Assembly: GCF_016887565.1 (NCBI RefSeq)
Contig: NZ_CP069396.1
Span: 10,646,001 to 10,710,000, forward strand
Reading direction: 5' to 3'
DNA length: 64,000 nt
Origin: Archangium violaceum
GTDB taxonomy: Bacteria > Myxococcota > Myxococcia > Myxococcales > Myxococcaceae
The notes below the pieces were generated by a model. It saw only the letters and a program-made list of their open reading frames with translations. It was not told the origin of the DNA and ran no database searches. Of the stretch, positions 1-64,000 are shown piece after piece. A program made the translations under genes and the position numbers. Each line of letters begins with the position of its first letter. Within the stretch, counting starts at the first letter, position 1.

Positions 1-1
1 C

Positions 2-1765
2 GGCCGCGCCATCCCCGTGCACAACGCCCAGGACCACATCGTGCGCTGGTTCGGCACCTGCACGGACATCGACGACCAGAAGCGCACCGCCGACGTGCAC
101 GGCTTCCTCGCCGAGGCCAGTGCGCTGCTCTCCATCACGTTGGACCCCGAGGAGACCGTGCACAACCTCACGCGCTTCATCGTCCCGCGGCTGGCGGACT
201 GGTGCGCGGTGGACATGGTCCAGCCGGACGAGACCGTCGAGCGCGTCACGGTGACGCACGTCGACCCGTCGCGGGAGAGGTTCGCCTGGGAGCTGTCTCG
301 CATCAACCCCGTGGACTTCCAGCACGCCACGCGGGGGCGCGGCTACGTCATCCGCACCGGCGAGTCGGAGCTGCAGGAGGTCATCACGGACGCGGCCATC
401 GTCGCCTTCGCGAAGGACCCGGAGAAGGCGCGGCTGCTGCGGGGCCTGGGCCTGACCTCCTCCCTCATCGTGCCGCTGGTGGTGCGCGGGCGGACGCTGG
501 GCTGCATCACGCTGGCGCAGGCCGACAGCGGCCGGCGCTTCTCCGCCGCGGACATGCCCATGGCCGAGGAGCTCGCGCGCCGCGCCGCGCTCGCCATGGA
601 CAACGCGCGTCTGTACCGCGAGAGCCAGCAGGCCACCCTCCGGGCCGAGCAGGCACGCTACGAGGCCGAGCAGGCGCGCGCGGTGCTGGACACCCTCCTC
701 GACGCGGCCCCCGCGGGCATCGCCCTCTTCGACCGGGAGCTGCGCTTCATGCGCGTCAACCGCACCCTGGAGGTCATCAACCGCAAGTCCGCCGAGTCCC
801 ACCTGGGGCACACCCTGTCCGAGGTGCTCGCCACCGAAACGCCCGCGGTGGAGGACGTGGCCCGCACCCTCCGCGAGGCCCTGGAGAGCGGGGAGACACG
901 GACGGTGGAGGCCACCACCCGGCTCGACGCCGCCGGCGAGCAGCTCGCCTGGCTGGCCCGCTACGCGCCCGTGCGCGCTCCGGATGGCACCACGCTCGGC
1001 GTGGCCTCCGTGGTGCTGGACATCACCGAGCGCAAGCGCGCCGAGGCCGAGCGCGAGCGCCTCCTCGCGGAGCTGGAGCGCAGCAACCAGGAGTTGGATC
1101 AGTTCGCCTACGTGGCCAGCCACGACCTCAAGGCCCCGCTGCGAGGCATCGCCAACCTGTCGCAGTGGATAGAGGACGACCTGAAGGACGTGATGACCGA
1201 CGAGACGCGCGAGCAGATGCGGCTGCTGCGCGGGCGCGTGCAGCGCATGGAGTCTCTCATCAACGGCATCCTCGACTACAGCCGCGCGGGCCGGATGCGC
1301 GGCCGCCCGGAGCCCCTGGACGTGAGCCGGCTGCTGAGCGAGTGCGTGGAGCTGCTCTCCCCCCCGTCCGACACCTTCGTCGAGATAGCGCCCGGCATGC
1401 CCACCCTGCGCGCCGAGCGGGTGCCCCTGCAGCAGGTGTTCCTCAACCTGCTGGGCAACGCCTTCAAGCACGCCCGCAACCCGGAGGTCCGCGTGCGGGT
1501 GGACGCCCGTCCGGTGGGCGCCTTCTGGGAGTTCTCCGTCGCCGATGACGGCCCCGGCATCGCCCCCGAGTATCATGAGCGCATCTGGGGCATCTTCCAG
1601 ACACTCCGGTCTCGGGACGAGGTGGAGAGCACGGGCATCGGCCTGTCGGTGGTGAAGAAGAGCGTGGAGGCGCGCGGCGGGCGCGCCTGGCTGGAGTCCG
1701 CTCCGGGCCAGGGGGCCACCTTCCGCTTCACCTGGCCCATGCATTGTCCGGAAGAAGGGCGCTGA
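2..1765 (+). CDS. Sensor histidine kinase PAS-GAF-PAS-HisKA-HATPase (5' partial)
   Basis: The frame is open to the left edge, and the first residues (RWFGTCTDIDDQKR) are the tail of a PAS/PAC fold, so the true start lies outside the window. After it come a GAF domain (about residues 30-200 counted from the GTG at 17), a PAS domain (about 225-345), a HisKA dimerisation domain with phospho-acceptor His in ASHDLKAPLRG (about residue 369), and an ATPase domain with NAFKH, DDGPGI and the G2-like STGIGLSVVKK. The kinase core resembles bacteriophytochrome-type kinases. No membrane segment is visible in the part seen, so it is probably cytosolic. It is followed immediately by a CheY-like regulator and a hybrid kinase, suggesting one phosphorelay operon. 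The signal sensed is unknown. Confidence 0.93.
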   Translation, partial: GRAIPVHNAQDHIVRWFGTCTDIDDQKRTADVHGFLAEASALLSITLDPEETVHNLTRFIVPRLADWCAVDMVQPDETVERVTVTHVDPSRERFAWELSRINPVDFQHATRGRGYVIRTGESELQEVITDAAIVAFAKDPEKARLLRGLGLTSSLIVPLVVRGRTLGCITLAQADSGRRFSAADMPMAEELARRAALAMDNARLYRESQQATLRAEQARYEAEQARAVLDTLLDAAPAGIALFDRELRFMRVNRTLEVINRKSAESHLGHTLSEVLATETPAVEDVARTLREALESGETRTVEATTRLDAAGEQLAWLARYAPVRAPDGTTLGVASVVLDITERKRAEAERERLLAELERSNQELDQFAYVASHDLKAPLRGIANLSQWIEDDLKDVMTDETREQMRLLRGRVQRMESLINGILDYSRAGRMRGRPEPLDVSRLLSECVELLSPPSDTFVEIAPGMPTLRAERVPLQQVFLNLLGNAFKHARNPEVRVRVDARPVGAFWEFSVADDGPGIAPEYHERIWGIFQTLRSRDEVESTGIGLSVVKKSVEARGGRAWLESAPGQGATFRFTWPMHCPEEGR

Positions 1766-1767
1766 GC

Positions 1768-2184
1768 GTGTCGCGCAAGACACTCAACATCCTCCTGGTG
1801 GAGGACGACGCGGTGGACGTGATGAACGTCCAGCGTGCGTTCAAGATGAATGCCATCCACAACCCCCTCTACATCGCCAACAACGGACAGCAGGCGCTGG
1901 AGATGCTGCGCTCGGGCGCGGTGCCGGCCAACAACCGGCTCGTCCTGTTGGACATCAACATGCCAAGGATGAACGGCCTCGAGTTCCTGCGCGTGCTGCG
2001 GATGGATCCGGATCTGCGCGCCACACCGGTGGTGATGCTCACCACGTCCAACGACGATCGGGACCGGGGGGAGAGCTACGCGCTCAACGTGGCCGGCTAC
2101 CTGGTCAAGCCCGTCACCTTCCCGGCCTTCGTGGAGTTGATGGCCGCGCTCAACGCATACTGGATGCGGGTGGAGATGCCGTGA
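1768..2184 (+). CDS. CheY-like single-domain response regulator (Rcp1 type)
   Basis: A stand-alone receiver domain of 138 residues: acidic pocket E12-D13-D14, phospho-acceptor Asp62 in LLDINMP, and the conserved Lys in YLVKPV. The spacing and the N-terminal VEDDxxDV pattern match receivers paired with phytochrome-like kinases (Rcp1 type). GTG at 1768 was chosen because a purine-rich GAAGAAGGG lies 9 nt upstream and the protein then begins just before the first beta strand. A TTG at 1744 inside the preceding kinase is a weaker alternative. The stop overlaps the next gene's GTG by four bases (GTGA), indicating translational coupling. It probably shuttles phosphate between the two flanking kinases or to an unlinked output. 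Confidence 0.93.
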   Translation: MSRKTLNILLVEDDAVDVMNVQRAFKMNAIHNPLYIANNGQQALEMLRSGAVPANNRLVLLDINMPRMNGLEFLRVLRMDPDLRATPVVMLTTSNDDRDRGESYALNVAGYLVKPVTFPAFVELMAALNAYWMRVEMP

Positions 2185-4616
2185 GGGCCGAGGAGCACAT
2201 GGAGGAACAACCGCTGCGCCTGCTGGTGGCGGACGACGACGAGGTGGACCGGCTGGCGGTGCGGCGCGCCCTGCACCAGGCCGGCCTGTCCGCCCAGCTC
2301 GTCGAGGTGACGGATGGGGCGGCCGCGCTCTCGGCCCTGATGGAGGAGTCCTTCGACTGCGCGCTGCTCGACTTCCAGATGCCCGTCCAGGACGGCCTGG
2401 AGGTGCTGCGCAAGGCCCGCGCCGCCCTGGTGGAGACGCCCATCATCATGCTCACCGGCCAGGGCGACGAGCACATCGCCGTGGAGCTGATGAAGGCGGG
2501 CGCCACCGACTACCTCGGCAAGGCGGCGCTCACCCCGGAGCGGCTCAGCCACCTGCTGCGCCAGGCCCAGCGCCTGCATCAGGCGGAGCAGCAGTACCGC
2601 ACGCTGGCCGAGGTGCTGCCCCTCACCATCTGGACGAGCCGGCCGGACGGCGTGCTGGACTACATCAGCCGCCGCGGGTTCGAGAACACCGGCATCCCCC
2701 CCGGAAACCCCGCGCTGTGGCAGCGCGCCGTGCACCCGGAGGACCTGCCCCGGCTGATGGAGCGCTGGCAGCACAGCCTGCGCACCGGAGACCCCTATGA
2801 AGTGGAGGTGCGCGTCTGGCGCGGCGACGGCACCTACCGCTGGCACCTCATCCGGGCGCTGCCCATGCGGGACTCGCGCGGCCGCATCCTGCGCTGGTTC
2901 GGCACCAACTCCGACATCGACGACCAGCGGCGGACCCAGGAGCGCACCACGCGCCTGCAGGCCGTCACCGCCGCGCTGTCCGAGGCCCCCACGCCCCGCC
3001 AGGTGATGGACGTCATCGTCCACCAGGGCGTGGCGGCACTGGAGGCCCAGGCGGGGGCGGTGTGGCTGGTGACCGAGGATGGGCAGGCGGTCGAGCTGGT
3101 GAGCACCACCGACAACGTGCGGCCGCTGACGCGGGGCATCGAGCGCATCCCACTCGACGTGCCCCTGGCGGTGACGGACGCGGTGCGCACGGACAGGCTC
3201 GTCTCCTACGCCGATGCCCTGGAGCGGGACCGGCGCTACCCCCTGCTCGCCGGGCAGGGATTCCCCTTCGAGGCCTCGGCGGTGATGCCGCTGCGCGGCA
3301 GCCGGGGGGTGATGGGCGCCCTGGTGGTGAACTTCACGCAGCCGCGCACGCTGTCCTCGGACGCGCGGGAGCTCATCCTCGCCCTGGCGCGCCAGGGGGC
3401 CCAGGCGCTGGAGCGTGCCCGCCTCTACGAGGCCGCGCAGCAGGCCCGTGCCGCCGCCGAGGCGAGCGAGGCCCAGCTGCGCAACCTGCTGGCGGAGCGC
3501 GAGCGGATGGAGGCCACGCTGCAGGAGCGGGACGAGCGGCTGCGCGCGGCCCTCTGGGCGAGCGGCACCGGCACCTTCCGCTGGGACATCCGCACCCGCG
3601 CGCTGGAGTGGGACGAGAACCTGGACCAGCTCTTCTGCCTGCCGCTGGGCCAGACGGTGCAGCGCCTGGACGACCTCTTCGCCCTGGTGCTCCCGGAGGA
3701 CCGGGCCGGGGTGATGCGCCGGTGCGAGGCGTGCGAGCGCGAGGGCGCGGACTTCGACATGGACTTCCGCGTGATGGGGCCGGAAGAGCGCGTGCGGTGG
3801 ATCAGCGGCAAGGGCAAGACGTTCGTCGACGCGAGCGGACGGCCCCTCTACATGACGGGCGCCTGCGTGGACATCACCACCCAGAAGCAGCAGGAGGCGG
3901 AGGCGCGCCAGCTGGCCGAGTTCGAGCAGCAGATTCTCGGCATCGTCAGCCATGACTTGCGCAACCCGCTGAGCGTCATCCGCATCTCGGCCTCCATGCT
4001 GCTGGCGCGAGAGGGACTGGATGAGCGGCAGAGCAAGGGCCTCACCCGCATCATCTCCGCCTCGGACCGGGCCACCCGCCTCATCCGCGACCTGCTGGAC
4101 TTCAGCCAGGCGCGGCTGGGTGGAGGCATCCGCGTGGTGCGCAAGGAGATGGACGTCTTCGAGCTGGCGCGAGGCGTGGTGGAGGAGCTGGCCGCCAGCC
4201 ATCCGGAGCGCGAGGTGGAGCTGGAGCAGGAGGGCGAGGGCTTCGGCCAGTGGGATGGAGACCGGATCGCCCAGGTGCTCGGCAACCTCGTGGGCAACGC
4301 CATCCAGCACAGCCCCGAGGGAACGCCGGTGAGGGTACGCTGTCAGGGCGTGGCAGGGGAGGTGCTCCTGGAGGTGCGCAACGAGGGCACGCCCATCGAG
4401 TCCGCACTGCTGCCCAACCTCTTCGAGCCCTTCCGCAGGGGACGCCAGGCGGGGAACGGCGCGGGGAGCGTGGGGCTGGGGCTCTACATCACCCGGCAGA
4501 TCGTCCTGGCGCATGGCGGAGGCATCCAGGTGACGTCGAGCACGGAGGAAGGCACGCGCTTCGCGGTGCGGCTGCCGCGCCGGTCCGTCACGCCCGTCCC
4601 AATCCCTCGGGCCTGA
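2181..4616 (+). CDS. Hybrid sensor kinase REC-PAS-GAF-PAS-HisKA-HATPase
   Basis: An 811-residue soluble protein with an N-terminal receiver (Asp64 in LLDFQMP, Lys in YLGKAAL). A PAS/PAC domain follows (about 140-255, ending WFGTNSDIDDQ, nearly the same ending as the PAS of the first kinase), then a GAF domain (about 265-415), a second PAS (about 450-565), HisKA with His591 in VSHDLRNPLSV, and a HATPase with NLVGNAIQHS and GLGLYITRQI. A receiver placed ahead of the sensors means kinase activity can be gated by upstream phosphorylation, fitting the adjacent kinase and single receiver. GTG at 2181 overlaps the previous stop. An ATG at 2199 would trim six residues without touching the fold. Confidence 0.95.
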   Translation: MRAEEHMEEQPLRLLVADDDEVDRLAVRRALHQAGLSAQLVEVTDGAAALSALMEESFDCALLDFQMPVQDGLEVLRKARAALVETPIIMLTGQGDEHIAVELMKAGATDYLGKAALTPERLSHLLRQAQRLHQAEQQYRTLAEVLPLTIWTSRPDGVLDYISRRGFENTGIPPGNPALWQRAVHPEDLPRLMERWQHSLRTGDPYEVEVRVWRGDGTYRWHLIRALPMRDSRGRILRWFGTNSDIDDQRRTQERTTRLQAVTAALSEAPTPRQVMDVIVHQGVAALEAQAGAVWLVTEDGQAVELVSTTDNVRPLTRGIERIPLDVPLAVTDAVRTDRLVSYADALERDRRYPLLAGQGFPFEASAVMPLRGSRGVMGALVVNFTQPRTLSSDARELILALARQGAQALERARLYEAAQQARAAAEASEAQLRNLLAERERMEATLQERDERLRAALWASGTGTFRWDIRTRALEWDENLDQLFCLPLGQTVQRLDDLFALVLPEDRAGVMRRCEACEREGADFDMDFRVMGPEERVRWISGKGKTFVDASGRPLYMTGACVDITTQKQQEAEARQLAEFEQQILGIVSHDLRNPLSVIRISASMLLAREGLDERQSKGLTRIISASDRATRLIRDLLDFSQARLGGGIRVVRKEMDVFELARGVVEELAASHPEREVELEQEGEGFGQWDGDRIAQVLGNLVGNAIQHSPEGTPVRVRCQGVAGEVLLEVRNEGTPIESALLPNLFEPFRRGRQAGNGAGSVGLGLYITRQIVLAHGGGIQVTSSTEEGTRFAVRLPRRSVTPVPIPRA

Positions 4617-4637
4617 GCTCCCTACCCCACGGGATGT

Positions 4638-4671
4638 CCCCTCTCCCCCTGGGAGAGGGTTAGGGTGAGGG
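4638..4671 (+). repeat. Dispersed hairpin repeat, copy 1
   Basis: CCCTCTCCC and GGGAGAGGG form a 9-bp perfect stem around a 3-nt loop, followed by TTAGGGTGAGGG. The same unit recurs at 60138-60171 and 60637-60669 in the same orientation. Here it lies between the hybrid kinase stop and the VOC gene. It resembles short GC-rich intergenic palindromes dispersed in many proteobacterial genomes, and it could also act as an mRNA 3' stem. Confidence 0.8.
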
Positions 4672-4696
4672 TCTTCCCCTCTGCCCAGGAGCCTCC

Positions 4697-5083
4697 GTGA
4701 AGAACCCCGCCCCCATCCTCGGATTGCGCACCACCGTCTACCCCGTGACGGACCTGGTGAAGGCGAAGGACTGGTACAGCCAGGTGCTGGGCGTGGCACC
4801 GTACTTCGACGAGCCCTTCTACGTGGGCTTCAACGTGGGCGGCTTCGAGCTGGGGTTGGACCCGGACACCTCGACGTTGAAGCCCGGAGCCGGGGGCGCG
4901 GTGAGCTACTGGGGAGTGGAGAACGCGGACAGGGAGTGGGAGCGCCTGACGAAGCTCGGAGCCGAGCCCGTCAGTCCTGTCCGCGACGTGGGGGGTGGCA
5001 TCCGGGTGGCCACGGTGAAGGATCCGTTCGGCAACCTGTTCGGCGTCATCGAGAACCCCCACTTCCCCAATACGGAGGGGTGA
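4697..5083 (+). CDS. VOC (glyoxalase/bleomycin-resistance fold) protein
   Basis: A 128-residue single-domain protein with the paired beta-alpha-beta-beta-beta pattern of the VOC superfamily. It opens LRTTVYPVTDLVKAKDWYSQ, a typical VOC start, and ends KDPFGNLFGVIENPHF, where the Glu is the usual C-terminal metal ligand. Family members include glyoxalase I, extradiol dioxygenases and antibiotic-binding proteins, and the sequence does not settle which applies. GTG at 4697 follows CAGGAG by 8 nt. The spacer from the hybrid kinase is only 80 nt and holds the hairpin repeat. Confidence 0.85.
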   Translation: MKNPAPILGLRTTVYPVTDLVKAKDWYSQVLGVAPYFDEPFYVGFNVGGFELGLDPDTSTLKPGAGGAVSYWGVENADREWERLTKLGAEPVSPVRDVGGGIRVATVKDPFGNLFGVIENPHFPNTEG

Positions 5084-5108
5084 CACCGCGCCTCGGCGAT
5101 GGAGGACC

Positions 5109-5672
5109 TCAGCGGACGAGCGCCCGGGCCTTCTCCATCAGCCGCCGCAGCGGCGCCTCGTCCACCCGCGCCAGCGCCTCGTCCCACGACAGCCACTGCG
5201 CGCCCGAGGACTCATTCGGGTCGTGCGCCAGCGACTCCGGATCCTCCGCCACCACCAGGTAGCGCACGTCCAGGTGCAGGTGCTCCGGCTCGTTCTTGCG
5301 CGCCGGAATGGCGTGCACGTCCACGTCCAGAGGCCTGGGCGCGCGCTCGTGCAACCGCACCCGGCATCCCGTCTCCTCGCGGGCCTCGCGCAGCGCCGTG
5401 GCCTCCATGCTGCCCGCGTCCGCCGCCTCCGAGTGCCCGCCCGGTTGCAGCCAGCGGTTGAGCTTGCCATGAAGCACCATCACCACCCGCTCACCGGCCG
5501 GGTCCACCACCACCGCGCTGCCTGTGAAGTGCGCCCGCGGCTGCTCGCGAGAGAAGGGCCGCTCCAGCTCCGCGGCGAAGGCGCGCATCCGCGCCACGTC
5601 CTCGCGCTCCTTGTCATCCGTGGGAACGTGGCGGGCCAGCAGCTCGTGTAGGGAAGTCTGGGGAACGCTCAT
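5109..5672 (-). CDS. Nudix hydrolase
   Basis: A 187-residue protein with a Nudix box, GGHSEAADAGSMEATALREA followed directly by REETG. The second half (REAREETG) is canonical. The GGH-to-RE spacing is two residues longer than usual and the first box Glu appears to be replaced, so substrate and metal geometry may differ from MutT. Nudix enzymes hydrolyse nucleoside diphosphates linked to another group. WLQPGGH and the later NESSGAQWLSWDEAL are typical of the family. ATG at 5672 was chosen because the protein then begins just before the conserved core. It is divergent from the NtrC-type regulator, with 36 bp between the starts. Confidence 0.85.
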   Translation of the reverse strand: MSVPQTSLHELLARHVPTDDKEREDVARMRAFAAELERPFSREQPRAHFTGSAVVVDPAGERVVMVLHGKLNRWLQPGGHSEAADAGSMEATALREAREETGCRVRLHERAPRPLDVDVHAIPARKNEPEHLHLDVRYLVVAEDPESLAHDPNESSGAQWLSWDEALARVDEAPLRRLMEKARALVR

Positions 5673-5708
5673 GGGGCGCGCATTCTGCCCTGATATAAGG
5701 TCACGTCC

Positions 5709-7118
<1,410 letters not shown>

Positions 7119-7339
7119 GCAGCAACTTCGTCTGGCGGCTCGCGACACTGTAGATAAAGAGACCGAGCCCCTCGAAAATCCACCGCGCCACCATTCCCCC
7201 CGTGGTTTTCCGTCATTACCGTCCCTCTCCTCATGGCGCTCGCGCGGCCAACCTCCCGAAATCGCTCGGTTTTTTTCGGCGCACAGGCCGTGGGATGCGA
7301 AGTGGCCCTGGCATCTGGCTTGCTGTTAGGAGGGGTTTG

Positions 7340-8380
7340 ATGAAGCGCGTCCTGCTCCCCCCGCTGCTGTTCCTCCTCCTGGGTACGCCCGTCTGGGCCG
7401 CCTCGGGGCTGGACACGCCGAGGGCCGAGGCGCGCACGGCGCGTGCGCAGGTGCGCGAGCTGCGCGACCGCCAGCAGTTGCTGCGCGCCGAGCTCAACAC
7501 CCTGGCCGGACGCATCGAGTCCCTCAAAGCCGAGCAGAAGGGCCGGCTGGTGGCGGGCCCGGAGCTGGAAGGGGCACTGCGGCGCTCGCAGGAGCTGTCC
7601 GGGCAGCTCACCGGCCTGGCCCAGTCGCTCGCCGGGGCCGAGACCGAGGCCGAGCGGCGCAACCTGGCGTTGTACACGGCGCTCTCCGACGAGCTGGCCC
7701 GGGTGCGTCAGACGTGGGACGCCACGAAGGACCGGGAGGCCCGCGCCGGGCTCATCGCCCGCATGAGGGACCTGCGCACCGAGCGGGACGCGGTGCGCGC
7801 CGCGCTGCCGCCCTCCCAGGTGCCGGCGCTCGACGGCGCGCGGACGAGCGATGACCCCGAGGACATGCTGGAGCAGGCGGACGCCCTGCGTGATTCCGAG
7901 GACAAGGTGCGCCAGCGCCTCCAGGCCCTGCGCGCCCGCATCACCGAGGTCCGCGAGGAGCGGGAGCTGGACCGGCGCATGACCGACTTCCTGGGCGAGG
8001 AGTCCATGTTCGACGACCAGGACCGGCACATGCGCCTGCGCTTCGACTCCGCCACGAAGTCCGTCTCGGTGGAGCCCTCCCAGCGCGGGGGTGGACCCGG
8101 CGGCTCACTGTCCGAGAACTACAACCAGTCCCCGGGGACGACGGTGAACTCTCCGGCACCGCAGCCTGTCGACGACTCGGGGCCGACCATCCAGCCCTAT
8201 TCCTCCCGGGCCTCCGACAGCCGCCCCCAGGTGGGCACGGTGCGCGCCCAGACGCTCGCCAGTGGAGACTCGGAGAGCCTGCGGGACTTGGAGGCGGAGG
8301 CGGCCCGGCTCGAGTCGCTCGCGCGAGAGCTGGGCTCCCGCGCGGACACCCTGGAGCGCAAGGCCCAGCAGCTGCGCTAG
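7340..8380 (+). CDS. Exported coiled-coil protein, hypothetical
   Basis: 346 residues. An N-terminal Sec signal peptide (MKRVLLPPLLFLLLGTPVWA, cleavage after AWA-like VWA) is followed by long Arg/Glu/Leu-rich heptads (about 35-235). The tail is Gly/Pro/Ser/Thr-rich (about 255-315) and a short second coiled coil ends the protein (LRDLEAEAARLESLARELG). I do not recognise a named family. The composition suggests a periplasmic spacer or scaffold. ATG at 7340 is preceded at 7 nt by the strong Shine-Dalgarno AGGAGGGG, which rules out the upstream in-frame GTG at 7202. Confidence 0.8.
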   Translation: MKRVLLPPLLFLLLGTPVWAASGLDTPRAEARTARAQVRELRDRQQLLRAELNTLAGRIESLKAEQKGRLVAGPELEGALRRSQELSGQLTGLAQSLAGAETEAERRNLALYTALSDELARVRQTWDATKDREARAGLIARMRDLRTERDAVRAALPPSQVPALDGARTSDDPEDMLEQADALRDSEDKVRQRLQALRARITEVREERELDRRMTDFLGEESMFDDQDRHMRLRFDSATKSVSVEPSQRGGGPGGSLSENYNQSPGTTVNSPAPQPVDDSGPTIQPYSSRASDSRPQVGTVRAQTLASGDSESLRDLEAEAARLESLARELGSRADTLERKAQQLR

Positions 8381-8381
8381 T

Positions 8382-8918
8382 TCAGAGCCGCACCTCCACG
8401 GCCAGCTTCACGTCGGCCTGCAGGCGCACCTCCTTCGAGGGCTTGCGGCCCTTGCCGCGCACGCCAATGCTCATGGAAGGCGCGGTGAGGAAGGGCTGGA
8501 GCTCCGCGCCCGTGAGGTCCAGCTCCAGCACCGGGTTGGGCGCCTTGAGGCCCAGCGAGGCGATGTTCTTCTTCTGGGCCACCAGCACCTCCCGGTCCCC
8601 CGCCTTCGCATAGAACTCCAGCGAGTCGAGGAAGGAGAAGTCCTGATCCGCCGGCGTGAGGATCTTCAGTTGCAGGGACTTCAGCTTCGCGGAGGACACC
8701 TGCTCCTTGGAGACGCCCTGGTTCTGGAAGTCCTGGTTCTGGTCGAAATCGATGCTGGAGAAGCTCCCGATGGCCGGAAAGGCATCGAGCACGGTGGAGA
8801 TGCCCGTGGGGTCTCCTGGCACGCTCGTCTCGCCCTTCACCTCCGCGACGAAGGTGGGAGGCCCGCAGGCCACGAGCGAGAGCAGGGCACACACGGTGAG
8901 TACGGATGTGAGTCGCAT
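8382..8918 (-). CDS. Predicted lipoprotein, hypothetical
   Basis: 178 residues with a type II signal peptide, MRLTSVLTVCALLSLVACGP (lipobox LVAC, Cys18). The mature part is rich in beta-strand patterns (KLKSLQLKILTP, VLELDLTGAELQPF, VRLQADVKLAVEVRL), the alternating hydrophobic layout of a small beta-sandwich or LEA-like fold. It is convergent with the coiled-coil protein, whose stop is one base away, and divergent from the beta-barrel gene. No function can be assigned. Confidence 0.82.
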   Translation of the reverse strand: MRLTSVLTVCALLSLVACGPPTFVAEVKGETSVPGDPTGISTVLDAFPAIGSFSSIDFDQNQDFQNQGVSKEQVSSAKLKSLQLKILTPADQDFSFLDSLEFYAKAGDREVLVAQKKNIASLGLKAPNPVLELDLTGAELQPFLTAPSMSIGVRGKGRKPSKEVRLQADVKLAVEVRL

Positions 8919-9012
8919 GGTGCACAGTCTAACGGCCGTCCGGGCGGGCCGTCACCGCTCGACCAGGCTGGCCGCCCTCTCGTGGACAGGGCATGCGGTC
9001 GGAGCCCGGAGT

Positions 9013-10074
9013 ATGGTGCGCCCGTTGAAACGGCTCCTCTCCACGCTCGTGGTGCTTTGCCTGGCGCTCGCCGGTGGCGCGCACGCCGCCGACCTGGAGG
9101 GAGCGCTGCGCGTGACGGGCCGGACGCTGCTGGACGGGAACGCGCCGCGCGACTTCTCCAAGGGGCGCCTGGGCTCCGGCGCCGCGGACCTGGTGTTCAG
9201 CCTGCTGGCCTCGGGCGAGGGCCGCTACACCGCGGACCGCTGGCAGCTGGTGGGCCGCTACGACGGGGGCGGCCGCAAGTACCTCACCTTCTCCGACGAG
9301 GACGTGCTGGTGCAGGCCGCGGCGCTGGAGGGCTCCGTCGCCCTGGGCACGTCGCTGGGACTGGGCGTGGAGGGGCGCGCCAAGGACCGGCGGGGGGGCA
9401 GCCGCGACTACTCGGACCTGATGGCGTCGGCCTTCGTGGAGTACGCCCCGGACGCCCGGCTGGCCCTGCGCCTGCGCGCGGGAGCGCAGCGCTTCCTCTA
9501 CCGGCCGGACTTCGCCGCCAGCTTCGGCGGCCCCGCGGTGGGTTTCCTCGCGCGCTTCCGCATCGACCGCCGGCACGCCCTCTCCGCCTCTGGCGAGTAT
9601 GGCTCGCGCCGCTACCCCTCCTCCGTGCGCTACCCGCCGGGGACGTCTCCGACGTGGACCGGGCGGCGGCAGGACGGCGCCCTGCTGGCGAGCGTGGGCT
9701 ACACCTACAAGGGCCCGGTGGCGCTGGGGCTGACGTACACGTACCAGGAGGCCAGCTCCAACAGCTTCGGCGAGTCGGTGCAGCGCCACCGGCTGAGCGG
9801 CAGCGCCGGGGTACGCCTGCCCTGGAGGTTGATGCTGCTGGCCCAGGGCTCACTGGGTCTCAACCGCTACCCGGACGGCGTCTACCTCTCGCCCGACATC
9901 ATCCTGCTCGAGGACGACGAGGCGCAGAACACGCTGTCGCTGAAGCTGGTCCGGCCCCTCAACGGACACCTGGACGTGGAGCTCTCGTTCGCGATGTACG
10001 GCACCCAACTGCCGCGCAACGAGCTGTACTACTTCCGCCAGGTGGGCGGAGTGGGCCTCACCTGGCGGCTGTGA
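9013..10074 (+). CDS. Predicted outer-membrane beta-barrel protein
   Basis: 353 residues. After the signal peptide (MVRPLKRLLSTLVVLCLALAGGAHA) the mature chain is a run of amphipathic strands with aromatic girdles (YTADRWQLVGRYDGG, GLTYTYQEAS, LDVELSFAMYGTQ). It ends GVGLTWRL, a typical barrel-terminal strand although the last residue is Leu rather than Phe. I do not recognise a named family. ATG at 9013 is supported by an upstream GGAG at 9008 and by the signal peptide. The gene is convergent with the small TPR gene, six bases apart. Confidence 0.8.
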   Translation: MVRPLKRLLSTLVVLCLALAGGAHAADLEGALRVTGRTLLDGNAPRDFSKGRLGSGAADLVFSLLASGEGRYTADRWQLVGRYDGGGRKYLTFSDEDVLVQAAALEGSVALGTSLGLGVEGRAKDRRGGSRDYSDLMASAFVEYAPDARLALRLRAGAQRFLYRPDFAASFGGPAVGFLARFRIDRRHALSASGEYGSRRYPSSVRYPPGTSPTWTGRRQDGALLASVGYTYKGPVALGLTYTYQEASSNSFGESVQRHRLSGSAGVRLPWRLMLLAQGSLGLNRYPDGVYLSPDIILLEDDEAQNTLSLKLVRPLNGHLDVELSFAMYGTQLPRNELYYFRQVGGVGLTWRL

Positions 10075-10080
10075 CCGGCC

Positions 10081-10395
10081 TCAGTCCAACCCGGACAGAC
10101 GCTCGTCGATCTCCTCGGCGAGGCTGGCGTGGCTCTGGGCGAGCGCCGTATCCCGGGCACGGGTGAGCACCTCGCGGGCCTTCTGCGTCTGGCCGGCGCC
10201 CGCGTAGGCATCCCCCAGGGACACCAGGGCCGCGGCGTACGCGGGGTCCAACCGCACGGCCGTCTCCAGGGCCTGGGCCGCCTCGGCGTACTGCCGGCGC
10301 TCCAGGTAGGCCTTGCCCAGGGAGAAATGCGCCATGGGCGCGTCGGGAAACTCGGCCGCCATCTGCTTGAACTGCTCCAACCGGGCGTCGCTCAT
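10081..10395 (-). CDS. Small TPR protein
   Basis: 104 residues containing about two tetratricopeptide repeats (MAHFSLGKAYLERRQYAEAA and AAALVSLGDAYAGAGQTQ, each closing with a Pro-containing helix turn) and a short charged C-terminal helix. No signal peptide, so it is a probable cytosolic adaptor. It starts 22 bp from proA on the opposite strand, so the two genes must share an overlapping promoter region. Confidence 0.85.
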   Translation of the reverse strand: MSDARLEQFKQMAAEFPDAPMAHFSLGKAYLERRQYAEAAQALETAVRLDPAYAAALVSLGDAYAGAGQTQKAREVLTRARDTALAQSHASLAEEIDERLSGLD

Positions 10396-10417
10396 GGTCC
10401 GGTGATAGAGGAGAGGC

Positions 10418-11686
10418 ATGTCCGTTGCCAAGCAAGACGTGCGCTCCCTCGCCGAGGCCGCCCGGGCGGCCTCCCGCGTGCTCGCCACCGCCCCCACCAG
10501 CCAGAAGGATGAGGCTCTCGGGGCCATGGCCCGCCACCTGCGCCAGGCCACCCCCGCCATCCTCGCCGCCAACGAGGCGGACATGGCCGCCGCGCGCACC
10601 GCCGGCAAGGGAGACGCCTTCCTGGACCGGCTGCTGCTGGATGCCTCGCGGGTGGAGGCCATGGCCCGGGCGGTGGAGTCGGTGGCCGGATTGAAGGACC
10701 CGGTGGGCGAGCAGACGGAGGAGTGGGACCGGCCCAACGGGCTGCACGTGCGCAAGGTGCGGCTGCCGCTGGGAGTGGTGTTGATGATTTATGAAGCCCG
10801 CCCCAACGTGACGAGCGACGCGGCGGCGCTGTGCCTCAAGAGTGGCAACGCGGCGCTGCTGCGCGGGGGGAGCGAGGCGGCGCGCTCCAACGCGGCGATC
10901 GCCTCGGCGCTGGCGGCGGGCGTCACCGAGGCGGGGCTGCCAGCGGCGTGCATCCAGCCGGTGCCCCCGGGCGAGCGCGAGACGCTGCTGGAGCTCTTGA
11001 AGCTGGAGGGATTGATTGATTTGTGCATCCCCCGGGGTGGAGAGGGGCTCATCCGCTTCGTGGCGGAGAACGCGCGGATTCCGGTGGTGAAGCACTACAA
11101 GGGCGTCTGCCACGTGTACGTGCATGGGGCGGCGGACCTGGAGATGGCCGCGCGCATCACCGTGAACGCGAAGACGAGCCGGCCGGGGGTGTGCAACGCC
11201 GCCGAGTGCCTGCTGGTGGACCGTTCGGTGGCGGAGCGCTTCCTGCCCCAGGTGGGCCGGGAGCTGGTGGCCAGGGGGGTGGAGCTGCACGGGGACGCGG
11301 CCACGGTGGAGGTGCTGGAGCGGGCCGGGGTGCCGGTGAAGCCGGCCTCGGAGGAGGACTGGGGGCGGGAGTTCCTGGACCTCGTCCTGGCGGTGCGGGT
11401 GGTGGACGGGCTGGACGCGGCGCTGGGACACATCGCCCGGTACGGTAGCGAACACACCGAGGCCATCGTCACGGCGGACGCGGCGGTGGCGGGGCGCTTC
11501 ACCCGGGAGGCCCAGGCGAGCGCGGTGGTGTGGAACGCCTCCACCCGCTTCAACGACGGGGGCGAGCTGGGCCTGGGGGCGGAGATTGGGATTTCCACCA
11601 GTCGATTGCACGCTTTCGGGCCCATGGGCTTGCGAGAATTGACGAGTCAGAAGTACGTCATCCACGGGAACGGGCAGGTGCGCTAG
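10418..11686 (+). CDS. proA: Glutamate-5-semialdehyde dehydrogenase (gamma-glutamyl phosphate reductase)
   Basis: 422 residues, full length for ProA. It catalyses the NADPH-dependent reduction of gamma-glutamyl phosphate to glutamate-5-semialdehyde in proline synthesis. The hallmarks are [20 protein letters not shown], the nucleotide-binding GSEAARSN region, the catalytic Cys in [10 protein letters not shown], and the C-terminal [11 protein letters not shown] and [14 protein letters not shown] at 10418 follows GAGGAGAGG. proB is not next to it. rsfS follows after 19 bp and rlmH overlaps rsfS, so the three are probably cotranscribed. Confidence 0.97.
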
Positions 11687-11705
11687 GGTGGGCCCCAGGA
11701 CACGT

Positions 11706-12236
11706 ATGGCGACCAAGAAAACGGCGACGAAGAAGAAGACGGCGGCGAAGAAGAGCGCGGCGAAGACGCCGGCCGCCCGCAAGAAGCTGGCGACGAAGAA
11801 GACGGCGGCCAAGAAGCTGCCCGCCCGCAAGAAGACGGCGAAGAAGAAGGCCCTGACGCCAGCGGCGGTGCCCGCGGCTCCCGTGGAGAACCCGCGCGCC
11901 CATGCGCTGGCGCGCAAGATTGCCCACCTGCTGTCGGACAAGAAGGGCCTGGACATCGTCATCCTCGACGTGCGCGGGATGACGTCCTACGCGGACTACT
12001 TCGTGGTGGGCTCGGGCGAGAGCGACCGGCAGGTGTCCGCCATGGCGGAGCACGTGCTGATCAACCTCAAGGAGACGGAGAGCCTGCGCCCCATCGGCCA
12101 CGAGGGCATGGAGACGGGCCAGTGGGTGCTGCTGGACTTCGGCGAGGTGGTGGCGCACCTCTTCTTCTCCGAGATGCGCGCCCACTATGACCTCGAGGGC
12201 CTCTGGGCGGACGCTCCGCGGGAGAAGGTGGCCTGA
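11706..12236 (+). CDS. rsfS: Ribosome silencing factor RsfS with lysine-rich N-terminal tail
   Basis: 176 residues. The C-terminal 110 residues are a complete RsfS/Iojap domain ([52 protein letters not shown]). RsfS binds ribosomal protein uL14 and blocks subunit joining during starvation. Residues 1-50 are an unusual addition of Lys/Ala/Thr-rich repeats ([20 protein letters not shown] and on), like the tails of histone H1-like bacterial proteins. ATG at 11706 was preferred. The tail is in frame with the domain and an upstream start at 11688 would add only six residues. The tail may bind rRNA or DNA (inference). Confidence 0.93.
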
Positions 12237-12697
12237 AGGTCCGGCTCCTCTCGATAGGCAAGGACCGCTCGGGCCTTTATGAGCCCGCGGTCCAGGAGTA
12301 CGCCTCGCGCCTGACCCACTACACCCGCTTCGAGCTGCTGGAGCTGCCCGAAGCGGGTGGGAAGAAAGGCAAGGCGGGGGACGCCAAGGCCCTGGAGGCC
12401 GAGGCCATCCTCGCGCGCCGCAAGCCGCAGGACCTGCTGGTGGCGCTCGACGAGCGGGGCAAGCTGTTGGACTCGGTGGAGTTCAGCCGCTATGTGGGTC
12501 GCGCGCAGGATGGGGCGAAGGACCTGCTGCTCATCATCGGCGGTGACGAGGGCCTGGACGAGCGGGTGAGACAGTCCGCGGACCTGGTGCTCTCGCTGTC
12601 GAAGATGACGCTGCCGCACCGGCTGGCACGGGTCGTCCTGGTGGAGCAGCTCTACCGCGCCTTCACCCTTCTCAAGGGTGAGCCGTACCACAAGTAG
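12233..12697 (+). CDS. rlmH: 23S rRNA pseudouridine1915 N3-methyltransferase RlmH, apparent CTG start
   Basis: 154 residues, the usual length of RlmH, the SPOUT enzyme that methylates pseudouridine 1915 in helix 69 of 23S rRNA. Conserved blocks are [10 protein letters not shown] at the N-terminus, the SAM-knot IIGGDEGL and the C-terminal [20 protein letters not shown] with GEPYHK. There is no ATG, GTG or TTG near the expected start. The family N-terminus begins exactly at a CTG (12233) whose last two bases start the rsfS TGA (CTGA), with GGAGAAGG at 12221-12228 as ribosome-binding site. An internal ATG at 12440 would delete almost half the enzyme. Confidence 0.9.
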
Positions 12698-12710
12698 CCG
12701 GCCCTCGCGC

Positions 12711-13994
12711 CTATCTGGCCGCCACGCCAGACAAGCCGTGCGCATCCATCGGCCAGGCCCAGGGGACGAGCACGACAAGCGCGGCGAGCGCCAACAGGGT
12801 GAGGGGCCCTCCGAGCCGGAAGAAGTCACTGAAGCGGTAGCGCCCGGGGCCGTACACCAGCAGACAGCTCGGCTCGAGCGGGGTGATGAACGAGCACGAC
12901 GCGGCGAGCGCAATGCCCATGGCGAACGTGCGGGGGTTGACGTCCAGGCCCGCGGCGGCGCTCAACCCGATGGGCAACACCACGAGCGCGGCGGCCTGAT
13001 TGCTCATCGGAATGGAGAGCACGACGGTCAGCACCATGAGGCAGAGCAGCACCAGGCGCGGCCCGCCCACGCCGGCGACCTCGGCCGCGAAGCTTCCGAG
13101 GAAGCGCCCCGCCCCGCTCTTATCCATGGCGAGACCGAGCGCCATCATCGAGCCGATCAGCAGCACCACCCGCCAGTCGATGCGGAACACGTGCCTCGGG
13201 TCCAGGCAGCCGGTGAGGACCATGAGGAGGACGCCCGCCATGCCCGCGACCGACAGGGGCACCGTCCCCACCGTGCCGAGGACGAGCGCGGTCGCGAAGA
13301 GGGAGATGGCGAGCAACGCCTTGGAGTGACGCGGAGCCTCGGTGATGGAGTCCCGCGCCCGTCCGTCCTCCTCGCCGACGCCCGTCCGGATGGGCAGGAC
13401 CACTGGCGCCAGGAGGAAGAGGAGGACAATGCCGAGGAGCGCCACGGGAAGCCCCACCGGAGTGAGCTCGACCAGGCCGATGGGGCGCAGCCCGAGGCCG
13501 TCAAGGCGCGCGGAGACCACCAGGTTCGTCGAGGTCCCATACAGGAAGCTCATTCCCCCCAGGATGGAGGCGAAGGCGAGTGGCATGAGCACCCGGCTCC
13601 TGCGCAGGCCGACGGCCTTGGCGCCTCGGAGGGCGACCGGGAGGAAGGCCGCCGTGGTGATCGTGTTGGGGACGAAGGCCGAGAACACCACCACCAGCAG
13701 CATCAGCCCCAGGAGGAATCCCCGGGGGCCACGCCGGCTGAGGCGGGCCAGCCAGCCCCCGGCCCTGTGCATCACCCCGGTCGCCGACAGCCCCTGCGTC
13801 ATCGCCAGGAGCGCGAAGATGAAGATGACCGTCTCGTTGGAGAACCCGGAGAAGGCCTCCGCCGGCGTGAGCACTCCCGTCAGCATGAGCAGGCAGACGA
13901 TGGCGAGCGCCGTCACCTCGAGGGGAATCGTCTCCAGCGAGAAGAGGACGATGGCGATGAACACGATGGCCAGAACGAGTGCAATCCCAGTCAT
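12711..13994 (-). CDS. SLC13/DASS-type anion permease
   Basis: About 427 residues with 11-12 hydrophobic segments. SNETVIFIFALLAMTQGLSA and the two signature loops, SAFVPNTITTAAFLPVAL and the repeat-related SIPMSNQAAALVVLPIGLSA, match the SNT-like motifs of divalent anion:Na+ symporters (SLC13, ArsB/CitT superfamily). The substrate may be a dicarboxylate, sulfate or similar anion and is not resolved. The TrkA-C domains found in many bacterial relatives are missing from the central loop. ATG at 13994 follows TGGGAGCG. It lies 58 bp downstream of the HAD/ATPase-like gene on the same strand and is probably cotranscribed with it. Confidence 0.85.
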   Translation of the reverse strand: MTGIALVLAIVFIAIVLFSLETIPLEVTALAIVCLLMLTGVLTPAEAFSGFSNETVIFIFALLAMTQGLSATGVMHRAGGWLARLSRRGPRGFLLGLMLLVVVFSAFVPNTITTAAFLPVALRGAKAVGLRRSRVLMPLAFASILGGMSFLYGTSTNLVVSARLDGLGLRPIGLVELTPVGLPVALLGIVLLFLLAPVVLPIRTGVGEEDGRARDSITEAPRHSKALLAISLFATALVLGTVGTVPLSVAGMAGVLLMVLTGCLDPRHVFRIDWRVVLLIGSMMALGLAMDKSGAGRFLGSFAAEVAGVGGPRLVLLCLMVLTVVLSIPMSNQAAALVVLPIGLSAAAGLDVNPRTFAMGIALAASCSFITPLEPSCLLVYGPGRYRFSDFFRLGGPLTLLALAALVVLVPWAWPMDAHGLSGVAAR

Positions 13995-14052
13995 GTCGAA
14001 ACGCTCCCAGAAGCAGAGAAGTGGGCCCACCTGGCCGCGGGCCCACCCCACC

Positions 14053-15744
14053 TCAGGCGGGAAGCGCGTACCGATGGGCGATGGCGCTACGGACCCGTCG
14101 GCGACTGTCCACCGCGGGGAGCTCGTAGTGCCGCTCGATGGCGGAGACCTCTCGGGCCAGCTCGTCGTCCCGGAGGACGTGCCGGATCCACCGTGAGTAG
14201 TCCCCGTGCCAGAGGTGGAAGAGCCACGTCCGCTCGTCCACCCCCTCCACCATCTGGCAGAAGCTGCTCAGGTTGTGGGCCCGCAGGTCGAGACTCCCCT
14301 CAGGCCCATGGAAGACGAAGCTCCCGGAGCCCAGGTCCCCCTCCACGTGCCCGTGGAGCAGGCGCAGGCGCTCCGCGCGCCCTGGCGGGACCCTCAGCCA
14401 CACGGGCCAGCGCCCCTCGGTGATGAACCAGGCGAGCACTTCATCCTCCTGGCCGGCGCTGAGCCGGGTATCGGGAGAGGTCTCGTCGAGCGCCTCGGCC
14501 AACTGCCCGAGGGTCCGCGTGGGAGCCGGCCCGACCGCCACGGCGACATCCACCCGCCGAAGGAGGCAACGCGCCACCTCCCTCGGGTCCTCCACCACCA
14601 GGAGGGTCTCCCCCAGCTTCGAGGGGAGCCCCTCGGCACGCTCTCCGGCGGGCCACAGGTGCTGGGCTCCGTGGATGACGATCCAGTGCGGCCTCCCCGT
14701 CCGCTTGCGCATCAGCTCCAGTGCCGTGAACAGCTCGGAGCGGAAGCCCGGCTGCTCGTAGGGACGCAGCCCCGCGAGGTTGACCACGAGCTTCACCGAG
14801 GGGTCCGCCAGGGCGGCGATGACCTCGGACACGCGAGGCGCACGCAGCCGGCTTCCCAGCCTCACCATGTCCTCGCGCGGTTCGAAGGTCCCCAGGGGGT
14901 CGATGACACAGGGCTGGTACTTCTTCTGGATGATGCGCTCGAGGAACCCGAAGGCATAACGCGACCGTCCGCCGCCTCGCGGCCCCGCGACGAGGAGGTT
15001 GTCGCCATAGGCGGGAACGCACACCGCGTCTCCGACCCCATCGAAGCCGAGCAACAGCGCGTCATGGGGAATCCACCCCTTCGCCGCCTGGAGATCGTCG
15101 CGCACCAGGTCCTCGATGAGCTCGACCACCCCGGCCTCCGCCTTTTCTCTCGTCACGAAGGCAGCCCGCTCCTTGAGCGCGGGCAGGGCATCGGCCACGG
15201 CGACCGCGCACTCGCTCATCTCCAGGAGCGAATGGTCATTGGCCTCGCTCCCGATACCGACGACCTCGTGTGGAGACAGCCCGAGCGACAGGAGTGCCTC
15301 CTGGAGCCCCGCCCCCTTGTTGACGCCCGGAGGCACGGCCAGCGCCGACTCGCCACAGAAGAGGATCTGCAGCTCGAGACCGAGCTCGCGAACCGTCTCG
15401 ACGAGGGCACACGCCTGCGACGCATGGGTGTAGACGACGACCCGGCCCCTCTCGATGGAGGAGGGCACACGCCGACGCAGAGCTCGCGTGAAGGACTCGG
15501 GAACGGGCTCGCGCAGGGACAGACTCTCGCGGCGGGTCGGCCAGTGCAGGACGGCGCCATTCTCCGCGATGACACAATCGAAGAGTTCCAGGCGGGGGCA
15601 GACCTCGGGCAGTTCCCCGAGCCGACGCGCGGTCACCAGGAGCGCGCGTCGTCCCGAGCTCCGCAGTTGCTCGAGCGCCGCCTCGATACGGCCGGCGGCG
15701 GCCAGGGTTCCATCCAGACTCATGGCCAGAGCCAGATAGCGCAT
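14053..15744 (-). CDS. HAD phosphatase-like/P-loop ATPase-like fusion with degenerate active sites
   Basis: 563 residues in two halves. Residues 1-215 have the HAD-IIB (Cof/sucrose-phosphatase) layout: the motif I position reads S9-L-D-G-T where DxDGT is expected, the motif III Lys143 is kept (VNKGAG), and motif IV reads GIGSEANDH where GDxxND is usual. Residues about 225-480 resemble a HerA/DUF87-type P-loop domain, but Walker A is GPRGGGRS (Arg260 in place of Lys) and the Walker B position is VIHGAQH where (V/I)DEAHH is usual. The C-terminal 80 residues are charged and helical. The frame is intact with normal codon use, so this looks like a maintained pseudoenzyme and not a decaying gene. 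It probably shares a transcript with the downstream permease. Confidence 0.75.
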   Translation of the reverse strand: MRYLALAMSLDGTLAAAGRIEAALEQLRSSGRRALLVTARRLGELPEVCPRLELFDCVIAENGAVLHWPTRRESLSLREPVPESFTRALRRRVPSSIERGRVVVYTHASQACALVETVRELGLELQILFCGESALAVPPGVNKGAGLQEALLSLGLSPHEVVGIGSEANDHSLLEMSECAVAVADALPALKERAAFVTREKAEAGVVELIEDLVRDDLQAAKGWIPHDALLLGFDGVGDAVCVPAYGDNLLVAGPRGGGRSRYAFGFLERIIQKKYQPCVIDPLGTFEPREDMVRLGSRLRAPRVSEVIAALADPSVKLVVNLAGLRPYEQPGFRSELFTALELMRKRTGRPHWIVIHGAQHLWPAGERAEGLPSKLGETLLVVEDPREVARCLLRRVDVAVAVGPAPTRTLGQLAEALDETSPDTRLSAGQEDEVLAWFITEGRWPVWLRVPPGRAERLRLLHGHVEGDLGSGSFVFHGPEGSLDLRAHNLSSFCQMVEGVDERTWLFHLWHGDYSRWIRHVLRDDELAREVSAIERHYELPAVDSRRRVRSAIAHRYALPA

Positions 15745-16120
15745 GGGACCTCCGTTTCAGGTGAAGGACGTGAGAGAAAGGCCGCTTCGAGAATGCGGGT
15801 CCTGGCAAGGACCGGCATCGAGGGCGTGCCAGACGAGGACTCTTCCTCGCTCAACGACCGCTGGCGCCTCTAGGAAAGAGGAGCCGCGGCGCGGGAGAGA
15901 AGCCAGGCCGAGGCCCTGTGGAGCACGCACGAGCGCCGACACGCGCCTGCCCGGGACGTCTCATTCCTGTCGGGGGCTGGCGGTGGCAACGTGCGCATCT
16001 CGGCGATCCTGGGTTCACGACGATGCGCGGTCCACATCGTCCTCTTGGCCAACCCCTGCTCCGACGGGTTTGTTCCTCCGTCCCGGGGGTACACACCCGT
16101 GCGCTGGGGGCCTCCGGCCG

Positions 16121-16148
16121 TTGCATGGGGAGAACAAGCCGTTATAGT
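16121..16148 (+). promoter_or_regulatory. Candidate sigma-70-type promoter upstream of rnk
   Basis: TTGCAT (16121-16126), a 16-nt spacer and TATAGT (16143-16148) fit a housekeeping promoter in an AT-richer patch of an otherwise GC-rich region. It points toward rnk, whose ATG is 330 bp downstream, so the leader would be long. Confidence 0.35.
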
Positions 16149-16441
16149 CGTGAGCTGGAACCCCGGGTGACCGAACTCATGATGACCCTCTGCCCAGCTC
16201 CGACGAAGGCCGGTACGCGCTGGGCCGTGGTGCGTCGAGTCCTGCCCGCCCATGGCCGGGCCACTGCCTGGCTTGGATTGCACGCCGCCCGCCCCCAGCT
16301 CTAGTCCCCGGCGCGCGGCGTTCCGCCCCCTTCGAAGACGGCCCTGACTCGCTCCTGGGTGACCCCTCGTCCTGACCGCCCGTGCGGTCGGACACGCAAG
16401 CCGCTCCGCGAGAGTGCCCGCCACCTTCCCCCACTGACCCA

Positions 16442-16457
16442 GGCCGCGAGCGCGGCC
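16442..16457. promoter_or_regulatory. Dyad GGCCGCG-AG-CGCGGCC before rnk
   Basis: Perfect 7-bp inverted arms with a 2-bp centre, ending 10 bp before the AGGAGGAG ribosome-binding site of rnk. It could be an operator. No regulator is suggested by the sequence. Confidence 0.4.
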
Positions 16458-16480
16458 ACTACCGCAGGAGGAGCATTGCC

Positions 16481-16897
16481 ATGAGCAAAGAGCGACACAT
16501 CATCGTCACGGAGACCGACCTCGAGCGACTCCAGCGTGTCATCGAGCTGCACGCCGACGGACGCAACGCCGAGCTGGCCGAAATGCTGGAGCAGGAGCTG
16601 GCCCGGGCCGAGGTGACGAGCTCCCAGGACGTCCCACCAGACGTGGTGACGATGAACAGCACCGTCGTCTTCGAGGATGCGGAGACGGGCGAGATCCGGC
16701 GGGTCACGCTCTGCTACCCGAAGGACGCTCGCAGCGACGAGGGCCGCATCTCCGTCATCGCTCCCATTGGGAGCGCCCTCCTGGGGCTGTCCGTGGGCCA
16801 GTCCATCCAATGGCCGGTCCCGGGCGGACGTACCAGGACGCTCCGCATCGTCGCGGTGCCGTACCAACCCGAGGCGTCAGGGCACTTCCACCTCTGA
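16481..16897 (+). CDS. rnk: Rnk/GreA-GreB C-terminal domain nucleoside diphosphate kinase regulator
   Basis: 138 residues. A short N-terminal coiled part (ETDLERLQRVIELHADGRNA) is followed by a GreA/GreB C-terminal FKBP-like domain (VTMNSTVVFEDAETGEIRRV, ISVIAPIGSALLGLSVGQSI, WPVPGGRTRTLRIVAVPYQP). The arrangement matches Rnk, which contacts RNA polymerase at the secondary channel but lacks the long acidic GreA coiled coil, so it should not stimulate transcript cleavage. ATG at 16481 has a strong AGGAGGAG upstream. The gene stands alone, 80 bp before rtcB. Confidence 0.88.
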   Translation: MSKERHIIVTETDLERLQRVIELHADGRNAELAEMLEQELARAEVTSSQDVPPDVVTMNSTVVFEDAETGEIRRVTLCYPKDARSDEGRISVIAPIGSALLGLSVGQSIQWPVPGGRTRTLRIVAVPYQPEASGHFHL

Positions 16898-16949
16898 CGC
16901 AGTGCTACCGGGCAGCTCGACCGCCCGTGCCGGCCCCCCACGTCAGGCA

Positions 16950-16970
16950 CCGGACGCCGCGCGCGTCCGG
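16950..16970 (+). promoter_or_regulatory. Stem-loop before rtcB
   Basis: CCGGACGC and GCGTCCGG form a perfect 8-bp stem around a 5-nt loop, ending 6 nt before the rtcB ATG and 53 nt after the rnk stop. No T-tract follows. It could terminate rnk or mask the rtcB initiation region. Confidence 0.4.
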
Positions 16971-16976
16971 CACGGC

Positions 16977-18101
16977 ATGAACTCGCCCACTCCTCACGTC
17001 CGTGTCATTGCCTCGCCCCAGTCGTGGGTGGAGGGTGAAGCCATCCGACAGCTCGAAGCCGCCTCGCGACTTCCAGGCATGCGCTCCGCGGTGGGCTTGC
17101 CCGATCTCCACCCGGGCAAGGGGGCACCCGTGGGCGCCGCCTTCGCCTCCGAGGGCCTCTTCTATCCCTTCCTCGTCGGCAACGACATCGGCTGTGGCAT
17201 GGGCCTCTGGGAGCTGGACCTGCCAGCACGCAAGGCGAAGCCGGAGCGCTGGGCGGCGAAGCTGGACCTGGATGGACCGTGGGGGGGCGACACGGATGCG
17301 GTGCTCGCCGACATGGGCGTGAAGCCCTGCGGCTTCGAGGCGGCGCTCGGCACGGTGGGCGGCGGCAACCACTTCGCCGAGGTGCAACGGGTGGACGCGG
17401 TGCACGACCCGAAGACCTTCACCTCGCTCGGCCTGGAATCGGATCGGCTCCTGTTGCTCGTCCACTCCGGCTCTCGCGGACTTGGCGAGGCCATCCTCCG
17501 GGCCCACGTGGACCGACATGGCACCGGGAGCCTCTCGGAGGACTCCGACGAGGCGCGCAAGTACCTCACCCGGCACGACCATGCCGTGGCCTGGGCGCGA
17601 GCCAATCGCGCCACCATCGCCGGACGGATGATGCAGGGCATCTGCGCGGCGGGACGGCGCGTGCTGGATGTCTGCCACAACAGCGTCACCCCGAAGCCCT
17701 TCGACGGGCACACCTGCTGGCTGCACCGCAAGGGCGCGGCGCCCTCGGACCAGGGACCGGTGGTGATTCCCGGCAGTCGCGGCTCGCTGAGCTACCTGGT
17801 GCTGCCCTTGGGCGACGGCGCGGGCCACGCCCACAGCCTGGCGCACGGAGCCGGCCGCAAGTGGACCCGCTCCAGTGCCCGCGAGCGCATGCGCGAGCGC
17901 TTCACCCCCGAGGCCCTCACGCGCACCTCCTTCAAGAGTCACGTCATCTGCGAGGATCGCGACCTGCTCTTCGAGGAGGCGCCTCCCGCGTACAAGGCCA
18001 TCGACCGCGTGGTGCAGGACCTGGTGGACGCCGGGCTCGTCCGGGTGGTGGCGACACTCGCCCCCGTGCTCACCTACAAGACGCGCAGCCGCAAGGAATG
18101 A
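16977..18101 (+). CDS. rtcB: RtcB-family RNA ligase (short form)
   Basis: 374 residues, the short RtcB class. It joins 2',3'-cyclic phosphate or 3'-phosphate RNA ends to 5'-OH ends with GTP and Mn2+. Metal and active-site elements are GLPDLHPGKGAPVG, NDIGCGMG (metal Cys), GTVGGGNHFAEVQ, HSGSRGLG, VIPGSRGSLSYLV and the guanylylated His in LAHGAGRKWTRSSAR. It ends at a typical LTYKTR. ATG at 16977 gives the complete fold. The usual partners (rtcA, archease, rtcR, prfH) are absent here. A GST gene follows after a small tandem repeat. Confidence 0.92.
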   Translation: MNSPTPHVRVIASPQSWVEGEAIRQLEAASRLPGMRSAVGLPDLHPGKGAPVGAAFASEGLFYPFLVGNDIGCGMGLWELDLPARKAKPERWAAKLDLDGPWGGDTDAVLADMGVKPCGFEAALGTVGGGNHFAEVQRVDAVHDPKTFTSLGLESDRLLLLVHSGSRGLGEAILRAHVDRHGTGSLSEDSDEARKYLTRHDHAVAWARANRATIAGRMMQGICAAGRRVLDVCHNSVTPKPFDGHTCWLHRKGAAPSDQGPVVIPGSRGSLSYLVLPLGDGAGHAHSLAHGAGRKWTRSSARERMRERFTPEALTRTSFKSHVICEDRDLLFEEAPPAYKAIDRVVQDLVDAGLVRVVATLAPVLTYKTRSRKE

Positions 18102-18103
18102 GC

Positions 18104-18133
18104 CTCGGCCAGACTCGTCTCGGCTAGGCTCGT
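18104..18133 (+). repeat. Two 15-bp tandem units
   Basis: CTCGGCCAGACTCGT is followed directly by CTCGGCTAGGCTCGT (two mismatches), filling the gap between the rtcB stop and the GST start. Possibly a slippage product or a double protein-binding site. Confidence 0.6.
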
Positions 18134-18136
18134 TTC

Positions 18137-18760
18137 ATGATCAAACTCTACCAGCTCCACCCCTCGGGGAATTGCTACAAGGTCCGCCTCCTCCTGCACC
18201 AGCTCGGGATTCCCTTCGAGACGGTGGAGACGAACATCAGCGCCGGAGAGACACGCACCCCGGAGTTCAAGGCGAAGAACCCCATCGCCAAGGTACCCAC
18301 CGTGGAGCTCGAGCCGGGGGTGTTCCTCGCCGAGTCCAATGCCATCCTCTGGTACTTCGCGGAGGGCACCCCGCTCATCCCCTCGGACAAGCTGGAGCGG
18401 GCGCGGATGCTCCAGTGGATGTTCTTCGAGCAGTACAGCCATGAGCCGTACATCGCCGTGGCCCGCGCGTGGATCGCCTTCTACGGCGTCCCCCCGGGCA
18501 AGGAGCGGGAGCTCGAGGAGCGCATCCAGAAGGGCTATGCCGCCCTGGACGTCATGGAGGGCGAGCTGAAGAAGCGCCCCTTCTTCGCGGGTGAGCGCTA
18601 CAGCATCGCGGACATCGCCCTGTATGCGTACACGCACGTGGCGGATGAGGGGCGGTTCGACCTGAGCCGGTATCCGGCCATCCGCTCCTGGTTCGAGCGG
18701 GTCCAGGCCCAGCCGAGGCACCTGCGCCTCTCCGACGCGGTGCCTCCCGCCACGCGCTGA
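18137..18760 (+). CDS. Glutathione S-transferase family protein
   Basis: 207 residues. The thioredoxin-fold N-terminal domain starts MIKLYQLHPSGNCYKVRLLL and has the cis-Pro KVPTVEL and the ESNAILWYF glutathione-binding segment (family Ser at the gamma-Glu site). The helical C-terminal domain has the FFAGERYSIADIALYAY N-capping-box motif. The N-terminal Ser/Cys region (SGNCYK) suggests a beta- or nu-like bacterial GST. The substrate is not known. ATG at 18137. There is little space for its own promoter, so read-through from rtcB is likely. Confidence 0.9.
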   Translation: MIKLYQLHPSGNCYKVRLLLHQLGIPFETVETNISAGETRTPEFKAKNPIAKVPTVELEPGVFLAESNAILWYFAEGTPLIPSDKLERARMLQWMFFEQYSHEPYIAVARAWIAFYGVPPGKERELEERIQKGYAALDVMEGELKKRPFFAGERYSIADIALYAYTHVADEGRFDLSRYPAIRSWFERVQAQPRHLRLSDAVPPATR

Positions 18761-18878
18761 GCGCGAGCACGGGACAGCGTGGCGTATCGCCACACCGCCC
18801 CAGAGGCCTCACGGCCCGGGTGTGGCGGAACGCCCCAACGGAGCACCTCCCGGAGTCCACCCGCCCGGGAGCGGCCCG

Positions 18879-19874
18879 ATGGCACGCCCGTCGCAAGACC
18901 CCGCTCGTCTCGTACGCGAGGTCCGCATGATGAAGCAGCAAGCCAAGGTGGTTCGTTTCGCGGTGCCCGAGGGCCGTGGCGAATACGGAACGCAGGGGGA
19001 GCGGGAGATGCGTCGCTCCAATGCCCTGCTCGAGGAGACCGTCCGGCAGCGCACGGCCGAGCTGGAGCGGACCAACGCCCGGCTCGAGGAGAGCCTGCGG
19101 CAACTCCAGATCGCCCAGGCCCAGCTCCTCTTCGCCGAGCGGCTGGCGACCATCGGCCAGCTCGCGGCGGGCCTCGGCCATGAAATCAACAACCCGCTCG
19201 CCTTCATCCTCGGCAATCTCGACTACGTGCAGCAGCAACTGGCCCGGACCTCGGGCGCCCCCTCGCCGGAGGACAGCCAGGAGATGATGGAGGCGCTCGC
19301 CGACGCGCGGGACGGAGCCGAGCGCGTCCGCCTCATCGTGAGGGACCTCAAGGTGCTCTCCCACCCCAACGACATGGAGCTCGGCCCGGTGGATGTGGTG
19401 GCCACCCTGCGCGGCGCGGCGAAGGTGGCGGCGTACGAGGTGCGCGGCCGGGCCCGGCTGGTGGAGGCGCTGGACGCCGTCCCGCCCGTGAATGCGCACA
19501 GGGCCCGGCTGTGCCAGGTGTTCCTCAACCTCCTCATCAACGCCGCCCACGCCATTCCTCCGGGACAGGCGACGCGGAACGAGATCCGCCTCTCCGCCCG
19601 GATGGACGGCACCACGCGAGTCCTCGTGGAGGTGAGTGACACGGGGTGCGGCATCTCCCCGGGGAACCTGGAGCGCATCTTCAGCCCGTTCTTCACCACC
19701 AAGCCCGTCGGCGTGGGGACGGGACTCGGGCTGTCGGTGTGCCACGGCATCGTCACCGCGCTGGGCGGGGACATCTCCGTGGAGAGCGAGGTGGGCCGGG
19801 GCTCCACCTTCCGCGTGAGCCTCCCCGTGTACGAAGCCTCCTGCATCGAGGTCGGCTCATCCCGCGCCGCCTGA
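18879..19874 (+). CDS. Soluble sensor histidine kinase with coiled-coil N-terminus
   Basis: 331 residues. There is no sensor or membrane domain, only a short N-terminal tail, a heptad coiled coil (about 40-90), HisKA with LGHEINNPLAFILGN, and a HATPase with NLLINAAHA, DTGCGI and GVGTGLGLSVCHGI. ATG at 18879 follows GGGAGCGG at 8-9 nt. A GTG at 18822 and an ATG at 18927 are alternatives, none changing the domains. The catalytic part is very close to the membrane kinase at 26776-28500 in this window, so they are probably recent paralogues. No regulator is adjacent. Confidence 0.9.
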   Translation: MARPSQDPARLVREVRMMKQQAKVVRFAVPEGRGEYGTQGEREMRRSNALLEETVRQRTAELERTNARLEESLRQLQIAQAQLLFAERLATIGQLAAGLGHEINNPLAFILGNLDYVQQQLARTSGAPSPEDSQEMMEALADARDGAERVRLIVRDLKVLSHPNDMELGPVDVVATLRGAAKVAAYEVRGRARLVEALDAVPPVNAHRARLCQVFLNLLINAAHAIPPGQATRNEIRLSARMDGTTRVLVEVSDTGCGISPGNLERIFSPFFTTKPVGVGTGLGLSVCHGIVTALGGDISVESEVGRGSTFRVSLPVYEASCIEVGSSRAA

Positions 19875-19876
19875 CC

Positions 19877-21190
19877 TCACGCACCAGGCTTCGAGCCCTC
19901 CTCTGAGTTGGCCATGAGATGGAGGCCCACGTCGGGCACGACCTTGGGCTCGTCCTTCACCAGATGGAAGAACTGGTCGCGGAAGGCCTCCGGCGTCAGG
20001 TGGGCGACCTTGGCGAATCTGGCCAGCTCCTCCGGCTTGTCGAAGTCCTCCCGCTTGAGCCGGAGCATGAACCCGCGAGCGATGAGGTAGCGGTCCGAGT
20101 CGACATCCACCATCCGCACCCGGGGCCGCCCGGTGGCCGGGTCCTTCATCTCCTGGAACGAGATGGGACGGAAGCGCCCGTCGATCATCGACACCACCGC
20201 CTCGGTGCCACCCTGGATGATGTACCGGGCCGCGCAGTGACCCAGGTCGCGCGTGTACTCCATGTCGAACGGGATGGGGTCGGCGCAGCGCACCTCGTAC
20301 CCGATGTACTTGGGAATGAGGGTGGCCTTGATGCCCAGGCCCTCGAGCCGCTCCTCCACGCCCTTGATGAGCACCTCCCCCAGGTTGATCTGCGCCACGT
20401 GGATGTTGCCCATGTGGTCGCGCGGCAGCTCCGTGTGCTTCGCCAGATCCTCGGGGTCGATGCAGTCGGCGAGGCCCTCGGCGATGAGGGCGATGCCATC
20501 CGGGCGGCCATAGGCCAGCCGCTTGATGACCGAGCCCGCGAGGATGTCCACCACGGTAGCGAACGGGACCCGGCTCTTGCGGAACTCCTCGGGGATGAGG
20601 GTGTTGGTCGCCCCCACCGACTTGCCGATGGCCAGGGCGAGGTGCCCCGCCTTCCGCCCCTGGGCGATGACGTAGTACCAGCGCGAGGTGGTCTTCGCGT
20701 CGACCATGAGGTTCTTCACGATCTCCACGCCCACGTGACGCGCGGTCTGGAAACCGAAGGTGCTCGTGTCGTCGGGCAGGTCGATGTCGTTGTCGATCGT
20801 CTTGGGCACGTGCACCACGCGGATCTTCCCGCGGGTCTTCTCCGAGATGATCTGCGCGAGCGTCGCGGTGCCATCACCCCCGATGGTGATGAGCATGCCC
20901 ACGTCGAGCCGATCGAGCGCGTCGAGGGTCCGCTGGAGGTGCTCGGGGGAGCGGGTCGGGTTGGCGCGGGAGATGCCGATGTACGAGCCGCCCCGGAAGT
21001 GGATGCGGCTGGTGTCGGCGATGGTGAGGGGGACGACGTGGGAGATGTCTCCCTCCGCGAGCCACTTGAAACCATCCTGGATACCGATGACCTCCACCCC
21101 CGAGAGACAGGCCCGGATGGTGGCCGCTCCAATCACGCTGTTGATGCCCGGGGCCGGTCCTCCGGCGACGACGATGGCGAGCTTCTTCAT
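19877..21190 (-). CDS. 6-phosphofructokinase, PPi/ATP-type group II
   Basis: 437 residues of the PfkA superfamily, phosphorylating fructose 6-phosphate. GGPAPGINSVIGA is the N-terminal phosphate loop, PKTIDNDIDLPDDTSTFGFQ holds the catalytic TIDND, then MGNIHVAQINLGE and KYIGYEVRCADP. The donor-deciding positions read Gly in TIGGDGTAT and Lys in PKTIDND. E. coli ATP-PFK has Gly/Gly and classical PPi-PFKs have Asp/Lys, so this Gly/Lys combination (as in trypanosomal ATP-PFKs) leaves the donor open, with ATP favoured. ATG at 21190 is supported by the family N-terminus MKKLAIVVAGGPAPG. It is convergent with the kinase at 18879, two bases apart. Confidence 0.93.
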   Translation of the reverse strand: MKKLAIVVAGGPAPGINSVIGAATIRACLSGVEVIGIQDGFKWLAEGDISHVVPLTIADTSRIHFRGGSYIGISRANPTRSPEHLQRTLDALDRLDVGMLITIGGDGTATLAQIISEKTRGKIRVVHVPKTIDNDIDLPDDTSTFGFQTARHVGVEIVKNLMVDAKTTSRWYYVIAQGRKAGHLALAIGKSVGATNTLIPEEFRKSRVPFATVVDILAGSVIKRLAYGRPDGIALIAEGLADCIDPEDLAKHTELPRDHMGNIHVAQINLGEVLIKGVEERLEGLGIKATLIPKYIGYEVRCADPIPFDMEYTRDLGHCAARYIIQGGTEAVVSMIDGRFRPISFQEMKDPATGRPRVRMVDVDSDRYLIARGFMLRLKREDFDKPEELARFAKVAHLTPEAFRDQFFHLVKDEPKVVPDVGLHLMANSEEGSKPGA

Positions 21191-21330
21191 GTCTCCGTCC
21201 CTTGTGGTTTCCCCACAGTCTGTCCCGAAGGAGCAGCGGAACTAAGCGAAAACCGGGGAGATTGCCAGATGGACGGTCGACATGAGCGGGTATCATCGTC
21301 CTCGGGAAACCAGCAGCCTACGAGGCCGCC

Positions 21331-21678
21331 ATGCGCCAGATGCTGATGTGTCTGTTGCTCGCAGCTTGTCTACCCACCGAGAACGCCATCACGACATGGG
21401 CTGAGACGACAACGGCTCTCCTTGCCCACTACGCGCCGCCACTCGCGAAGCCCGCAGATGAGAAGGCGTCGCCAGCCCATGCTGACATGGCAGGAGGATG
21501 TACACCCCGTCGCCGGCCAGTGAACAAGAACCGATGCCTGGACTCGGCGGCCGCTGGTGCCGCGGTGTGGACTGCGTTCTGTGGAGACATCGAAGACGCC
21601 AGTCTCCGAAAGAGATGCTTCGAGGTCAGCCTGGAGAGCGAGCAGCGACGGAAGGGATTCTGCCATAACTTCTTCTAG
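21331..21678 (+). CDS. Small Cys-rich predicted lipoprotein (possible Sit-like accessory protein)
   Basis: 115 residues with a type II signal peptide MRQMLMCLLLAACLPT (lipobox LLAAC, Cys13). The mature part carries a compact C-terminal cysteine pattern: RCLDSAAAGAAVWTAFCGDI, then R-x-RCF, ESE and GFCHNFF. Base composition is clearly less GC-rich than the neighbours, and the downstream DUF6968-like gene follows after 11 bp with similar composition. I suspect a small lipoprotein toxin or accessory protein paired with that gene, as myxobacterial Sit toxins are lipoproteins, but the family is not recognised with certainty. Confidence 0.7.
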   Translation: MRQMLMCLLLAACLPTENAITTWAETTTALLAHYAPPLAKPADEKASPAHADMAGGCTPRRRPVNKNRCLDSAAAGAAVWTAFCGDIEDASLRKRCFEVSLESEQRRKGFCHNFF

Positions 21679-21689
21679 GACTAGACAGC

Positions 21690-22121
21690 ATGGCCAGTGA
21701 GTCTTTCGCGCAGAGGCTCGAACCCAGCAACAAGGCTTCCGGTCCCATCATCGCCGAGAGGGTGTTCGAGCTGAACGGACGGCCTCGGTCGGTTCGCGTG
21801 CGGATAAGAAAGCCTCGCCGTGACCCGAAGACCGGGAACCATTGGTGCACATTCCAGGTGTCCGGATTGGCGAAGGCGATGGGCTTCAAGGTATGGGGCA
21901 TCGACTCGCTCCAAGCCCTTCAGCTCGCGGTGCGCGCGGCAGGAGAACTTCTGCGGGAAGAAGGCCACGACATCACGTGGTGTGGCGATCAGGATCTCGG
22001 ATTCCCCAAGACGTATCCCTCCTTCCTTTCCGAATCGGCCTACTCACGGATCGAACGGATGATCGATCGTGAGATCGCCAGAGAGGAACGGCTCCCGCGA
22101 AAGAAACGGAAAGCACCTTGA
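21690..22121 (+). CDS. DUF6968-like protein, hypothetical
   Basis: 143 residues, no signal peptide. The core SVRVRIRKPRRDPKTGNHWC, then VWGIDSLQALQLAVRAAGEL and FPKTYPSF, resembles the small domain labelled DUF6968 in myxobacterial genomes (from memory and not certain). It starts 11 bp after the lipoprotein gene and shares its lower GC content and mixed codon third positions. It is plausibly the cytosolic partner (immunity or modifier) of the lipoprotein. The C-terminus is strongly basic (ERLPRKKRKAP). Confidence 0.7.
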   Translation: MASESFAQRLEPSNKASGPIIAERVFELNGRPRSVRVRIRKPRRDPKTGNHWCTFQVSGLAKAMGFKVWGIDSLQALQLAVRAAGELLREEGHDITWCGDQDLGFPKTYPSFLSESAYSRIERMIDREIAREERLPRKKRKAP

Positions 22122-22190
22122 GGATGCGTGGTGCTGTTCCCTGAGCCTCTGTGGCATGGTCACCCCCGACCGTTGAGGGGGGACCCACCC

Positions 22191-22889
22191 GTGCTGCAAG
22201 CGCTCCTCGAGCTGCTCTATCCGCCCGCGTGCATCGCCTGCGCGAAGGTGATGCCCGTGCGCGCCGCCTTCTGTGAGACGTGCGATCTCGCCGTGGAGCG
22301 CCTCCCCCCCGCGCGCTGCCGCACCTGCGCCGAGCCCGGCTCCTTCCCCCGCGACATCTGCCCCCGCTGCCGCGACCTGCCGCCCCCCTTCGCCCGCGCC
22401 TGCGCCCCCTTCGCCCACGAGGGCCCCGTCGCCCGCGCCATCCACCGCTTCAAGTACGAGGACCACCCGGAGCTCGCCCCCGCCCTCGCGGAGCTGCTCG
22501 CCTCCGAGTCCCGCCAGTTCCTCTCCCAGGCGCCCGACCTGCTCGTCGCCCTCCCCCTCCATGACCGGCGCTTCCGCGAGCGCAAGTACGACCAGGCCCA
22601 GCTCCTGGCCGGTGAGCTGGCCCGCGCCACGGGCCGCCAGGCCCCCGTGGGACTCCTCTCCCGGGCCCGGGAGACACAGCGCCAGGTGGGCCTCTCCGAA
22701 TCCGACCGGGCCCGGAACGTGGCCGGTGCCTTCTCCGCCGCCCCCTCGGTCGCCGGCCGCGCCCTCCTCCTGGTGGACGACGTCCTCACCACCGGGGCCA
22801 CCGCCCGGGCCGCCGCCGACGCCCTCCTGGCGGCCGGCGCCACCCGTGTCGAGGTCCTGACACTCGCCCGTGCCTTCTCGCTCGCTTGA
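22191..22889 (+). CDS. comF: ComF-family phosphoribosyltransferase-like protein
   Basis: 232 residues. The N-terminal double zinc-finger region has four CxxC-type pairs (CIAC, CETC, CRTC, CPRC). The phosphoribosyltransferase fold follows, with FKYEDHPELAPALAELLA, the VALPLHDRRFRERKYDQAQL block and the PRPP loop LLLVDDVLTTGATA. ComF/GntX proteins are linked to DNA uptake, and the enzymatic reaction is unsettled. GTG at 22191 was chosen because it follows GAGGGGGGA and begins directly at LQALLELLYPPAC, the usual family N-terminus. An ATG-less upstream extension carries no domain. Confidence 0.9.
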   Translation: MLQALLELLYPPACIACAKVMPVRAAFCETCDLAVERLPPARCRTCAEPGSFPRDICPRCRDLPPPFARACAPFAHEGPVARAIHRFKYEDHPELAPALAELLASESRQFLSQAPDLLVALPLHDRRFRERKYDQAQLLAGELARATGRQAPVGLLSRARETQRQVGLSESDRARNVAGAFSAAPSVAGRALLLVDDVLTTGATARAAADALLAAGATRVEVLTLARAFSLA

Positions 22890-23014
22890 ACCCGACATTT
22901 CAGTTGCCTGCCCGCCTCCATCGGCGCATGCAGGGGAAGGCTCTCCGACGCCCGGCTGTTCACCCGCGCCGGCTCTCCCTGCCGGCCCTTTATTCCGACG
23001 GACGAGGAAAACGG

Positions 23015-26000
23015 ATGTCCCGTACCCCACGGCTCGCCGCGCTCTCGCGCACCACCTGGCTCGTCGCCCTGCTCGTGCTCGCCTGCCCGCTGCTGACCCG
23101 GGCCGCCGCCGAGACCAGCGCCACCGCCGCCCGGGAACAGGCCGACGAGGCCCTGAAGCTCGCTTCCTCGCCCCGCGGGGCGGCCCAGCTCATCCGGCTG
23201 CACGCCTTCAAGGAAGACCTCGAGGACCTCACCCCCCTGGTGAAGACCTATGGCGAGGTCATCTCCCGGCGCGACAGCGACGCGGGCGCCCGCGCCACCG
23301 CGCACCTGCTGCTGATGGACCTGGAGCGCGCCCGCGGCCGCATGCAGCGCGCCTCCGAGCTGCAGGACGCCCTGGGCTTCATCGGCGAGTACTACGTCGT
23401 CGGCGGCTTCGACAACGAGGGCAAGTCCGGCTGCGATACGGACTTCGGCCCCGAGGCGGCCGCGTTGGATCTCACCGCCAGCTACGCGGGCGCCAAGGGC
23501 CGCCAGGTGTCCTGGCGCCGGCTCTCCGTCACCCCCACCGACGGCTACGTCGACCTGGGCACCGCGCTGCGCCCCAACCGCGAGGCCGTGGCCTACGCCC
23601 TCACCTGGCTGGAGGCTCCGGCCGAGACGCGCGTGGCGCTCGGCGTGGGCACCTCCGGCGCCTTCCGTCTCTGGGTGAATGGCGAGAAGGTGACCACCAG
23701 TGACAGCTACAACGCGCCCCGGCCCGACCAGTCGCGCGTCTCCGTGCGCCTGCGCAAGGGCTTCAACCGCGTCCTCCTCAAGGTGTGCCAGGACACGGGC
23801 CCGCTCGGCTTCTACCTGCGCCGTGACCCTCCCGCCCGCATCCGCGCCACCCTGCCCTCCCCCCTCCCCGTCCTCGCCAAGGGCCCCTCCGCCTCGCCCC
23901 AGGTGCTGCCCACCGTCACCTCCGCCATGAAGGACGCGGTGGCCAGGGCCCCCCAGGACGCGCAGCTGCGCGGCGAGTACGCCACCGTGCTCGACTTCTT
24001 CCGCGCCTTCGACGAGCGCGAGCACACCTCCACCGTGGAGGCCGACCGCGCCGCCTCCGCCGCCCCGCAGGACGTGCGGCTGCAGCTGCTGGCCGCCAGC
24101 GCCCACCGCGATGACCTCAACCTGCGCCGCCGCTTCCTCGAGGCCGCCTTCCGCGCCGATCCCACCTCCGTCCAGGCCCGCGTGGCCCTCGCCGAGCACG
24201 AGCTGGAGCGCGGCCACCCCGAGCGCGCCATCGAGCTGCTCAAGCCCGTGGTGGAGCTGGCCCCCGACTCGGCCGCCGCCCGCCTCACGCTGGCTCGCGC
24301 CCACGAGGCCCTGGGTGAGTCCGCCCGCGCGCACATGATGGTGGAGGAGGCCCTCCAGCGCCTGCCGCGCATCCCCCGCGTGGTGCGCTCCGCCGCCAGC
24401 TCCGCCCGCGTGCTGGACCGCCCGCAGGACGCGGTGGCCCGCCTGCGCGTGGCGCTCGCGCTGCGCCATGACGACCGCTCCAGCCGCGCCCTGCTCGCCC
24501 TGCTGCTGGCGGACATGGGTCAGGTGGAGGCCGCCGCGCGCGAGTACACCCAGCTGCTCGCGTTGGACCCCTTCGACAACTCCACCCGGCTCAAGCTGGC
24601 CGAGCTGCGCGCCGCCAATGGTCAGGCCGACGCGGCCACCGCCTGGTTCGCCGAGGCCCGCGCCCTCTCCCCCGACGAGCCCGAGGTGTACGAGCGCGAG
24701 GGCCGCGCCCTGCTCTCCGCCGGCCGCCGCGAGGAGGCCGTGTCCGCCTTCGAGCGCTCGCTGGCCCTGCGCCCGCAGAACCCCGCCCTCAAGGAGGCCG
24801 TGCGCACCCTCAAGGGCGAGTCCGCCAGCGCCGGCACCCAGTACCTCATCGACTTCAAGGACCTCCTCAAGGAGGCCGAGGGCTACACCAACGAGGACGC
24901 CGTCTACCTCGTGGACACCACCTACGTGCGCGTGCAGAAGAGCGGTCTGTCCGGCCGGCTGCAGCAGTTCGCCGTGAAGGTGCTCAACGCCCGCGGCGTG
25001 GAGGCCTTCCGCACCTACCCCATCACCTACTCGCCGGACCGCCAGGAGGTGCGCATCCTGCGCGCCCGCATCACCAAGCCGGATGGCTCCGTGGTGGACA
25101 GCTACGGCGAGAGCGACCGCAACATGAACGAGCCCTGGACGGGCATGTATTACGACTCCCGCGCCAAGGTGCTCTCCTTCCCCGCGCTCGCCGCCGGGGA
25201 CGTGCTGGAGCTGCAGTACCGCCTGGACGACACCGCCCAGGAGAACCTCCTGTCCGACTACTGGGGTGACGTGGAGAGCGTCCAGGGTGTCTACCCGAAG
25301 GTGCGCTACCAGTTCCTCGTGGACATGCCCAAGGAGCGGCCCCTCTACTGGAACGAGAAGAAGCTGCCCGGGGTGACGCACGCCCGCGAGGACGTGGACA
25401 CCGGCCGTGTCCTCTACCGCTGGGGCGCGAAGCACGTGGCCAAGGTGGTGCCGGAGCCCGGCATGCCCGGCTGGGCCGAGGTCGCCGCCAACCTCCACAT
25501 CTCCACCTACCGCACCTGGGACGAGGTGGGCCGCTACTGGTGGGGCCTCGTGCGCGACCAGCTCACCCCCAATGACGAGCTGCGCCGCACCACGGACACC
25601 GTCCTCCAGGGCGTGGACCGCAAGGACCAGCAGGCAGTGGTGCGCGCCATCTACAACTTCGTGGTGACGAACACGCGCTACGTGGCGCTCGAGTTCGGCA
25701 TCCACGGCTTCAAGCCCTACCGGGTGGACCGGGTGCTGTCGCGCCGCTTCGGCGACTGCAAGGACAAGGCGAGCCTCATCCACGCCATGCTGAAGGTGGC
25801 GGGCGTGGACAGCCGTCTGGTGCTGCTGCGCATGCGCAACCTGGGCGCCATCGACGGCGAGCCGGCCAGCCTCGCGGCCTTCAACCACGCCATCGTCTAC
25901 GTGCCGAAGTACGACCTGTACCTGGACGGCACCGCCGAGTTCCACGGCGCGCGCGAGCTGCCCAGCGCGGACCGCCTGGCCAACGTGCTGGTGGTGGAGC

Positions 26001-26701
26001 CGGGCGGCAAGGCCACCTTCCTCACCACCCCCGAGGCCCGCCCCGAGGACAACGCCACCCGCCTCTCCATGGACCTGGCCCTCAAGCCGGACGGCAGCGC
26101 CGAGGTGTCTGGCGCCTCCACCGTGGGCGGGCAGATGGCGCCCGAGTACCGCCGCGCCTACCGCTCCGTGGCCTCGCGCCGCTCCACCTTCGAGCGCGCC
26201 TGGGCCCAGAGCTTCCCCGGCCTCAATGTCCAGGACGTGAAGCTCAACGACACCACGCGCCTGGATGACGACGTGCAGGTGGACTTCAAGATGGCCATCC
26301 CCCGCTTCGCCGAGGCCGCCCCCGGCCATCTGCGCTTCCTCCCCTTCGGCACCGGCCGCGCCTACACCCAGTCCTATGCCTCGCTCGCCGAGCGCCGCTT
26401 CGACCTGATGATGAGCGGCCCCTGGGTGAACCACTTCACCTTCCGCTACACCCTGCCCCAGGGCTACTCCGTCGCCGAGCTGCCGTCCAACCAGCAGGAG
26501 GAGACGCCCTTCGGCCGGGTGCGCCTCACCTACCGCCAGGAGGGCAACCAGCTCATCTGCGAGGGCGAGGTGGCCCTCACCGCCGCCCGGGTGAAGGCCG
26601 ACGACTACGCGGCCTTCCGCTCCTTCCTCAACCGAGTAGACCAGGGCTTCGCTCGCAAGGTCATCCTGCGGGGTCCCGCTTCGCCCACTGCTGAACGTTG
26701 A
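23015..26701 (+). CDS. Exported TPR / DUF3857 / transglutaminase-like protein
   Basis: 1228 residues. A signal peptide (hydrophobic WLVALLVLACPLLTRAAA) is followed by an N-terminal region with a beta-rich segment (GTSGAFRLWVNGEKV) and a long TPR solenoid (about 330-600). A DUF3857-like domain comes next (AVKVLNARGVEAFRTYPITY, about 660-830), then a transglutaminase core with Cys in RRFGDCKDKASL, His in FNHAIVYV and Asp in LYLDGTAEF, completing the triad. The C-terminus is beta-rich. It probably acts in the periplasm on peptide or polyamine cross-links, or as a non-catalytic fold. ATG at 23015 follows GACGAGGA. An earlier frame at 22886 would place 43 residues before the signal peptide and was rejected. 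Confidence 0.9.
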   Translation: MSRTPRLAALSRTTWLVALLVLACPLLTRAAAETSATAAREQADEALKLASSPRGAAQLIRLHAFKEDLEDLTPLVKTYGEVISRRDSDAGARATAHLLLMDLERARGRMQRASELQDALGFIGEYYVVGGFDNEGKSGCDTDFGPEAAALDLTASYAGAKGRQVSWRRLSVTPTDGYVDLGTALRPNREAVAYALTWLEAPAETRVALGVGTSGAFRLWVNGEKVTTSDSYNAPRPDQSRVSVRLRKGFNRVLLKVCQDTGPLGFYLRRDPPARIRATLPSPLPVLAKGPSASPQVLPTVTSAMKDAVARAPQDAQLRGEYATVLDFFRAFDEREHTSTVEADRAASAAPQDVRLQLLAASAHRDDLNLRRRFLEAAFRADPTSVQARVALAEHELERGHPERAIELLKPVVELAPDSAAARLTLARAHEALGESARAHMMVEEALQRLPRIPRVVRSAASSARVLDRPQDAVARLRVALALRHDDRSSRALLALLLADMGQVEAAAREYTQLLALDPFDNSTRLKLAELRAANGQADAATAWFAEARALSPDEPEVYEREGRALLSAGRREEAVSAFERSLALRPQNPALKEAVRTLKGESASAGTQYLIDFKDLLKEAEGYTNEDAVYLVDTTYVRVQKSGLSGRLQQFAVKVLNARGVEAFRTYPITYSPDRQEVRILRARITKPDGSVVDSYGESDRNMNEPWTGMYYDSRAKVLSFPALAAGDVLELQYRLDDTAQENLLSDYWGDVESVQGVYPKVRYQFLVDMPKERPLYWNEKKLPGVTHAREDVDTGRVLYRWGAKHVAKVVPEPGMPGWAEVAANLHISTYRTWDEVGRYWWGLVRDQLTPNDELRRTTDTVLQGVDRKDQQAVVRAIYNFVVTNTRYVALEFGIHGFKPYRVDRVLSRRFGDCKDKASLIHAMLKVAGVDSRLVLLRMRNLGAIDGEPASLAAFNHAIVYVPKYDLYLDGTAEFHGARELPSADRLANVLVVEPGGKATFLTTPEARPEDNATRLSMDLALKPDGSAEVSGASTVGGQMAPEYRRAYRSVASRRSTFERAWAQSFPGLNVQDVKLNDTTRLDDDVQVDFKMAIPRFAEAAPGHLRFLPFGTGRAYTQSYASLAERRFDLMMSGPWVNHFTFRYTLPQGYSVAELPSNQQEETPFGRVRLTYRQEGNQLICEGEVALTAARVKADDYAAFRSFLNRVDQGFARKVILRGPASPTAER

Positions 26702-26775
26702 GCCGGGGGGGCCTCCGGTCCCTTTCCGCGAATTCACGGGATATCCTCGTTACACGGCATGGGGGAGGGTCCGTG

Positions 26776-28500
26776 ATGACGATGCGCTCGAAGGTGTGGC
26801 TGTTCGCGGTGGTGGCCATCGGCCTCGTCTTCGCGATGGGGGTGGAGCTCTTCAATGGCACCCGGCGAGGCATCCACACCCGTCAGTACCTGAGCCTCAT
26901 CCAGGATCAGATCGACATCTACGGCCGGATGCACTTGAGCACCTGGCCCTTCCTGGAGGCGCTGAAGCACGCGCAGCGCGACGGCGGGAACATCACGCGC
27001 ATCCTGCGCGAGCAGGACGCGCGCATGGACCAGGACTTCGCGCGGCTCGAGGCCATCAAGCGCCTGGAGCTGCAGCTGTCCTCGGCGAAGGACAAGCAGG
27101 CTCGGGAGGAGCGGTACCACGAGCAGCTCGCCTGGCTCCATGACGCCCAGCACCGGTGGGTGAAGCGGGCCGAGGAGCTCGCGCGCTCGGTGGAGGCGGG
27201 GACGCCCGTCTCGCCCGAGGCCTGGTGGGACCTGCTCCAGGACTTCGAGCGGGAGCTGGGCCAGCCCCTCACGGCCGCCATCCAGCGGGAGCGCGACGAG
27301 ATGCAGTCGCTGCGCCGGGCCTGGGACGAGCGCTCACGGCTCGGCAACCGGCTGTCGCGGCTCGTCCCCGCCCTGGCGCTGGTGCTGGTGATGGGGCTCG
27401 CCCTGGCCATCCTGGACCCGATGCAGCGCGCCCTGCGCGAGCTGATCAGGGGCGCGGAGCACATCGGGCACGGGAAATTCGACCACGAGCTGCCCGTGAA
27501 GGGCGACGACGAGCTCGCCACGCTGGCCCGGGCCTTCAACCGGATGACCGTCGAGCTGCGCGAGCTGCTGCGCGAGAAGCAACAACTGGTGCGGGCCGAG
27601 GCCGAGGCCTCCGAGCGCGAGTTCCGCCGCTACAACGCCCTGCTGGAGGAGACGGTTCGCACGCGCACCACGGAGCTGGCCTCGGCCAACGCCCGGCTCC
27701 AGGACAGCCTGCGGCGTCTCCAGGAGACACAGGACCAGCTGCTCTTCGCGGACCGGCTCGCCACCGTGGGACGGCTCGCGGCGGGCGTGGGCCATGAAAT
27801 CAACAACCCGCTGGCCTTCATCCTCGGCAACCTGCGCTACGTCCAGGACGAGCTGCGGCGGATGGAGAGCCTGCCCTCCGAGGAGAACCGGCGGGAGCTG
27901 CTCTCGGCCGTCACCGAGGCGTGCGAGGGCGCCGAGCGGGTCCGCCTCATCGCGCAGGACCTCAAGGTGCTCTCCCGCCCGGACAACGCCGTGCACGGCC
28001 CGGTGGACGTGAGCACGGTGGTGCGCGGCGCCGCGAAGATGGCCGCCCATGAGATCCGCCACCGCGCGCGCCTCGTCGAGGACTGCGAGGGAGTGCCGCC
28101 GGTGCGCGGCAACGGGGCGCGCCTGAGCCAGGTGATCCTCAACCTGCTCATCAACGCGGCGCACGCCATCGAACCGGGCCAGGTGGACCAGAATGAAATC
28201 CGCGTGAAGGCACGGGAGAGCGCCCCCGGCCGCGTCACGCTGGAGGTGAGCGACACCGGGTGCGGCATCCCCGCGGAGAACCTGGGACACATCTTCGAGC
28301 CGTTCTTCACCACCAAGCCGGTGGGCGTGGGCACGGGGCTGGGGCTGTCGGTATGCCACGGCATCATCACGTCGTTCGGCGGGGACATCACCGTGGAGAG
28401 TGAACCGGGCCGGGGCACCACCTTCCGCATCAACCTGCCGACCGCCGACGACGCCGGGGACGCGTGGCCCGCGCCCTCCACCCCGAGCGGGACGGCCTGA
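26776..28500 (+). CDS. Membrane sensor histidine kinase (periplasmic sensor, HAMP)
   Basis: 574 residues: TM1 (about 8-26), a helical periplasmic domain of about 170 residues (a four-helix-bundle-like sensor), TM2 (about 198-218), HAMP (LIRGAEHIGHGKFDHELPVK), a coiled coil, HisKA with VGHEINNPLAFILGN, and HATPase with NLLINAAHAIEPG and GVGTGLGLSVCHGI. ATG at 26776 lies directly after GTG and 9 nt after GGGGGAGGG. The kinase core is almost the same as the soluble kinase at 18879-19874. No response regulator is adjacent. It is convergent with the trehalose gene, 17 bp apart. Confidence 0.93.
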   Translation: MTMRSKVWLFAVVAIGLVFAMGVELFNGTRRGIHTRQYLSLIQDQIDIYGRMHLSTWPFLEALKHAQRDGGNITRILREQDARMDQDFARLEAIKRLELQLSSAKDKQAREERYHEQLAWLHDAQHRWVKRAEELARSVEAGTPVSPEAWWDLLQDFERELGQPLTAAIQRERDEMQSLRRAWDERSRLGNRLSRLVPALALVLVMGLALAILDPMQRALRELIRGAEHIGHGKFDHELPVKGDDELATLARAFNRMTVELRELLREKQQLVRAEAEASEREFRRYNALLEETVRTRTTELASANARLQDSLRRLQETQDQLLFADRLATVGRLAAGVGHEINNPLAFILGNLRYVQDELRRMESLPSEENRRELLSAVTEACEGAERVRLIAQDLKVLSRPDNAVHGPVDVSTVVRGAAKMAAHEIRHRARLVEDCEGVPPVRGNGARLSQVILNLLINAAHAIEPGQVDQNEIRVKARESAPGRVTLEVSDTGCGIPAENLGHIFEPFFTTKPVGVGTGLGLSVCHGIITSFGGDITVESEPGRGTTFRINLPTADDAGDAWPAPSTPSGTA

Positions 28501-28517
28501 GGCGCGTCCTCCCCGCC

Positions 28518-30689
<2,172 letters not shown>

Positions 30690-30702
30690 ACGTCCCAGAC
30701 GC

Positions 30703-31851
30703 TTAATCACGCACTCGGGGTATGACCACCCTTGAATCGAGGGTGATGCCTTGTGGCGAACCTTCACCCGCGCGGCGTGTCCACCCGAGCCGGGTGAGGA
30801 GTGTCGAATCCCGGCTCGGTTTCCAGATGAACGCATCCAGCAGGTAGTGCGTGGCCTGGGGCAGCGCGAGCAGGGGCACCACGAGCGCCAGCACGTCCGC
30901 GGGCAGCACCCACCCGCCGCTCTCGCCGAAGAGCAGGGGGCGCTCGTGCCAGACGAGCCTGTCCCAGAGGAGCTCCTCGCCCAGGGCGAGCACGATCAGC
31001 GGGAGCAGGAAGCCGGGCAGGCCCGCGCGCAGCACGGGACCGAGCCAGCCCTGGCCCCCCTCGGCGAGCCGCCCGCGCGTGTAGCGGAAGAGGAGCGCGA
31101 AGTAGGGCACGCCGTGCAGGAGGACATTCGTCACCGTGAAGCCGAAGTCGTCCCGGGCGAGCACGATGCCGCCGAACCACGTCACCCAGGTGGCGAGCAC
31201 GAGCAGCACCTTGCCGGACTGGAGCCCCTCACCGCGCACGACGCGCGACACCTGGAAGCCCGCCCACGCCACGAGCACGAGCCCGTGGACGGCGAGGGCC
31301 CCGGTGCCCACCCACTCCGGGAGGCCGGAGAGGAAGTCGTTCTCCAGGAACCACCAGAAGGCGCGGGGCAGGTGGGCGTGCCACCAGATGACGGGGCCGA
31401 GCGTGGCGGCGTAGATGGCGGCGGCGTCGAGGACGCGCTCGGTGCCGGAGACATGGGCCTTGCGATCGTAGAGGGCCACCCAGCCGTACTGCTGGCGGAC
31501 GAAGTGGAAGAGCGCGGTGTACGCGAAGAGGCTCCAGAAGACGCCCGGGGAGACGGAGTACGCGAGGACGCCCAGCAGGTACGCCACGAGCGGGGCCGCG
31601 AGGTAGAGACCGGGCCGGCGCCGCAGCTCGTCCTCGTCGAGGTAGGTGCGGAACAGGGTGGACCAGACGTGGGCCACGTCGACCCCGACGACGAGCAGCA
31701 CCCAGGCCCAGAGGGGCGTCTCCCCCAAGGCGCCCAGCAGGGGGGCGGCGAGCAGGAGCCCCACCGAGACGAGCGCGCTGCCCGCGAAGACGGCGAGGTC
31801 CACGCCTCGGCCGAAGAGCCATGCCTGGGAGGGAGCGAGAAGACGGGACAT
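30703..31851 (-). CDS. Polytopic membrane protein with histidine motifs, hypothetical
   Basis: 382 residues with about 8-9 membrane segments. Conserved-looking His motifs sit at helix ends: DVAHVWST, ALFHFVRQQYGW, WWHAHLPRAFWWF and QATHYLLDAFIWK. The pattern suggests a metal-containing membrane enzyme, but I do not recognise the family. It precedes the trehalose enzyme by 13 bp, so the two are probably cotranscribed. Its start (ATG 31851) is divergent from the NtrY-like kinase. Confidence 0.8.
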   Translation of the reverse strand: MSRLLAPSQAWLFGRGVDLAVFAGSALVSVGLLLAAPLLGALGETPLWAWVLLVVGVDVAHVWSTLFRTYLDEDELRRRPGLYLAAPLVAYLLGVLAYSVSPGVFWSLFAYTALFHFVRQQYGWVALYDRKAHVSGTERVLDAAAIYAATLGPVIWWHAHLPRAFWWFLENDFLSGLPEWVGTGALAVHGLVLVAWAGFQVSRVVRGEGLQSGKVLLVLATWVTWFGGIVLARDDFGFTVTNVLLHGVPYFALLFRYTRGRLAEGGQGWLGPVLRAGLPGFLLPLIVLALGEELLWDRLVWHERPLLFGESGGWVLPADVLALVVPLLALPQATHYLLDAFIWKPSRDSTLLTRLGWTRRAGEGSPQGITLDSRVVIPRVRD

Positions 31852-31931
31852 CTCCCGGGAGGGTATCAGCCCGCCGGACCGCGTTCCAAAGCTGGAAGGA
31901 GGCCCCGCGCGGCTCCAACATCGCGTCGCCG

Positions 31932-33137
31932 ATGCCTCCCGACCTGCCCCCGCCCCCCGCCCTCTTCCGCCGCCGGCTCCTCGTCGTGATGCTCATCACG
32001 GGACTGGTGCCGCTCGTGCTGCTCGGCTTCCTGGCCCGGCAGGCGCTCCAGGAGCTGCTCTCCGTGTCCCTGGCGCCCGTGGAGCAGGTGCTCGAGGAGC
32101 TCTCCACCGGACTGGCCCGGGAGGGCCACTCCCAGGCCGCGCTCGACGAGGCCCGCCTCAACCTCGCCCAGGCGGAGCTCGCCCGCCGCGCCCTCGCCCG
32201 CCGCACGCCCATGCTCATCGCGGCCCTGCTGCTCGTCTCGGCCACGGTGCTCACGGCCGCCGCCGTGCTGCTCGGCCGGGCCCTCACCCGCCCCGTCTCC
32301 ACCCTCACCCAGGGCATGTGGTCCTACGCACGCGGAGACCTCTCCGTCCAACTGCCCGCCCCCGACTCGCCCCGCGACGAGCTCCAGTTCCTCCTCGTCC
32401 AGTTCAACCGCATGGGCCGCGAGCTCGCCGCCCAGCGCGAGCGCCTCAAGTCCGCCGAGCAGATCGCCGCCTGGCAGGACGTGGCCCGCGCGCTCGCCCA
32501 CGAGCTGCGCAATCCGCTCACGGCCATGAAGCTCGCGCTGGCGCGACTCTCCCGCGCGGACGGACCTCCGGACGCCACCCGTATCGCCGAGTCCGTCTCC
32601 CTCCTGCAGGAGGAGGTGGAGCTGCTCATGCGGATGACCCGGAGCTTCTCCGACTTCGCCCGTCTGCCCGCGCCGCGCTTCCAGCCCGTCGCCCTGCGCC
32701 CCCTGCTCGCCGAGGTGTGCGCCCTGTATGAGGGCACTTCTCCCGTCCCCGTGGAGCTCCAGCCCGGCCCGGAGCCCACCCTCTCCGCGGATCCGGATGG
32801 CCTGCGCCGCCTCTTCGGCAACCTCCTCAAGAACGCCACCGAGGCCTCACCGTCCGGCGCCGCCCCCGTGCACCTCTCCATCGAGGCGCTCCCCTCCTCC
32901 GTGCGTGTCTCCATCCGCGACAACGGCGGAGGGATTCCCCAGGTGCTCGAGGGCCCCGCCCTCACCCGGGGACTCTTCAGCACCAAGCCCGGCGGCAGCG
33001 GCCTGGGACTCCCCATCGCCCAGAAGATCGTTCACGAGCACGGAGGCACCCTGCGTCTGGAGCCCGCGCCCGGGGGTGGCACGCTCGCGCGCGTGGAGCT
33101 GCCCCTCAGCCCTCCACCCGCTGGGGTACATCCATGA
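31932..33137 (+). CDS. NtrY-like membrane sensor histidine kinase (3' end altered by cassette insertion)
   Basis: 401 residues: TM1 (LLVVMLITGLVPLVLLGF), a short helical periplasmic loop, TM2 (PMLIAALLLVSATVLTAAAV), HAMP, HisKA with ALAHELRNPLTAMKLAL, HATPase with NLLKNATEAS, DNGGGI and GGSGLGLPIAQKI. This is the NtrB/NtrY class that usually partners sigma-54 activators. ATG at 31932 was chosen ahead of the first membrane helix. The catalytic fold is complete at VELP. The last ten residues (LSPPPAGVHP) run through the 25-bp repeat copy at 33102 into the toxin cassette. Read across to the far flank, the frame would end AGAAPP-stop. Confidence 0.92.
   Translation: MPPDLPPPPALFRRRLLVVMLITGLVPLVLLGFLARQALQELLSVSLAPVEQVLEELSTGLAREGHSQAALDEARLNLAQAELARRALARRTPMLIAALLLVSATVLTAAAVLLGRALTRPVSTLTQGMWSYARGDLSVQLPAPDSPRDELQFLLVQFNRMGRELAAQRERLKSAEQIAAWQDVARALAHELRNPLTAMKLALARLSRADGPPDATRIAESVSLLQEEVELLMRMTRSFSDFARLPAPRFQPVALRPLLAEVCALYEGTSPVPVELQPGPEPTLSADPDGLRRLFGNLLKNATEASPSGAAPVHLSIEALPSSVRVSIRDNGGGIPQVLEGPALTRGLFSTKPGGSGLGLPIAQKIVHEHGGTLRLEPAPGGGTLARVELPLSPPPAGVHP
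33102..33126 (+). repeat. 25-bp direct repeat, left copy
   Basis: CCCCTCAGCCC...CGCTGGGG, identical over 25 bases to 34635-34659. It lies in the last codons of the NtrY-like kinase. Its closing GGGG is 7 nt before the toxin ATG and can act as its ribosome-binding site. Confidence 0.95.
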
Positions 33138-34246
33138 GAATCATCCTCTGTTGCTTGGGGCTTCTGTTCGCCGCACCCGCGTTCGCCAACTCGGTGGAGA
33201 ACGGGCTGTGTCATGCGCGGCCCCAGCCAGTCGAGACGATGGAGAAGTCGGAGAAGCTCTGCCGCGCCTTCATACGTGCCCTGGGGCGCATGCCAGACGA
33301 GGCAATGAGGGAAGTGCAGACGATGTTGTCTCCCGAGAGCCTGGCACTGATGGGGACGATGACCGCGGCATGGCTCGGCAGCCAGGGCATTCCCGTGCTC
33401 GGCCAGGCCGTGGACGTGGCGCTGCTGGCGCTGGGCGCCATGATGGCCGCAGCACAGACGGCTGCCGTGAAGGACTCGCTGTGGCACTACGTCAACTCCG
33501 CGACCACCGCGAGAGATGAGGCGGGCCTCGACGCGGCGGCAGCACACCTCGCACGAGCCATGGCGACGGTGGGGGTGAGCGTCGTGACGTTCATCCTGAT
33601 GAAGAAGGTATCCGGCAAGGTGCAGACGCGGCCAGGGCCACGCGAGCCCCCCTCGCTACTGCTCGAGCCCGTACCGGTAACCATGGGCGGTCGTTTGGGT
33701 AACACAGTGGGAGCCTCGCCGGGCGTCGTCCCCGGAGTTGGGGTAGCACCTGCGCTGGCCACAGCGGGTGGGCGCCCGACAGGAGGGCGGGCACAAGCGG
33801 AAGGCGAGAAACCCAAGAAGGTGGACCTCGAGGCCTTCAAGGAGTGGATTGAAAAGGTGAAACGGCGGCCCGCCCGCGAGGACTCGGAGTCCTACAGGTA
33901 CCAGAGGAAACATGCGGGGCCAGAGGAAATGCATGTCTCTGGGGGTGGCGAGGAAGTCTGGGCGGACGGTGCTCGCCTGGAGAAGGCGAGGCTGCTCGAG
34001 ATCAAACACATTGGCGATGCCGAGAGAAGCCCGTTCATTGCTGGCTCGAAGTGCGCCGAGAAAGCCCGGACCATGATTCTGAATGCACTCATGGACGAGT
34101 TCGCGCGTTACGCCGCGGTCATCAAGGATCCCCACACTCCTGTCGTGGAACTCGAGGTGATTGTCAACGATAGCAGGGCTGTTCCCCTCTTCGAGGGACT
34201 CCTGAAGAATTTTGGCATTCCAGGTGAGGTCGTCGTTCGTCCTTGA
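33134..34246 (+). CDS. SitA5-like polymorphic toxin with PD-(D/E)xK nuclease-type C-terminus
   Basis: 370 residues. A signal peptide (MRIILCCLGLLFAAPAFANS, type I cleavage after AFA) is followed by a helical hydrophobic middle (GTMTAAWLGSQGIPVLGQAV, VTFILMKKV), a Gly/Pro/Ala linker (about 180-225), and a C-terminal toxin domain. This holds YRYQRKHAG, Asp278 in WADGARL and Glu289-Ile-Lys291 in LLEIKHIG, the D-(x10)-ExK layout of restriction-endonuclease-fold toxins. It resembles the SitA5 group of myxobacterial kin-discrimination toxins, but I find no lipobox, which SitA proteins normally have. ATG overlaps the kinase stop (ATGA). Lower GC than the neighbours. Confidence 0.8.
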   Translation: MRIILCCLGLLFAAPAFANSVENGLCHARPQPVETMEKSEKLCRAFIRALGRMPDEAMREVQTMLSPESLALMGTMTAAWLGSQGIPVLGQAVDVALLALGAMMAAAQTAAVKDSLWHYVNSATTARDEAGLDAAAAHLARAMATVGVSVVTFILMKKVSGKVQTRPGPREPPSLLLEPVPVTMGGRLGNTVGASPGVVPGVGVAPALATAGGRPTGGRAQAEGEKPKKVDLEAFKEWIEKVKRRPAREDSESYRYQRKHAGPEEMHVSGGGEEVWADGARLEKARLLEIKHIGDAERSPFIAGSKCAEKARTMILNALMDEFARYAAVIKDPHTPVVELEVIVNDSRAVPLFEGLLKNFGIPGEVVVRP

Positions 34247-34262
34247 GACGGGGAGAAGGTGG

Positions 34263-34634
34263 ATGAAGTTCTTCATCATGTCGGAAGATGGTGGATTGCC
34301 ATCTGCCGCGGATTTCATTTCCAGTCTGAGCACGCGATGGCCCGGTGCCACGGTGAAGCCAATCTCCAATCCCCAGAGAAGCTACGCTCTGGAGTTCAGT
34401 GTCCCCATGACTGATTCGGCATTGGAGGGTTTGCTTGCCAGGACAGGCGACTCCATCACATTCGAAGGTGCTTCTCTTCGAGAGATATCTGGGTTCGTTC
34501 AGTGGTGCCGAACCCTTGTGCCCGCTCACCTGCCAGTCATTTTCTGCGATGAAAGCATGAATGGCGAGGTGAAGGTGACCCCGATGATGACAGCAGCGGA
34601 AATACTCGAGGCATTCCATGCAAGTGGAGGGTGA
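34263..34634 (+). CDS. Cognate immunity protein (SitI5-like)
   Basis: 123 residues, no signal peptide, acidic and mixed alpha/beta (MKFFIMSEDGGLPSAADF, PVIFCDESMNGEVKVTPMM). It directly follows the toxin (16-bp gap) with a strong GGGGAGAAGG ribosome-binding site, the standard place for an immunity gene. Its stop codon touches the right 25-bp repeat. Codon use is the least GC-biased in this part of the window, consistent with recent acquisition. Immunity function is inferred from position and size. Confidence 0.8.
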   Translation: MKFFIMSEDGGLPSAADFISSLSTRWPGATVKPISNPQRSYALEFSVPMTDSALEGLLARTGDSITFEGASLREISGFVQWCRTLVPAHLPVIFCDESMNGEVKVTPMMTAAEILEAFHASGG

Positions 34635-34659
34635 CCCCTCAGCCCTCCACCCGCTGGGG
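34635..34659 (+). repeat. 25-bp direct repeat, right copy
   Basis: Identical to 33102-33126. It contains the stop codon (34639-34641, minus strand) and last codons of the GAF/PAS kinase at 34639-36993. Together with flanking bases it restores the inverted pair GTGGAGCTGCCCC / GGGGCAGCTCCAC that both convergent kinase genes encode as VELP. Confidence 0.95.
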
Positions 34660-36993
34660 CAGCTCCACCGTGAAGGTGGAACCCCGGCCCTGCTCGCTCT
34701 CCACGTGGATGTGTCCCCCGAGCAGGGTGACGATCTGCTTCGTGATCCACAGCCCGAGCCCCAACCCCCCATAGTGCCTATCCGGCACGGCCCGCTCGAA
34801 GCGCTCGAAGATGCGCGCCTGGTCCACCCCGGAGATGCCGATGCCCTCGTCCCGCACGCGCAGGCACACGCCCTCGGCGGTGGCCACGGCGGACAGCTCG
34901 ATGGGCCGGCCCTGCCCGTACTTCACCGCGTTGGCTAGCAGGTTCGTCACCACCTGGTCCAGGCGCGAGCGGTCCCATCTCCCCACCAGCGGCGACTCCA
35001 GCGACAGCGACAGGGCACAGCCCGCCGTCTCCAGCTCCGGCCGCATGCGTGCCGCCACCTCCTCCACGAGCACCGCCAGATCCATCTCCTCGAGCACCAG
35101 GGGCAGTCGGCCGGAGGTGATGCGGCTCACATCCAGCAGATCTCCCACCAGTCTGTTCAACCGTTCCCCCTGCCGCTGACACGTGGCGACCCACTTCGCC
35201 ACCCCGGCGCAGTCACCCGAGGTGGCCGCGTGGCGGACCAGGCTCTGCAACCCCAGTTGCAGCGCGGTGAGCGGTGTGCGCAGCTCGTGGCCGGCGATGC
35301 CGAGGAACTCCTCCCGCAGGGCGACGGCCTCCCGGGCCTCCCTGTACAGCCGGGCGTTGTCGATGGCGTACGACGCATGCGCGGCGTACTCCCGGGCGAA
35401 GGTGAAGTCGTCCTCGGTGAACGTCCGCTCCGAGGAGCCGAGCACCAGCACTCCCGCCACGCCGTGGGAGGCGGAGAGCGGGATGACCATCAGGGAGTGG
35501 ATTCCGAGCCGCCAGCGCAGCTCCCGCCACACATCGGTCCGCTCCACGCGAGAGTCGGCCGGGAAGTCCATCACCGCCAGGAGCCGGGGTTGTCCCGAGA
35601 CCATGGCCTCGTGGACGGGAGTCCCCTCGGAGATCGCCGGAAGCTCCGTGCTGGCGATGAGTGACTCGGCCGCGAGATTCTCATGGGTCACCGACACCAG
35701 TCCGAGCGTCCCGTCGGGCCTCCATCCGAACAGTGCCGCCGTGTTGGCGAGCGCGGGGACGCACAGCCGCGCCAGGGTCCGCGAGGTCTGCTCCGGGTCC
35801 AATGACGAGGAGAGCACCGCGCTGGACTCGGCCAGGAAGCGCTGCGCCTCCGTGGCCCGCTTGCGCGCGGTGACGTCCTGGATGGTTCCGATGGAGCCGC
35901 GGGGGCGGTGCGCCTCGTCGAAGAGCGGCACGGCGGAGATGACGAGGGTGCCGCGCCGCTGCCCATGCACCTCGAGCTCCAGCTCCACGTCGAGCACCTC
36001 CTGGCCCGTCGCGGCCGCCCGCTGCATCGGCAACTCCTCGGGCGCGAGCGCGCGACCCTTGTCGAGATAGCGGATCGGCTGGCGCTCCCCCTCGGGCGCG
36101 CTGAGCGAGATGTTGCTGTCGAGCGGCAGCCCGTGCAGCCGCGAGAACCACGTGTTCTGCCGGATGCGCTGGCACTCCCTGTCCTGGGCGATGCCGATGC
36201 CCACGGGAATGACGTCCAGCAGCGTCTGGAAGTCGGCCACCTGCCGCCGCAACTCGCGGTCGAGCGCCTCCGCTCGTGCCTCCGCCTCGTGGCGGGTGTG
36301 CTCCAACTCCTGGCGCAGCCGGTGCGTCTCCAGCGCGAACGCGACGCAACCGGCCAGATCCTCGGCGAGCGCCAGCGCGTCCTCGTCCAGGCGCGCGGCC
36401 CGCTCCCGCGTGGCGAAGGACAGGACCCCCACGAGCTGGTCGCCCAGGCGCAGGGGGACCGCCAGGCAGTCCAGGAGCCCAGCCTCCTGAAGGCGCGGCA
36501 GCGCCTCCTCCTCCGAGGACAGGGCCAGGAGCACCTGCTTGGAGGGCCCACGGAGCAACTCCGGCCGGCCCGTGCGGGCCACTCTCCGGGACAGCAGCGA
36601 GGGAGGACCGCTCGGCGGCCCATGCACCTGGCCGTGGGGCGAGCGGAAGGCGGCGATCCGCCGGAGCACTCCGTCCTGGAGCAGGTCGAGGTCACACCAG
36701 TCCCCCAGCTCCGGCAGCGCCACGCGGCCGAGGCTGCGGAACACGTCATCCCGCGCGACGCACGCGACCAGCGCCCGGCTCATCCGCCCGAGCAGACCGC
36801 CCCGAGAGGCGTGCCCGGGGCCGTGGCCCCCGGAGCCTCCCCCGGAGAGCCGCGCACCCGCCAGGGGCCTGCCCACTCCCTCGCTCCCGAGTTCCTGGAG
36901 AGAACTGGTGAGGAGTGCCTCACGGCGAGCGCATGACCCCAGGGCATGAGCGAATCCCACTGAAGCACCACGGATGCCCGCCTGCCTTTTCAC
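34639..36993 (-). CDS. Sensor histidine kinase GAF-PAS-GAF-HisKA-HATPase
   Basis: 784 residues from the GTG at 36993, which follows a strong GGGAGG at 8-9 nt. An ATG at 36783 (714 residues) is the alternative and still includes all domains. Order: GAF (about 90-255), coiled coil, PAS (about 275-395, ending IGTIQDVTARKRA), GAF (about 405-575), HisKA with GIAGHELRTPLTALQ, HATPase with NLLANAVKYG, RDEGIGI and GLGLGLWITKQI. No membrane segment, so it is cytosolic. Its last codons and stop lie in the 25-bp repeat shared with the NtrY-like kinase, so the two genes were once overlapping and convergent. It is divergent from the NtrC-type gene at 37149. Confidence 0.93.
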   Translation of the reverse strand: MKRQAGIRGASVGFAHALGSCARREALLTSSLQELGSEGVGRPLAGARLSGGGSGGHGPGHASRGGLLGRMSRALVACVARDDVFRSLGRVALPELGDWCDLDLLQDGVLRRIAAFRSPHGQVHGPPSGPPSLLSRRVARTGRPELLRGPSKQVLLALSSEEEALPRLQEAGLLDCLAVPLRLGDQLVGVLSFATRERAARLDEDALALAEDLAGCVAFALETHRLRQELEHTRHEAEARAEALDRELRRQVADFQTLLDVIPVGIGIAQDRECQRIRQNTWFSRLHGLPLDSNISLSAPEGERQPIRYLDKGRALAPEELPMQRAAATGQEVLDVELELEVHGQRRGTLVISAVPLFDEAHRPRGSIGTIQDVTARKRATEAQRFLAESSAVLSSSLDPEQTSRTLARLCVPALANTAALFGWRPDGTLGLVSVTHENLAAESLIASTELPAISEGTPVHEAMVSGQPRLLAVMDFPADSRVERTDVWRELRWRLGIHSLMVIPLSASHGVAGVLVLGSSERTFTEDDFTFAREYAAHASYAIDNARLYREAREAVALREEFLGIAGHELRTPLTALQLGLQSLVRHAATSGDCAGVAKWVATCQRQGERLNRLVGDLLDVSRITSGRLPLVLEEMDLAVLVEEVAARMRPELETAGCALSLSLESPLVGRWDRSRLDQVVTNLLANAVKYGQGRPIELSAVATAEGVCLRVRDEGIGISGVDQARIFERFERAVPDRHYGGLGLGLWITKQIVTLLGGHIHVESEQGRGSTFTVELPQRVEG

Positions 36994-37148
36994 GAAATGA
37001 CCTCCCAGGGCGCGGGACTCCTCCGCCGCCCCCCTGGCTCCCTGCACTCAGCTCATCGCACTCTGGAACAACAGGAACTGGGCGTGCTCCTACTCCCCCA
37101 GGAGGCGCACACCACCCTGGGCGCCCCCGAGTCGACTACGCTGGACCC

Positions 37149-38537
<1,389 letters not shown>

Positions 38538-38656
38538 GGCTCCGGGCGCAACCTGCCCCGGGGGGAGGATGGGAGAGCAAGAGAAGGCCCGCTCTCACGA
38601 GCCCGGTCGTTGGCATCCGGAAGAGTGCATCCTCACTGTGTGCTGTTGAGGCAGGC

Positions 38657-41551
38657 ATGACGCTTCGAGCGCGCACGAGGGCCCTTCTCCTGGCTTCCTC
38701 GGCAATCTACGTCATCGTGGGTGTAATCTCCCTTCGCAGTGCCCAGCAATGGCTCGACGGCGAGCGGTGGGTCCGCCACACGCACGAGGTCCTGGGAGGG
38801 CTGCAGGAGGTCAGGGTCGGTGTGAACCAGGCGGAGTCGATGACCCGCGGGTTCGTCATCACCGGCTCCGATGAATTCCTGGACGGCTTCGCCGACATCG
38901 GGCAGCGGGTCCCCAGACAGCTCGACTCCGTGGCCCACCTGACGGAGGACAACCCGGTCCAGCAGGAGCACGTGAATCACCTCAGACGCCTCATCCTCAG
39001 ACGCATGCAACTGCTCGGGTCCGCCGTGGAGACGCGCGAACGGCAGGGACCCATGAACGGCACCCTCTCCCCCATCCTGCTGGCGGGGCACGCCACCATG
39101 GATGAGATCTCCCGGGCCATCCAGGCCATGAGCGCCGAGGAGAACAGGCTCCTCGCGGTGCGCAGCGAGCGGGCCCGGGCGACCGCCCGCTTCACCATCG
39201 CCGCCATCTCCACGGGAATCGTGGCGACGCTCCTGCTCTTCTTCCTCAGCAAGCAGGTGCTCACCCAGACGCTCAATCGTCCCGTCGATCTCCTGCTCGA
39301 GGGGGTGGGCCAGTTCTCGGCGGGCGCGCTCGGCTTCCGGATCCCCCTGCCACCGGGCGACGAGCTCGGACGAATCGCGGCGGCCCTGAACCAGATGGCC
39401 CAGACACGCGACGCCGTCGAAACCGAGCTCAAGAAGACGAGCGGGTTGCTCGATTCGATCATCTCGGCCATGCCGCTCGCCGTCCTCGGTCTGGATGGAA
39501 GGGGCCGGGTGACGACGTGGAACCCCGCCGCCACCCACCTCTTCGGGTGGACCTCATCCGAGGTGCTCGGCTCCCCACCGCCCATTGCGCTGAGGAGCCA
39601 GCACGGGGGGCCGGACCCGCAACAGGTCGTCGAGATGGAATGCACGCGGCGTGATGGCTCGCGGGTGGAGACACGGGTCATCACGTCCGAGCTGGTGGCC
39701 GGGCGCGACCCGACGGGGACGCTCGCCATCATCGAGGACATCACCCAACGCAAGGAGATGGAGCGCGAACGGGAGCGGCTCCTGGAGTCCTCACGGCGGC
39801 TCGCGCATCGCCTGGAGGCGATCGTCCATGCCTCGATCGCCATCGGAGACGAGGTGTCGAGACCCGGCGGCGCCTCCCGGGTGCTCCAGTGCATCGCCGA
39901 GTGGGCCCGGAAGCTCACCGGCGCGGACTACGCGGCCCTGGGGATCGGCACCGAAGCCAGCAAGCCCTTCCACCCCTGGGTGTTCAGCGGCATGGACCCC
40001 GACATGGTCATGCGGCTCGGGCATTCCCCTCGGCCCCTGGGGCTGCTCGGGTGGGTGGCGCGGCAGGGACAGGCCATGCGCGTGGAAGACGTGCGCAAGA
40101 GCCCCCTCTTCCAGGGCTTGCCGAACGGGCATCCCGAGATGGGTCCGTTCCTCGGCATCCCCGTCCGCTACGAGGCCAGGAGCGTGGGCAACCTCTACCT
40201 GGCGAACAAGGTGGGGCGAGCCGCCTTCACGGAGGAGGATCAACGCATCATCGAGCTGCTCGCCGCCTACGCGGGAGTCATCATCGAGAACAGCAAGCTC
40301 CACCGGGGCCTGGAGACGGAGCGCAACCGGCTGCGCTTCCTGTCCCAGGCCAGTGAGAGCCTGGTGCGTTCACTCGATGACGAGGAGCTCGTGCGGCTCA
40401 TCGTGGAGCTGCTCGTCCCCGAGCTGGCGGAGATGGCCAGCGTGGATCTCCTCGTGGAGGACGCCGAGGGCCAGTGGGTGGTCCGGGCCGCGGAGCGCGT
40501 CCCGGGCGGGCCCACATGGCGGGGCGCGTCCCAGCGCATCCGTTTCGAAATCGGCTCACGCCATCCCGTCCTCCGCGTCATCCACTCGCGGGAGCCGCTG
40601 GTCCTGAAGGAGGAGGTCACGCTCGGCCTCACGACTCTGGACGAGGATGGCGCCGCGGCGCTCCCGCTCGCCCGCGAGGCGATGATCATCCCCTTGAACG
40701 TGGGAGAGCAGACGCTCGGAGCACTCACGGTGGCCTCGGCGCGGGCGGGCCGCTACACCGACGAGGATCTGGCGCTCGCCCGAGACCTGGCGCTCCGCGC
40801 GGCCATCTCGCTCGACCACGCCAGGCTCTACCGGGAGGCGCAGCAGGCGTTGAGGAGCCGGGAGGAGGTGCTCGCGGTCGTCTCGCATGACCTCCGCAAC
40901 CCGCTCAACGCCCTCGCGCTCTCGACGCGGCTGCTGCCCAGGGTCCGGGACAACGAGGCGCTCTTCACCCGGCACGTGGCCGTCGTCCGCGGCACCGTGA
41001 ACCAGATGAGCCTGCTCATCGAGGATCTGCTCAACGCGGGTGCGATCGAGGCCGGACGCCTGTCCCTCCAGCGGATGCCCCACGAGCTCGCGGACTGCCT
41101 GCTCGAGACCGTGGAGATGCTCCGGCCGGTGGCCCTGGAGAAGGAGCAGCACCTCGAGCTCCAGCTCGACCCCGGGCTCCCCCTGCTCATGTACGACCTG
41201 CCGCGGATGAAGCAGGTGGTGTCGAACCTCGTGGGCAACGCCATCAAGTACACGGGCAGCCACGGCACCATCCAGGTCTCCGCGCGGCGCGTGCGGGAGG
41301 AGCTCGTCGTCTGCGTCCAGGACACCGGCCCCGGAATCGCCGCCGAGGACCTCCCGCACCTCTTCGACCGCTACTGGCGTGTCCGGGGCGCCGCCCAGTC
41401 CGGTACGGGCCTGGGGCTGTACATCGTGAAGGGCATCATCGAGGCCCACGGCGGGAGGACGTGGGTGGAGAGCGAGGTGGGACGGGGAAGCCGGTTCTAC
41501 TTCTCCCTTCCGCTCTCGCAGCCCCCCGCCGGGCGTGAGCTGCCCACCTGA
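38657..41551 (+). CDS. Membrane sensor histidine kinase CHASE3-HAMP-PAS-GAF-GAF-HisKA-HATPase
   Basis: 964 residues: TM1 (about 8-26), a CHASE3-like helical extracytoplasmic domain (about 30-175, with GVNQAESMTRGFVITG as the typical signature), TM2 (FTIAAISTGIVATLLLFFLS), HAMP, PAS (about 265-375, IIEDITQRKEM), two GAF domains (about 395-555 and 575-725), HisKA with His about 744 in VVSHDLRNPLNAL, and HATPase with NLVGNAIKYTG and GTGLGLYIVKGI. The second GAF shows sequence echoes of the first kinase in the window. Stand-alone gene. The signal is unknown. Confidence 0.95.
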   Translation: MTLRARTRALLLASSAIYVIVGVISLRSAQQWLDGERWVRHTHEVLGGLQEVRVGVNQAESMTRGFVITGSDEFLDGFADIGQRVPRQLDSVAHLTEDNPVQQEHVNHLRRLILRRMQLLGSAVETRERQGPMNGTLSPILLAGHATMDEISRAIQAMSAEENRLLAVRSERARATARFTIAAISTGIVATLLLFFLSKQVLTQTLNRPVDLLLEGVGQFSAGALGFRIPLPPGDELGRIAAALNQMAQTRDAVETELKKTSGLLDSIISAMPLAVLGLDGRGRVTTWNPAATHLFGWTSSEVLGSPPPIALRSQHGGPDPQQVVEMECTRRDGSRVETRVITSELVAGRDPTGTLAIIEDITQRKEMERERERLLESSRRLAHRLEAIVHASIAIGDEVSRPGGASRVLQCIAEWARKLTGADYAALGIGTEASKPFHPWVFSGMDPDMVMRLGHSPRPLGLLGWVARQGQAMRVEDVRKSPLFQGLPNGHPEMGPFLGIPVRYEARSVGNLYLANKVGRAAFTEEDQRIIELLAAYAGVIIENSKLHRGLETERNRLRFLSQASESLVRSLDDEELVRLIVELLVPELAEMASVDLLVEDAEGQWVVRAAERVPGGPTWRGASQRIRFEIGSRHPVLRVIHSREPLVLKEEVTLGLTTLDEDGAAALPLAREAMIIPLNVGEQTLGALTVASARAGRYTDEDLALARDLALRAAISLDHARLYREAQQALRSREEVLAVVSHDLRNPLNALALSTRLLPRVRDNEALFTRHVAVVRGTVNQMSLLIEDLLNAGAIEAGRLSLQRMPHELADCLLETVEMLRPVALEKEQHLELQLDPGLPLLMYDLPRMKQVVSNLVGNAIKYTGSHGTIQVSARRVREELVVCVQDTGPGIAAEDLPHLFDRYWRVRGAAQSGTGLGLYIVKGIIEAHGGRTWVESEVGRGSRFYFSLPLSQPPAGRELPT

Positions 41552-41560
41552 ACGGGCTCC

Positions 41561-41613
41561 GATGTCATTAGAACATCACCCCCACGACATCGAGGATGTG
41601 GAGATGACATCCT
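41561..41613. promoter_or_regulatory. Cluster of GATGT/ACATC inverted repeats before the Omp85 gene
   Basis: GATGTCAT (41561-41568) and ATGACATC (41604-41611) are perfect inverted arms. AGGATGT and ACATCCT (41593-41613) form a second pair with a 7-nt centre. Five GATGT/ACATC pentamers occur in 53 bp. This looks like a multi-site operator 80-130 bp upstream of the Omp85-type gene. Confidence 0.45.
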
Positions 41614-41692
41614 CCCCAGGATTCGGGCACCGTGTTTTCGCGCACTTGCCGCGCCAGGTGACCTGGAACGCCACGTGCTCCTCCCGTCTCGC

Positions 41693-44068
41693 ATGAACCG
41701 CTTCGCACTCCTTCTCAGCCTCCTCTCCTTCACGGCCACTGCCCAGGGGACCGCCGACACCGGCACCCCGCCGACCACGCCCGCTCCGGCCCAACCCTCC
41801 ACGCCCGCTCCGGCCCCGCCCCCCACGCCCGAGGCTCCCGCGGAGTCCGCGGCGCCACCCGCGCGAGAGGACGATCCCTGCCTCTCCGAGGATGAGGACG
41901 AGGGCGACTCCGACGTGCTCGCCGCGCTGCGACTGAGCATCAACGGCGAGACCCGCGCGCTGGCGGGAGTGGAGCTCCAGGGCCTCGAGCGCCTCTCGCA
42001 GGCGCAGGTGCGCAACCTGGCCCGCGTTCCCGCCAGGGGGACGCTCTCCCCCGAGCAGGCGGCGATCGTCCTGCGCCGGCTGGCTCGCACGGGGCTGTTC
42101 ACACGGGTGACACCCACGGTGCGGCTCGCGGAGGGCTCGACCCCGGTGCTGGTGGTGGTGCTGGAGGAGCAGCCCTACGTCACGCGCGTGGACCTCGAGG
42201 GCCTGCGCGAGGACGAGCTCCGGGAAGTGCGCGACGAGCTGTTCCGGCTCCCACCGTACTCCACCAACGACGACAGCGACGATGACGACGATGACGAGGA
42301 TGACATCAACGTGCGCATCGACACGGAGCACGGTCGGGTGGAGATCTCCACCCGGAAGAGGACCTGCCCGGCGCCGTACCCGCCCCGGGAGCTGCTGGCC
42401 TCCTTCAAGAAGGGCGAGCTCCACCCGGGTTTCGTGTGGCGGGGCCTGCCCGCGGCGCTGGAGCGCGGGCTGGATGAGCTGCACGACGAGGGCTACCCGC
42501 TCGCGACGATCGACGCCGCGCTGACACCGGACGGGGTGCTGACGGTGCGGGTGGACGAGGGGCGGGTGGAGGCGGTGGAGGTGTCGGGCGTGGACGAGGA
42601 CGTGGCGGAGCAGGTGCGCGAGGTGCTGGGCATCAAGCCCGGCGACGTGCTGCTGCGCAGCGACCTGCGCCGCGCGTCGAGGCGGCTGGAGACGGAGATG
42701 CCCTTCCTGTCGCTGAGGGACGTGGAGACGCTCCCCTCGGAGGACACGCGCTTCCAGGAGGAGCGCGAGGAGGGCGGCGCGCGGCGCTACCGGCTGGTGC
42801 CCGAGGAGGAGCGGCGCGAGCGGAAGAAGCACCGGGAGGAGGAAGAGGAGGAACTGACCTGGAGCGAGCTGGCGAAGAAGTGGGAGCGCGCGTCCGAGGA
42901 CGCCATCACCACCGTGGGCCGGCGCGTGGTGGTGCACGTGAAGCCCCGGGGAGCCTCCTTCGACGTGGACCTCATCCCCATGCACACGCAGGTGACGGGC
43001 TTCGCGCCCGGCCTGTCGGGCTCGGTCGACCTGTGGGACGTGCGCAACCGGGCGCACGTGAAGCTGGACGCGGCGCTGACCATTCCGCTGCGGTGGGGCG
43101 GCCAGCGGATTCCGGAGGACCCGGAGCAGACGAAGCTCCAGCGCCGGCTCAACTGGCTGGTGGGGGCGAAGGCCCAGGTGCCGGTGCTGCGGCTGGCCGA
43201 GATCGGCATCCAGCTGCACGACTTCACGGACACCTTCGACCGGTGGCGGCTGGGGGCCATCGACTCGTTCATCTACTCCGCGCTCCTCAACCGTCCGGAC
43301 GCGGAGTACTTCCGGCGCAGCGGGCTCACGGGCTTCGCCACCTGGCGGCTCGGGACGCAGTGGCTCCTCGGGGCCGAGTACCGGAGGGACACGTACGAGT
43401 CGCTGGTGAGCTTCTCGCCGCCCTTCTCCCTCTTCCGGCGCGACTCGGCGCCCTTCCACAACCCGGAGGTGGACGAGGGGAAGATGACGTCGGTGGTGGG
43501 CCGCCTCGAGTACGCGAGCGACGCGGCCCGGGCGGAGGGCGTGGGCTCGCTCTTCCGCAGCCCCGAGCTGTCGCTGCTGCGGCACGACTGGGAGTGGCCG
43601 GAGCGCTCGGCGGTGCACAGCCTGCTGACGGTGGAGGTGGGCAGCCCCGAGCTGGGAGGAGATGACCGGTTCCACTTCTGGAAGGTGGTGAGCGACTCGG
43701 TGCTGTACGTGAACACCGGCCATGACTCGGGGCTGCGGCTGCGAGTGCGCGCGGCGGGAGGCGAGGACCTGCCCCTGCAGAAGCGGGAGGCGCTGGGCGG
43801 GTGGGACGGGCTGCGCGGCTTCGCCTTCAAGGAGTTCCGGGGAGACGCCTCGTTGCTGGCGAGCGCGGAGTACCGGTGGGGCTTCCTCGGCGCCTTCGCG
43901 GACGTGGGGACGGTGCACCGGGGCGAGGCGGGGTGGATGGACCCGAGGCTGGGCGTGGGCGCGCAGCTGTACTTCGGAGACTCGGTGCGCTTCACGGCGG
44001 CGTGGCGCACGGACGAGCGGGCGGCGCTCGTGCCCGAGGCGCGGCTGCTCTTCGTGCGGACGTTCTGA
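41693..44068 (+). CDS. Omp85-family outer-membrane protein (TamA/BamA-like)
   Basis: 791 residues. A signal peptide (MNRFALLLSLLSFTATAQG) is followed by a Pro/Ala/Thr-rich linker, two or three POTRA-like repeats (QAAIVLRRLARTGLFTRVTP, ALERGLDELHDEGYPLATID, ADLRRAS-like VLLRSDLRRASRRLE), and a 16-strand-type barrel. The barrel has GGWDGLRGFAFKEFRGDASL (the (V/L)RG(Y/F) loop-6 motif) and ends in Phe. It probably inserts or translocates outer-membrane material. Two charged inserts are odd, an Asp run (DDSDDDDDDEDD, about 193-204) and a Glu/Arg/Lys stretch (about 375-400), suggesting a calcium-binding or protein-contact patch. ATG at 41693 starts the signal peptide. A GTG at 41675 would add six residues. 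Confidence 0.88.
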   Translation: MNRFALLLSLLSFTATAQGTADTGTPPTTPAPAQPSTPAPAPPPTPEAPAESAAPPAREDDPCLSEDEDEGDSDVLAALRLSINGETRALAGVELQGLERLSQAQVRNLARVPARGTLSPEQAAIVLRRLARTGLFTRVTPTVRLAEGSTPVLVVVLEEQPYVTRVDLEGLREDELREVRDELFRLPPYSTNDDSDDDDDDEDDINVRIDTEHGRVEISTRKRTCPAPYPPRELLASFKKGELHPGFVWRGLPAALERGLDELHDEGYPLATIDAALTPDGVLTVRVDEGRVEAVEVSGVDEDVAEQVREVLGIKPGDVLLRSDLRRASRRLETEMPFLSLRDVETLPSEDTRFQEEREEGGARRYRLVPEEERRERKKHREEEEEELTWSELAKKWERASEDAITTVGRRVVVHVKPRGASFDVDLIPMHTQVTGFAPGLSGSVDLWDVRNRAHVKLDAALTIPLRWGGQRIPEDPEQTKLQRRLNWLVGAKAQVPVLRLAEIGIQLHDFTDTFDRWRLGAIDSFIYSALLNRPDAEYFRRSGLTGFATWRLGTQWLLGAEYRRDTYESLVSFSPPFSLFRRDSAPFHNPEVDEGKMTSVVGRLEYASDAARAEGVGSLFRSPELSLLRHDWEWPERSAVHSLLTVEVGSPELGGDDRFHFWKVVSDSVLYVNTGHDSGLRLRVRAAGGEDLPLQKREALGGWDGLRGFAFKEFRGDASLLASAEYRWGFLGAFADVGTVHRGEAGWMDPRLGVGAQLYFGDSVRFTAAWRTDERAALVPEARLLFVRTF

Positions 44069-44074
44069 GGCGTC

Positions 44075-44683
44075 ATGGGGGCACTCGGCATGAGCGCGAG
44101 GAGGTGGCTCGGCGCGGCACTGGTGGCCGCGGTGGGCCTCCTCGCGCCCCCGGTCCGGGCGGAGGAAGCGGCCCGGGTGACGTGCTCGGCGACACGGGTG
44201 GGGCGGCGGGTGGTGGTGCGGCCCGAGGCCTTCGCCCTGGTGGCGCCGGAGCTGGAGCGGTTGATGCGGCTGGGGCTGGCGGGGCGGCTGGAGGTGGAGC
44301 TGACGCTGCTGCGCCGCCGGACGCTGTGGTTCTCCGAGCAGGTGGACGCCACGCGGCTGACCCAGGTGCTGGCCTGGTCGTCCAAGGAGGGCGGCTGGGT
44401 GCTGGACGGCAGGCCGCTGACGGAGAAACCCGAGCCGCTGGAGTTGGAGCGGGTGGCGTGGGTGCTGGAGGAGGAGCCGGAGGCGGAGAGGACGTTCGTG
44501 GTGGAGGTGGGGGTGCGGCTGCAGGTGGTGACGGCGGCGAGCCTGGGGAAGGTGGCGCGGTGGCTCACGCAGGGGGAGAAGACGGAGGCGGAGCGCTCGT
44601 CGCTGACCCGAGGCCTGCTGCTCACCGTGGCGGAGGACCTGACGCGCGGGGCGGAGGGACGCTGCACCGTCCAACCGCTGTAG
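44075..44683 (+). CDS. Exported protein, DUF4390-like, hypothetical
   Basis: 202 residues. A signal peptide (RRWLGAALVAAVGLLAPPVRA) is followed by a compact beta-rich domain (LEVELTLLRRRTLWFSEQVD, FVVEVGVRLQVVTAASLGKV) that resembles DUF4390, although I am not certain. It begins 6 bp after the Omp85 stop and is surely cotranscribed with it, so it may be a periplasmic partner of that transporter. ATG at 44090 is an alternative start with GGGGG upstream. Confidence 0.78.
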   Translation: MGALGMSARRWLGAALVAAVGLLAPPVRAEEAARVTCSATRVGRRVVVRPEAFALVAPELERLMRLGLAGRLEVELTLLRRRTLWFSEQVDATRLTQVLAWSSKEGGWVLDGRPLTEKPEPLELERVAWVLEEEPEAERTFVVEVGVRLQVVTAASLGKVARWLTQGEKTEAERSSLTRGLLLTVAEDLTRGAEGRCTVQPL

Positions 44684-44754
44684 CGGATCCGAGCCAGGGG
44701 CCTCGTTCCTCGGACGACCGGGCGAGCGTGCCTCGGCCAGGTGTCCGGCGTCCG

Positions 44755-44813
44755 GGTGTCTGACACCTCGTACGGGAGTACGATCCGGACGCGGGTTGGC
44801 GTCACGGAACGCC
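44755..44813. promoter_or_regulatory. Three adjacent inverted repeats before the DUF2378 gene
   Basis: GGTGT-CTG-ACACC (44755-44767) directly abuts TCGTAC-GGGA-GTACGA (44768-44783), and GGCGT-cacgga-ACGCC follows at 44798-44813. All arms are perfect. They occupy the promoter region 22-80 bp upstream of the ATG at 44835, which suggests an operator array. They could instead be a terminator of the preceding operon. Confidence 0.45.
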
Positions 44814-44834
44814 GGGCCCCGCCGGAAGTGATGC

Positions 44835-45455
44835 ATGCACGATGAACGAAAGGCGGACAGCGGCGCCTCGTCCGACGTGGAGCGGGACCTGGAGCAACGG
44901 TTGCGGCTGGTGACCCCGCGACACACGACTCGCGGCATCCTGTTCAAGGCCACCTTGAAGGCCGTGCGGGAGCTCGGGGGCACCGAGGACGTGGTGCGGC
45001 AGTGCCTGGAAGCGACCGGGGAGAAGGAGTTCCTGGACTTCTTCAACTACCCCACCAGTGCGCTCCTCCGGTTGCTCACCGCCGCGGGGCGGGGGCTGAG
45101 CTCCAGGTATGGGAGCGTCGAGGAATCCCTGCGACAGCTCGGCTGGAAGTCCGGGGAGAGCTACATGGCCTCCGTGGTGGGTCGGTCGGCACAACTGATG
45201 AACGGCACGGACCCGAAGCAGTGGGTGGGCACCCTGCAGACGCTCTACAAGGTCGTGATGCCCTACGGGGAGCCGACGGTGCACTGGAGGGGGCCGAAGC
45301 GGAGCATCCTCGCCATCCAATGCACCTTCACCCCGCTCCCGTACCACGAGGGGGGCGCACTCGCGATCGCCGGACGGCTCGGGGTGGAGAACGTGCGGGC
45401 GCGCGCGCGGCCCACGGGAGAGCTCAGCATCGACCTGGACCTGTCCTGGGATTGA
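44835..45455 (+). CDS. DUF2378/TIGR02265 family protein (Myxococcales-restricted)
   Basis: 206 residues. The pattern HTTRGILFKATLKAVRELGG, FLDFFNYPTSALLRLL, LGWKSGESYMASVVGRSAQL and a C-terminal beta-sheet region matches the TIGR02265 paralogous family, found as many copies in myxobacteria and essentially nowhere else. The function is unknown. ATG at 44835 lies just after GGAAG. The adjacent ATG at 44831 is out of frame. It stands between the Omp85 operon and a TPR gene. Confidence 0.85.
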   Translation: MHDERKADSGASSDVERDLEQRLRLVTPRHTTRGILFKATLKAVRELGGTEDVVRQCLEATGEKEFLDFFNYPTSALLRLLTAAGRGLSSRYGSVEESLRQLGWKSGESYMASVVGRSAQLMNGTDPKQWVGTLQTLYKVVMPYGEPTVHWRGPKRSILAIQCTFTPLPYHEGGALAIAGRLGVENVRARARPTGELSIDLDLSWD

Positions 45456-45571
45456 AAGACCCGGGCGGTCCCCGCCACCTCTCCGCTTGACTTCTCCGGT
45501 CACCTCGCCAATACCACCTTTCCGGTAACCCTCGCGGGGTGGGCTGCCCGTGCGGGGGAAGGAGAGGATCC

Positions 45572-47542
45572 ATGGGCAAGCGGAGCAAGCGGCGGCAGAC
45601 GGGAGGCGGAGGGCTCGTCACGGAGCGTCTGCGCGCGGCGCGGGTCTCGGTCGATGCGCTCCTCGAAGAAGGCCGTACGGCGGAGGCCCGTGCCGTGCTC
45701 ACCCGGCTCGGTTCGCGATTTCCGGACGACCCACGGGTCCTGGAGGCACTCGTCGACCTGACCTACGAGGTCGGCGATACGCAGGGCTATCAATGCGCCG
45801 TGGAGAGGCTGCTCCCACTCCGTCCCGATGACCCCGATCTCGCGCTGGCCCTGGCGGCGGCGGCACTGGTCAACCTCTACCCGGTCACCGCCATCCAGGC
45901 CTTCCGTCGGTTCCTGGCGCGATGGCCCTCGCACCCGAACGCCGCCGAGGCCCGGCAGACGCTGGAGCAGCTGGAGAAGGCACTGCCGGAGGTGCGCTCC
46001 GGGCTCGGGCTCGCGGAGGAGGGAGAGAAAGGCGAGCGGATTGCCCTGGAGCACGAACGCATCCAGCACCTGCTCGCCTCGGGGCGGGCGCATGAGGCGC
46101 GAGAGGCCGCGGAGGCCCTGCACGTGACCTGGCCGCGGATGCCCGCGATCCTCAACAACCTCGGGATGGCGGCCTGGACGGAGGGGGACTCCGCCAGGGC
46201 GGAGGCCGCCTTCTGGCAAGTGCTCGAATCCCATCCGGACAACGTCCATGCCCTCGCCAATCTGACGCGCGTGTTCCTGCTCTCCGGCCGCACGGAAGAG
46301 GCCCACGCGGTCGCCAAACGGCTCGAGGCCTCCACCGCCCCGGCGGATGAACGCTGGCTGAAGATCGTCGAGGCGCTCACCTACCTGGGCGATGACGTGG
46401 GGGTGCTCGAGACCTTGGAGAAGATGGAGCGGGGGCAGCGGCCCCAGCTGCCCTCGTCGGAAGCCCAGCTGCGGCACATGGCGGCTGTCGCGGCGCTACG
46501 CCTGGGTGACTCCGACCGGGCCTCGCGTTTGTGGGTGGAGGCATTGGAGCTGGCACCCGACCTGGAACCCGCCCTCCGCAACCTCGAGGCGCTCGACCTG
46601 CCCGTGGCCCTGCGTCCCGCACCGTGGGCCTTCGAGCTGTCCAGCTGGCTGCCACCGGTCCGGATCAACGCGCTGGGCACGCGTCTGGCGGAAGCGAGTG
46701 AGAACGACAAGGAGAAGCGGCGTCTGGGAGCCCTCCTGATGGAGGAATTTCCCGAGCTGCGGCCTCTCGTTCCCCTGCTGTTGGACCGCGGGAGCCCGGA
46801 GGGGGTTCGATTGATCCTCGGCTTGTGCGACCTGATGGAGGAGGTCCCCTTCGTCGAGGAGCTGAAGCGCTTCGCCCTCGGCGAGCGGGGCGCGCTGGGA
46901 GATCGCTTCCGTGCGGCGCGCGTCGCCCTGCTCGCGGGCGCGGCCCGTGAGGACGAGATGCTGCTCTGGACGGGCAAACGCCGGCAGCCCTACCGCTGGC
47001 TCGACATCGAGGTCTCCACCACGGCCCTGAGGCAGAAACACACCCCCAAGGTGGAGCGGCTGCTGGAGCGCTCCGTCGAGCTGCTCCAACTGCGGCACGG
47101 AAGGAAGGCGGAGCAGCTCCTCCGGGAGGCGCTCGCCCTCGAACCGGACTCGCCCGATCTGATGAACAACCTGGCCGTTGCCCGTCAGGTGCAGGGACAC
47201 ACCGAGGAGGCGGAGCGCATGATCGAGGAGGTTCATCAGCGCTGGCCTGACTATTTCTTCGGCCGCTGCGCGGTGGCCCGCCTTCGTATCCAGACGGGAC
47301 GCCTGGAGGAGGCCCGCCAGTTGCTCGAGCCCCTCCTGTCCCAGCGCATCCTGCATGTATCGGAGGTGTCCGCGCTCTGCGCGGCCCATATGGAGCTGCT
47401 GCTCGCCGAGAAAGACGAAGAAGGCGCCTGGGTCTGGCTCCACATCCTGGAGACCTCCCATCCGGGAGATCCCCAGGTGGAGCTCTACCGCGACAGACTC
47501 GAGCTCATGGGAGGCCGGCTACCCGAATCGTGGATGCCGTGA
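45572..47542 (+). CDS. Large TPR protein
   Basis: 656 residues, no signal peptide. The basic N-terminus (MGKRSKRRQTGGGG) is followed by about eight to ten tetratricopeptide-like repeats, the clearest being AILNNLGMAAWTEGDSARAE, VHALANLTRVFLLSGRTEEA, LMNNLAVARQVQGHTEEAER and FGRCAVARLRIQTGRLEEAR. The central part (about 330-470) is less repetitive. It is a cytosolic scaffold-type protein, with partners unknown. ATG at 45572 has the strong GGAGAGGA ahead of it. It is convergent with the polyamine-type operon, five bases from the oxidoreductase stop. Confidence 0.87.
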   Translation: MGKRSKRRQTGGGGLVTERLRAARVSVDALLEEGRTAEARAVLTRLGSRFPDDPRVLEALVDLTYEVGDTQGYQCAVERLLPLRPDDPDLALALAAAALVNLYPVTAIQAFRRFLARWPSHPNAAEARQTLEQLEKALPEVRSGLGLAEEGEKGERIALEHERIQHLLASGRAHEAREAAEALHVTWPRMPAILNNLGMAAWTEGDSARAEAAFWQVLESHPDNVHALANLTRVFLLSGRTEEAHAVAKRLEASTAPADERWLKIVEALTYLGDDVGVLETLEKMERGQRPQLPSSEAQLRHMAAVAALRLGDSDRASRLWVEALELAPDLEPALRNLEALDLPVALRPAPWAFELSSWLPPVRINALGTRLAEASENDKEKRRLGALLMEEFPELRPLVPLLLDRGSPEGVRLILGLCDLMEEVPFVEELKRFALGERGALGDRFRAARVALLAGAAREDEMLLWTGKRRQPYRWLDIEVSTTALRQKHTPKVERLLERSVELLQLRHGRKAEQLLREALALEPDSPDLMNNLAVARQVQGHTEEAERMIEEVHQRWPDYFFGRCAVARLRIQTGRLEEARQLLEPLLSQRILHVSEVSALCAAHMELLLAEKDEEGAWVWLHILETSHPGDPQVELYRDRLELMGGRLPESWMP

Positions 47543-47547
47543 GGCAC

Positions 47548-49191
47548 TCAGAGCCAGCTCGGCCCGGCCCGGCCGAGGCCCTTCAGCGCCCGCTCCGCCG
47601 CCTTCACCCCGAACCAGTTGGCCTCCTCGAAGAGGGCCATGCCGCCCAGGTCCGAGTGGGCGAAGTGCAGCGCGTCTCCCAAGCTCTCCTGGGCCGCGAG
47701 GCGCTCCGGGCCCCACATGAAACCCGGCGAGGGCCGCACCATGGCGTGCCCCCAGCGCATCACCTCCAGGCGCCGGGCCTGCTCGGCGATACCCGGGTGC
47801 GCGGCCATGAGGTCCGCCATCACCAGTCCCTCCCACTCGGCATGGCCCGCGGAGAGCACCTTCTGGCGCTCGGCCTTCACGTCCAGCCCGGCCATGGGCA
47901 GGTACCAGGTGAGCACCGTGGGCCCGCTCTCGTCCATGCGCAGCTGCTGGTGCGTGGCCACCACGTAGCCCAGGCTGCGGCTCTCGTAGAAGACGTTGTC
48001 CCACGCCAGCGGGAAGCCCCGTGAGAGGGGCGCCTCCGAGAGCGTCAGGTTCGCCACCACCCAGGGCCCGTACTGGAAGGCACCCAACCACCCGGGGCGC
48101 TTCTCCCGCCAGGGAGCCACCACGTGCGCCGCCACGAAGCGCGGGCAGGCCAGCACCACCTGCCGGGCCCGGTACGCCCGAGGCTTCCCCGTCCCCGCCT
48201 CCACCGCGTCCACCCGGCAGCCGCCCTCCACGGGCTCCACCGTGTGCACCAGCACGTCCCGCTCCACCTGCCCCGGTTGGAGCGAGGACAGCAGTTGCGC
48301 CACCAGCCGCCCGTTGCCCTCGGGCCAGCTCAGGAAGCCCTCGCTGCGCTCGCCCTTCCCGTCCTGCCGCGCGGCGAAGTACCAGATGCCCGCCCACGCG
48401 GAGACGCCCTCGGCCGTGGTGCCGTAGTCGTCCCGGCACGCGTAGTCCACCAGCCAGCGCAGCCGGGGCGAGCGGAAGCCCTCCGCCTCCATCCACCGCG
48501 CCATGCTCACCTTGTCGAGCGCCGTCCACTCGGCGTCGTCGCTGCTGAGCGCGGTGGGCACGGCGAAGGCCTTGCGCCCCTTCGCGTCCCGCGCCGCCCC
48601 GAAGGCATTCATCCGCGCCTCGAAGCGCTCCAGCTCCGCCAGGTCCTCCGGGCTCGCGCCCGCGCGCAGGTACAGGCCCTCGTACCACTCGCCCTTGTAG
48701 AAGAGGCGCTCCTCGGGCTCGCGGATGAGCAGCTCCTCGGAGAAGGTGGGGGAGCCCTGCGCGTCCACGCCCGTCACCGCGCCCATCTCACGCAGCAGCC
48801 GCACCACCGGCCCCGAGTCCACCAGCGGGGCTGGCAGGTAGTGCGCGCCCCAGGGGTACGCGGACACCTCGTTGCGCCCCGAGCGCGACGTGCCGCCCAC
48901 CTCCGAGTCCAGCTCCACCACCCGCACGTCCTTCACGCCCGCGGCCGCCAGCCGCCACGCCGCGCTCAGGCCCGCCACGCCCGCGCCCACCACCAGCACG
49001 TCCACCGCCTGGGCCTCCGTCGCGCGAGGCAGCGGGCCTCCCCGCAGCTTGTGCCCCACGTCCACCGCCCGGTCCACGATGGCCCCGGGCACCGGCTCGC
49101 GCGGACGCGTCCTCCGGCAGGCACTGGCCGCCACCGCCGAGCCGAGGAACGCGGCGACGAGTTCCCGCCGCGTCAGTTCCACCGCCGCCAC
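47548..49191 (-). CDS. FAD-dependent amine-oxidase-like protein, Tat-exported
   Basis: 547 residues. The N-terminus has a Tat-like motif and hydrophobic stretch ending in Cys (LTRRELVAAFLGSAVAASAC), so export as a lipoprotein is likely. The FAD dinucleotide fold has DVLVVGAGVAGLSAAWRLAA and VELDSEVGGTSRSG. A second flavin motif lies near the C-terminus (ALHFAHSDLGGMALFEEANW), as in amine/polyamine oxidases and NAD(P)-binding Rossmann-like oxidases. GTG at 49191 overlaps the speE-like gene by 19 bp. As the last gene of the polyamine-type operon it may oxidise the amine product, but this is inference. Confidence 0.88.
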   Translation of the reverse strand: MAAVELTRRELVAAFLGSAVAASACRRTRPREPVPGAIVDRAVDVGHKLRGGPLPRATEAQAVDVLVVGAGVAGLSAAWRLAAAGVKDVRVVELDSEVGGTSRSGRNEVSAYPWGAHYLPAPLVDSGPVVRLLREMGAVTGVDAQGSPTFSEELLIREPEERLFYKGEWYEGLYLRAGASPEDLAELERFEARMNAFGAARDAKGRKAFAVPTALSSDDAEWTALDKVSMARWMEAEGFRSPRLRWLVDYACRDDYGTTAEGVSAWAGIWYFAARQDGKGERSEGFLSWPEGNGRLVAQLLSSLQPGQVERDVLVHTVEPVEGGCRVDAVEAGTGKPRAYRARQVVLACPRFVAAHVVAPWREKRPGWLGAFQYGPWVVANLTLSEAPLSRGFPLAWDNVFYESRSLGYVVATHQQLRMDESGPTVLTWYLPMAGLDVKAERQKVLSAGHAEWEGLVMADLMAAHPGIAEQARRLEVMRWGHAMVRPSPGFMWGPERLAAQESLGDALHFAHSDLGGMALFEEANWFGVKAAERALKGLGRAGPSWL

Positions 49192-50669
49192 TCCTCCTCG
49201 TAGTAGTGGACGAGCACCTGGTTGTTGAGCCGGTTCACCTCCGCCGGCAGCGGCCCCATGTCCATGGGGAACAGGAAGAGCGAGGCGTGCGTGTCCTCGG
49301 AGAGGAAGCGCAGCCCGGGTGGCAGCGGGCGGCGCGGCAGCGTGCCCTCATGGGCCACGAGCACGTAGCCCCACTCGCCGAAGGAGGGCACCAGCGCGTG
49401 GTACGGCTGCGTCCAGAAGCCCGCGGCCGCGAGCGTGGTGTTCACGCACCAGAAGGAGCGCCGGGCATAGAGGGGCGAGGTGCTCTGGACGACGGCTACC
49501 CCGTCCGGCGAGAGCCGCTTCTTCAGCAGCCTGTAGAAGCCCGTGGTGTACAGCTTGCCCAGCGCGAAGTTGTTGGGGTCCGGGAAGTCCACCACGATGA
49601 CGTCCCAGGACTCGCCCTCGTCCCCGAGGAACTTCATCGCGTCCGTGTTGATGACGTGCAGCCGAGGGTCCGTCATCGCGTGCGCGTTGAGCTCGGCCAG
49701 CTCGCCGTACCGCGTGGCGAGCCCGGTGATGGCGGGGTCCAGGTCCACCAGGGTGAGGTTCTTCACCTCGGGGTACTTGAGGATTTCGCGCGCCGCGAGC
49801 CCGTCCCCGCCGCCGAGCACCAGCACCCGCTCCACCCGGCCCGCGCGCACCATGGCCGGGTGCACCAGCGCCTCGTGGTAGCGGTACTCGTCCACGCTGG
49901 AGAACTGCAGGTTGCCATTGAGGTACAGCGAGAAGCCCCGCTTGCCGCGCGTCAGGACGATCTTCTGGTAGGGCGAGCTCGTCGCGTGCACCACCTCGTC
50001 CGCGTAGAGGTGTTCCTCGGAGAAGTCGGTGAGCCGGTCCCCCAGGACGAAGCCCACCACGAGCAGCAGGCTGAGCAGCACCGCCTTCACCCGCAGCCGC
50101 AGCGGGTGGGCCAGCACCGGCGCCAGCAGCCACGTGCTCCACAAACCCACCAGCGCGTTGAGCAGCCCGAAGAGCAGCGAGGTGCGCACCAGGCCCAGCT
50201 TCGGCACGAAGAGCAGCGGGAAGGAGATGCTCGCGGCGAGCGCGCCCAGGTAGTCGAACGTCAGCACCTGGCTGACCAGGTCCTTGAACCGCACCTGGTC
50301 CTTGAGGATGCGCAGCAGCAGGGGAATCTCCAGCCCCACCAACGTGCCGATGGCCAGCACGCTCCCGTACAGCGCCACCCGGAAGACGTCCGTGAGGGCG
50401 AAGGTGAGGAAGAGCAGCGGCGCGCACAGGCCGCCCACCAGCGCCACCCCCAGCTCCACCTCCACGAAGCGCTGGGGCAGGCCGCGGTCGATGAAGCGCG
50501 ACAGCCAGCTGCCAATCCCCATGGCGAAGAGGTAGCCGCCAATCACCGTGGAGAACTGGGTGATGGAGTCGCCCAGGAGGTAGCTGGCGAGCGTGCCGAC
50601 GATGAGCTCGTAGATGAGCCCACATGTCGCGATGACGAGGACGGTGACGAAGAGGAGCGTCTTGTTCAA
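49173..50669 (-). CDS. speE: Membrane-fused spermidine-synthase-like aminopropyltransferase
   Basis: 498 residues. The N-terminal half has about seven membrane helices (LLFVTVLVIATCGLIYELIV, FSTVIGGYLFAMGIGSW, ...). The C-terminal half is a SpeE/PNMT-type Rossmann domain with VLVLGGGDGLAAREI, TLVDLDPAITGLA and VIVVDFPDPNN, where the D-x-x-DP matches aminopropyltransferases. It uses decarboxylated SAM, made by SpeD, which is encoded upstream in the same operon. The TTG start at 50669 is the only one that keeps the first helix. The acceptor amine is unknown and could be membrane-associated. Confidence 0.9.
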   Translation of the reverse strand: MNKTLLFVTVLVIATCGLIYELIVGTLASYLLGDSITQFSTVIGGYLFAMGIGSWLSRFIDRGLPQRFVEVELGVALVGGLCAPLLFLTFALTDVFRVALYGSVLAIGTLVGLEIPLLLRILKDQVRFKDLVSQVLTFDYLGALAASISFPLLFVPKLGLVRTSLLFGLLNALVGLWSTWLLAPVLAHPLRLRVKAVLLSLLLVVGFVLGDRLTDFSEEHLYADEVVHATSSPYQKIVLTRGKRGFSLYLNGNLQFSSVDEYRYHEALVHPAMVRAGRVERVLVLGGGDGLAAREILKYPEVKNLTLVDLDPAITGLATRYGELAELNAHAMTDPRLHVINTDAMKFLGDEGESWDVIVVDFPDPNNFALGKLYTTGFYRLLKKRLSPDGVAVVQSTSPLYARRSFWCVNTTLAAAGFWTQPYHALVPSFGEWGYVLVAHEGTLPRRPLPPGLRFLSEDTHASLFLFPMDMGPLPAEVNRLNNQVLVHYYEEEWRRWN

Positions 50670-50693
50670 GCGGGGACTGCCTGCCGCGGGACG

Positions 50694-50927
50694 TCAGCCC
50701 GAGATGGCCGCGGCCACGATGATGGCTAGGCCGATGATGAAGGAACCCATGACGATGCCGAGCGCCGTGTTCTGGTCGACCTCGATCTCCTTGTGCACGT
50801 CGAAGGGCATGATGAGCCGGAAGATGAACAGGCCCGCCACGAACACGGCCAGCCCCACCAACGAATACACGAGGCTCGCCACCAGGTTGTCCAGGCTCAC
50901 CACCACTGCCAGCACGCCGAGCGACAT
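50694..50927 (-). CDS. DUF350 small membrane protein
   Basis: 77 residues with two membrane helices (LVASLVYSLVGLAVFVAGLF and ALGIVMGSFIIGLAIIVAAA) joined by a short loop with FDVHKEIEVDQN, the DUF350 pattern (E. coli YjfL is a double-length member). ATG at 50927 overlaps the upstream 49-residue gene (TGATG) and follows a strong GGAGGGAAG. Located between the DUF4178 and speE genes. DUF350 proteins are known neighbours of polyamine/glutathionylspermidine-type enzymes and PspA-like stress proteins. Confidence 0.88.
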   Translation of the reverse strand: MSLGVLAVVVSLDNLVASLVYSLVGLAVFVAGLFIFRLIMPFDVHKEIEVDQNTALGIVMGSFIIGLAIIVAAAISG

Positions 50928-51076
50928 CACTTCCCTCCCATGAAACCGCCAGTCCAGTAACGCCCTCCGCTGCCGCGCGTGACCGCCTGGCCACGCTCGG
51001 CGCGGGTGAAGGGCTCCCAGCCGGAGAACGCCACCAGGGCGTAGAGGACGACGATGATTGCACCGAAATACTTCAT
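50927..51076 (-). CDS. 49-residue single-helix membrane peptide
   Basis: ATG at 51076 to TGA at 50927. The N-terminal half is hydrophobic (MKYFGAIIVVLYALVAFSGW) and the rest is Gly/Arg-rich, soluble and basic (GQAVTRGSGGRYWTGGFMGG). The TGA shares a base with the DUF350 ATG, and the DUF4178 gene ends 12 bp upstream, so it sits snugly inside the operon. GGAGG-like purines precede the ATG (TGAGGGAGGCAG). Short-gene filters easily miss it. The function is unknown. Confidence 0.8.
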   Translation of the reverse strand: MKYFGAIIVVLYALVAFSGWEPFTRAERGQAVTRGSGGRYWTGGFMGGK

Positions 51077-51088
51077 GGACTGCCTCCC

Positions 51089-52987
51089 TCAATCATCCGA
51101 GCCGGACCCCAGGTTGCTCTCCGCCCAGCGCGCGGACTCGAAGCTGGAGGAGCGGAAGAACGCGAACAGGGGCCCGATGAGCAGCAACACCAGGGAGACG
51201 CAGAACCAGGAGGCACGCGGGGCGTCACTGACGAGCGTCACCCGGTAGCTCTGCCCCCGCGCCGCGCCCTCGAAGAACGCCGTGGTGCGCAGCGTGTAGC
51301 GCCCCGGCTTCACCGCGGACAGGTACTCGTCCTCCTCCTTGCTGCCATCCGACCACGTGCCGTCCGAGTCCGTCCCGTAGTAGTAGCCCACCTCGTCGTA
51401 GAAGGAGATGACCTCGCCGCTCTCCTCGTTCACCAGGTCGCCCTGGACGCCGAGCCAGTTGTTGCCCACCGGTGAGAACAGCTCGGCGCGCATGTTGCCC
51501 CGCTTGTGGATTTCGAAGGGCTTGCTGAAGTGCACGGCCGAGGGTGTGCCGGATTGTGCGTCCGGATCCAACCTCACCTCCTGCACCAGCACCGTCTCCC
51601 GGGCGGCCAGCACATTGACCAGGAGGAAGATGGCGAGCAGCGCCACGCCCCAGATGCTCGTCCACTTCCACACGGGAGCGCTCGAGTGCGGGTTGGGCTG
51701 GCTGGGGGCGATGCCGTGGGGCACCGGCAGGGACTCCTTCAGCTGGAAGGCGTCCCGCACCGTCTCGGGAGGCAGGTACTCGCCGCGCGTGTACGACACC
51801 TCGTTCTCGGTGCGGTCCACGTTCACCGAATACGGCGGCGCCACGTACTCCTCGGCCTTCGCGGCCTCGCCCGCCTGGACCTCCCAGTAGAACTCGCCCA
51901 GCACGGTCTCGGTGACGGCCGTCACGGCCTGGAAGGCCCGGTAGCGCCGGCCCTCCAGGTGCGCGGCGGTGCCCTCGGCCACCGCCACGTCGCCCGCGTC
52001 CAGCGGCTCGAGGAACACCCAGTGTCCGTTGGAATTCATCAACCAGGTGAAGCCGCGCCCCCGGTTGAAGAGGAGGTACTCCTCCCACGGGTAGCGCACG
52101 CCCTCCACCGTGCACGAGCGCACCAGGAAGCCGATGCACACCCACTCGGCGCCCTTCAGCTTGCCCCGGGCACCCAGGGGAATCAGCGGCGCGTGGTCCG
52201 GCTTCTCCAACAGTTGGAGGAAGGCCAGCCGGCCCTGGCTCGCGTCCAGCAGCGCGCCACAGTAGGGGCAGGCCACGCGCTTCGTCCGGTCCGGAGCGCG
52301 CAGCTCCAGCGAGCCGTTGCAGTTGGTGCAGCGCGCCTGCTGCAGCGCCACCTTCTTCACCCTGGGCCGGAGCTGATCCGGCGGGATGCCCAGCTCCTCC
52401 AGCTTCAGCTTCCTGCCGATGAAGACCTGGGGGTCGCTCGCCCCGGTGCCGAAGTCCAACGTGACGAAGACGCCGCTGCCCCCCGTGGCGTCCACGTAGT
52501 GGCTGTCCGCGCTCGGGTCCACGTCGCTGGGGAGCTGCCCCGCGGCGGCCACCACGCGGCCGTGCCCCCGCTCCTCCACCACGAGCCGCTTGCCTCGCAG
52601 GCTGAAGCGGTGGCCGGGCGAGAAGTCCTCCAGCGACAGGCCCGCCTCGGTGCCCATGTCCGTCAGGAGGTGGAAGGCGCCCTCGGACTCGGAGAGCCAG
52701 CCAGTGCGCCCGTCGTCGAACTCCACGTACCACTCGTCCCAGGGGCCCGCGCCGTGGTCCTTCTGGAGGTGGCCCACCAGCCGGTAGCCGTCACGGCCGA
52801 TGCGGCCCTCCACGTTGAGCTGCAGGGGCGAGTCGGTGTCGACGATGGCGCCAATCTTCCCGTGCGCCTCGAGCCGCAGGCCCTTCTTCGCCACCACCGT
52901 CTGGCAGTGGCCGCACACCACCACCAGCGCGGTGCCAGCGGTGAACTCGATGGGAGCCCCACAGGAGGGACAGTTGCCCTGCGTCAC
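51089..52987 (-). CDS. DUF4178 membrane-anchored protein with two zinc ribbons
   Basis: 632 residues. A zinc ribbon (CPSCGAP ... CGHC, residues 6-28) is followed by a first DUF4178 domain (about 45-155), a second zinc ribbon (CTNCNGS ... CPYC, about 215-240) and a second DUF4178-like domain (GAEWVCIGFLVRSCTVEG, about 275-370). The protein ends in a beta-rich region and two membrane helices (about 437-455 and 592-612). GTG at 52987 overlaps the speD stop by four bases. The domain pair is known mainly from genome neighbourhoods with SpeE and DUF350. Biochemical function unknown. Confidence 0.87.
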   Translation of the reverse strand: MTQGNCPSCGAPIEFTAGTALVVVCGHCQTVVAKKGLRLEAHGKIGAIVDTDSPLQLNVEGRIGRDGYRLVGHLQKDHGAGPWDEWYVEFDDGRTGWLSESEGAFHLLTDMGTEAGLSLEDFSPGHRFSLRGKRLVVEERGHGRVVAAAGQLPSDVDPSADSHYVDATGGSGVFVTLDFGTGASDPQVFIGRKLKLEELGIPPDQLRPRVKKVALQQARCTNCNGSLELRAPDRTKRVACPYCGALLDASQGRLAFLQLLEKPDHAPLIPLGARGKLKGAEWVCIGFLVRSCTVEGVRYPWEEYLLFNRGRGFTWLMNSNGHWVFLEPLDAGDVAVAEGTAAHLEGRRYRAFQAVTAVTETVLGEFYWEVQAGEAAKAEEYVAPPYSVNVDRTENEVSYTRGEYLPPETVRDAFQLKESLPVPHGIAPSQPNPHSSAPVWKWTSIWGVALLAIFLLVNVLAARETVLVQEVRLDPDAQSGTPSAVHFSKPFEIHKRGNMRAELFSPVGNNWLGVQGDLVNEESGEVISFYDEVGYYYGTDSDGTWSDGSKEEDEYLSAVKPGRYTLRTTAFFEGAARGQSYRVTLVSDAPRASWFCVSLVLLLIGPLFAFFRSSSFESARWAESNLGSGSDD

Positions 52988-53361
52988 GCCTCCACCCCCC
53001 GAGGCAGCTCACGGACGCGGCAGGAGGCCGCGCCCAGGTGCCGCGCCAGCAGCGCCTCGAAGTCCGGGCGCGAGCGGGGGCGGCAGCAGTAGACGTTGAG
53101 CGCGGCGAAACCGTGCTCCGGAAAGGTGTGGACGGCCAGGTGGCTCTCCGCGAGCAGCGCGAGCCCGGTGACACCGCCCGGCTCGGGGAAGACGTGCCAC
53201 TGCGGCTGGCCCACCACCTTCAGCTCCAGCAGCACGATGAGCTCCTCGAAAAGGGCCGCGAGCGCACGCGCATCCTTCAGGCGCTCCGCCAGGCACCCGC
53301 TCGCATCCACCAGCCACTCCTGTCCGGTCGTCAGCGTCCTTCCTCCGCGTGGAACACCCAC
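52984..53361 (-). CDS. speD: S-adenosylmethionine decarboxylase proenzyme (SpeD type)
   Basis: 125 residues, the length of bacterial class 1B AdoMetDC. The self-cleavage site LLAESHLAVHTFPEHG generates the pyruvoyl group from Ser, and the Cys-containing GFAALNVYCC follows. The product, decarboxylated SAM, is the aminopropyl donor for the SpeE-like enzyme in the same operon. GTG at 53361 is the likely start, as no ATG is available, though its ribosome-binding site is weak. First gene of a six-gene operon with overlapping or near-touching ends, divergent from the alpha/beta hydrolase with 75 bp between. Confidence 0.92.
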   Translation of the reverse strand: MGVPRGGRTLTTGQEWLVDASGCLAERLKDARALAALFEELIVLLELKVVGQPQWHVFPEPGGVTGLALLAESHLAVHTFPEHGFAALNVYCCRPRSRPDFEALLARHLGAASCRVRELPRGVEA

Positions 53362-53436
53362 CTTCTACCACGGCCTCTCCTCCGGGTGGCCACCCTGGGG
53401 AAAGGAAGGGCCCGGCCCTGATACGATCCGGGCCGT

Positions 53437-54468
53437 ATGCCTCGGAAGGACCTCGTTCCCGTCGCCCCCCCTCCCCCACCCGAGGGGGAGAACTCCGCTC
53501 CCAACACCCTCCGGACGCCCGAGACGGGCGCGGTGGCCAGACTGCTGCGCTCGCTGCGCGGACTGCCCGAGGCCCGGCGCGAGTACGGCCCGGGCAGCAT
53601 GGGACTGGCCGGCTGGTTCAAGGCGGAGACGGCGCCGCCCACGGACGTGACGGCCCGCTTCCGCGAGGTGTACCAGCGCGTGCGCGAGGACGAGCCGGTG
53701 CTGCCGGACGAGGCGAAGCGCCACCTGTACCTGCTGGTGAAGGGGATGCTGGGGGACGAGGTACCGAGCTACCTGGAGGACAACCAGCGGCGCCTGGAGA
53801 AGCGGGGCCTGGAGACGCGCGAGGTGGCGGTGGACACCGAGGGGCGGCTCACGGCCAACGTGGAGGTGGTGCGCGACGCGCTGCTGGACGCCATCCACTT
53901 CGGCCGCACGGTGGTGCTGGTGGGACACAGCAAGGGGGGAGTGGAGGCGATGAGCACGCTGTCGCTCCATCCGGAGCTGCGCCGGCACGTCCGGGCGATG
54001 GTGGCGCTGCAGGCGCCCTTTGGAGGCTCGGTCATCGCCAACGACCTGGTGGCGACGCCGTCGCTGCGGCGGCTGCTGGACGTGGCGTTTCCCTCGCTCT
54101 TCCAGGGGGACGCGGCCTCGGTGGAGGACCTGTCGTACGCGAAGCGGATGGAGTTCGTGCGGCGCCACCCCTACCCGGCGGACGTGCCCACGGTGGCGCT
54201 GGCGACGTCGAGGCTGTCGCGGCGCTCGTTGATGAGGCCGCTGTGCGCCTACGTGAACGAGCGCTACGGCTGGGCGTGCGACGGGCTGGTGAACGCGGTG
54301 GACGCGGAGGTGCCGGGCTCGCGCGTGGTGCGGCTGGACGACATGGACCACGCCGAGGCCGCCCTCACGGGCCTGCCCGGCTTCTCCAACTACTACCCGG
54401 GCGACATCACCGAGACGATGGTGGCCCTCGCGCTGGAGTCGCCGTCACGAGGGCTACAGCAGGGGTGA
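53437..54468 (+). CDS. Alpha/beta hydrolase (lipase-like)
   Basis: 343 residues, soluble. The nucleophile elbow is VVLVGHSKGGVEAMS. A His/Asp-containing region near the C-terminus (DDMDHAEAAL) may hold the rest of the triad. The N-terminal 90 residues are helical and not typical of the family. The upstream gap to speD is only 75 bp, so the promoters face each other. Its stop lies inside the convergent SitI3-like gene (15-bp overlap). Substrate unknown. Confidence 0.85.
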   Translation: MPRKDLVPVAPPPPPEGENSAPNTLRTPETGAVARLLRSLRGLPEARREYGPGSMGLAGWFKAETAPPTDVTARFREVYQRVREDEPVLPDEAKRHLYLLVKGMLGDEVPSYLEDNQRRLEKRGLETREVAVDTEGRLTANVEVVRDALLDAIHFGRTVVLVGHSKGGVEAMSTLSLHPELRRHVRAMVALQAPFGGSVIANDLVATPSLRRLLDVAFPSLFQGDAASVEDLSYAKRMEFVRRHPYPADVPTVALATSRLSRRSLMRPLCAYVNERYGWACDGLVNAVDAEVPGSRVVRLDDMDHAEAALTGLPGFSNYYPGDITETMVALALESPSRGLQQG

Positions 54469-54909
54469 GGGCAGGGAGCGCTTCTCGTGAGGGAGACGGA
54501 TTTCGTTCTCCAGTTGGAGTCCGTCCGTCCAGTTCCCAGCGTCGGCGTTCAACACCAACTGTCCCGCGATTCTTTGCAGGGTGATGTGCTCTCCGTTGAA
54601 GAGAAGGACTCCGTCCCGACCTTGTTCCAGCAGGAGCATCGTCGCGCGCAACATGAGTCGATAGCCTTCCTCATACGCGCCTTCGCTGGTGGAGAGACGG
54701 AATCCCACGGACAGATCGGGACTGAAATGGAACCCTTCCTGGATGATCGACTTCCCATCCAGAGAAGGCCTGATTGCGCTGACCCATAGAGAAGGCCCGA
54801 TCAGGTGTTTGTCATCACCCCACTTCAAGCCGAACCGATCCGCCAGGAGATTCAGGGCCTGTTCGGGGCTCAAGTCGGTTGAGATTTCCAAGCTGTTGTC
54901 CAGCCCCAT
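54454..54909 (-). CDS. SitI3-like immunity protein, orphan
   Basis: 151 residues, no signal peptide. MGLDNSLEISTDLSPEQALN, QEGFHFSPDLSVGFRL, MLRATMLLLEQGRDGVLLFN and GQLVLNADAGNW match my recollection of the SitI3 immunity family (myxobacterial kin discrimination). No intact toxin gene is adjacent, only a possible leader remnant upstream (55031-55078). GC content is lower than in the neighbours. It may protect against SitA3-type toxins from relatives. Convergent overlap of 15 bp with the hydrolase gene. Confidence 0.75.
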   Translation of the reverse strand: MGLDNSLEISTDLSPEQALNLLADRFGLKWGDDKHLIGPSLWVSAIRPSLDGKSIIQEGFHFSPDLSVGFRLSTSEGAYEEGYRLMLRATMLLLEQGRDGVLLFNGEHITLQRIAGQLVLNADAGNWTDGLQLENEIRLPHEKRSLPSPLL

Positions 54910-55030
54910 GCATTCCCTGTTTCGTCATGGAAAGAGTGGAACGACCCTGCCCGCCTTGATGCCAAGGACTTTTTCCAGTCCTGGGATTGACCAATCCGCA
55001 GGTACACATCCTGACGCCAGGACTCGAACA

Positions 55031-55078
55031 TCAACCAACGAGAAGCACCAGCACCACGGCCGTCCAGGTCAGCCTCAC
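55031..55078 (-). pseudogene. Possible decayed toxin lipoprotein leader upstream of the orphan immunity gene
   Basis: A GTG at 55078 with a very good AGGAGAAG ribosome-binding site opens a 15-codon frame, MRLTWTAVVLVLLVG, then TGA. The next in-frame codon is TGT (Cys), so the peptide looks like a lipoprotein signal peptide (lipobox LLVG-C) interrupted by one extra stop codon. No toxin body follows. The immunity gene starts about 120 bp on. A speculative reading of a very short sequence. Confidence 0.3.
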
Positions 55079-55123
55079 GAAAGCTTCTCCTGGTCCCGAC
55101 CGACGCAACTCGAAGAGACCCCA

Positions 55124-55157
55124 CCGACCCGCTCGTCGCCGTCAACGAGCGGGTCGG
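55124..55157 (-). terminator. Strong hairpin after the lipase-CHAT gene
   Basis: CCGACCCGCTCGT and ACGAGCGGGTCGG form a perfect 13-bp stem with an 8-nt loop, beginning 10 bp beyond the stop of the minus-strand gene at 55167. No long U-tract is present, so termination strength is uncertain. It also separates that transcript from the immunity gene. Confidence 0.6.
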
Positions 55158-55166
55158 AGTCCAACC

Positions 55167-58100
55167 TCACGCCACGGCCGTGCGGGTCGCGGCGACCGCT
55201 GGAGCGAACCGCGCCATCACATCCCCCACGTACACGTAGGACAGGTACGTGGGCGACGTCTCCGCCTGGCTCTGACGCAGACGCTGGAGCGCCTCGCCCA
55301 CGGTGAGGTGCGACTCCTTCAGGTCCGACACGAGCTGCTCCACCGCGTGGCGGGCATGCGCGTCCTGCACCGGCCACAACGGCGCGATGAAGCCGGAGAA
55401 GCTCCTGCTGACGAAGGCCTCCGCCCAGCCTCCCATCCCGCCGAGCACGTCGTTGGCCGCCCCCACCTCACAGGCGTTGAAGAGCACGAGCGGCCGGAAC
55501 TTCTGGCCCAGCTTCACCCGGGAGTTGCGCACCTGCAGCGTCTCCAGCTCACCGTCCTCCAGGTAGATGCGGGAGGGCGACGCCCCCTTCCCGCTGTACT
55601 TGCCGTGTCCGGCGAAGTGCAGCAGCCCGACGGGCTTCTTGAGGTAGGTGCCCTCCATCAGCTCCATGACGGGCTTGAAGCAACCCGTCACCCGCTGCGC
55701 GTCGAACCGCCGGACGAGCTGCCGCGACTCCTCCTGCGCCTCCGGGAGCGGAGCCAACTCCGGATGCCCATCGTAGTCCGGCGCGATGGTGACGATGTCC
55801 CCCTTTGGCAGGCGCGCCGTCAGCGACGTCTGGTAGTCCAGCAGCCACCGCGCCACCGGGTGCTCCATGCACAGCAGCCCCGCGTCGGGCACGTCCGCCG
55901 AGGGCACCATCAGCTCCCAAGGGATGTGCGGGTCATCGGTGATGAACTGGATGGGGAAGCCCGGCCCGTACGCCTCGCGCAGCGCGCGAAACGTCTGCCG
56001 GAAGGCCTGGGGCGTCCGGTCGTAGAGCTGCTCGCCCATGCCCAAGAACCAGGAGAAGTGCTTGCCCGACCGCAGCTCGCGGGCGGTGGTGGCCACGCTC
56101 TGGAAGAACTCGGCCGGATCCGAGCCCAGGTCCAGATCACCCGAGAGCCTGGACGGCAGCCCCTCGCACTCCACGCCCACCTGGAGCATCCAGTACAGGC
56201 GCCGCGGGTTGCCCCGATCCAGACGGTGGATCTGCACCGTCAGGGTGGGCTTCTGGGCATCGAGCTCCAGGGAGAACGTCCCCCCCTCCTGAGCTCCGGC
56301 GGAAGCGGACGCCTCACCCGGCGAGGCCGACACCGGCGTCGCACCCGACGGACCACCACGCGCCGAGGAAGGCTCCGAGGAGGAAGGACCGGGCTCGCCC
56401 GTCCCCGCGGACTCGATGGGGATGCGCCGCCGGGCCGCGCCGCAGAAGCGCCCGCCGTACTCGAAGGTGGCCACCACGACGAGCTCCCCCGAGGCGCCCT
56501 CACGCACGGTGGCGTTGAACGTAGCGGAGAGGGAGTCCTGGTTGCGCCGCACCCGCACCTCGCCCGTGTCCCCACCAGGCTCGAACTTCAGCTCCGAGCA
56601 CAGCAGGCGCACCTTGATGGACAGCTCGCTCCAGTTGGAGTCGAGCCCCGAGAGCGTGATGCCGGAGGACTCCGTGTTCACATCCAGTGCATCCCGCAGC
56701 AGGTCCACGGTCAGCGAGAGCCGCTGTCCCGGACGCGCGGGCCCCACCGGCTTCACCGAAGGATGACGGGTGATGGTGTGCTCCTCGTCCCGGGCCTGGG
56801 GCTCGGGAGTGGACGGAGCCTGGGGCTTCGCTCTCTGTTCGGTGGGCGAGGCGTGCTCCAGGCGAAAATCCGTCCCAGGCTCCGAGCTCGAGAAGCTCCA
56901 CCCTCCCCCCGCGAGCGGCTGGGTCGGCAACACCTTCACCTCACCGTCATCCCCCGACTGCGCCAGGTCGCCCTCGCGAGGGAAGACGGCGAAGACGTTG
57001 GCCACGGGAACGACCTCCGGGCCTCCCTTGACGGAAACGCGGTACACGCCCGGCGGCAGCGGGTGCTGCTCACCCGTGTAGAAGCCATCCGGCCCGCGAT
57101 TGAGCGGCACCCGGAACATCAGCCGCGGCATCTCCGCGTGGGTGACGTAGGCCATCAGCGGCGAGACGAGCTCCGCCGAGGGACGCACGCGCAGGGTGAT
57201 GGGCTCGTCGTGCGCGTACGCGTCCTCGATGTGCAGTGAGAGCTGCCTCGGCGCCCGCTCCGGCGTTCCGGGGCGGTACTTGTTGAGATCGATGCGCTGG
57301 CCGGTGAGCACTCCCTCCAGGTGGGCGAGCACCTCGGCCGCGTTCTGCAGCGAGGCGTGCGAGGTGGGGCTGTACATGGCACGCTCGTGGTGCCGCTCCT
57401 CCACCGGCATGGCGGACACGCGCGGCACGGTGCCATCACCCGCGTTGTCCGTCCCGTCCGGATCGCTGTAGAGCATCTCCAGTCCGGAGGCGGTGAGGCG
57501 CGCGCCCTGCAGCGTGGGCTGGAAGATGCCCACCACGGGGTGGAGGGCATACCCGCGCTCGAGGTACTCGGCGCCCCTGGAGTTGGACTCCATCTCGCTC
57601 ACGATCTCCTGCTGGAAGGCGAGGCCCGCCGCGGCCTTCGTGGGATCGAGGTTGGGGATGCCCCGGGCCTCCCCCGGCCGCACCAGGCTGCCATCCGGCA
57701 TCTGGATGCAGCGGTAGGTGGGCAGCAGCTGGTACGCCGAGGGCAGCGAGCGCACCATCTCGGACAGGTCGAAGAGCTTCACCGGCCCGAGGCTCTTGCG
57801 GAAGCCCAGCGCGAGCGCCTGCAACGCCATGAACGAGCCACGGTGGGGCGTGCCGAAGGTGATGAGTGCGCGGGTGTGCTTCCAGCCGCCGAGGCACTCG
57901 AGGAAGTAGCGGGAGACGATGCCTCCCATCGAGTGCCCCACGAGGATGAGGCGCGAATCAGACGAGCCGCCGTGCTTGTTGCGCCAGTCGTGCAGCCAAC
58001 GCTCGGCCTCGCGGGCGAAGCGCTTCGCGGTGATGCGGATGTCGCGCCGCCAGTCGTAGGCGAACGTGAAGAAGTTCTTGCCGGGCTCGAGACCGAACCG

Positions 58101-58382
58101 GCTCACCAGCGTCTCCGACACCTTGGTGTAGCCGTCGACCTTCCAGAAGCCGGGCAACAACTGGACGTCGGGAATGGGCTTCGTCGCCCTCACCCCGTCA
58201 TCGGCGAGCTCGCCGCCGCTGTCGGACTTCAGTGCGAGCGACTCCACGCTGCCACCGCGGCTCACCAGCGCGCGAAAGAACGCTCCACCCGAGAGGCCCC
58301 AGATCTCCTTTCCGTCCCGCTCCAGCACGCTGCCGAGAAGACCGGGCAGCAGAACGACGACATCCTTGGTGATGGCGGCCAT
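55167..58382 (-). CDS. LCAT-type lipase fused to CHAT caspase-like peptidase
   Basis: 1071 residues. Residues 1-360 are a lecithin:cholesterol-acyltransferase-like alpha/beta hydrolase with VVLLPGLLGSVL, the lid Trp region, nucleophile Ser151 in LVGHSMGGIVSR, Asp316 in GDGTVPR and His342 in SPTSHASL, a complete triad. Residues 370-655 are beta-rich, and a low-complexity linker follows (about 655-715). The C-terminal part is a CHAT peptidase with His926 in LLHFAGHGKYS and Cys971 in VLFNACEVGAAN, a complete dyad. ATG at 58382 follows GGAGGAAGCA. No signal peptide, so it is probably cytosolic. CHAT domains in other systems are activated proteases, and this fusion suggests proteolytic control of a membrane-attacking lipase (inference). 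A hairpin follows the gene. Confidence 0.85.
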   Translation of the reverse strand: MAAITKDVVVLLPGLLGSVLERDGKEIWGLSGGAFFRALVSRGGSVESLALKSDSGGELADDGVRATKPIPDVQLLPGFWKVDGYTKVSETLVSRFGLEPGKNFFTFAYDWRRDIRITAKRFAREAERWLHDWRNKHGGSSDSRLILVGHSMGGIVSRYFLECLGGWKHTRALITFGTPHRGSFMALQALALGFRKSLGPVKLFDLSEMVRSLPSAYQLLPTYRCIQMPDGSLVRPGEARGIPNLDPTKAAAGLAFQQEIVSEMESNSRGAEYLERGYALHPVVGIFQPTLQGARLTASGLEMLYSDPDGTDNAGDGTVPRVSAMPVEERHHERAMYSPTSHASLQNAAEVLAHLEGVLTGQRIDLNKYRPGTPERAPRQLSLHIEDAYAHDEPITLRVRPSAELVSPLMAYVTHAEMPRLMFRVPLNRGPDGFYTGEQHPLPPGVYRVSVKGGPEVVPVANVFAVFPREGDLAQSGDDGEVKVLPTQPLAGGGWSFSSSEPGTDFRLEHASPTEQRAKPQAPSTPEPQARDEEHTITRHPSVKPVGPARPGQRLSLTVDLLRDALDVNTESSGITLSGLDSNWSELSIKVRLLCSELKFEPGGDTGEVRVRRNQDSLSATFNATVREGASGELVVVATFEYGGRFCGAARRRIPIESAGTGEPGPSSSEPSSARGGPSGATPVSASPGEASASAGAQEGGTFSLELDAQKPTLTVQIHRLDRGNPRRLYWMLQVGVECEGLPSRLSGDLDLGSDPAEFFQSVATTARELRSGKHFSWFLGMGEQLYDRTPQAFRQTFRALREAYGPGFPIQFITDDPHIPWELMVPSADVPDAGLLCMEHPVARWLLDYQTSLTARLPKGDIVTIAPDYDGHPELAPLPEAQEESRQLVRRFDAQRVTGCFKPVMELMEGTYLKKPVGLLHFAGHGKYSGKGASPSRIYLEDGELETLQVRNSRVKLGQKFRPLVLFNACEVGAANDVLGGMGGWAEAFVSRSFSGFIAPLWPVQDAHARHAVEQLVSDLKESHLTVGEALQRLRQSQAETSPTYLSYVYVGDVMARFAPAVAATRTAVA

Positions 58383-58528
58383 TGCTTCCTCCAGAAGGAG
58401 CACCCCCGGCACTCGTACGCGTGAGGGCCCGAGGAGCTGACGATTCCCAGGATTCTACGGTTCCCTTCCCACCTCCCGTGAGGCGGCGAAGGTACGCGAC
58501 TGAACGCTCCGGGCAGGCGTGCGAGCTT

Positions 58529-58544
58529 CTGAACAGCGGTTCAG
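58529..58544. promoter_or_regulatory. Inverted repeat CTGAAC-AGCG-GTTCAG
   Basis: Perfect 6-bp arms in the 225-bp divergent region between the lipase-CHAT gene (start 58382) and the cyclophilin lipoprotein (start 58608). Candidate operator for either gene. The rest of the region shows no clear promoter. Confidence 0.35.
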
Positions 58545-58607
58545 TCCGAATCATTCCCCGCTCGCTCGGGTTGCGAGCCCTCGCTCGCTCTGTAGGATGC
58601 GCGCCCC

Positions 58608-59390
58608 ATGCGCACCCGAATGCTGACAATAGGACTCCTCGTTCTCTCCCTGACCGCCTGCTCGAAGGACAAGGACAAGCAGGCCGAGGGAAAGAGCACC
58701 ACGGGCACGACGCCCCAAGCGACCCAGACCGCTCCGAACAACACGGGAACCCAGACGGGCACCCAGGCGGCCGAGCAGAAGGCTCCTCACGGCGCCAGCG
58801 CCGCGCCGCGGAGCCGGCCTCCCGCGGAGAACCCCGGGCCCTGGCAGAAGAAGGCGCTGGCGGGCCAGGCGCTGTTCGCCACACTCGAGACGAGCGAGGG
58901 CGACATCGTGGTGAAGCTCCTCTCGAAGGACGCGCCGCTCACGGTGGCGAACTTCGTGGGGCTGGCGACCGGTGAGCAGACGTGGAGGGACCCGAAGTCG
59001 GGCGAGGTGAAGCAGAACACGCCGCTGTACCAGAACGTCATCTTCCACCGGGTCATCCCGGGCTTCATGATTCAAGGTGGAGATCCGCTGGGCCTGGGCT
59101 CGGGCACGCCGGGCTACAACTTCGAGGACGAGTTCCAGAGCGGCCGGTCGTTCGACAAGACGGGCCTGCTGGCGATGGCGAACCGGGGTCCGGAGACGAA
59201 CGGGAGCCAGTTCTTCATCACGGTGTCGACGCCGCAGCACCTGAACAACCGGCACACCATCTTCGGCGAGGTGGTGAAGGGCTACGACGTGGTGGAGAAG
59301 ATCGCCACGGTGCCGACGGCCCAGGCGAACCGGCCGGTGAAGGACGTGGTGCTCAAGAAGGTGTCGCTCAGCGACGAGCAGCCGAAGTAG
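58608..59390 (+). CDS. Cyclophilin-type peptidyl-prolyl isomerase lipoprotein
   Basis: 260 residues. The lipobox LTAC (MRTRMLTIGLLVLSLTACSK) is followed by a Lys/Thr/Gln-rich linker of about 60 residues and a cyclophilin domain. The domain has ANFVGLATG, FHRVIPGFMIQGGDP, GPETNGSQFFITV and NRHTIFGEVVKGYDVV, with the catalytic Arg in FHRV. It probably assists folding of exported proteins in the periplasm. An esterase gene begins 11 bp after its stop and YjbQ follows, so these may be cotranscribed. Confidence 0.94.
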   Translation: MRTRMLTIGLLVLSLTACSKDKDKQAEGKSTTGTTPQATQTAPNNTGTQTGTQAAEQKAPHGASAAPRSRPPAENPGPWQKKALAGQALFATLETSEGDIVVKLLSKDAPLTVANFVGLATGEQTWRDPKSGEVKQNTPLYQNVIFHRVIPGFMIQGGDPLGLGSGTPGYNFEDEFQSGRSFDKTGLLAMANRGPETNGSQFFITVSTPQHLNNRHTIFGEVVKGYDVVEKIATVPTAQANRPVKDVVLKKVSLSDEQPK

Positions 59391-59401
59391 TGGAGCCAAC
59401 G

Positions 59402-60127
59402 ATGCGAAGGGTGAGCACGCGCCTGGGAGAGCTGGACTGCCAGGTGCTCGACGCGATTCCCGAGGGAGCGACTCCGGAGCTGGCGGTGGTGCTGTGCCAC
59501 GGCTTCGGGGCGCCGGCGACGGATCTGGTGCCGCTGGCGCAGGAGCTGGTGGAGCTGAAGCCGGAGCTGGCGCCGAAGGTGCGGTTCGTGTTTCCGGCGG
59601 CGCCGCTGTCGCTCGGGGTGATGGGTATGCCATTCGCCCGGGCGTGGTTCCACCTACCCCAGGAGGTGATGATGGGGCGGGAGCGGGACTGGGATTTGTT
59701 CGCGGTCTCGACGCCCGAGGGGCTGGCGCAGGCGCGGCGAGGGCTGATGTCGGCGCTGTCAGCGCTGTCGGCGGCGACGAAGCTGCCCTACGGGCGGATC
59801 GTCCTGGGAGGCTTCAGCCAGGGCGGGATGGTGACGACGGACGTGGCGCTGCGGCTGGAGGAGGCACCGGCGGGGTTGTGCATCCTGTCGGGGACGCTGA
59901 TCTGCCAGGAGGAGTGGAAGCAGCGGGCGGAGAAGCGAAAGGGCCTGCCGGTGATGCAGAGCCACGGGCGCTACGACGACATCCTGGCGTTCCACCAGGC
60001 GGAGCGGCTGAACAAGGTGCTGACGGAGGCGGGGCTGTCGGTGGAGTTCCTGCCCTTCAACGGACCGCACACCATCGCGCCGGAAGTGCTGGAGCGGATG
60101 GCGGAGTTCCTGCACGAGCGTCTGTGA
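59402..60127 (+). CDS. Acyl-protein thioesterase/carboxylesterase-like hydrolase
   Basis: 241 residues. The alpha/beta hydrolase fold has VVLCHGFGAPATDLVPLAQE, the nucleophile LGGFSQGGMVTTDVAL and the distal His in FNGPHTIAPEV. It matches the phospholipase/carboxylesterase (Abhydrolase_2) family. The Asp of the triad is probably in SHGRYDDI. No signal peptide. ATG at 59402 lies 11 bp after the cyclophilin stop. The dispersed hairpin repeat separates it from yjbQ. Substrate is unknown. Confidence 0.88.
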   Translation: MRRVSTRLGELDCQVLDAIPEGATPELAVVLCHGFGAPATDLVPLAQELVELKPELAPKVRFVFPAAPLSLGVMGMPFARAWFHLPQEVMMGRERDWDLFAVSTPEGLAQARRGLMSALSALSAATKLPYGRIVLGGFSQGGMVTTDVALRLEEAPAGLCILSGTLICQEEWKQRAEKRKGLPVMQSHGRYDDILAFHQAERLNKVLTEAGLSVEFLPFNGPHTIAPEVLERMAEFLHERL

Positions 60128-60137
60128 GCGAAGCAAT

Positions 60138-60171
60138 CCCCTCTCCCTCTGGGAGAGGGCCAGGGTGAGGG
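60138..60171 (+). repeat. Dispersed hairpin repeat, copy 2
   Basis: The same 9-bp stem (CCCTCTCCC / GGGAGAGGG, loop TCT) with the tail CCAGGGTGAGGG as copies at 4638 and 60637. It lies between the esterase and yjbQ. Confidence 0.8.
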
Positions 60172-60198
60172 TCATCCCCGGTCCCGAGGAGTCGAAGC

Positions 60199-60612
60199 AT
60201 GTACCGTGCGAAGGAACTGACGGTGGCGACGTGGGGCCGGGGCTTCCACGACATCACGGACGAGGTGCAGAGGGCGGTGGCGGAGAGTGGAGCGAGGGAA
60301 GGCCTGTGCACGGTCTTCCTGCACCACACGAGCGCCTCGCTGCTGCTGTGCGAGAACGCGGACCCGGACGTGCGCAAGGATCTGGAGGCCTTCTTCTCGA
60401 GGCTGGTGAAGGACGGGGATCCGCTCTTCCGTCACGACGCGGAGGGCCCGGACGACATGCCGGCGCACATCCGGACGGTGCTGACACAGAACTCGCTCAG
60501 TGTGCCCATCCAGGGAGGGCACGCGAGCCTGGGAACATGGCAGGGCATCTACGTCTGGGAGCACCGGACGGCGCCGCACCACCGCCGGGTGACGATCTCG
60601 GTGTTGAGCTGA
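60199..60612 (+). CDS. yjbQ: YjbQ/UPF0047 family protein
   Basis: 137 residues, the whole UPF0047 (YjbQ) domain: HDITDEVQRAVAESG, CTVFLHHTSASLLLCENAD, DMPAHIRTVLTQNSLSVPIQ and GTWQGIYVWEHRT. The conserved His/Glu surface (HHTSASL, ENAD) is kept. E. coli YjbQ has thiamine-phosphate-synthase side activity in vitro, and the biological role is unclear. ATG at 60199 follows CGAGGAG. Convergent with the NtrC-type gene, with a hairpin repeat between. Confidence 0.93.
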   Translation: MYRAKELTVATWGRGFHDITDEVQRAVAESGAREGLCTVFLHHTSASLLLCENADPDVRKDLEAFFSRLVKDGDPLFRHDAEGPDDMPAHIRTVLTQNSLSVPIQGGHASLGTWQGIYVWEHRTAPHHRRVTISVLS

Positions 60613-60636
60613 ACCCCACCCCAACCCCCCAACAAC

Positions 60637-60669
60637 CCCTCTCCCTCCGGGAGAGGGACGGGGTGAGGG
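60637..60669 (+). repeat. Dispersed hairpin repeat, copy 3
   Basis: CCCTCTCCC / GGGAGAGGG stem with loop TCC and the tail ACGGGGTGAGGG. It fills the convergent gap between yjbQ and the NtrC-type regulator, where it may serve as a bidirectional terminator. Confidence 0.75.
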
Positions 60670-60697
60670 TACCCGTCACCGTTCTCCAACCGGAGCC

Positions 60698-62035
60698 CTA
60701 CTCCGCCGGCTCATGGGCCTCGAGCAGCTTGTAGAGCGTCTTCCTGTCCACATCGAGCAGTCGCGCGGCCTCGCTCTTGTTACCCCCCACGTGCTGAAGC
60801 ACATGGGCCGCATAACGCCGTGACAACTCAGCGAGGCTCGGCATGTCCCCGGCCAGCCCGCTCAACTTCTTCGGGCCATCGCCGATGGGCTCGGGAAAGT
60901 CCTGCGGCCCCAACACGCCCGTCACATTCAGCGCGAGCGCCCGGGCCACCACGTTCTCCAACTGCCGCACATTGCCCGGCCAGTCGTACGCGGTGAGCCG
61001 GGTCATGACGTCACTCGTCACCACGGGAGCCACGCCCCCGCGTGCATGCAGCGAGGCGAAGTGCTCCACGAGGGCCGGAATATCCTCGCGCCGCTCACGC
61101 AGGGGCGGAAGGTGCAGGTGCACCACATCCAACCGGTAGAGCAGATCCTCGCGGAACAATCCCTCGGCCACGCGCTCCTTCAAGTCCTTGTTCGTCGCGG
61201 CCACGACGCGGACGTCCACCTTCACCGGGGCGCTCTCGCCCACGCGGCGGATCTCCCCCTCCTGCAGCGCGCGCAGCAACTGCGCCTGCACCTTGGGGCC
61301 CACATCGCCAATCTCATCGAGGAACAACGTACCGCCATGGGCCTCCTCGAAGAGACCGCGCCGGGCGCCGGCGGCGCCGGTGAACGAGCCACGGGCATGA
61401 CCGAACAGCTCGCTCTCCATGAGGGACTCGGCGATGGCGCCACAGTCCACGGGGATGAACGCGCCCTGGGAGCGGGGCGAGCGCCGGTGCAGCGCGCGAG
61501 CCACCATCTCCTTGCCGGTGCCCGTCTCGCCGGTGATGAGCACCGGCACCGAGGTGGCCGCCGCGCGGGCCACCTGCTTGTACACCTCGAGCAGGGCCGG
61601 GCTGCGCCCCACCATGGCGCCGCGCTCCACCTGCTTGCGCAGCGAGCGGTTCTCCTCCACCAGCCGCTTCTGCTCCAGCGCCCGCCGGGCGACGCGGACA
61701 ATGGCGTCCACGTCGAAGGGCTTGGACAGATAGTCGAAGGCACCCTGTTGAATGCTGTCCAGCGCGCCCTCGATGTTGCCAAAAGCCGTCACCACGATGA
61801 CGGGGGTGTCCGGCAGCTGCGCGCGCACCGTGTTCAGCACGGTGAGCCCGTCCCCCGCGTTGGGCATGGCCATGTCGGTGAGGACGAGGTCGAACGGCCC
61901 ATCCTCGGTGAGGCGAGCGGTGGCCTCCTTGGGGTCCGCGGCCTGGTTCACCTCGCCCAGCATGCCGAGCAGACGCTTCAACAAATCCCGCGCGTGGGGA
62001 TCATCATCGACGACGAGGATGCGGGCAGGGCTCAT
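60698..62035 (-). CDS. Sigma-54-dependent response regulator with GSFTGA loop
   Basis: 445 residues: receiver (Asp54 in LVLTDMAMP, Lys in LSKPFDV), AAA+ domain with GETGTGKE (169-176), the loop HARGSFTGAAG (Ser for Ala at the second position of GAFTGA, 216-221), Walker [12 protein letters not shown], and a C-terminal Fis-type HTH (EAARLLDVDRKTLYKLLEAH). The start overlaps the stop of the kinase upstream by four bases (ATGA), so it is translated with its cognate kinase. First contact with sigma-54 may be altered by the loop change. Confidence 0.94.
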   Translation of the reverse strand: MSPARILVVDDDPHARDLLKRLLGMLGEVNQAADPKEATARLTEDGPFDLVLTDMAMPNAGDGLTVLNTVRAQLPDTPVIVVTAFGNIEGALDSIQQGAFDYLSKPFDVDAIVRVARRALEQKRLVEENRSLRKQVERGAMVGRSPALLEVYKQVARAAATSVPVLITGETGTGKEMVARALHRRSPRSQGAFIPVDCGAIAESLMESELFGHARGSFTGAAGARRGLFEEAHGGTLFLDEIGDVGPKVQAQLLRALQEGEIRRVGESAPVKVDVRVVAATNKDLKERVAEGLFREDLLYRLDVVHLHLPPLRERREDIPALVEHFASLHARGGVAPVVTSDVMTRLTAYDWPGNVRQLENVVARALALNVTGVLGPQDFPEPIGDGPKKLSGLAGDMPSLAELSRRYAAHVLQHVGGNKSEAARLLDVDRKTLYKLLEAHEPAE

Positions 62036-63426
62036 GTACCGACTCCGCGAACAGGGGGCGCGACCTCGGCCGCGAGGGGAAAGCGGACCATGACGCGTGT
62101 ACCCGAGCCCGGCTCCGAACGCACCAACAGCGTGCCCTCATGGGCATCCACCAGCCGCTTGGTGGTGGCCAGACCGAGCCCGTGCCCGGGACGGCCGCGG
62201 GCCTCCGGCGCCCGGAAGAAGGGCTGGAAGAGCTTCGCCTGCGTCTCCGCGCTCATGCCGATGCCGTTGTCGACCACCTCCAGCACCGCCTCGCTCCCCT
62301 CGCGCGCCACCTTCACACAGACGCGCGCGTCGGGCCGGCCCGCCGTGTACTTCACCGCGTTGGACAGCAGGTTCTGCGCGATGAGTTGCAACAGCTGCGA
62401 GGGGCACGACACCTTCACCCCGGACTCCACCTCGCGCTCCAGCGCCACGCCCTGCGCGGCGGCCGTCTGGCTCACCTCCAGGAGCAGCGTGGTGACGGCG
62501 GTGTCCAGCTCGCCCACCGTCGGCTCGCCCCGGGTGCCGGCGCGGCAGAAGCGCAGCAGCGCCTCGATGAGCTCGCCCATGCGCACCGCGCTGGACTCGC
62601 ACAGCGAGATGAGCTCCAGCGCCTGCGGCTCCTTCACCGCCCCCGAGCGGCGCAGCAGCGTCAGGTAGCCCTTGAGCGGCGAGAGCGGCCCCATCAGGTC
62701 GTGCGCCACGCGCCGGGTGAAGGCATCCAGCTCCTGGTTGCGCCGGTCCAGCTCCTCCATCTGCTCCTGGATGGTGCGCTCCTGGCGCCTGAGCACCGAG
62801 GTGATCTGCCAGCCCACCGCCAGCGACACGAGCACCGCCAGCAGCGTCACCAGCCCCCCGTACGCGAGGTTGCGCACGCGCAGCGAGGCCAGGTGCGCCA
62901 GCAGCAGCCGCGCCTCGTCCGCGTTCTCCCGCGCGAGCTGCCCCGCCAGGCCGTCGATCTCCTCGGCCAGCGGGCGCACCTGCTCCACCAGATGGTGCCG
63001 GGCCTGCTCGGACTCCTGGCGATGGGAGAAACCCGCCGCGGCCCGCACCTGCTCGGCCAGCCGCATACAGGCCATGTTGAAGCGCTGCCACACCACGAGC
63101 GTGTCGTCTCGGGGCAGGTTGCGCGTGTAGTCCTTGGTGGCCTCGCGGATGTCCTCGAGGATGTCCTCCATCACCTCGTCCGCGTCCTTGCGCTGCTGGT
63201 CATCCGTGGCGCGGATGTGGGCCTCGATGGCGGACTCCAACGACAGGGCGTCCACCCGGATGCGGCCGATGAGCCCGGCCCGATCCATCGCCTCCTGGAC
63301 GCGCTCGGCCACCTGGTGGCTGGTGCGCACCTCCGTCCACAGCGTGAAGGCGGCCACTCCCGACAGCAGCATCACCGCGAACAGGAAGCCGACGCGGTAG
63401 CCACGAATGGAGGTGCGGGTACTCAC
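62032..63426 (-). CDS. Membrane sensor histidine kinase, partner of the NtrC-type regulator
   Basis: 464 residues: TM1 (about 10-30), a helical periplasmic domain (31-184), TM2 (185-207), a short linker with no clear HAMP, HisKA with His242 in RRVAHDLMGPLSPLKG, HATPase with NLLSNAVKYTA, DNGIGM and GHGLGLATTKRL. GTG at 63426 overlaps the lipoprotein stop by four bases, and the NtrC-type gene overlaps at the other end. An operon of lipoprotein, kinase and regulator suggests that the lipoprotein contributes to envelope sensing. Confidence 0.94.
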   Translation of the reverse strand: MSTRTSIRGYRVGFLFAVMLLSGVAAFTLWTEVRTSHQVAERVQEAMDRAGLIGRIRVDALSLESAIEAHIRATDDQQRKDADEVMEDILEDIREATKDYTRNLPRDDTLVVWQRFNMACMRLAEQVRAAAGFSHRQESEQARHHLVEQVRPLAEEIDGLAGQLARENADEARLLLAHLASLRVRNLAYGGLVTLLAVLVSLAVGWQITSVLRRQERTIQEQMEELDRRNQELDAFTRRVAHDLMGPLSPLKGYLTLLRRSGAVKEPQALELISLCESSAVRMGELIEALLRFCRAGTRGEPTVGELDTAVTTLLLEVSQTAAAQGVALEREVESGVKVSCPSQLLQLIAQNLLSNAVKYTAGRPDARVCVKVAREGSEAVLEVVDNGIGMSAETQAKLFQPFFRAPEARGRPGHGLGLATTKRLVDAHEGTLLVRSEPGSGTRVMVRFPLAAEVAPPVRGVGT

Positions 63427-63875
63427 GGGGTGGCGTCAGCGGCGGGCGGCTGCGGCGGCGTGGACGGGGCCGGCGCGCCCTGCTGCGGCTGGCTGCGCCG
63501 CTTCGCCCGCGAGAGCGCCGCCTGGTACCACACGTCCTCCAGCTCCTCCTGGAGCGCCGTCAGCTCGCGCTGCCGCGTCACCAGCTGCGCGTTGTGCTCC
63601 GCCAGCGAGTGCCGCTCCGCCGTCGCTCGGCCCAGCTCCTCCTCCAACAGGCGGTTGAGCTGCGCGGACTCGGCCCGCTCCTGCGTGGCCACCTCCAGTG
63701 CGCTCTCCGCCTGGGCGAGCCGCATCGCCAGCTCCTCCACGCGCGCTCGCTCCTCCTGATACCGCACCTGCCATCGCTCCACCTCCACCGACACCAACGC
63801 CTGGGAGCGTACCTGAGGGGTCGCGCATCCTACCCACAACCCACCCATCCACACCGCGATGAAGAGGTACCGCAT
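63423..63875 (-). CDS. Predicted lipoprotein, coiled-coil
   Basis: 150 residues. A short signal peptide ends in Cys (MRYLFIAVWMGGLWVGC, an imperfect lipobox WVGC), then comes a long coiled coil (about 30-120, RVEELAMRLAQAESALEVAT) and a Gln/Pro/Ala-rich tail. ATG at 63875 follows GGAGCGAAGG. An upstream in-frame start at 63950 would bury the signal peptide and was rejected. It heads the kinase/regulator operon and may be a periplasmic modulator of the kinase (inference). Confidence 0.85.
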   Translation of the reverse strand: MRYLFIAVWMGGLWVGCATPQVRSQALVSVEVERWQVRYQEERARVEELAMRLAQAESALEVATQERAESAQLNRLLEEELGRATAERHSLAEHNAQLVTRQRELTALQEELEDVWYQAALSRAKRRSQPQQGAPAPSTPPQPPAADATP

Positions 63876-64000
63876 ACCTTCGCTCCCGTCCTCCGAACGC
63901 ACGCCATGCACGTCCGGGCCAGACCGGGCTCTACCGTCACCGGCTGACATGGGAGCATCCTCAAGACGCGGCGTGTCGTCAAAGACCGCCGCAGGTTTCT

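Follow-up and report, generated by a model that had tools for sequence, protein, structure and literature searches.

Several described systems resemble the locus studied here. For restriction-modification genes of Helicobacter pylori, 'insertion with long target duplication' has been described (Nobusato et al., 2000, via PMC3031569 and PMC1643837), and in Escherichia coli conjugation a circularised molecule with a truncated gene end integrated by single crossover (PMC3240628). In Myxococcus, the sitAI kin-discrimination loci have been described on prophages and further kinds of mobile elements (PMC5562445, PMC10047993). The CDI genes of Burkholderia thailandensis reside on a composite transposon of about 210 kb, which is IS2-like and has its own transposase, and formation of its circle requires the activity of the toxin itself (PMC6350997). 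Among openly accessible papers, titles and abstract openings on long target duplication included none on myxobacteria or polymorphic toxins, and no title on toxin-immunity genes with direct repeats dealt with the pattern reported here.

In the window, which is the whole stretch of 64,000 nucleotides of Archangium violaceum DNA that was analysed (genome G000), a perfect 25-bp direct repeat (left copy 33102–33126, right copy 34635–34659, both on the plus strand) flanks 1,508 bp that contain two genes. The left copy lies near the 3' end of an NtrY-like histidine kinase (31932–33137, plus strand; HAMP, HisKA and HATPase_c domains by Pfam; orthologues), whose stop codon TGA (33135–33137) overlaps the start of the first inserted gene at 33134. 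To the right, a convergent GAF/PAS histidine kinase (34639–37047, minus strand; Pfam, distribution across genomes) ends within the right repeat copy, its stop reading TCA on the plus strand (34639–34641). When the flanks were joined by removing one repeat copy and the insert, the kinases became overlapping convergent genes and the left-kinase tail read VELPLSPPPAGAAPP-stop, with TGA at 34671–34673. A previous reading of this DNA (the sequence-only reading) had described the 25-base identity, the two intervening genes, the stop codon inside the repeat and the rejoined kinases, and on all these points our analysis agreed with it. It had placed the insert 'inside two kinase genes'; a more exact description is inside the 35 bp by which the two 3' ends formerly overlapped, a stretch that the joined flanks place between the right kinase stop and the ancestral left kinase stop (34639–34673). 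By gene distribution across genomes, the GAF/PAS kinase is an inserted gene too, separating the left kinase from the response regulator of the latter. This regulator is of the sigma-54 type (37149–38537, plus strand; ORF and orthologues, family named by eye, start inferred), and in other genera it comes directly after the left kinase.

The insert is a predicted cassette of a toxin and a putative immunity gene. The first gene (33134–34246, plus strand) encodes a predicted secreted Tox-REase-2 toxin of 370 amino acids, assigned by Pfam PF15646 (E 1.3e-8, 35.6 bits, curated cut-off 27.6) and by alignment. Its residues D278, E289 and K291 are invariant in 11 aligned sequences and match the D + ExK pattern, which we take to be the catalytic motif of Tox-REase-2. 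The second gene (34263–34634, plus strand) encodes a 123-amino acid partner, a putative immunity protein according to its homologues and its conserved position, since a partner homologue comes after the toxin at all 12 cassette loci read. Its structure model reached a pLDDT of 94, and a fold search yielded no PDB match at E <= 0.001. The proposal that the toxin ATG borrows GGGG of the repeat as ribosome-binding site was only partly borne out. A GGGG is indeed present 7 nt before the ATG, but G005, which has the same toxin in this position, lacks it, and thus this borrowing is not a conserved feature. We found no match of the toxin in plasmid and phage collections. Like the sitAI loci, the cassettes described here are myxobacterial toxin-immunity genes differing between close strains, and one SitA5-type cassette lies in a scar at rimO. 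The toxin of the window differs in that it has no SitA hit, with no NCBIfam match at E <= 1, and no lipobox by eye.

To define the distribution of the repeat, we searched 12 genomes for the 25-mer, allowing up to two mismatches. It occurred at two sites in the 13.2-Mb G000 genome, exactly two in the window and both on the plus strand, and at one site with one mismatch in G005, at the right junction of the same locus. The 10 other genomes lacked it, and a control with the reversed pattern gave no match in any of the 12. In these genomes the 25-mer was not found beside other toxin pairs; what is duplicated at each site is the sequence of that site. The pair was significant by BLAST (E = 1.7e-10, 450 bp against 450 bp). 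The repeat might be thought to reflect mere similarity of two kinase C-termini read convergently, with no duplication, since both kinases end in -VELP-, which alone gives a 13-bp inverted repeat. However, the repeat is direct and not inverted, and in other species the right copy aligns in register with the tail and stop of the left kinase, so that we regard coincidence as extremely improbable.

Both kinases are present in five of the six Archangium genomes. All five carry an insert at the kinase site, with three unrelated cargos, and in each the right junction, read by eye, holds a copy of the left kinase 3' end; in G002 it reads PLSPPPTAEARP-stop (by eye). These data favor insertion with target duplication in the overlapping convergent kinase ends, the cargo varying by species. 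BLAST detected the left–right repeat in three of the five loci (25 bp in G000, 43 bp each in G005 and G001) and not in those of G002 and G004. The empty site with a single repeat copy, proposed as a check, was seen at none of the five kinase pairs. The cassette did not arrive recently: between G000 and G005, it was about as diverged as its flanks. The 25-bp identity in G000 was rejected as proof of recent insertion for the same reason, and conversion of one copy by the other would account for it too.

A single ancestral insertion may have duplicated the kinase overlap, with the cargos being swapped later by homologous exchange through the flanking kinase genes. All five two-kinase genomes have the insert at nearly the same point, the right copies in G005, G002 and G004 start within a base or two of one another, and G000 and G005 have a cassette in common that diverges like its flanks. 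For this locus one old event without repeated insertion is a serious contender, with a chance only a little short of even. On the other side, the repeat at the kinase site of G001 starts about 9 nt further out, and the recA locus is inexplicable by one event: at its 3' end, three species carry three cargos with duplications of 47, 103 and 396 bp. In G004, the recA insert is bracketed by 103 bp (99/103 identical), and G002 represents the empty site for this duplication, so that at recA insertion with duplication is shown by comparison. In G001, 396 bp (387/396 identical) bracket an insert with GmrSD_N and N6_N4_Mtase genes, and the displaced copy is closest to the recA of G001 itself. G005 carries a toxin cassette with a 47-bp remnant. 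PDC-M55 at recA is a candidate phage defence system.

Similar scars were found at other targets. At rimO, 37 bp occur twice in G000, around the SitA5-type cassette, and once in G005, where both flanks are collinear. A terminator resembling that of G002 and G004 comes after the left copy, and G005 may thus be an excision product and not the ancestral state. The single-copy site is seen in G005, and the direction could be either gain or excision. The zwf gene in G076 shows a 100-bp duplication with 88% identity, and a 115-bp repeat at an AMP-binding gene surrounds an HNH/DUF4265 cassette. Non-toxin genes are flanked by similar repeats too. At gatB, G004 differs from G002 by 3.9 kb, and this difference comes without such a repeat. 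Over all sites, the duplications measured 25–396 bp. As in H. pylori, conflict genes lie between long direct target duplications of variable length that are revealed by comparing relatives, and the 25 bp of the window are short for that name. The host here is a myxobacterium, the targets include a convergent-gene overlap as well as gene ends, and the inserts carry a secreted polymorphic-type toxin plus its partner, cassettes of the SitA5 or HNH type, or a candidate defence system; the cargo in the window is Tox-REase-2 and its partner instead of restriction-modification genes.

A small cassette flanked by direct repeats at the 3' end of a gene is reminiscent of integrative elements, and a site-specific recombinase or a transposase supplied in trans by a phage, an IS or an integron-like element could have placed the cassette, the repeat being an att site or a target-site duplication. 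About 0.5 kb past the displaced zwf copy, an ORF looks by eye like a fragment of an IS transposase, and an IS may be involved there. However, the duplications vary in length, the duplicated stretches of different genes have no exact word of more than 10 nt in common, and the 25-mer is unique to the kinase locus in the 12 genomes searched; the locus thus does not conform to an integrase island, an integron cassette or a transposon. The two ORFs of the window insert contain no transposase or integrase domain by Pfam, in line with the claim that the insert has no recombinase of its own, and we found no recombinase domain among the scanned proteins of the recA inserts of G004 and G001 and of the rimO insert. 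The B. thailandensis genes are likewise mobile polymorphic toxin-immunity genes, but their composite element is large and has its own transposase (PMC6350997). We consider a recombinase in trans unlikely.

The sequence-only reading had also proposed that the kinase hairpin is targeted. Folding, computed without a shuffled control, gave −42.3 kcal/mol for the joined G000 site, −18.0 for the G001 junction and −15.0 for the rimO 37-mer. The hairpin results from two HATPase C-termini both ending in -VELP-. We rejected hairpin targeting as a general rule, since the G001 junction folds weakly and the other targets have nothing in common with the kinase joint. With lengths of 25–396 bp and no common core, the duplications speak against a single transposase, a single att site or targeting of the kinase hairpin.

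We collected 29 matches to the toxin family in 98 genomes; 22 loci were tested for repeats and seven fragments were left out. Repeats of at least 25 nt were present at three of the 22 (L031, L032, L041), and wider flanks at 10 loci added L085. Most of the toxin gene is held by 12 loci, among them G005:C9 in two frames; four of these carried a scar and eight did not, several contigs being short. A profile search of the contigs with the toxin alignment gave six loci, five of which match loci described above, and L230 was left out. As background, 28 of 600 random positions showed a direct repeat at E <= 1e-5 (510 bp against 4,000 bp). All 28 passed the REP filter, coding repeats appear to underlie the long or multiple matches, and three (near 2436651, 1257131 and 2455766) were also found in our genome survey. 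The first three survey stretches (400 kb each) were not a blind sample because they were chosen for known loci (recA and gatB orthologues, toxin matches); two further stretches (0.8 Mb) were chosen without known loci in mind. Many survey repeats were REP-like palindromes (ACCCTCACCCC...CCCTCTCCC) and were set aside; of the abrupt-ended pairs, 21 of 47 in the first 1.264 Mb and 7 of 53 in the following 0.8 Mb were of this kind.

Taken together, the two-gene cassette probably arrived by insertion with target duplication. It looks like a single case of a process that affects several core-gene ends in Archangium and a related genus, duplicates 25–396 bp and likely employs host recombination. As read from the sequence, DNA with the cassette would have entered the overlap of the convergent kinase 3' ends, the target being copied and both kinases keeping their ends. 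The likely route would rely on the recombination machinery of the host: DNA with a short gene-end piece, either a transient circle or a linear molecule, may have integrated by a single crossover or by one-sided homology combined with end joining. Homology of 25–43 bp is short for a RecA crossover, which counts against this explanation. A Ku gene is present, and we counted it in favor of insertion with duplication. The E. coli crossovers likewise left gene-end duplications of 109–950 bp beside inserted DNA, but they involved a laboratory plasmid with designed homology and no natural cassette (PMC3240628). Selection would retain events that leave the core gene whole, which in an overlap duplication alone can achieve, and the cassette may be kept because the toxin, going by its family, would penalise neighbours or descendants without the immunity gene. 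A different scenario, which we rate as very unlikely, is that, once a cassette had reached a cell, breaks made by its nuclease, or by some enzyme favoring gene ends and terminators, were repaired by cassette capture with the cut ends copied, so that nuclease toxins and defence enzymes would aid their own spread. If true, conflict genes would make up a recombinase-free class of minimal mobile elements, for which the recA end serves as a common dock.

Sets of toxin-immunity loci divide myxobacteria into separate social groups, and the gain of these loci has been explained by prophages and other mobile elements (PMC5562445, PMC10047993). The scars at recA, rimO and other genes suggest that toxin-antidote pairs can enter genomes although they lack their own transposase. 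The recA pair G004/G002 and the rimO pair G000/G005 are testable at the bench, and the displaced gene end offers a simple computational marker for counting gains. The scars would add a second route, by which units of two or three genes enter core-gene ends with the target being duplicated. A single pattern would then cover toxins of kin discrimination, candidate phage defence (PDC-M55 at recA) and what was observed earlier for restriction-modification genes.

The window covers G000:C1:10646001-10710000 of the source strain's 13.2-Mb genome (G000), a single contig, and carries a perfect 25-bp direct repeat (33102-33126 and 34635-34659), which encloses 1,508 bp with exactly two genes, as the sequence-only reading had described. 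The first gene encodes a 370-aa toxin, which by eye has a signal-peptide-like start and carries a C-terminal Tox-REase-2 domain scoring above Pfam's cut-off. When 11 sequences were aligned, residues D278, E289 and K291 were invariant, a pattern consistent with a PD-(D/E)xK nuclease. For the 123-aa product of the second gene, no match was found in Pfam, NCBIfam or PADLOC. Its structure model is confident (pLDDT 94) and had no match in the PDB at E <= 0.001. Since a homologue (judged by eye) follows the toxin at all 12 cassette loci read, we named this partner a putative immunity protein. Those of its homologues that bear organism names all come from Archangium or Cystobacter.

The cassette lies between the 3' ends of two convergent histidine kinases. 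The left, NtrY-like kinase (plus strand) is directly followed by a response regulator in the Archangium genome G003 and in eight of nine orthologous loci read from other genera; at the ninth (G008) the response regulator does not follow directly. In G000 and in four other Archangium genomes (G001, G002, G004, G005), a second, convergent kinase is located between the left kinase and the response regulator. In the window, this GAF/PAS kinase (34639-37047, minus strand) thus interrupts a kinase-response regulator operon whose two genes adjoin in G003 and at the eight loci. The empty site that the sequence-only reading proposed to look for in relatives was not encountered here: all five Archangium genomes with both kinases carry an insert between them. 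In G000 and G005 the cargo is the Tox-REase-2 pair and in G001 it is a PSCyt3/HXXSHH pair; the insert of G002 and G004 encodes a 249-aa protein that looks secreted and one of 273 aa, neither with a Pfam or PADLOC match. No match to the toxin was found at the kinase locus of G001, G002 and G004. In all five genomes, the 3' end of the left kinase was recognized by eye in duplicate at the right junction. The two copies align across 25 bp (100% identity) in G000 and across 43 bp in both G005 and G001, at 86% and 91% identity respectively; BLAST detected no left copy in G002 and G004. When the flanks of the insert in the window are joined, the two kinases again overlap tail to tail by 35 bp; the sequence-only reading had described tightly overlapping convergent genes after such a deletion. 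An insertion into such an overlap can spare both genes only when the overlap is copied, which would be a simple reason for the repeat carried by surviving events.

Comparing G000 with G005, we found four-fold third-position identities of 88.7% for the left kinase, 82.9% for the right kinase, 84.5% for the toxin and 76.8% for the partner (56 sites). Judged from these values, the cassette most likely entered the kinase site before the two genomes split. Both 25-bp copies in G000 share a T that is missing from G005. Since the cassette appears to predate the split and the copies are perfect with this T in common, their identity suggests later conversion between them, 25 bp being little to judge by.

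NCBIfam confirmed the identities of recA, rimO, zwf and gatB. At recA, G004 carries an insert of about 3.4 kb (L111:3403-6766, G004:C422) with three genes corresponding to PDC-M55A, B and C, a candidate defence system in PADLOC. It is flanked by 103 bp of recA end plus terminator (99/103 identical in pairwise alignment, 90.1% in multiple alignment). G002 has the downstream gene in common with G004 and one copy of the repeat, which constitutes a clean empty site. In G001, an insert of about 3.4 kb (L110:1191-4592) with FRG, GmrSD_N and N6_N4_Mtase genes is flanked by 396 bp of recA end (387/396 identical). The coding part of the displaced copy is 98.0% identical to G001's own recA and at most 93.6% to others; because its own recA is the nearest match, the copy was made from the recA of this lineage or of a close strain. 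In G005, recA is followed by the toxin cassette, a 47-bp recA-end remnant (85%) and about 770 bp more of unmatched sequence, after which synteny with G000 resumes.

Among the 12 loci of the Tox-REase-2 family, a direct repeat at E <= 1e-5 is present at four, namely at both kinase loci, at recA of G005 and at zwf of G076. No such repeat was found at the other eight, some of which lie on short contigs. In a control set of 600 random positions, 28 had a repeat at this threshold (raw count). At gatB, 3.9 kb with a toxin cassette are present in G004 and missing from G002, and no flanking repeat was found. At the zwf locus, an ORF some 0.5 kb farther out than the displaced copy resembles by eye an IS transposase fragment. 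In a toxin-like cluster at G000:C1 1074587-1083000, an Endonuclease_NS protein enclosed by a duplicated terminator-like repeat is accompanied by a DUF6310 protein and a second Tox-REase-2 cassette.

Our survey covered the window and five stretches of 400 kb, in all about 2.06 Mb of G000, and listed direct repeats with a minimum length of 30 nt, a minimum identity of 78%, 0.7-9 kb spacing and abrupt ends. The first 1.264 Mb yielded 47 pairs (21 REP-like removed, 26 inspected) and the next 0.8 Mb 53 pairs (7 removed, 46 inspected). By mechanical ORF calls, both copies lie in called ORFs for 58 of the 72 pairs, the window pair included, and at least one copy lies outside for 14. In addition to the window locus, toxin-like cargo is enclosed by three pairs. 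One consists of the final 37 bp of rimO and surrounds a HEAT-repeat protein and a SitA5-type toxin that is in two separate pieces (L120:9384-11269, G000:C1 ~10.07 Mb; each piece scores below the curated cut-off). Another, of 115 bp, has one copy close to the 5' end of an AMP-binding gene and encloses an HNH and a DUF4265 protein. The third, 68 bp long and terminator-like, has an Endonuclease_NS protein and a 211-aa protein between its copies. Since other pairs (e.g. 205 bp at 2455433/2460753, 133 bp at 2436189/2437968) surround genes that are not obvious toxins, the duplication process is not specific to toxins. Two pairs of ~250-bp repeats (99% identity) that lie within 16 kb (G000:C1 1256784, 1260545, 1263369, 1272232), may represent one dispersed element. 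Intergenic clusters of REP-like palindromes (ACCCTCACCCC...CCCTCTCCC) were seen at G000:C1 7024087-7035965, 1211441-1218348 and 10159204-10174877.

Insertion with target duplication, by a cassette lacking a recombinase of its own, is in our judgement a probable common description of these loci. The duplications span 25 to 396 bp without a shared core, which argues against a single transposase or att site. A circle with the cassette and a piece of gene end could integrate by one crossover; in the passages available on E. coli, such integration gave gene-end duplications of 109-950 bp (PMC3240628). One-sided homology plus end joining would have much the same outcome. Alternatively, foreign DNA could be captured during the fill-in of a staggered break, and a Ku gene is present. 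Long duplications would arise more easily by single crossover or one-sided homology, short ones by staggered-break fill-in. At rimO, the 37 bp are present once in G005 with both flanks collinear, and the left copy in G000 is followed by a terminator resembling the one in G002 and G004. Two readings fit: the incoming DNA brought a rimO end along, or recombination between the repeats removed the cassette from G005.

For H. pylori restriction-modification genes, insertion with long target duplication was proposed, as described in passages of PMC3031569 and PMC1643837. Prophages and other mobile elements are described as the carriers of myxobacterial sitAI loci, and all strain-specific effector loci of one M. 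xanthus strain set lie on such elements (PMC5562445, PMC10047993). As far as these excerpts go, this disfavours insertion with duplication as the main route in those strains. Another kind of kin-discrimination system in M. xanthus, according to passages of PMC12077131, consists of nuclease toxin-immunity pairs that reach their targets through type VI secretion. None of the titles, abstract openings and passages searched describes this pattern of insertion with target duplication in myxobacteria. Measured against this literature, the Archangium pattern appears to be a variant of an already known kind of insertion, and the variant itself appears to be new.
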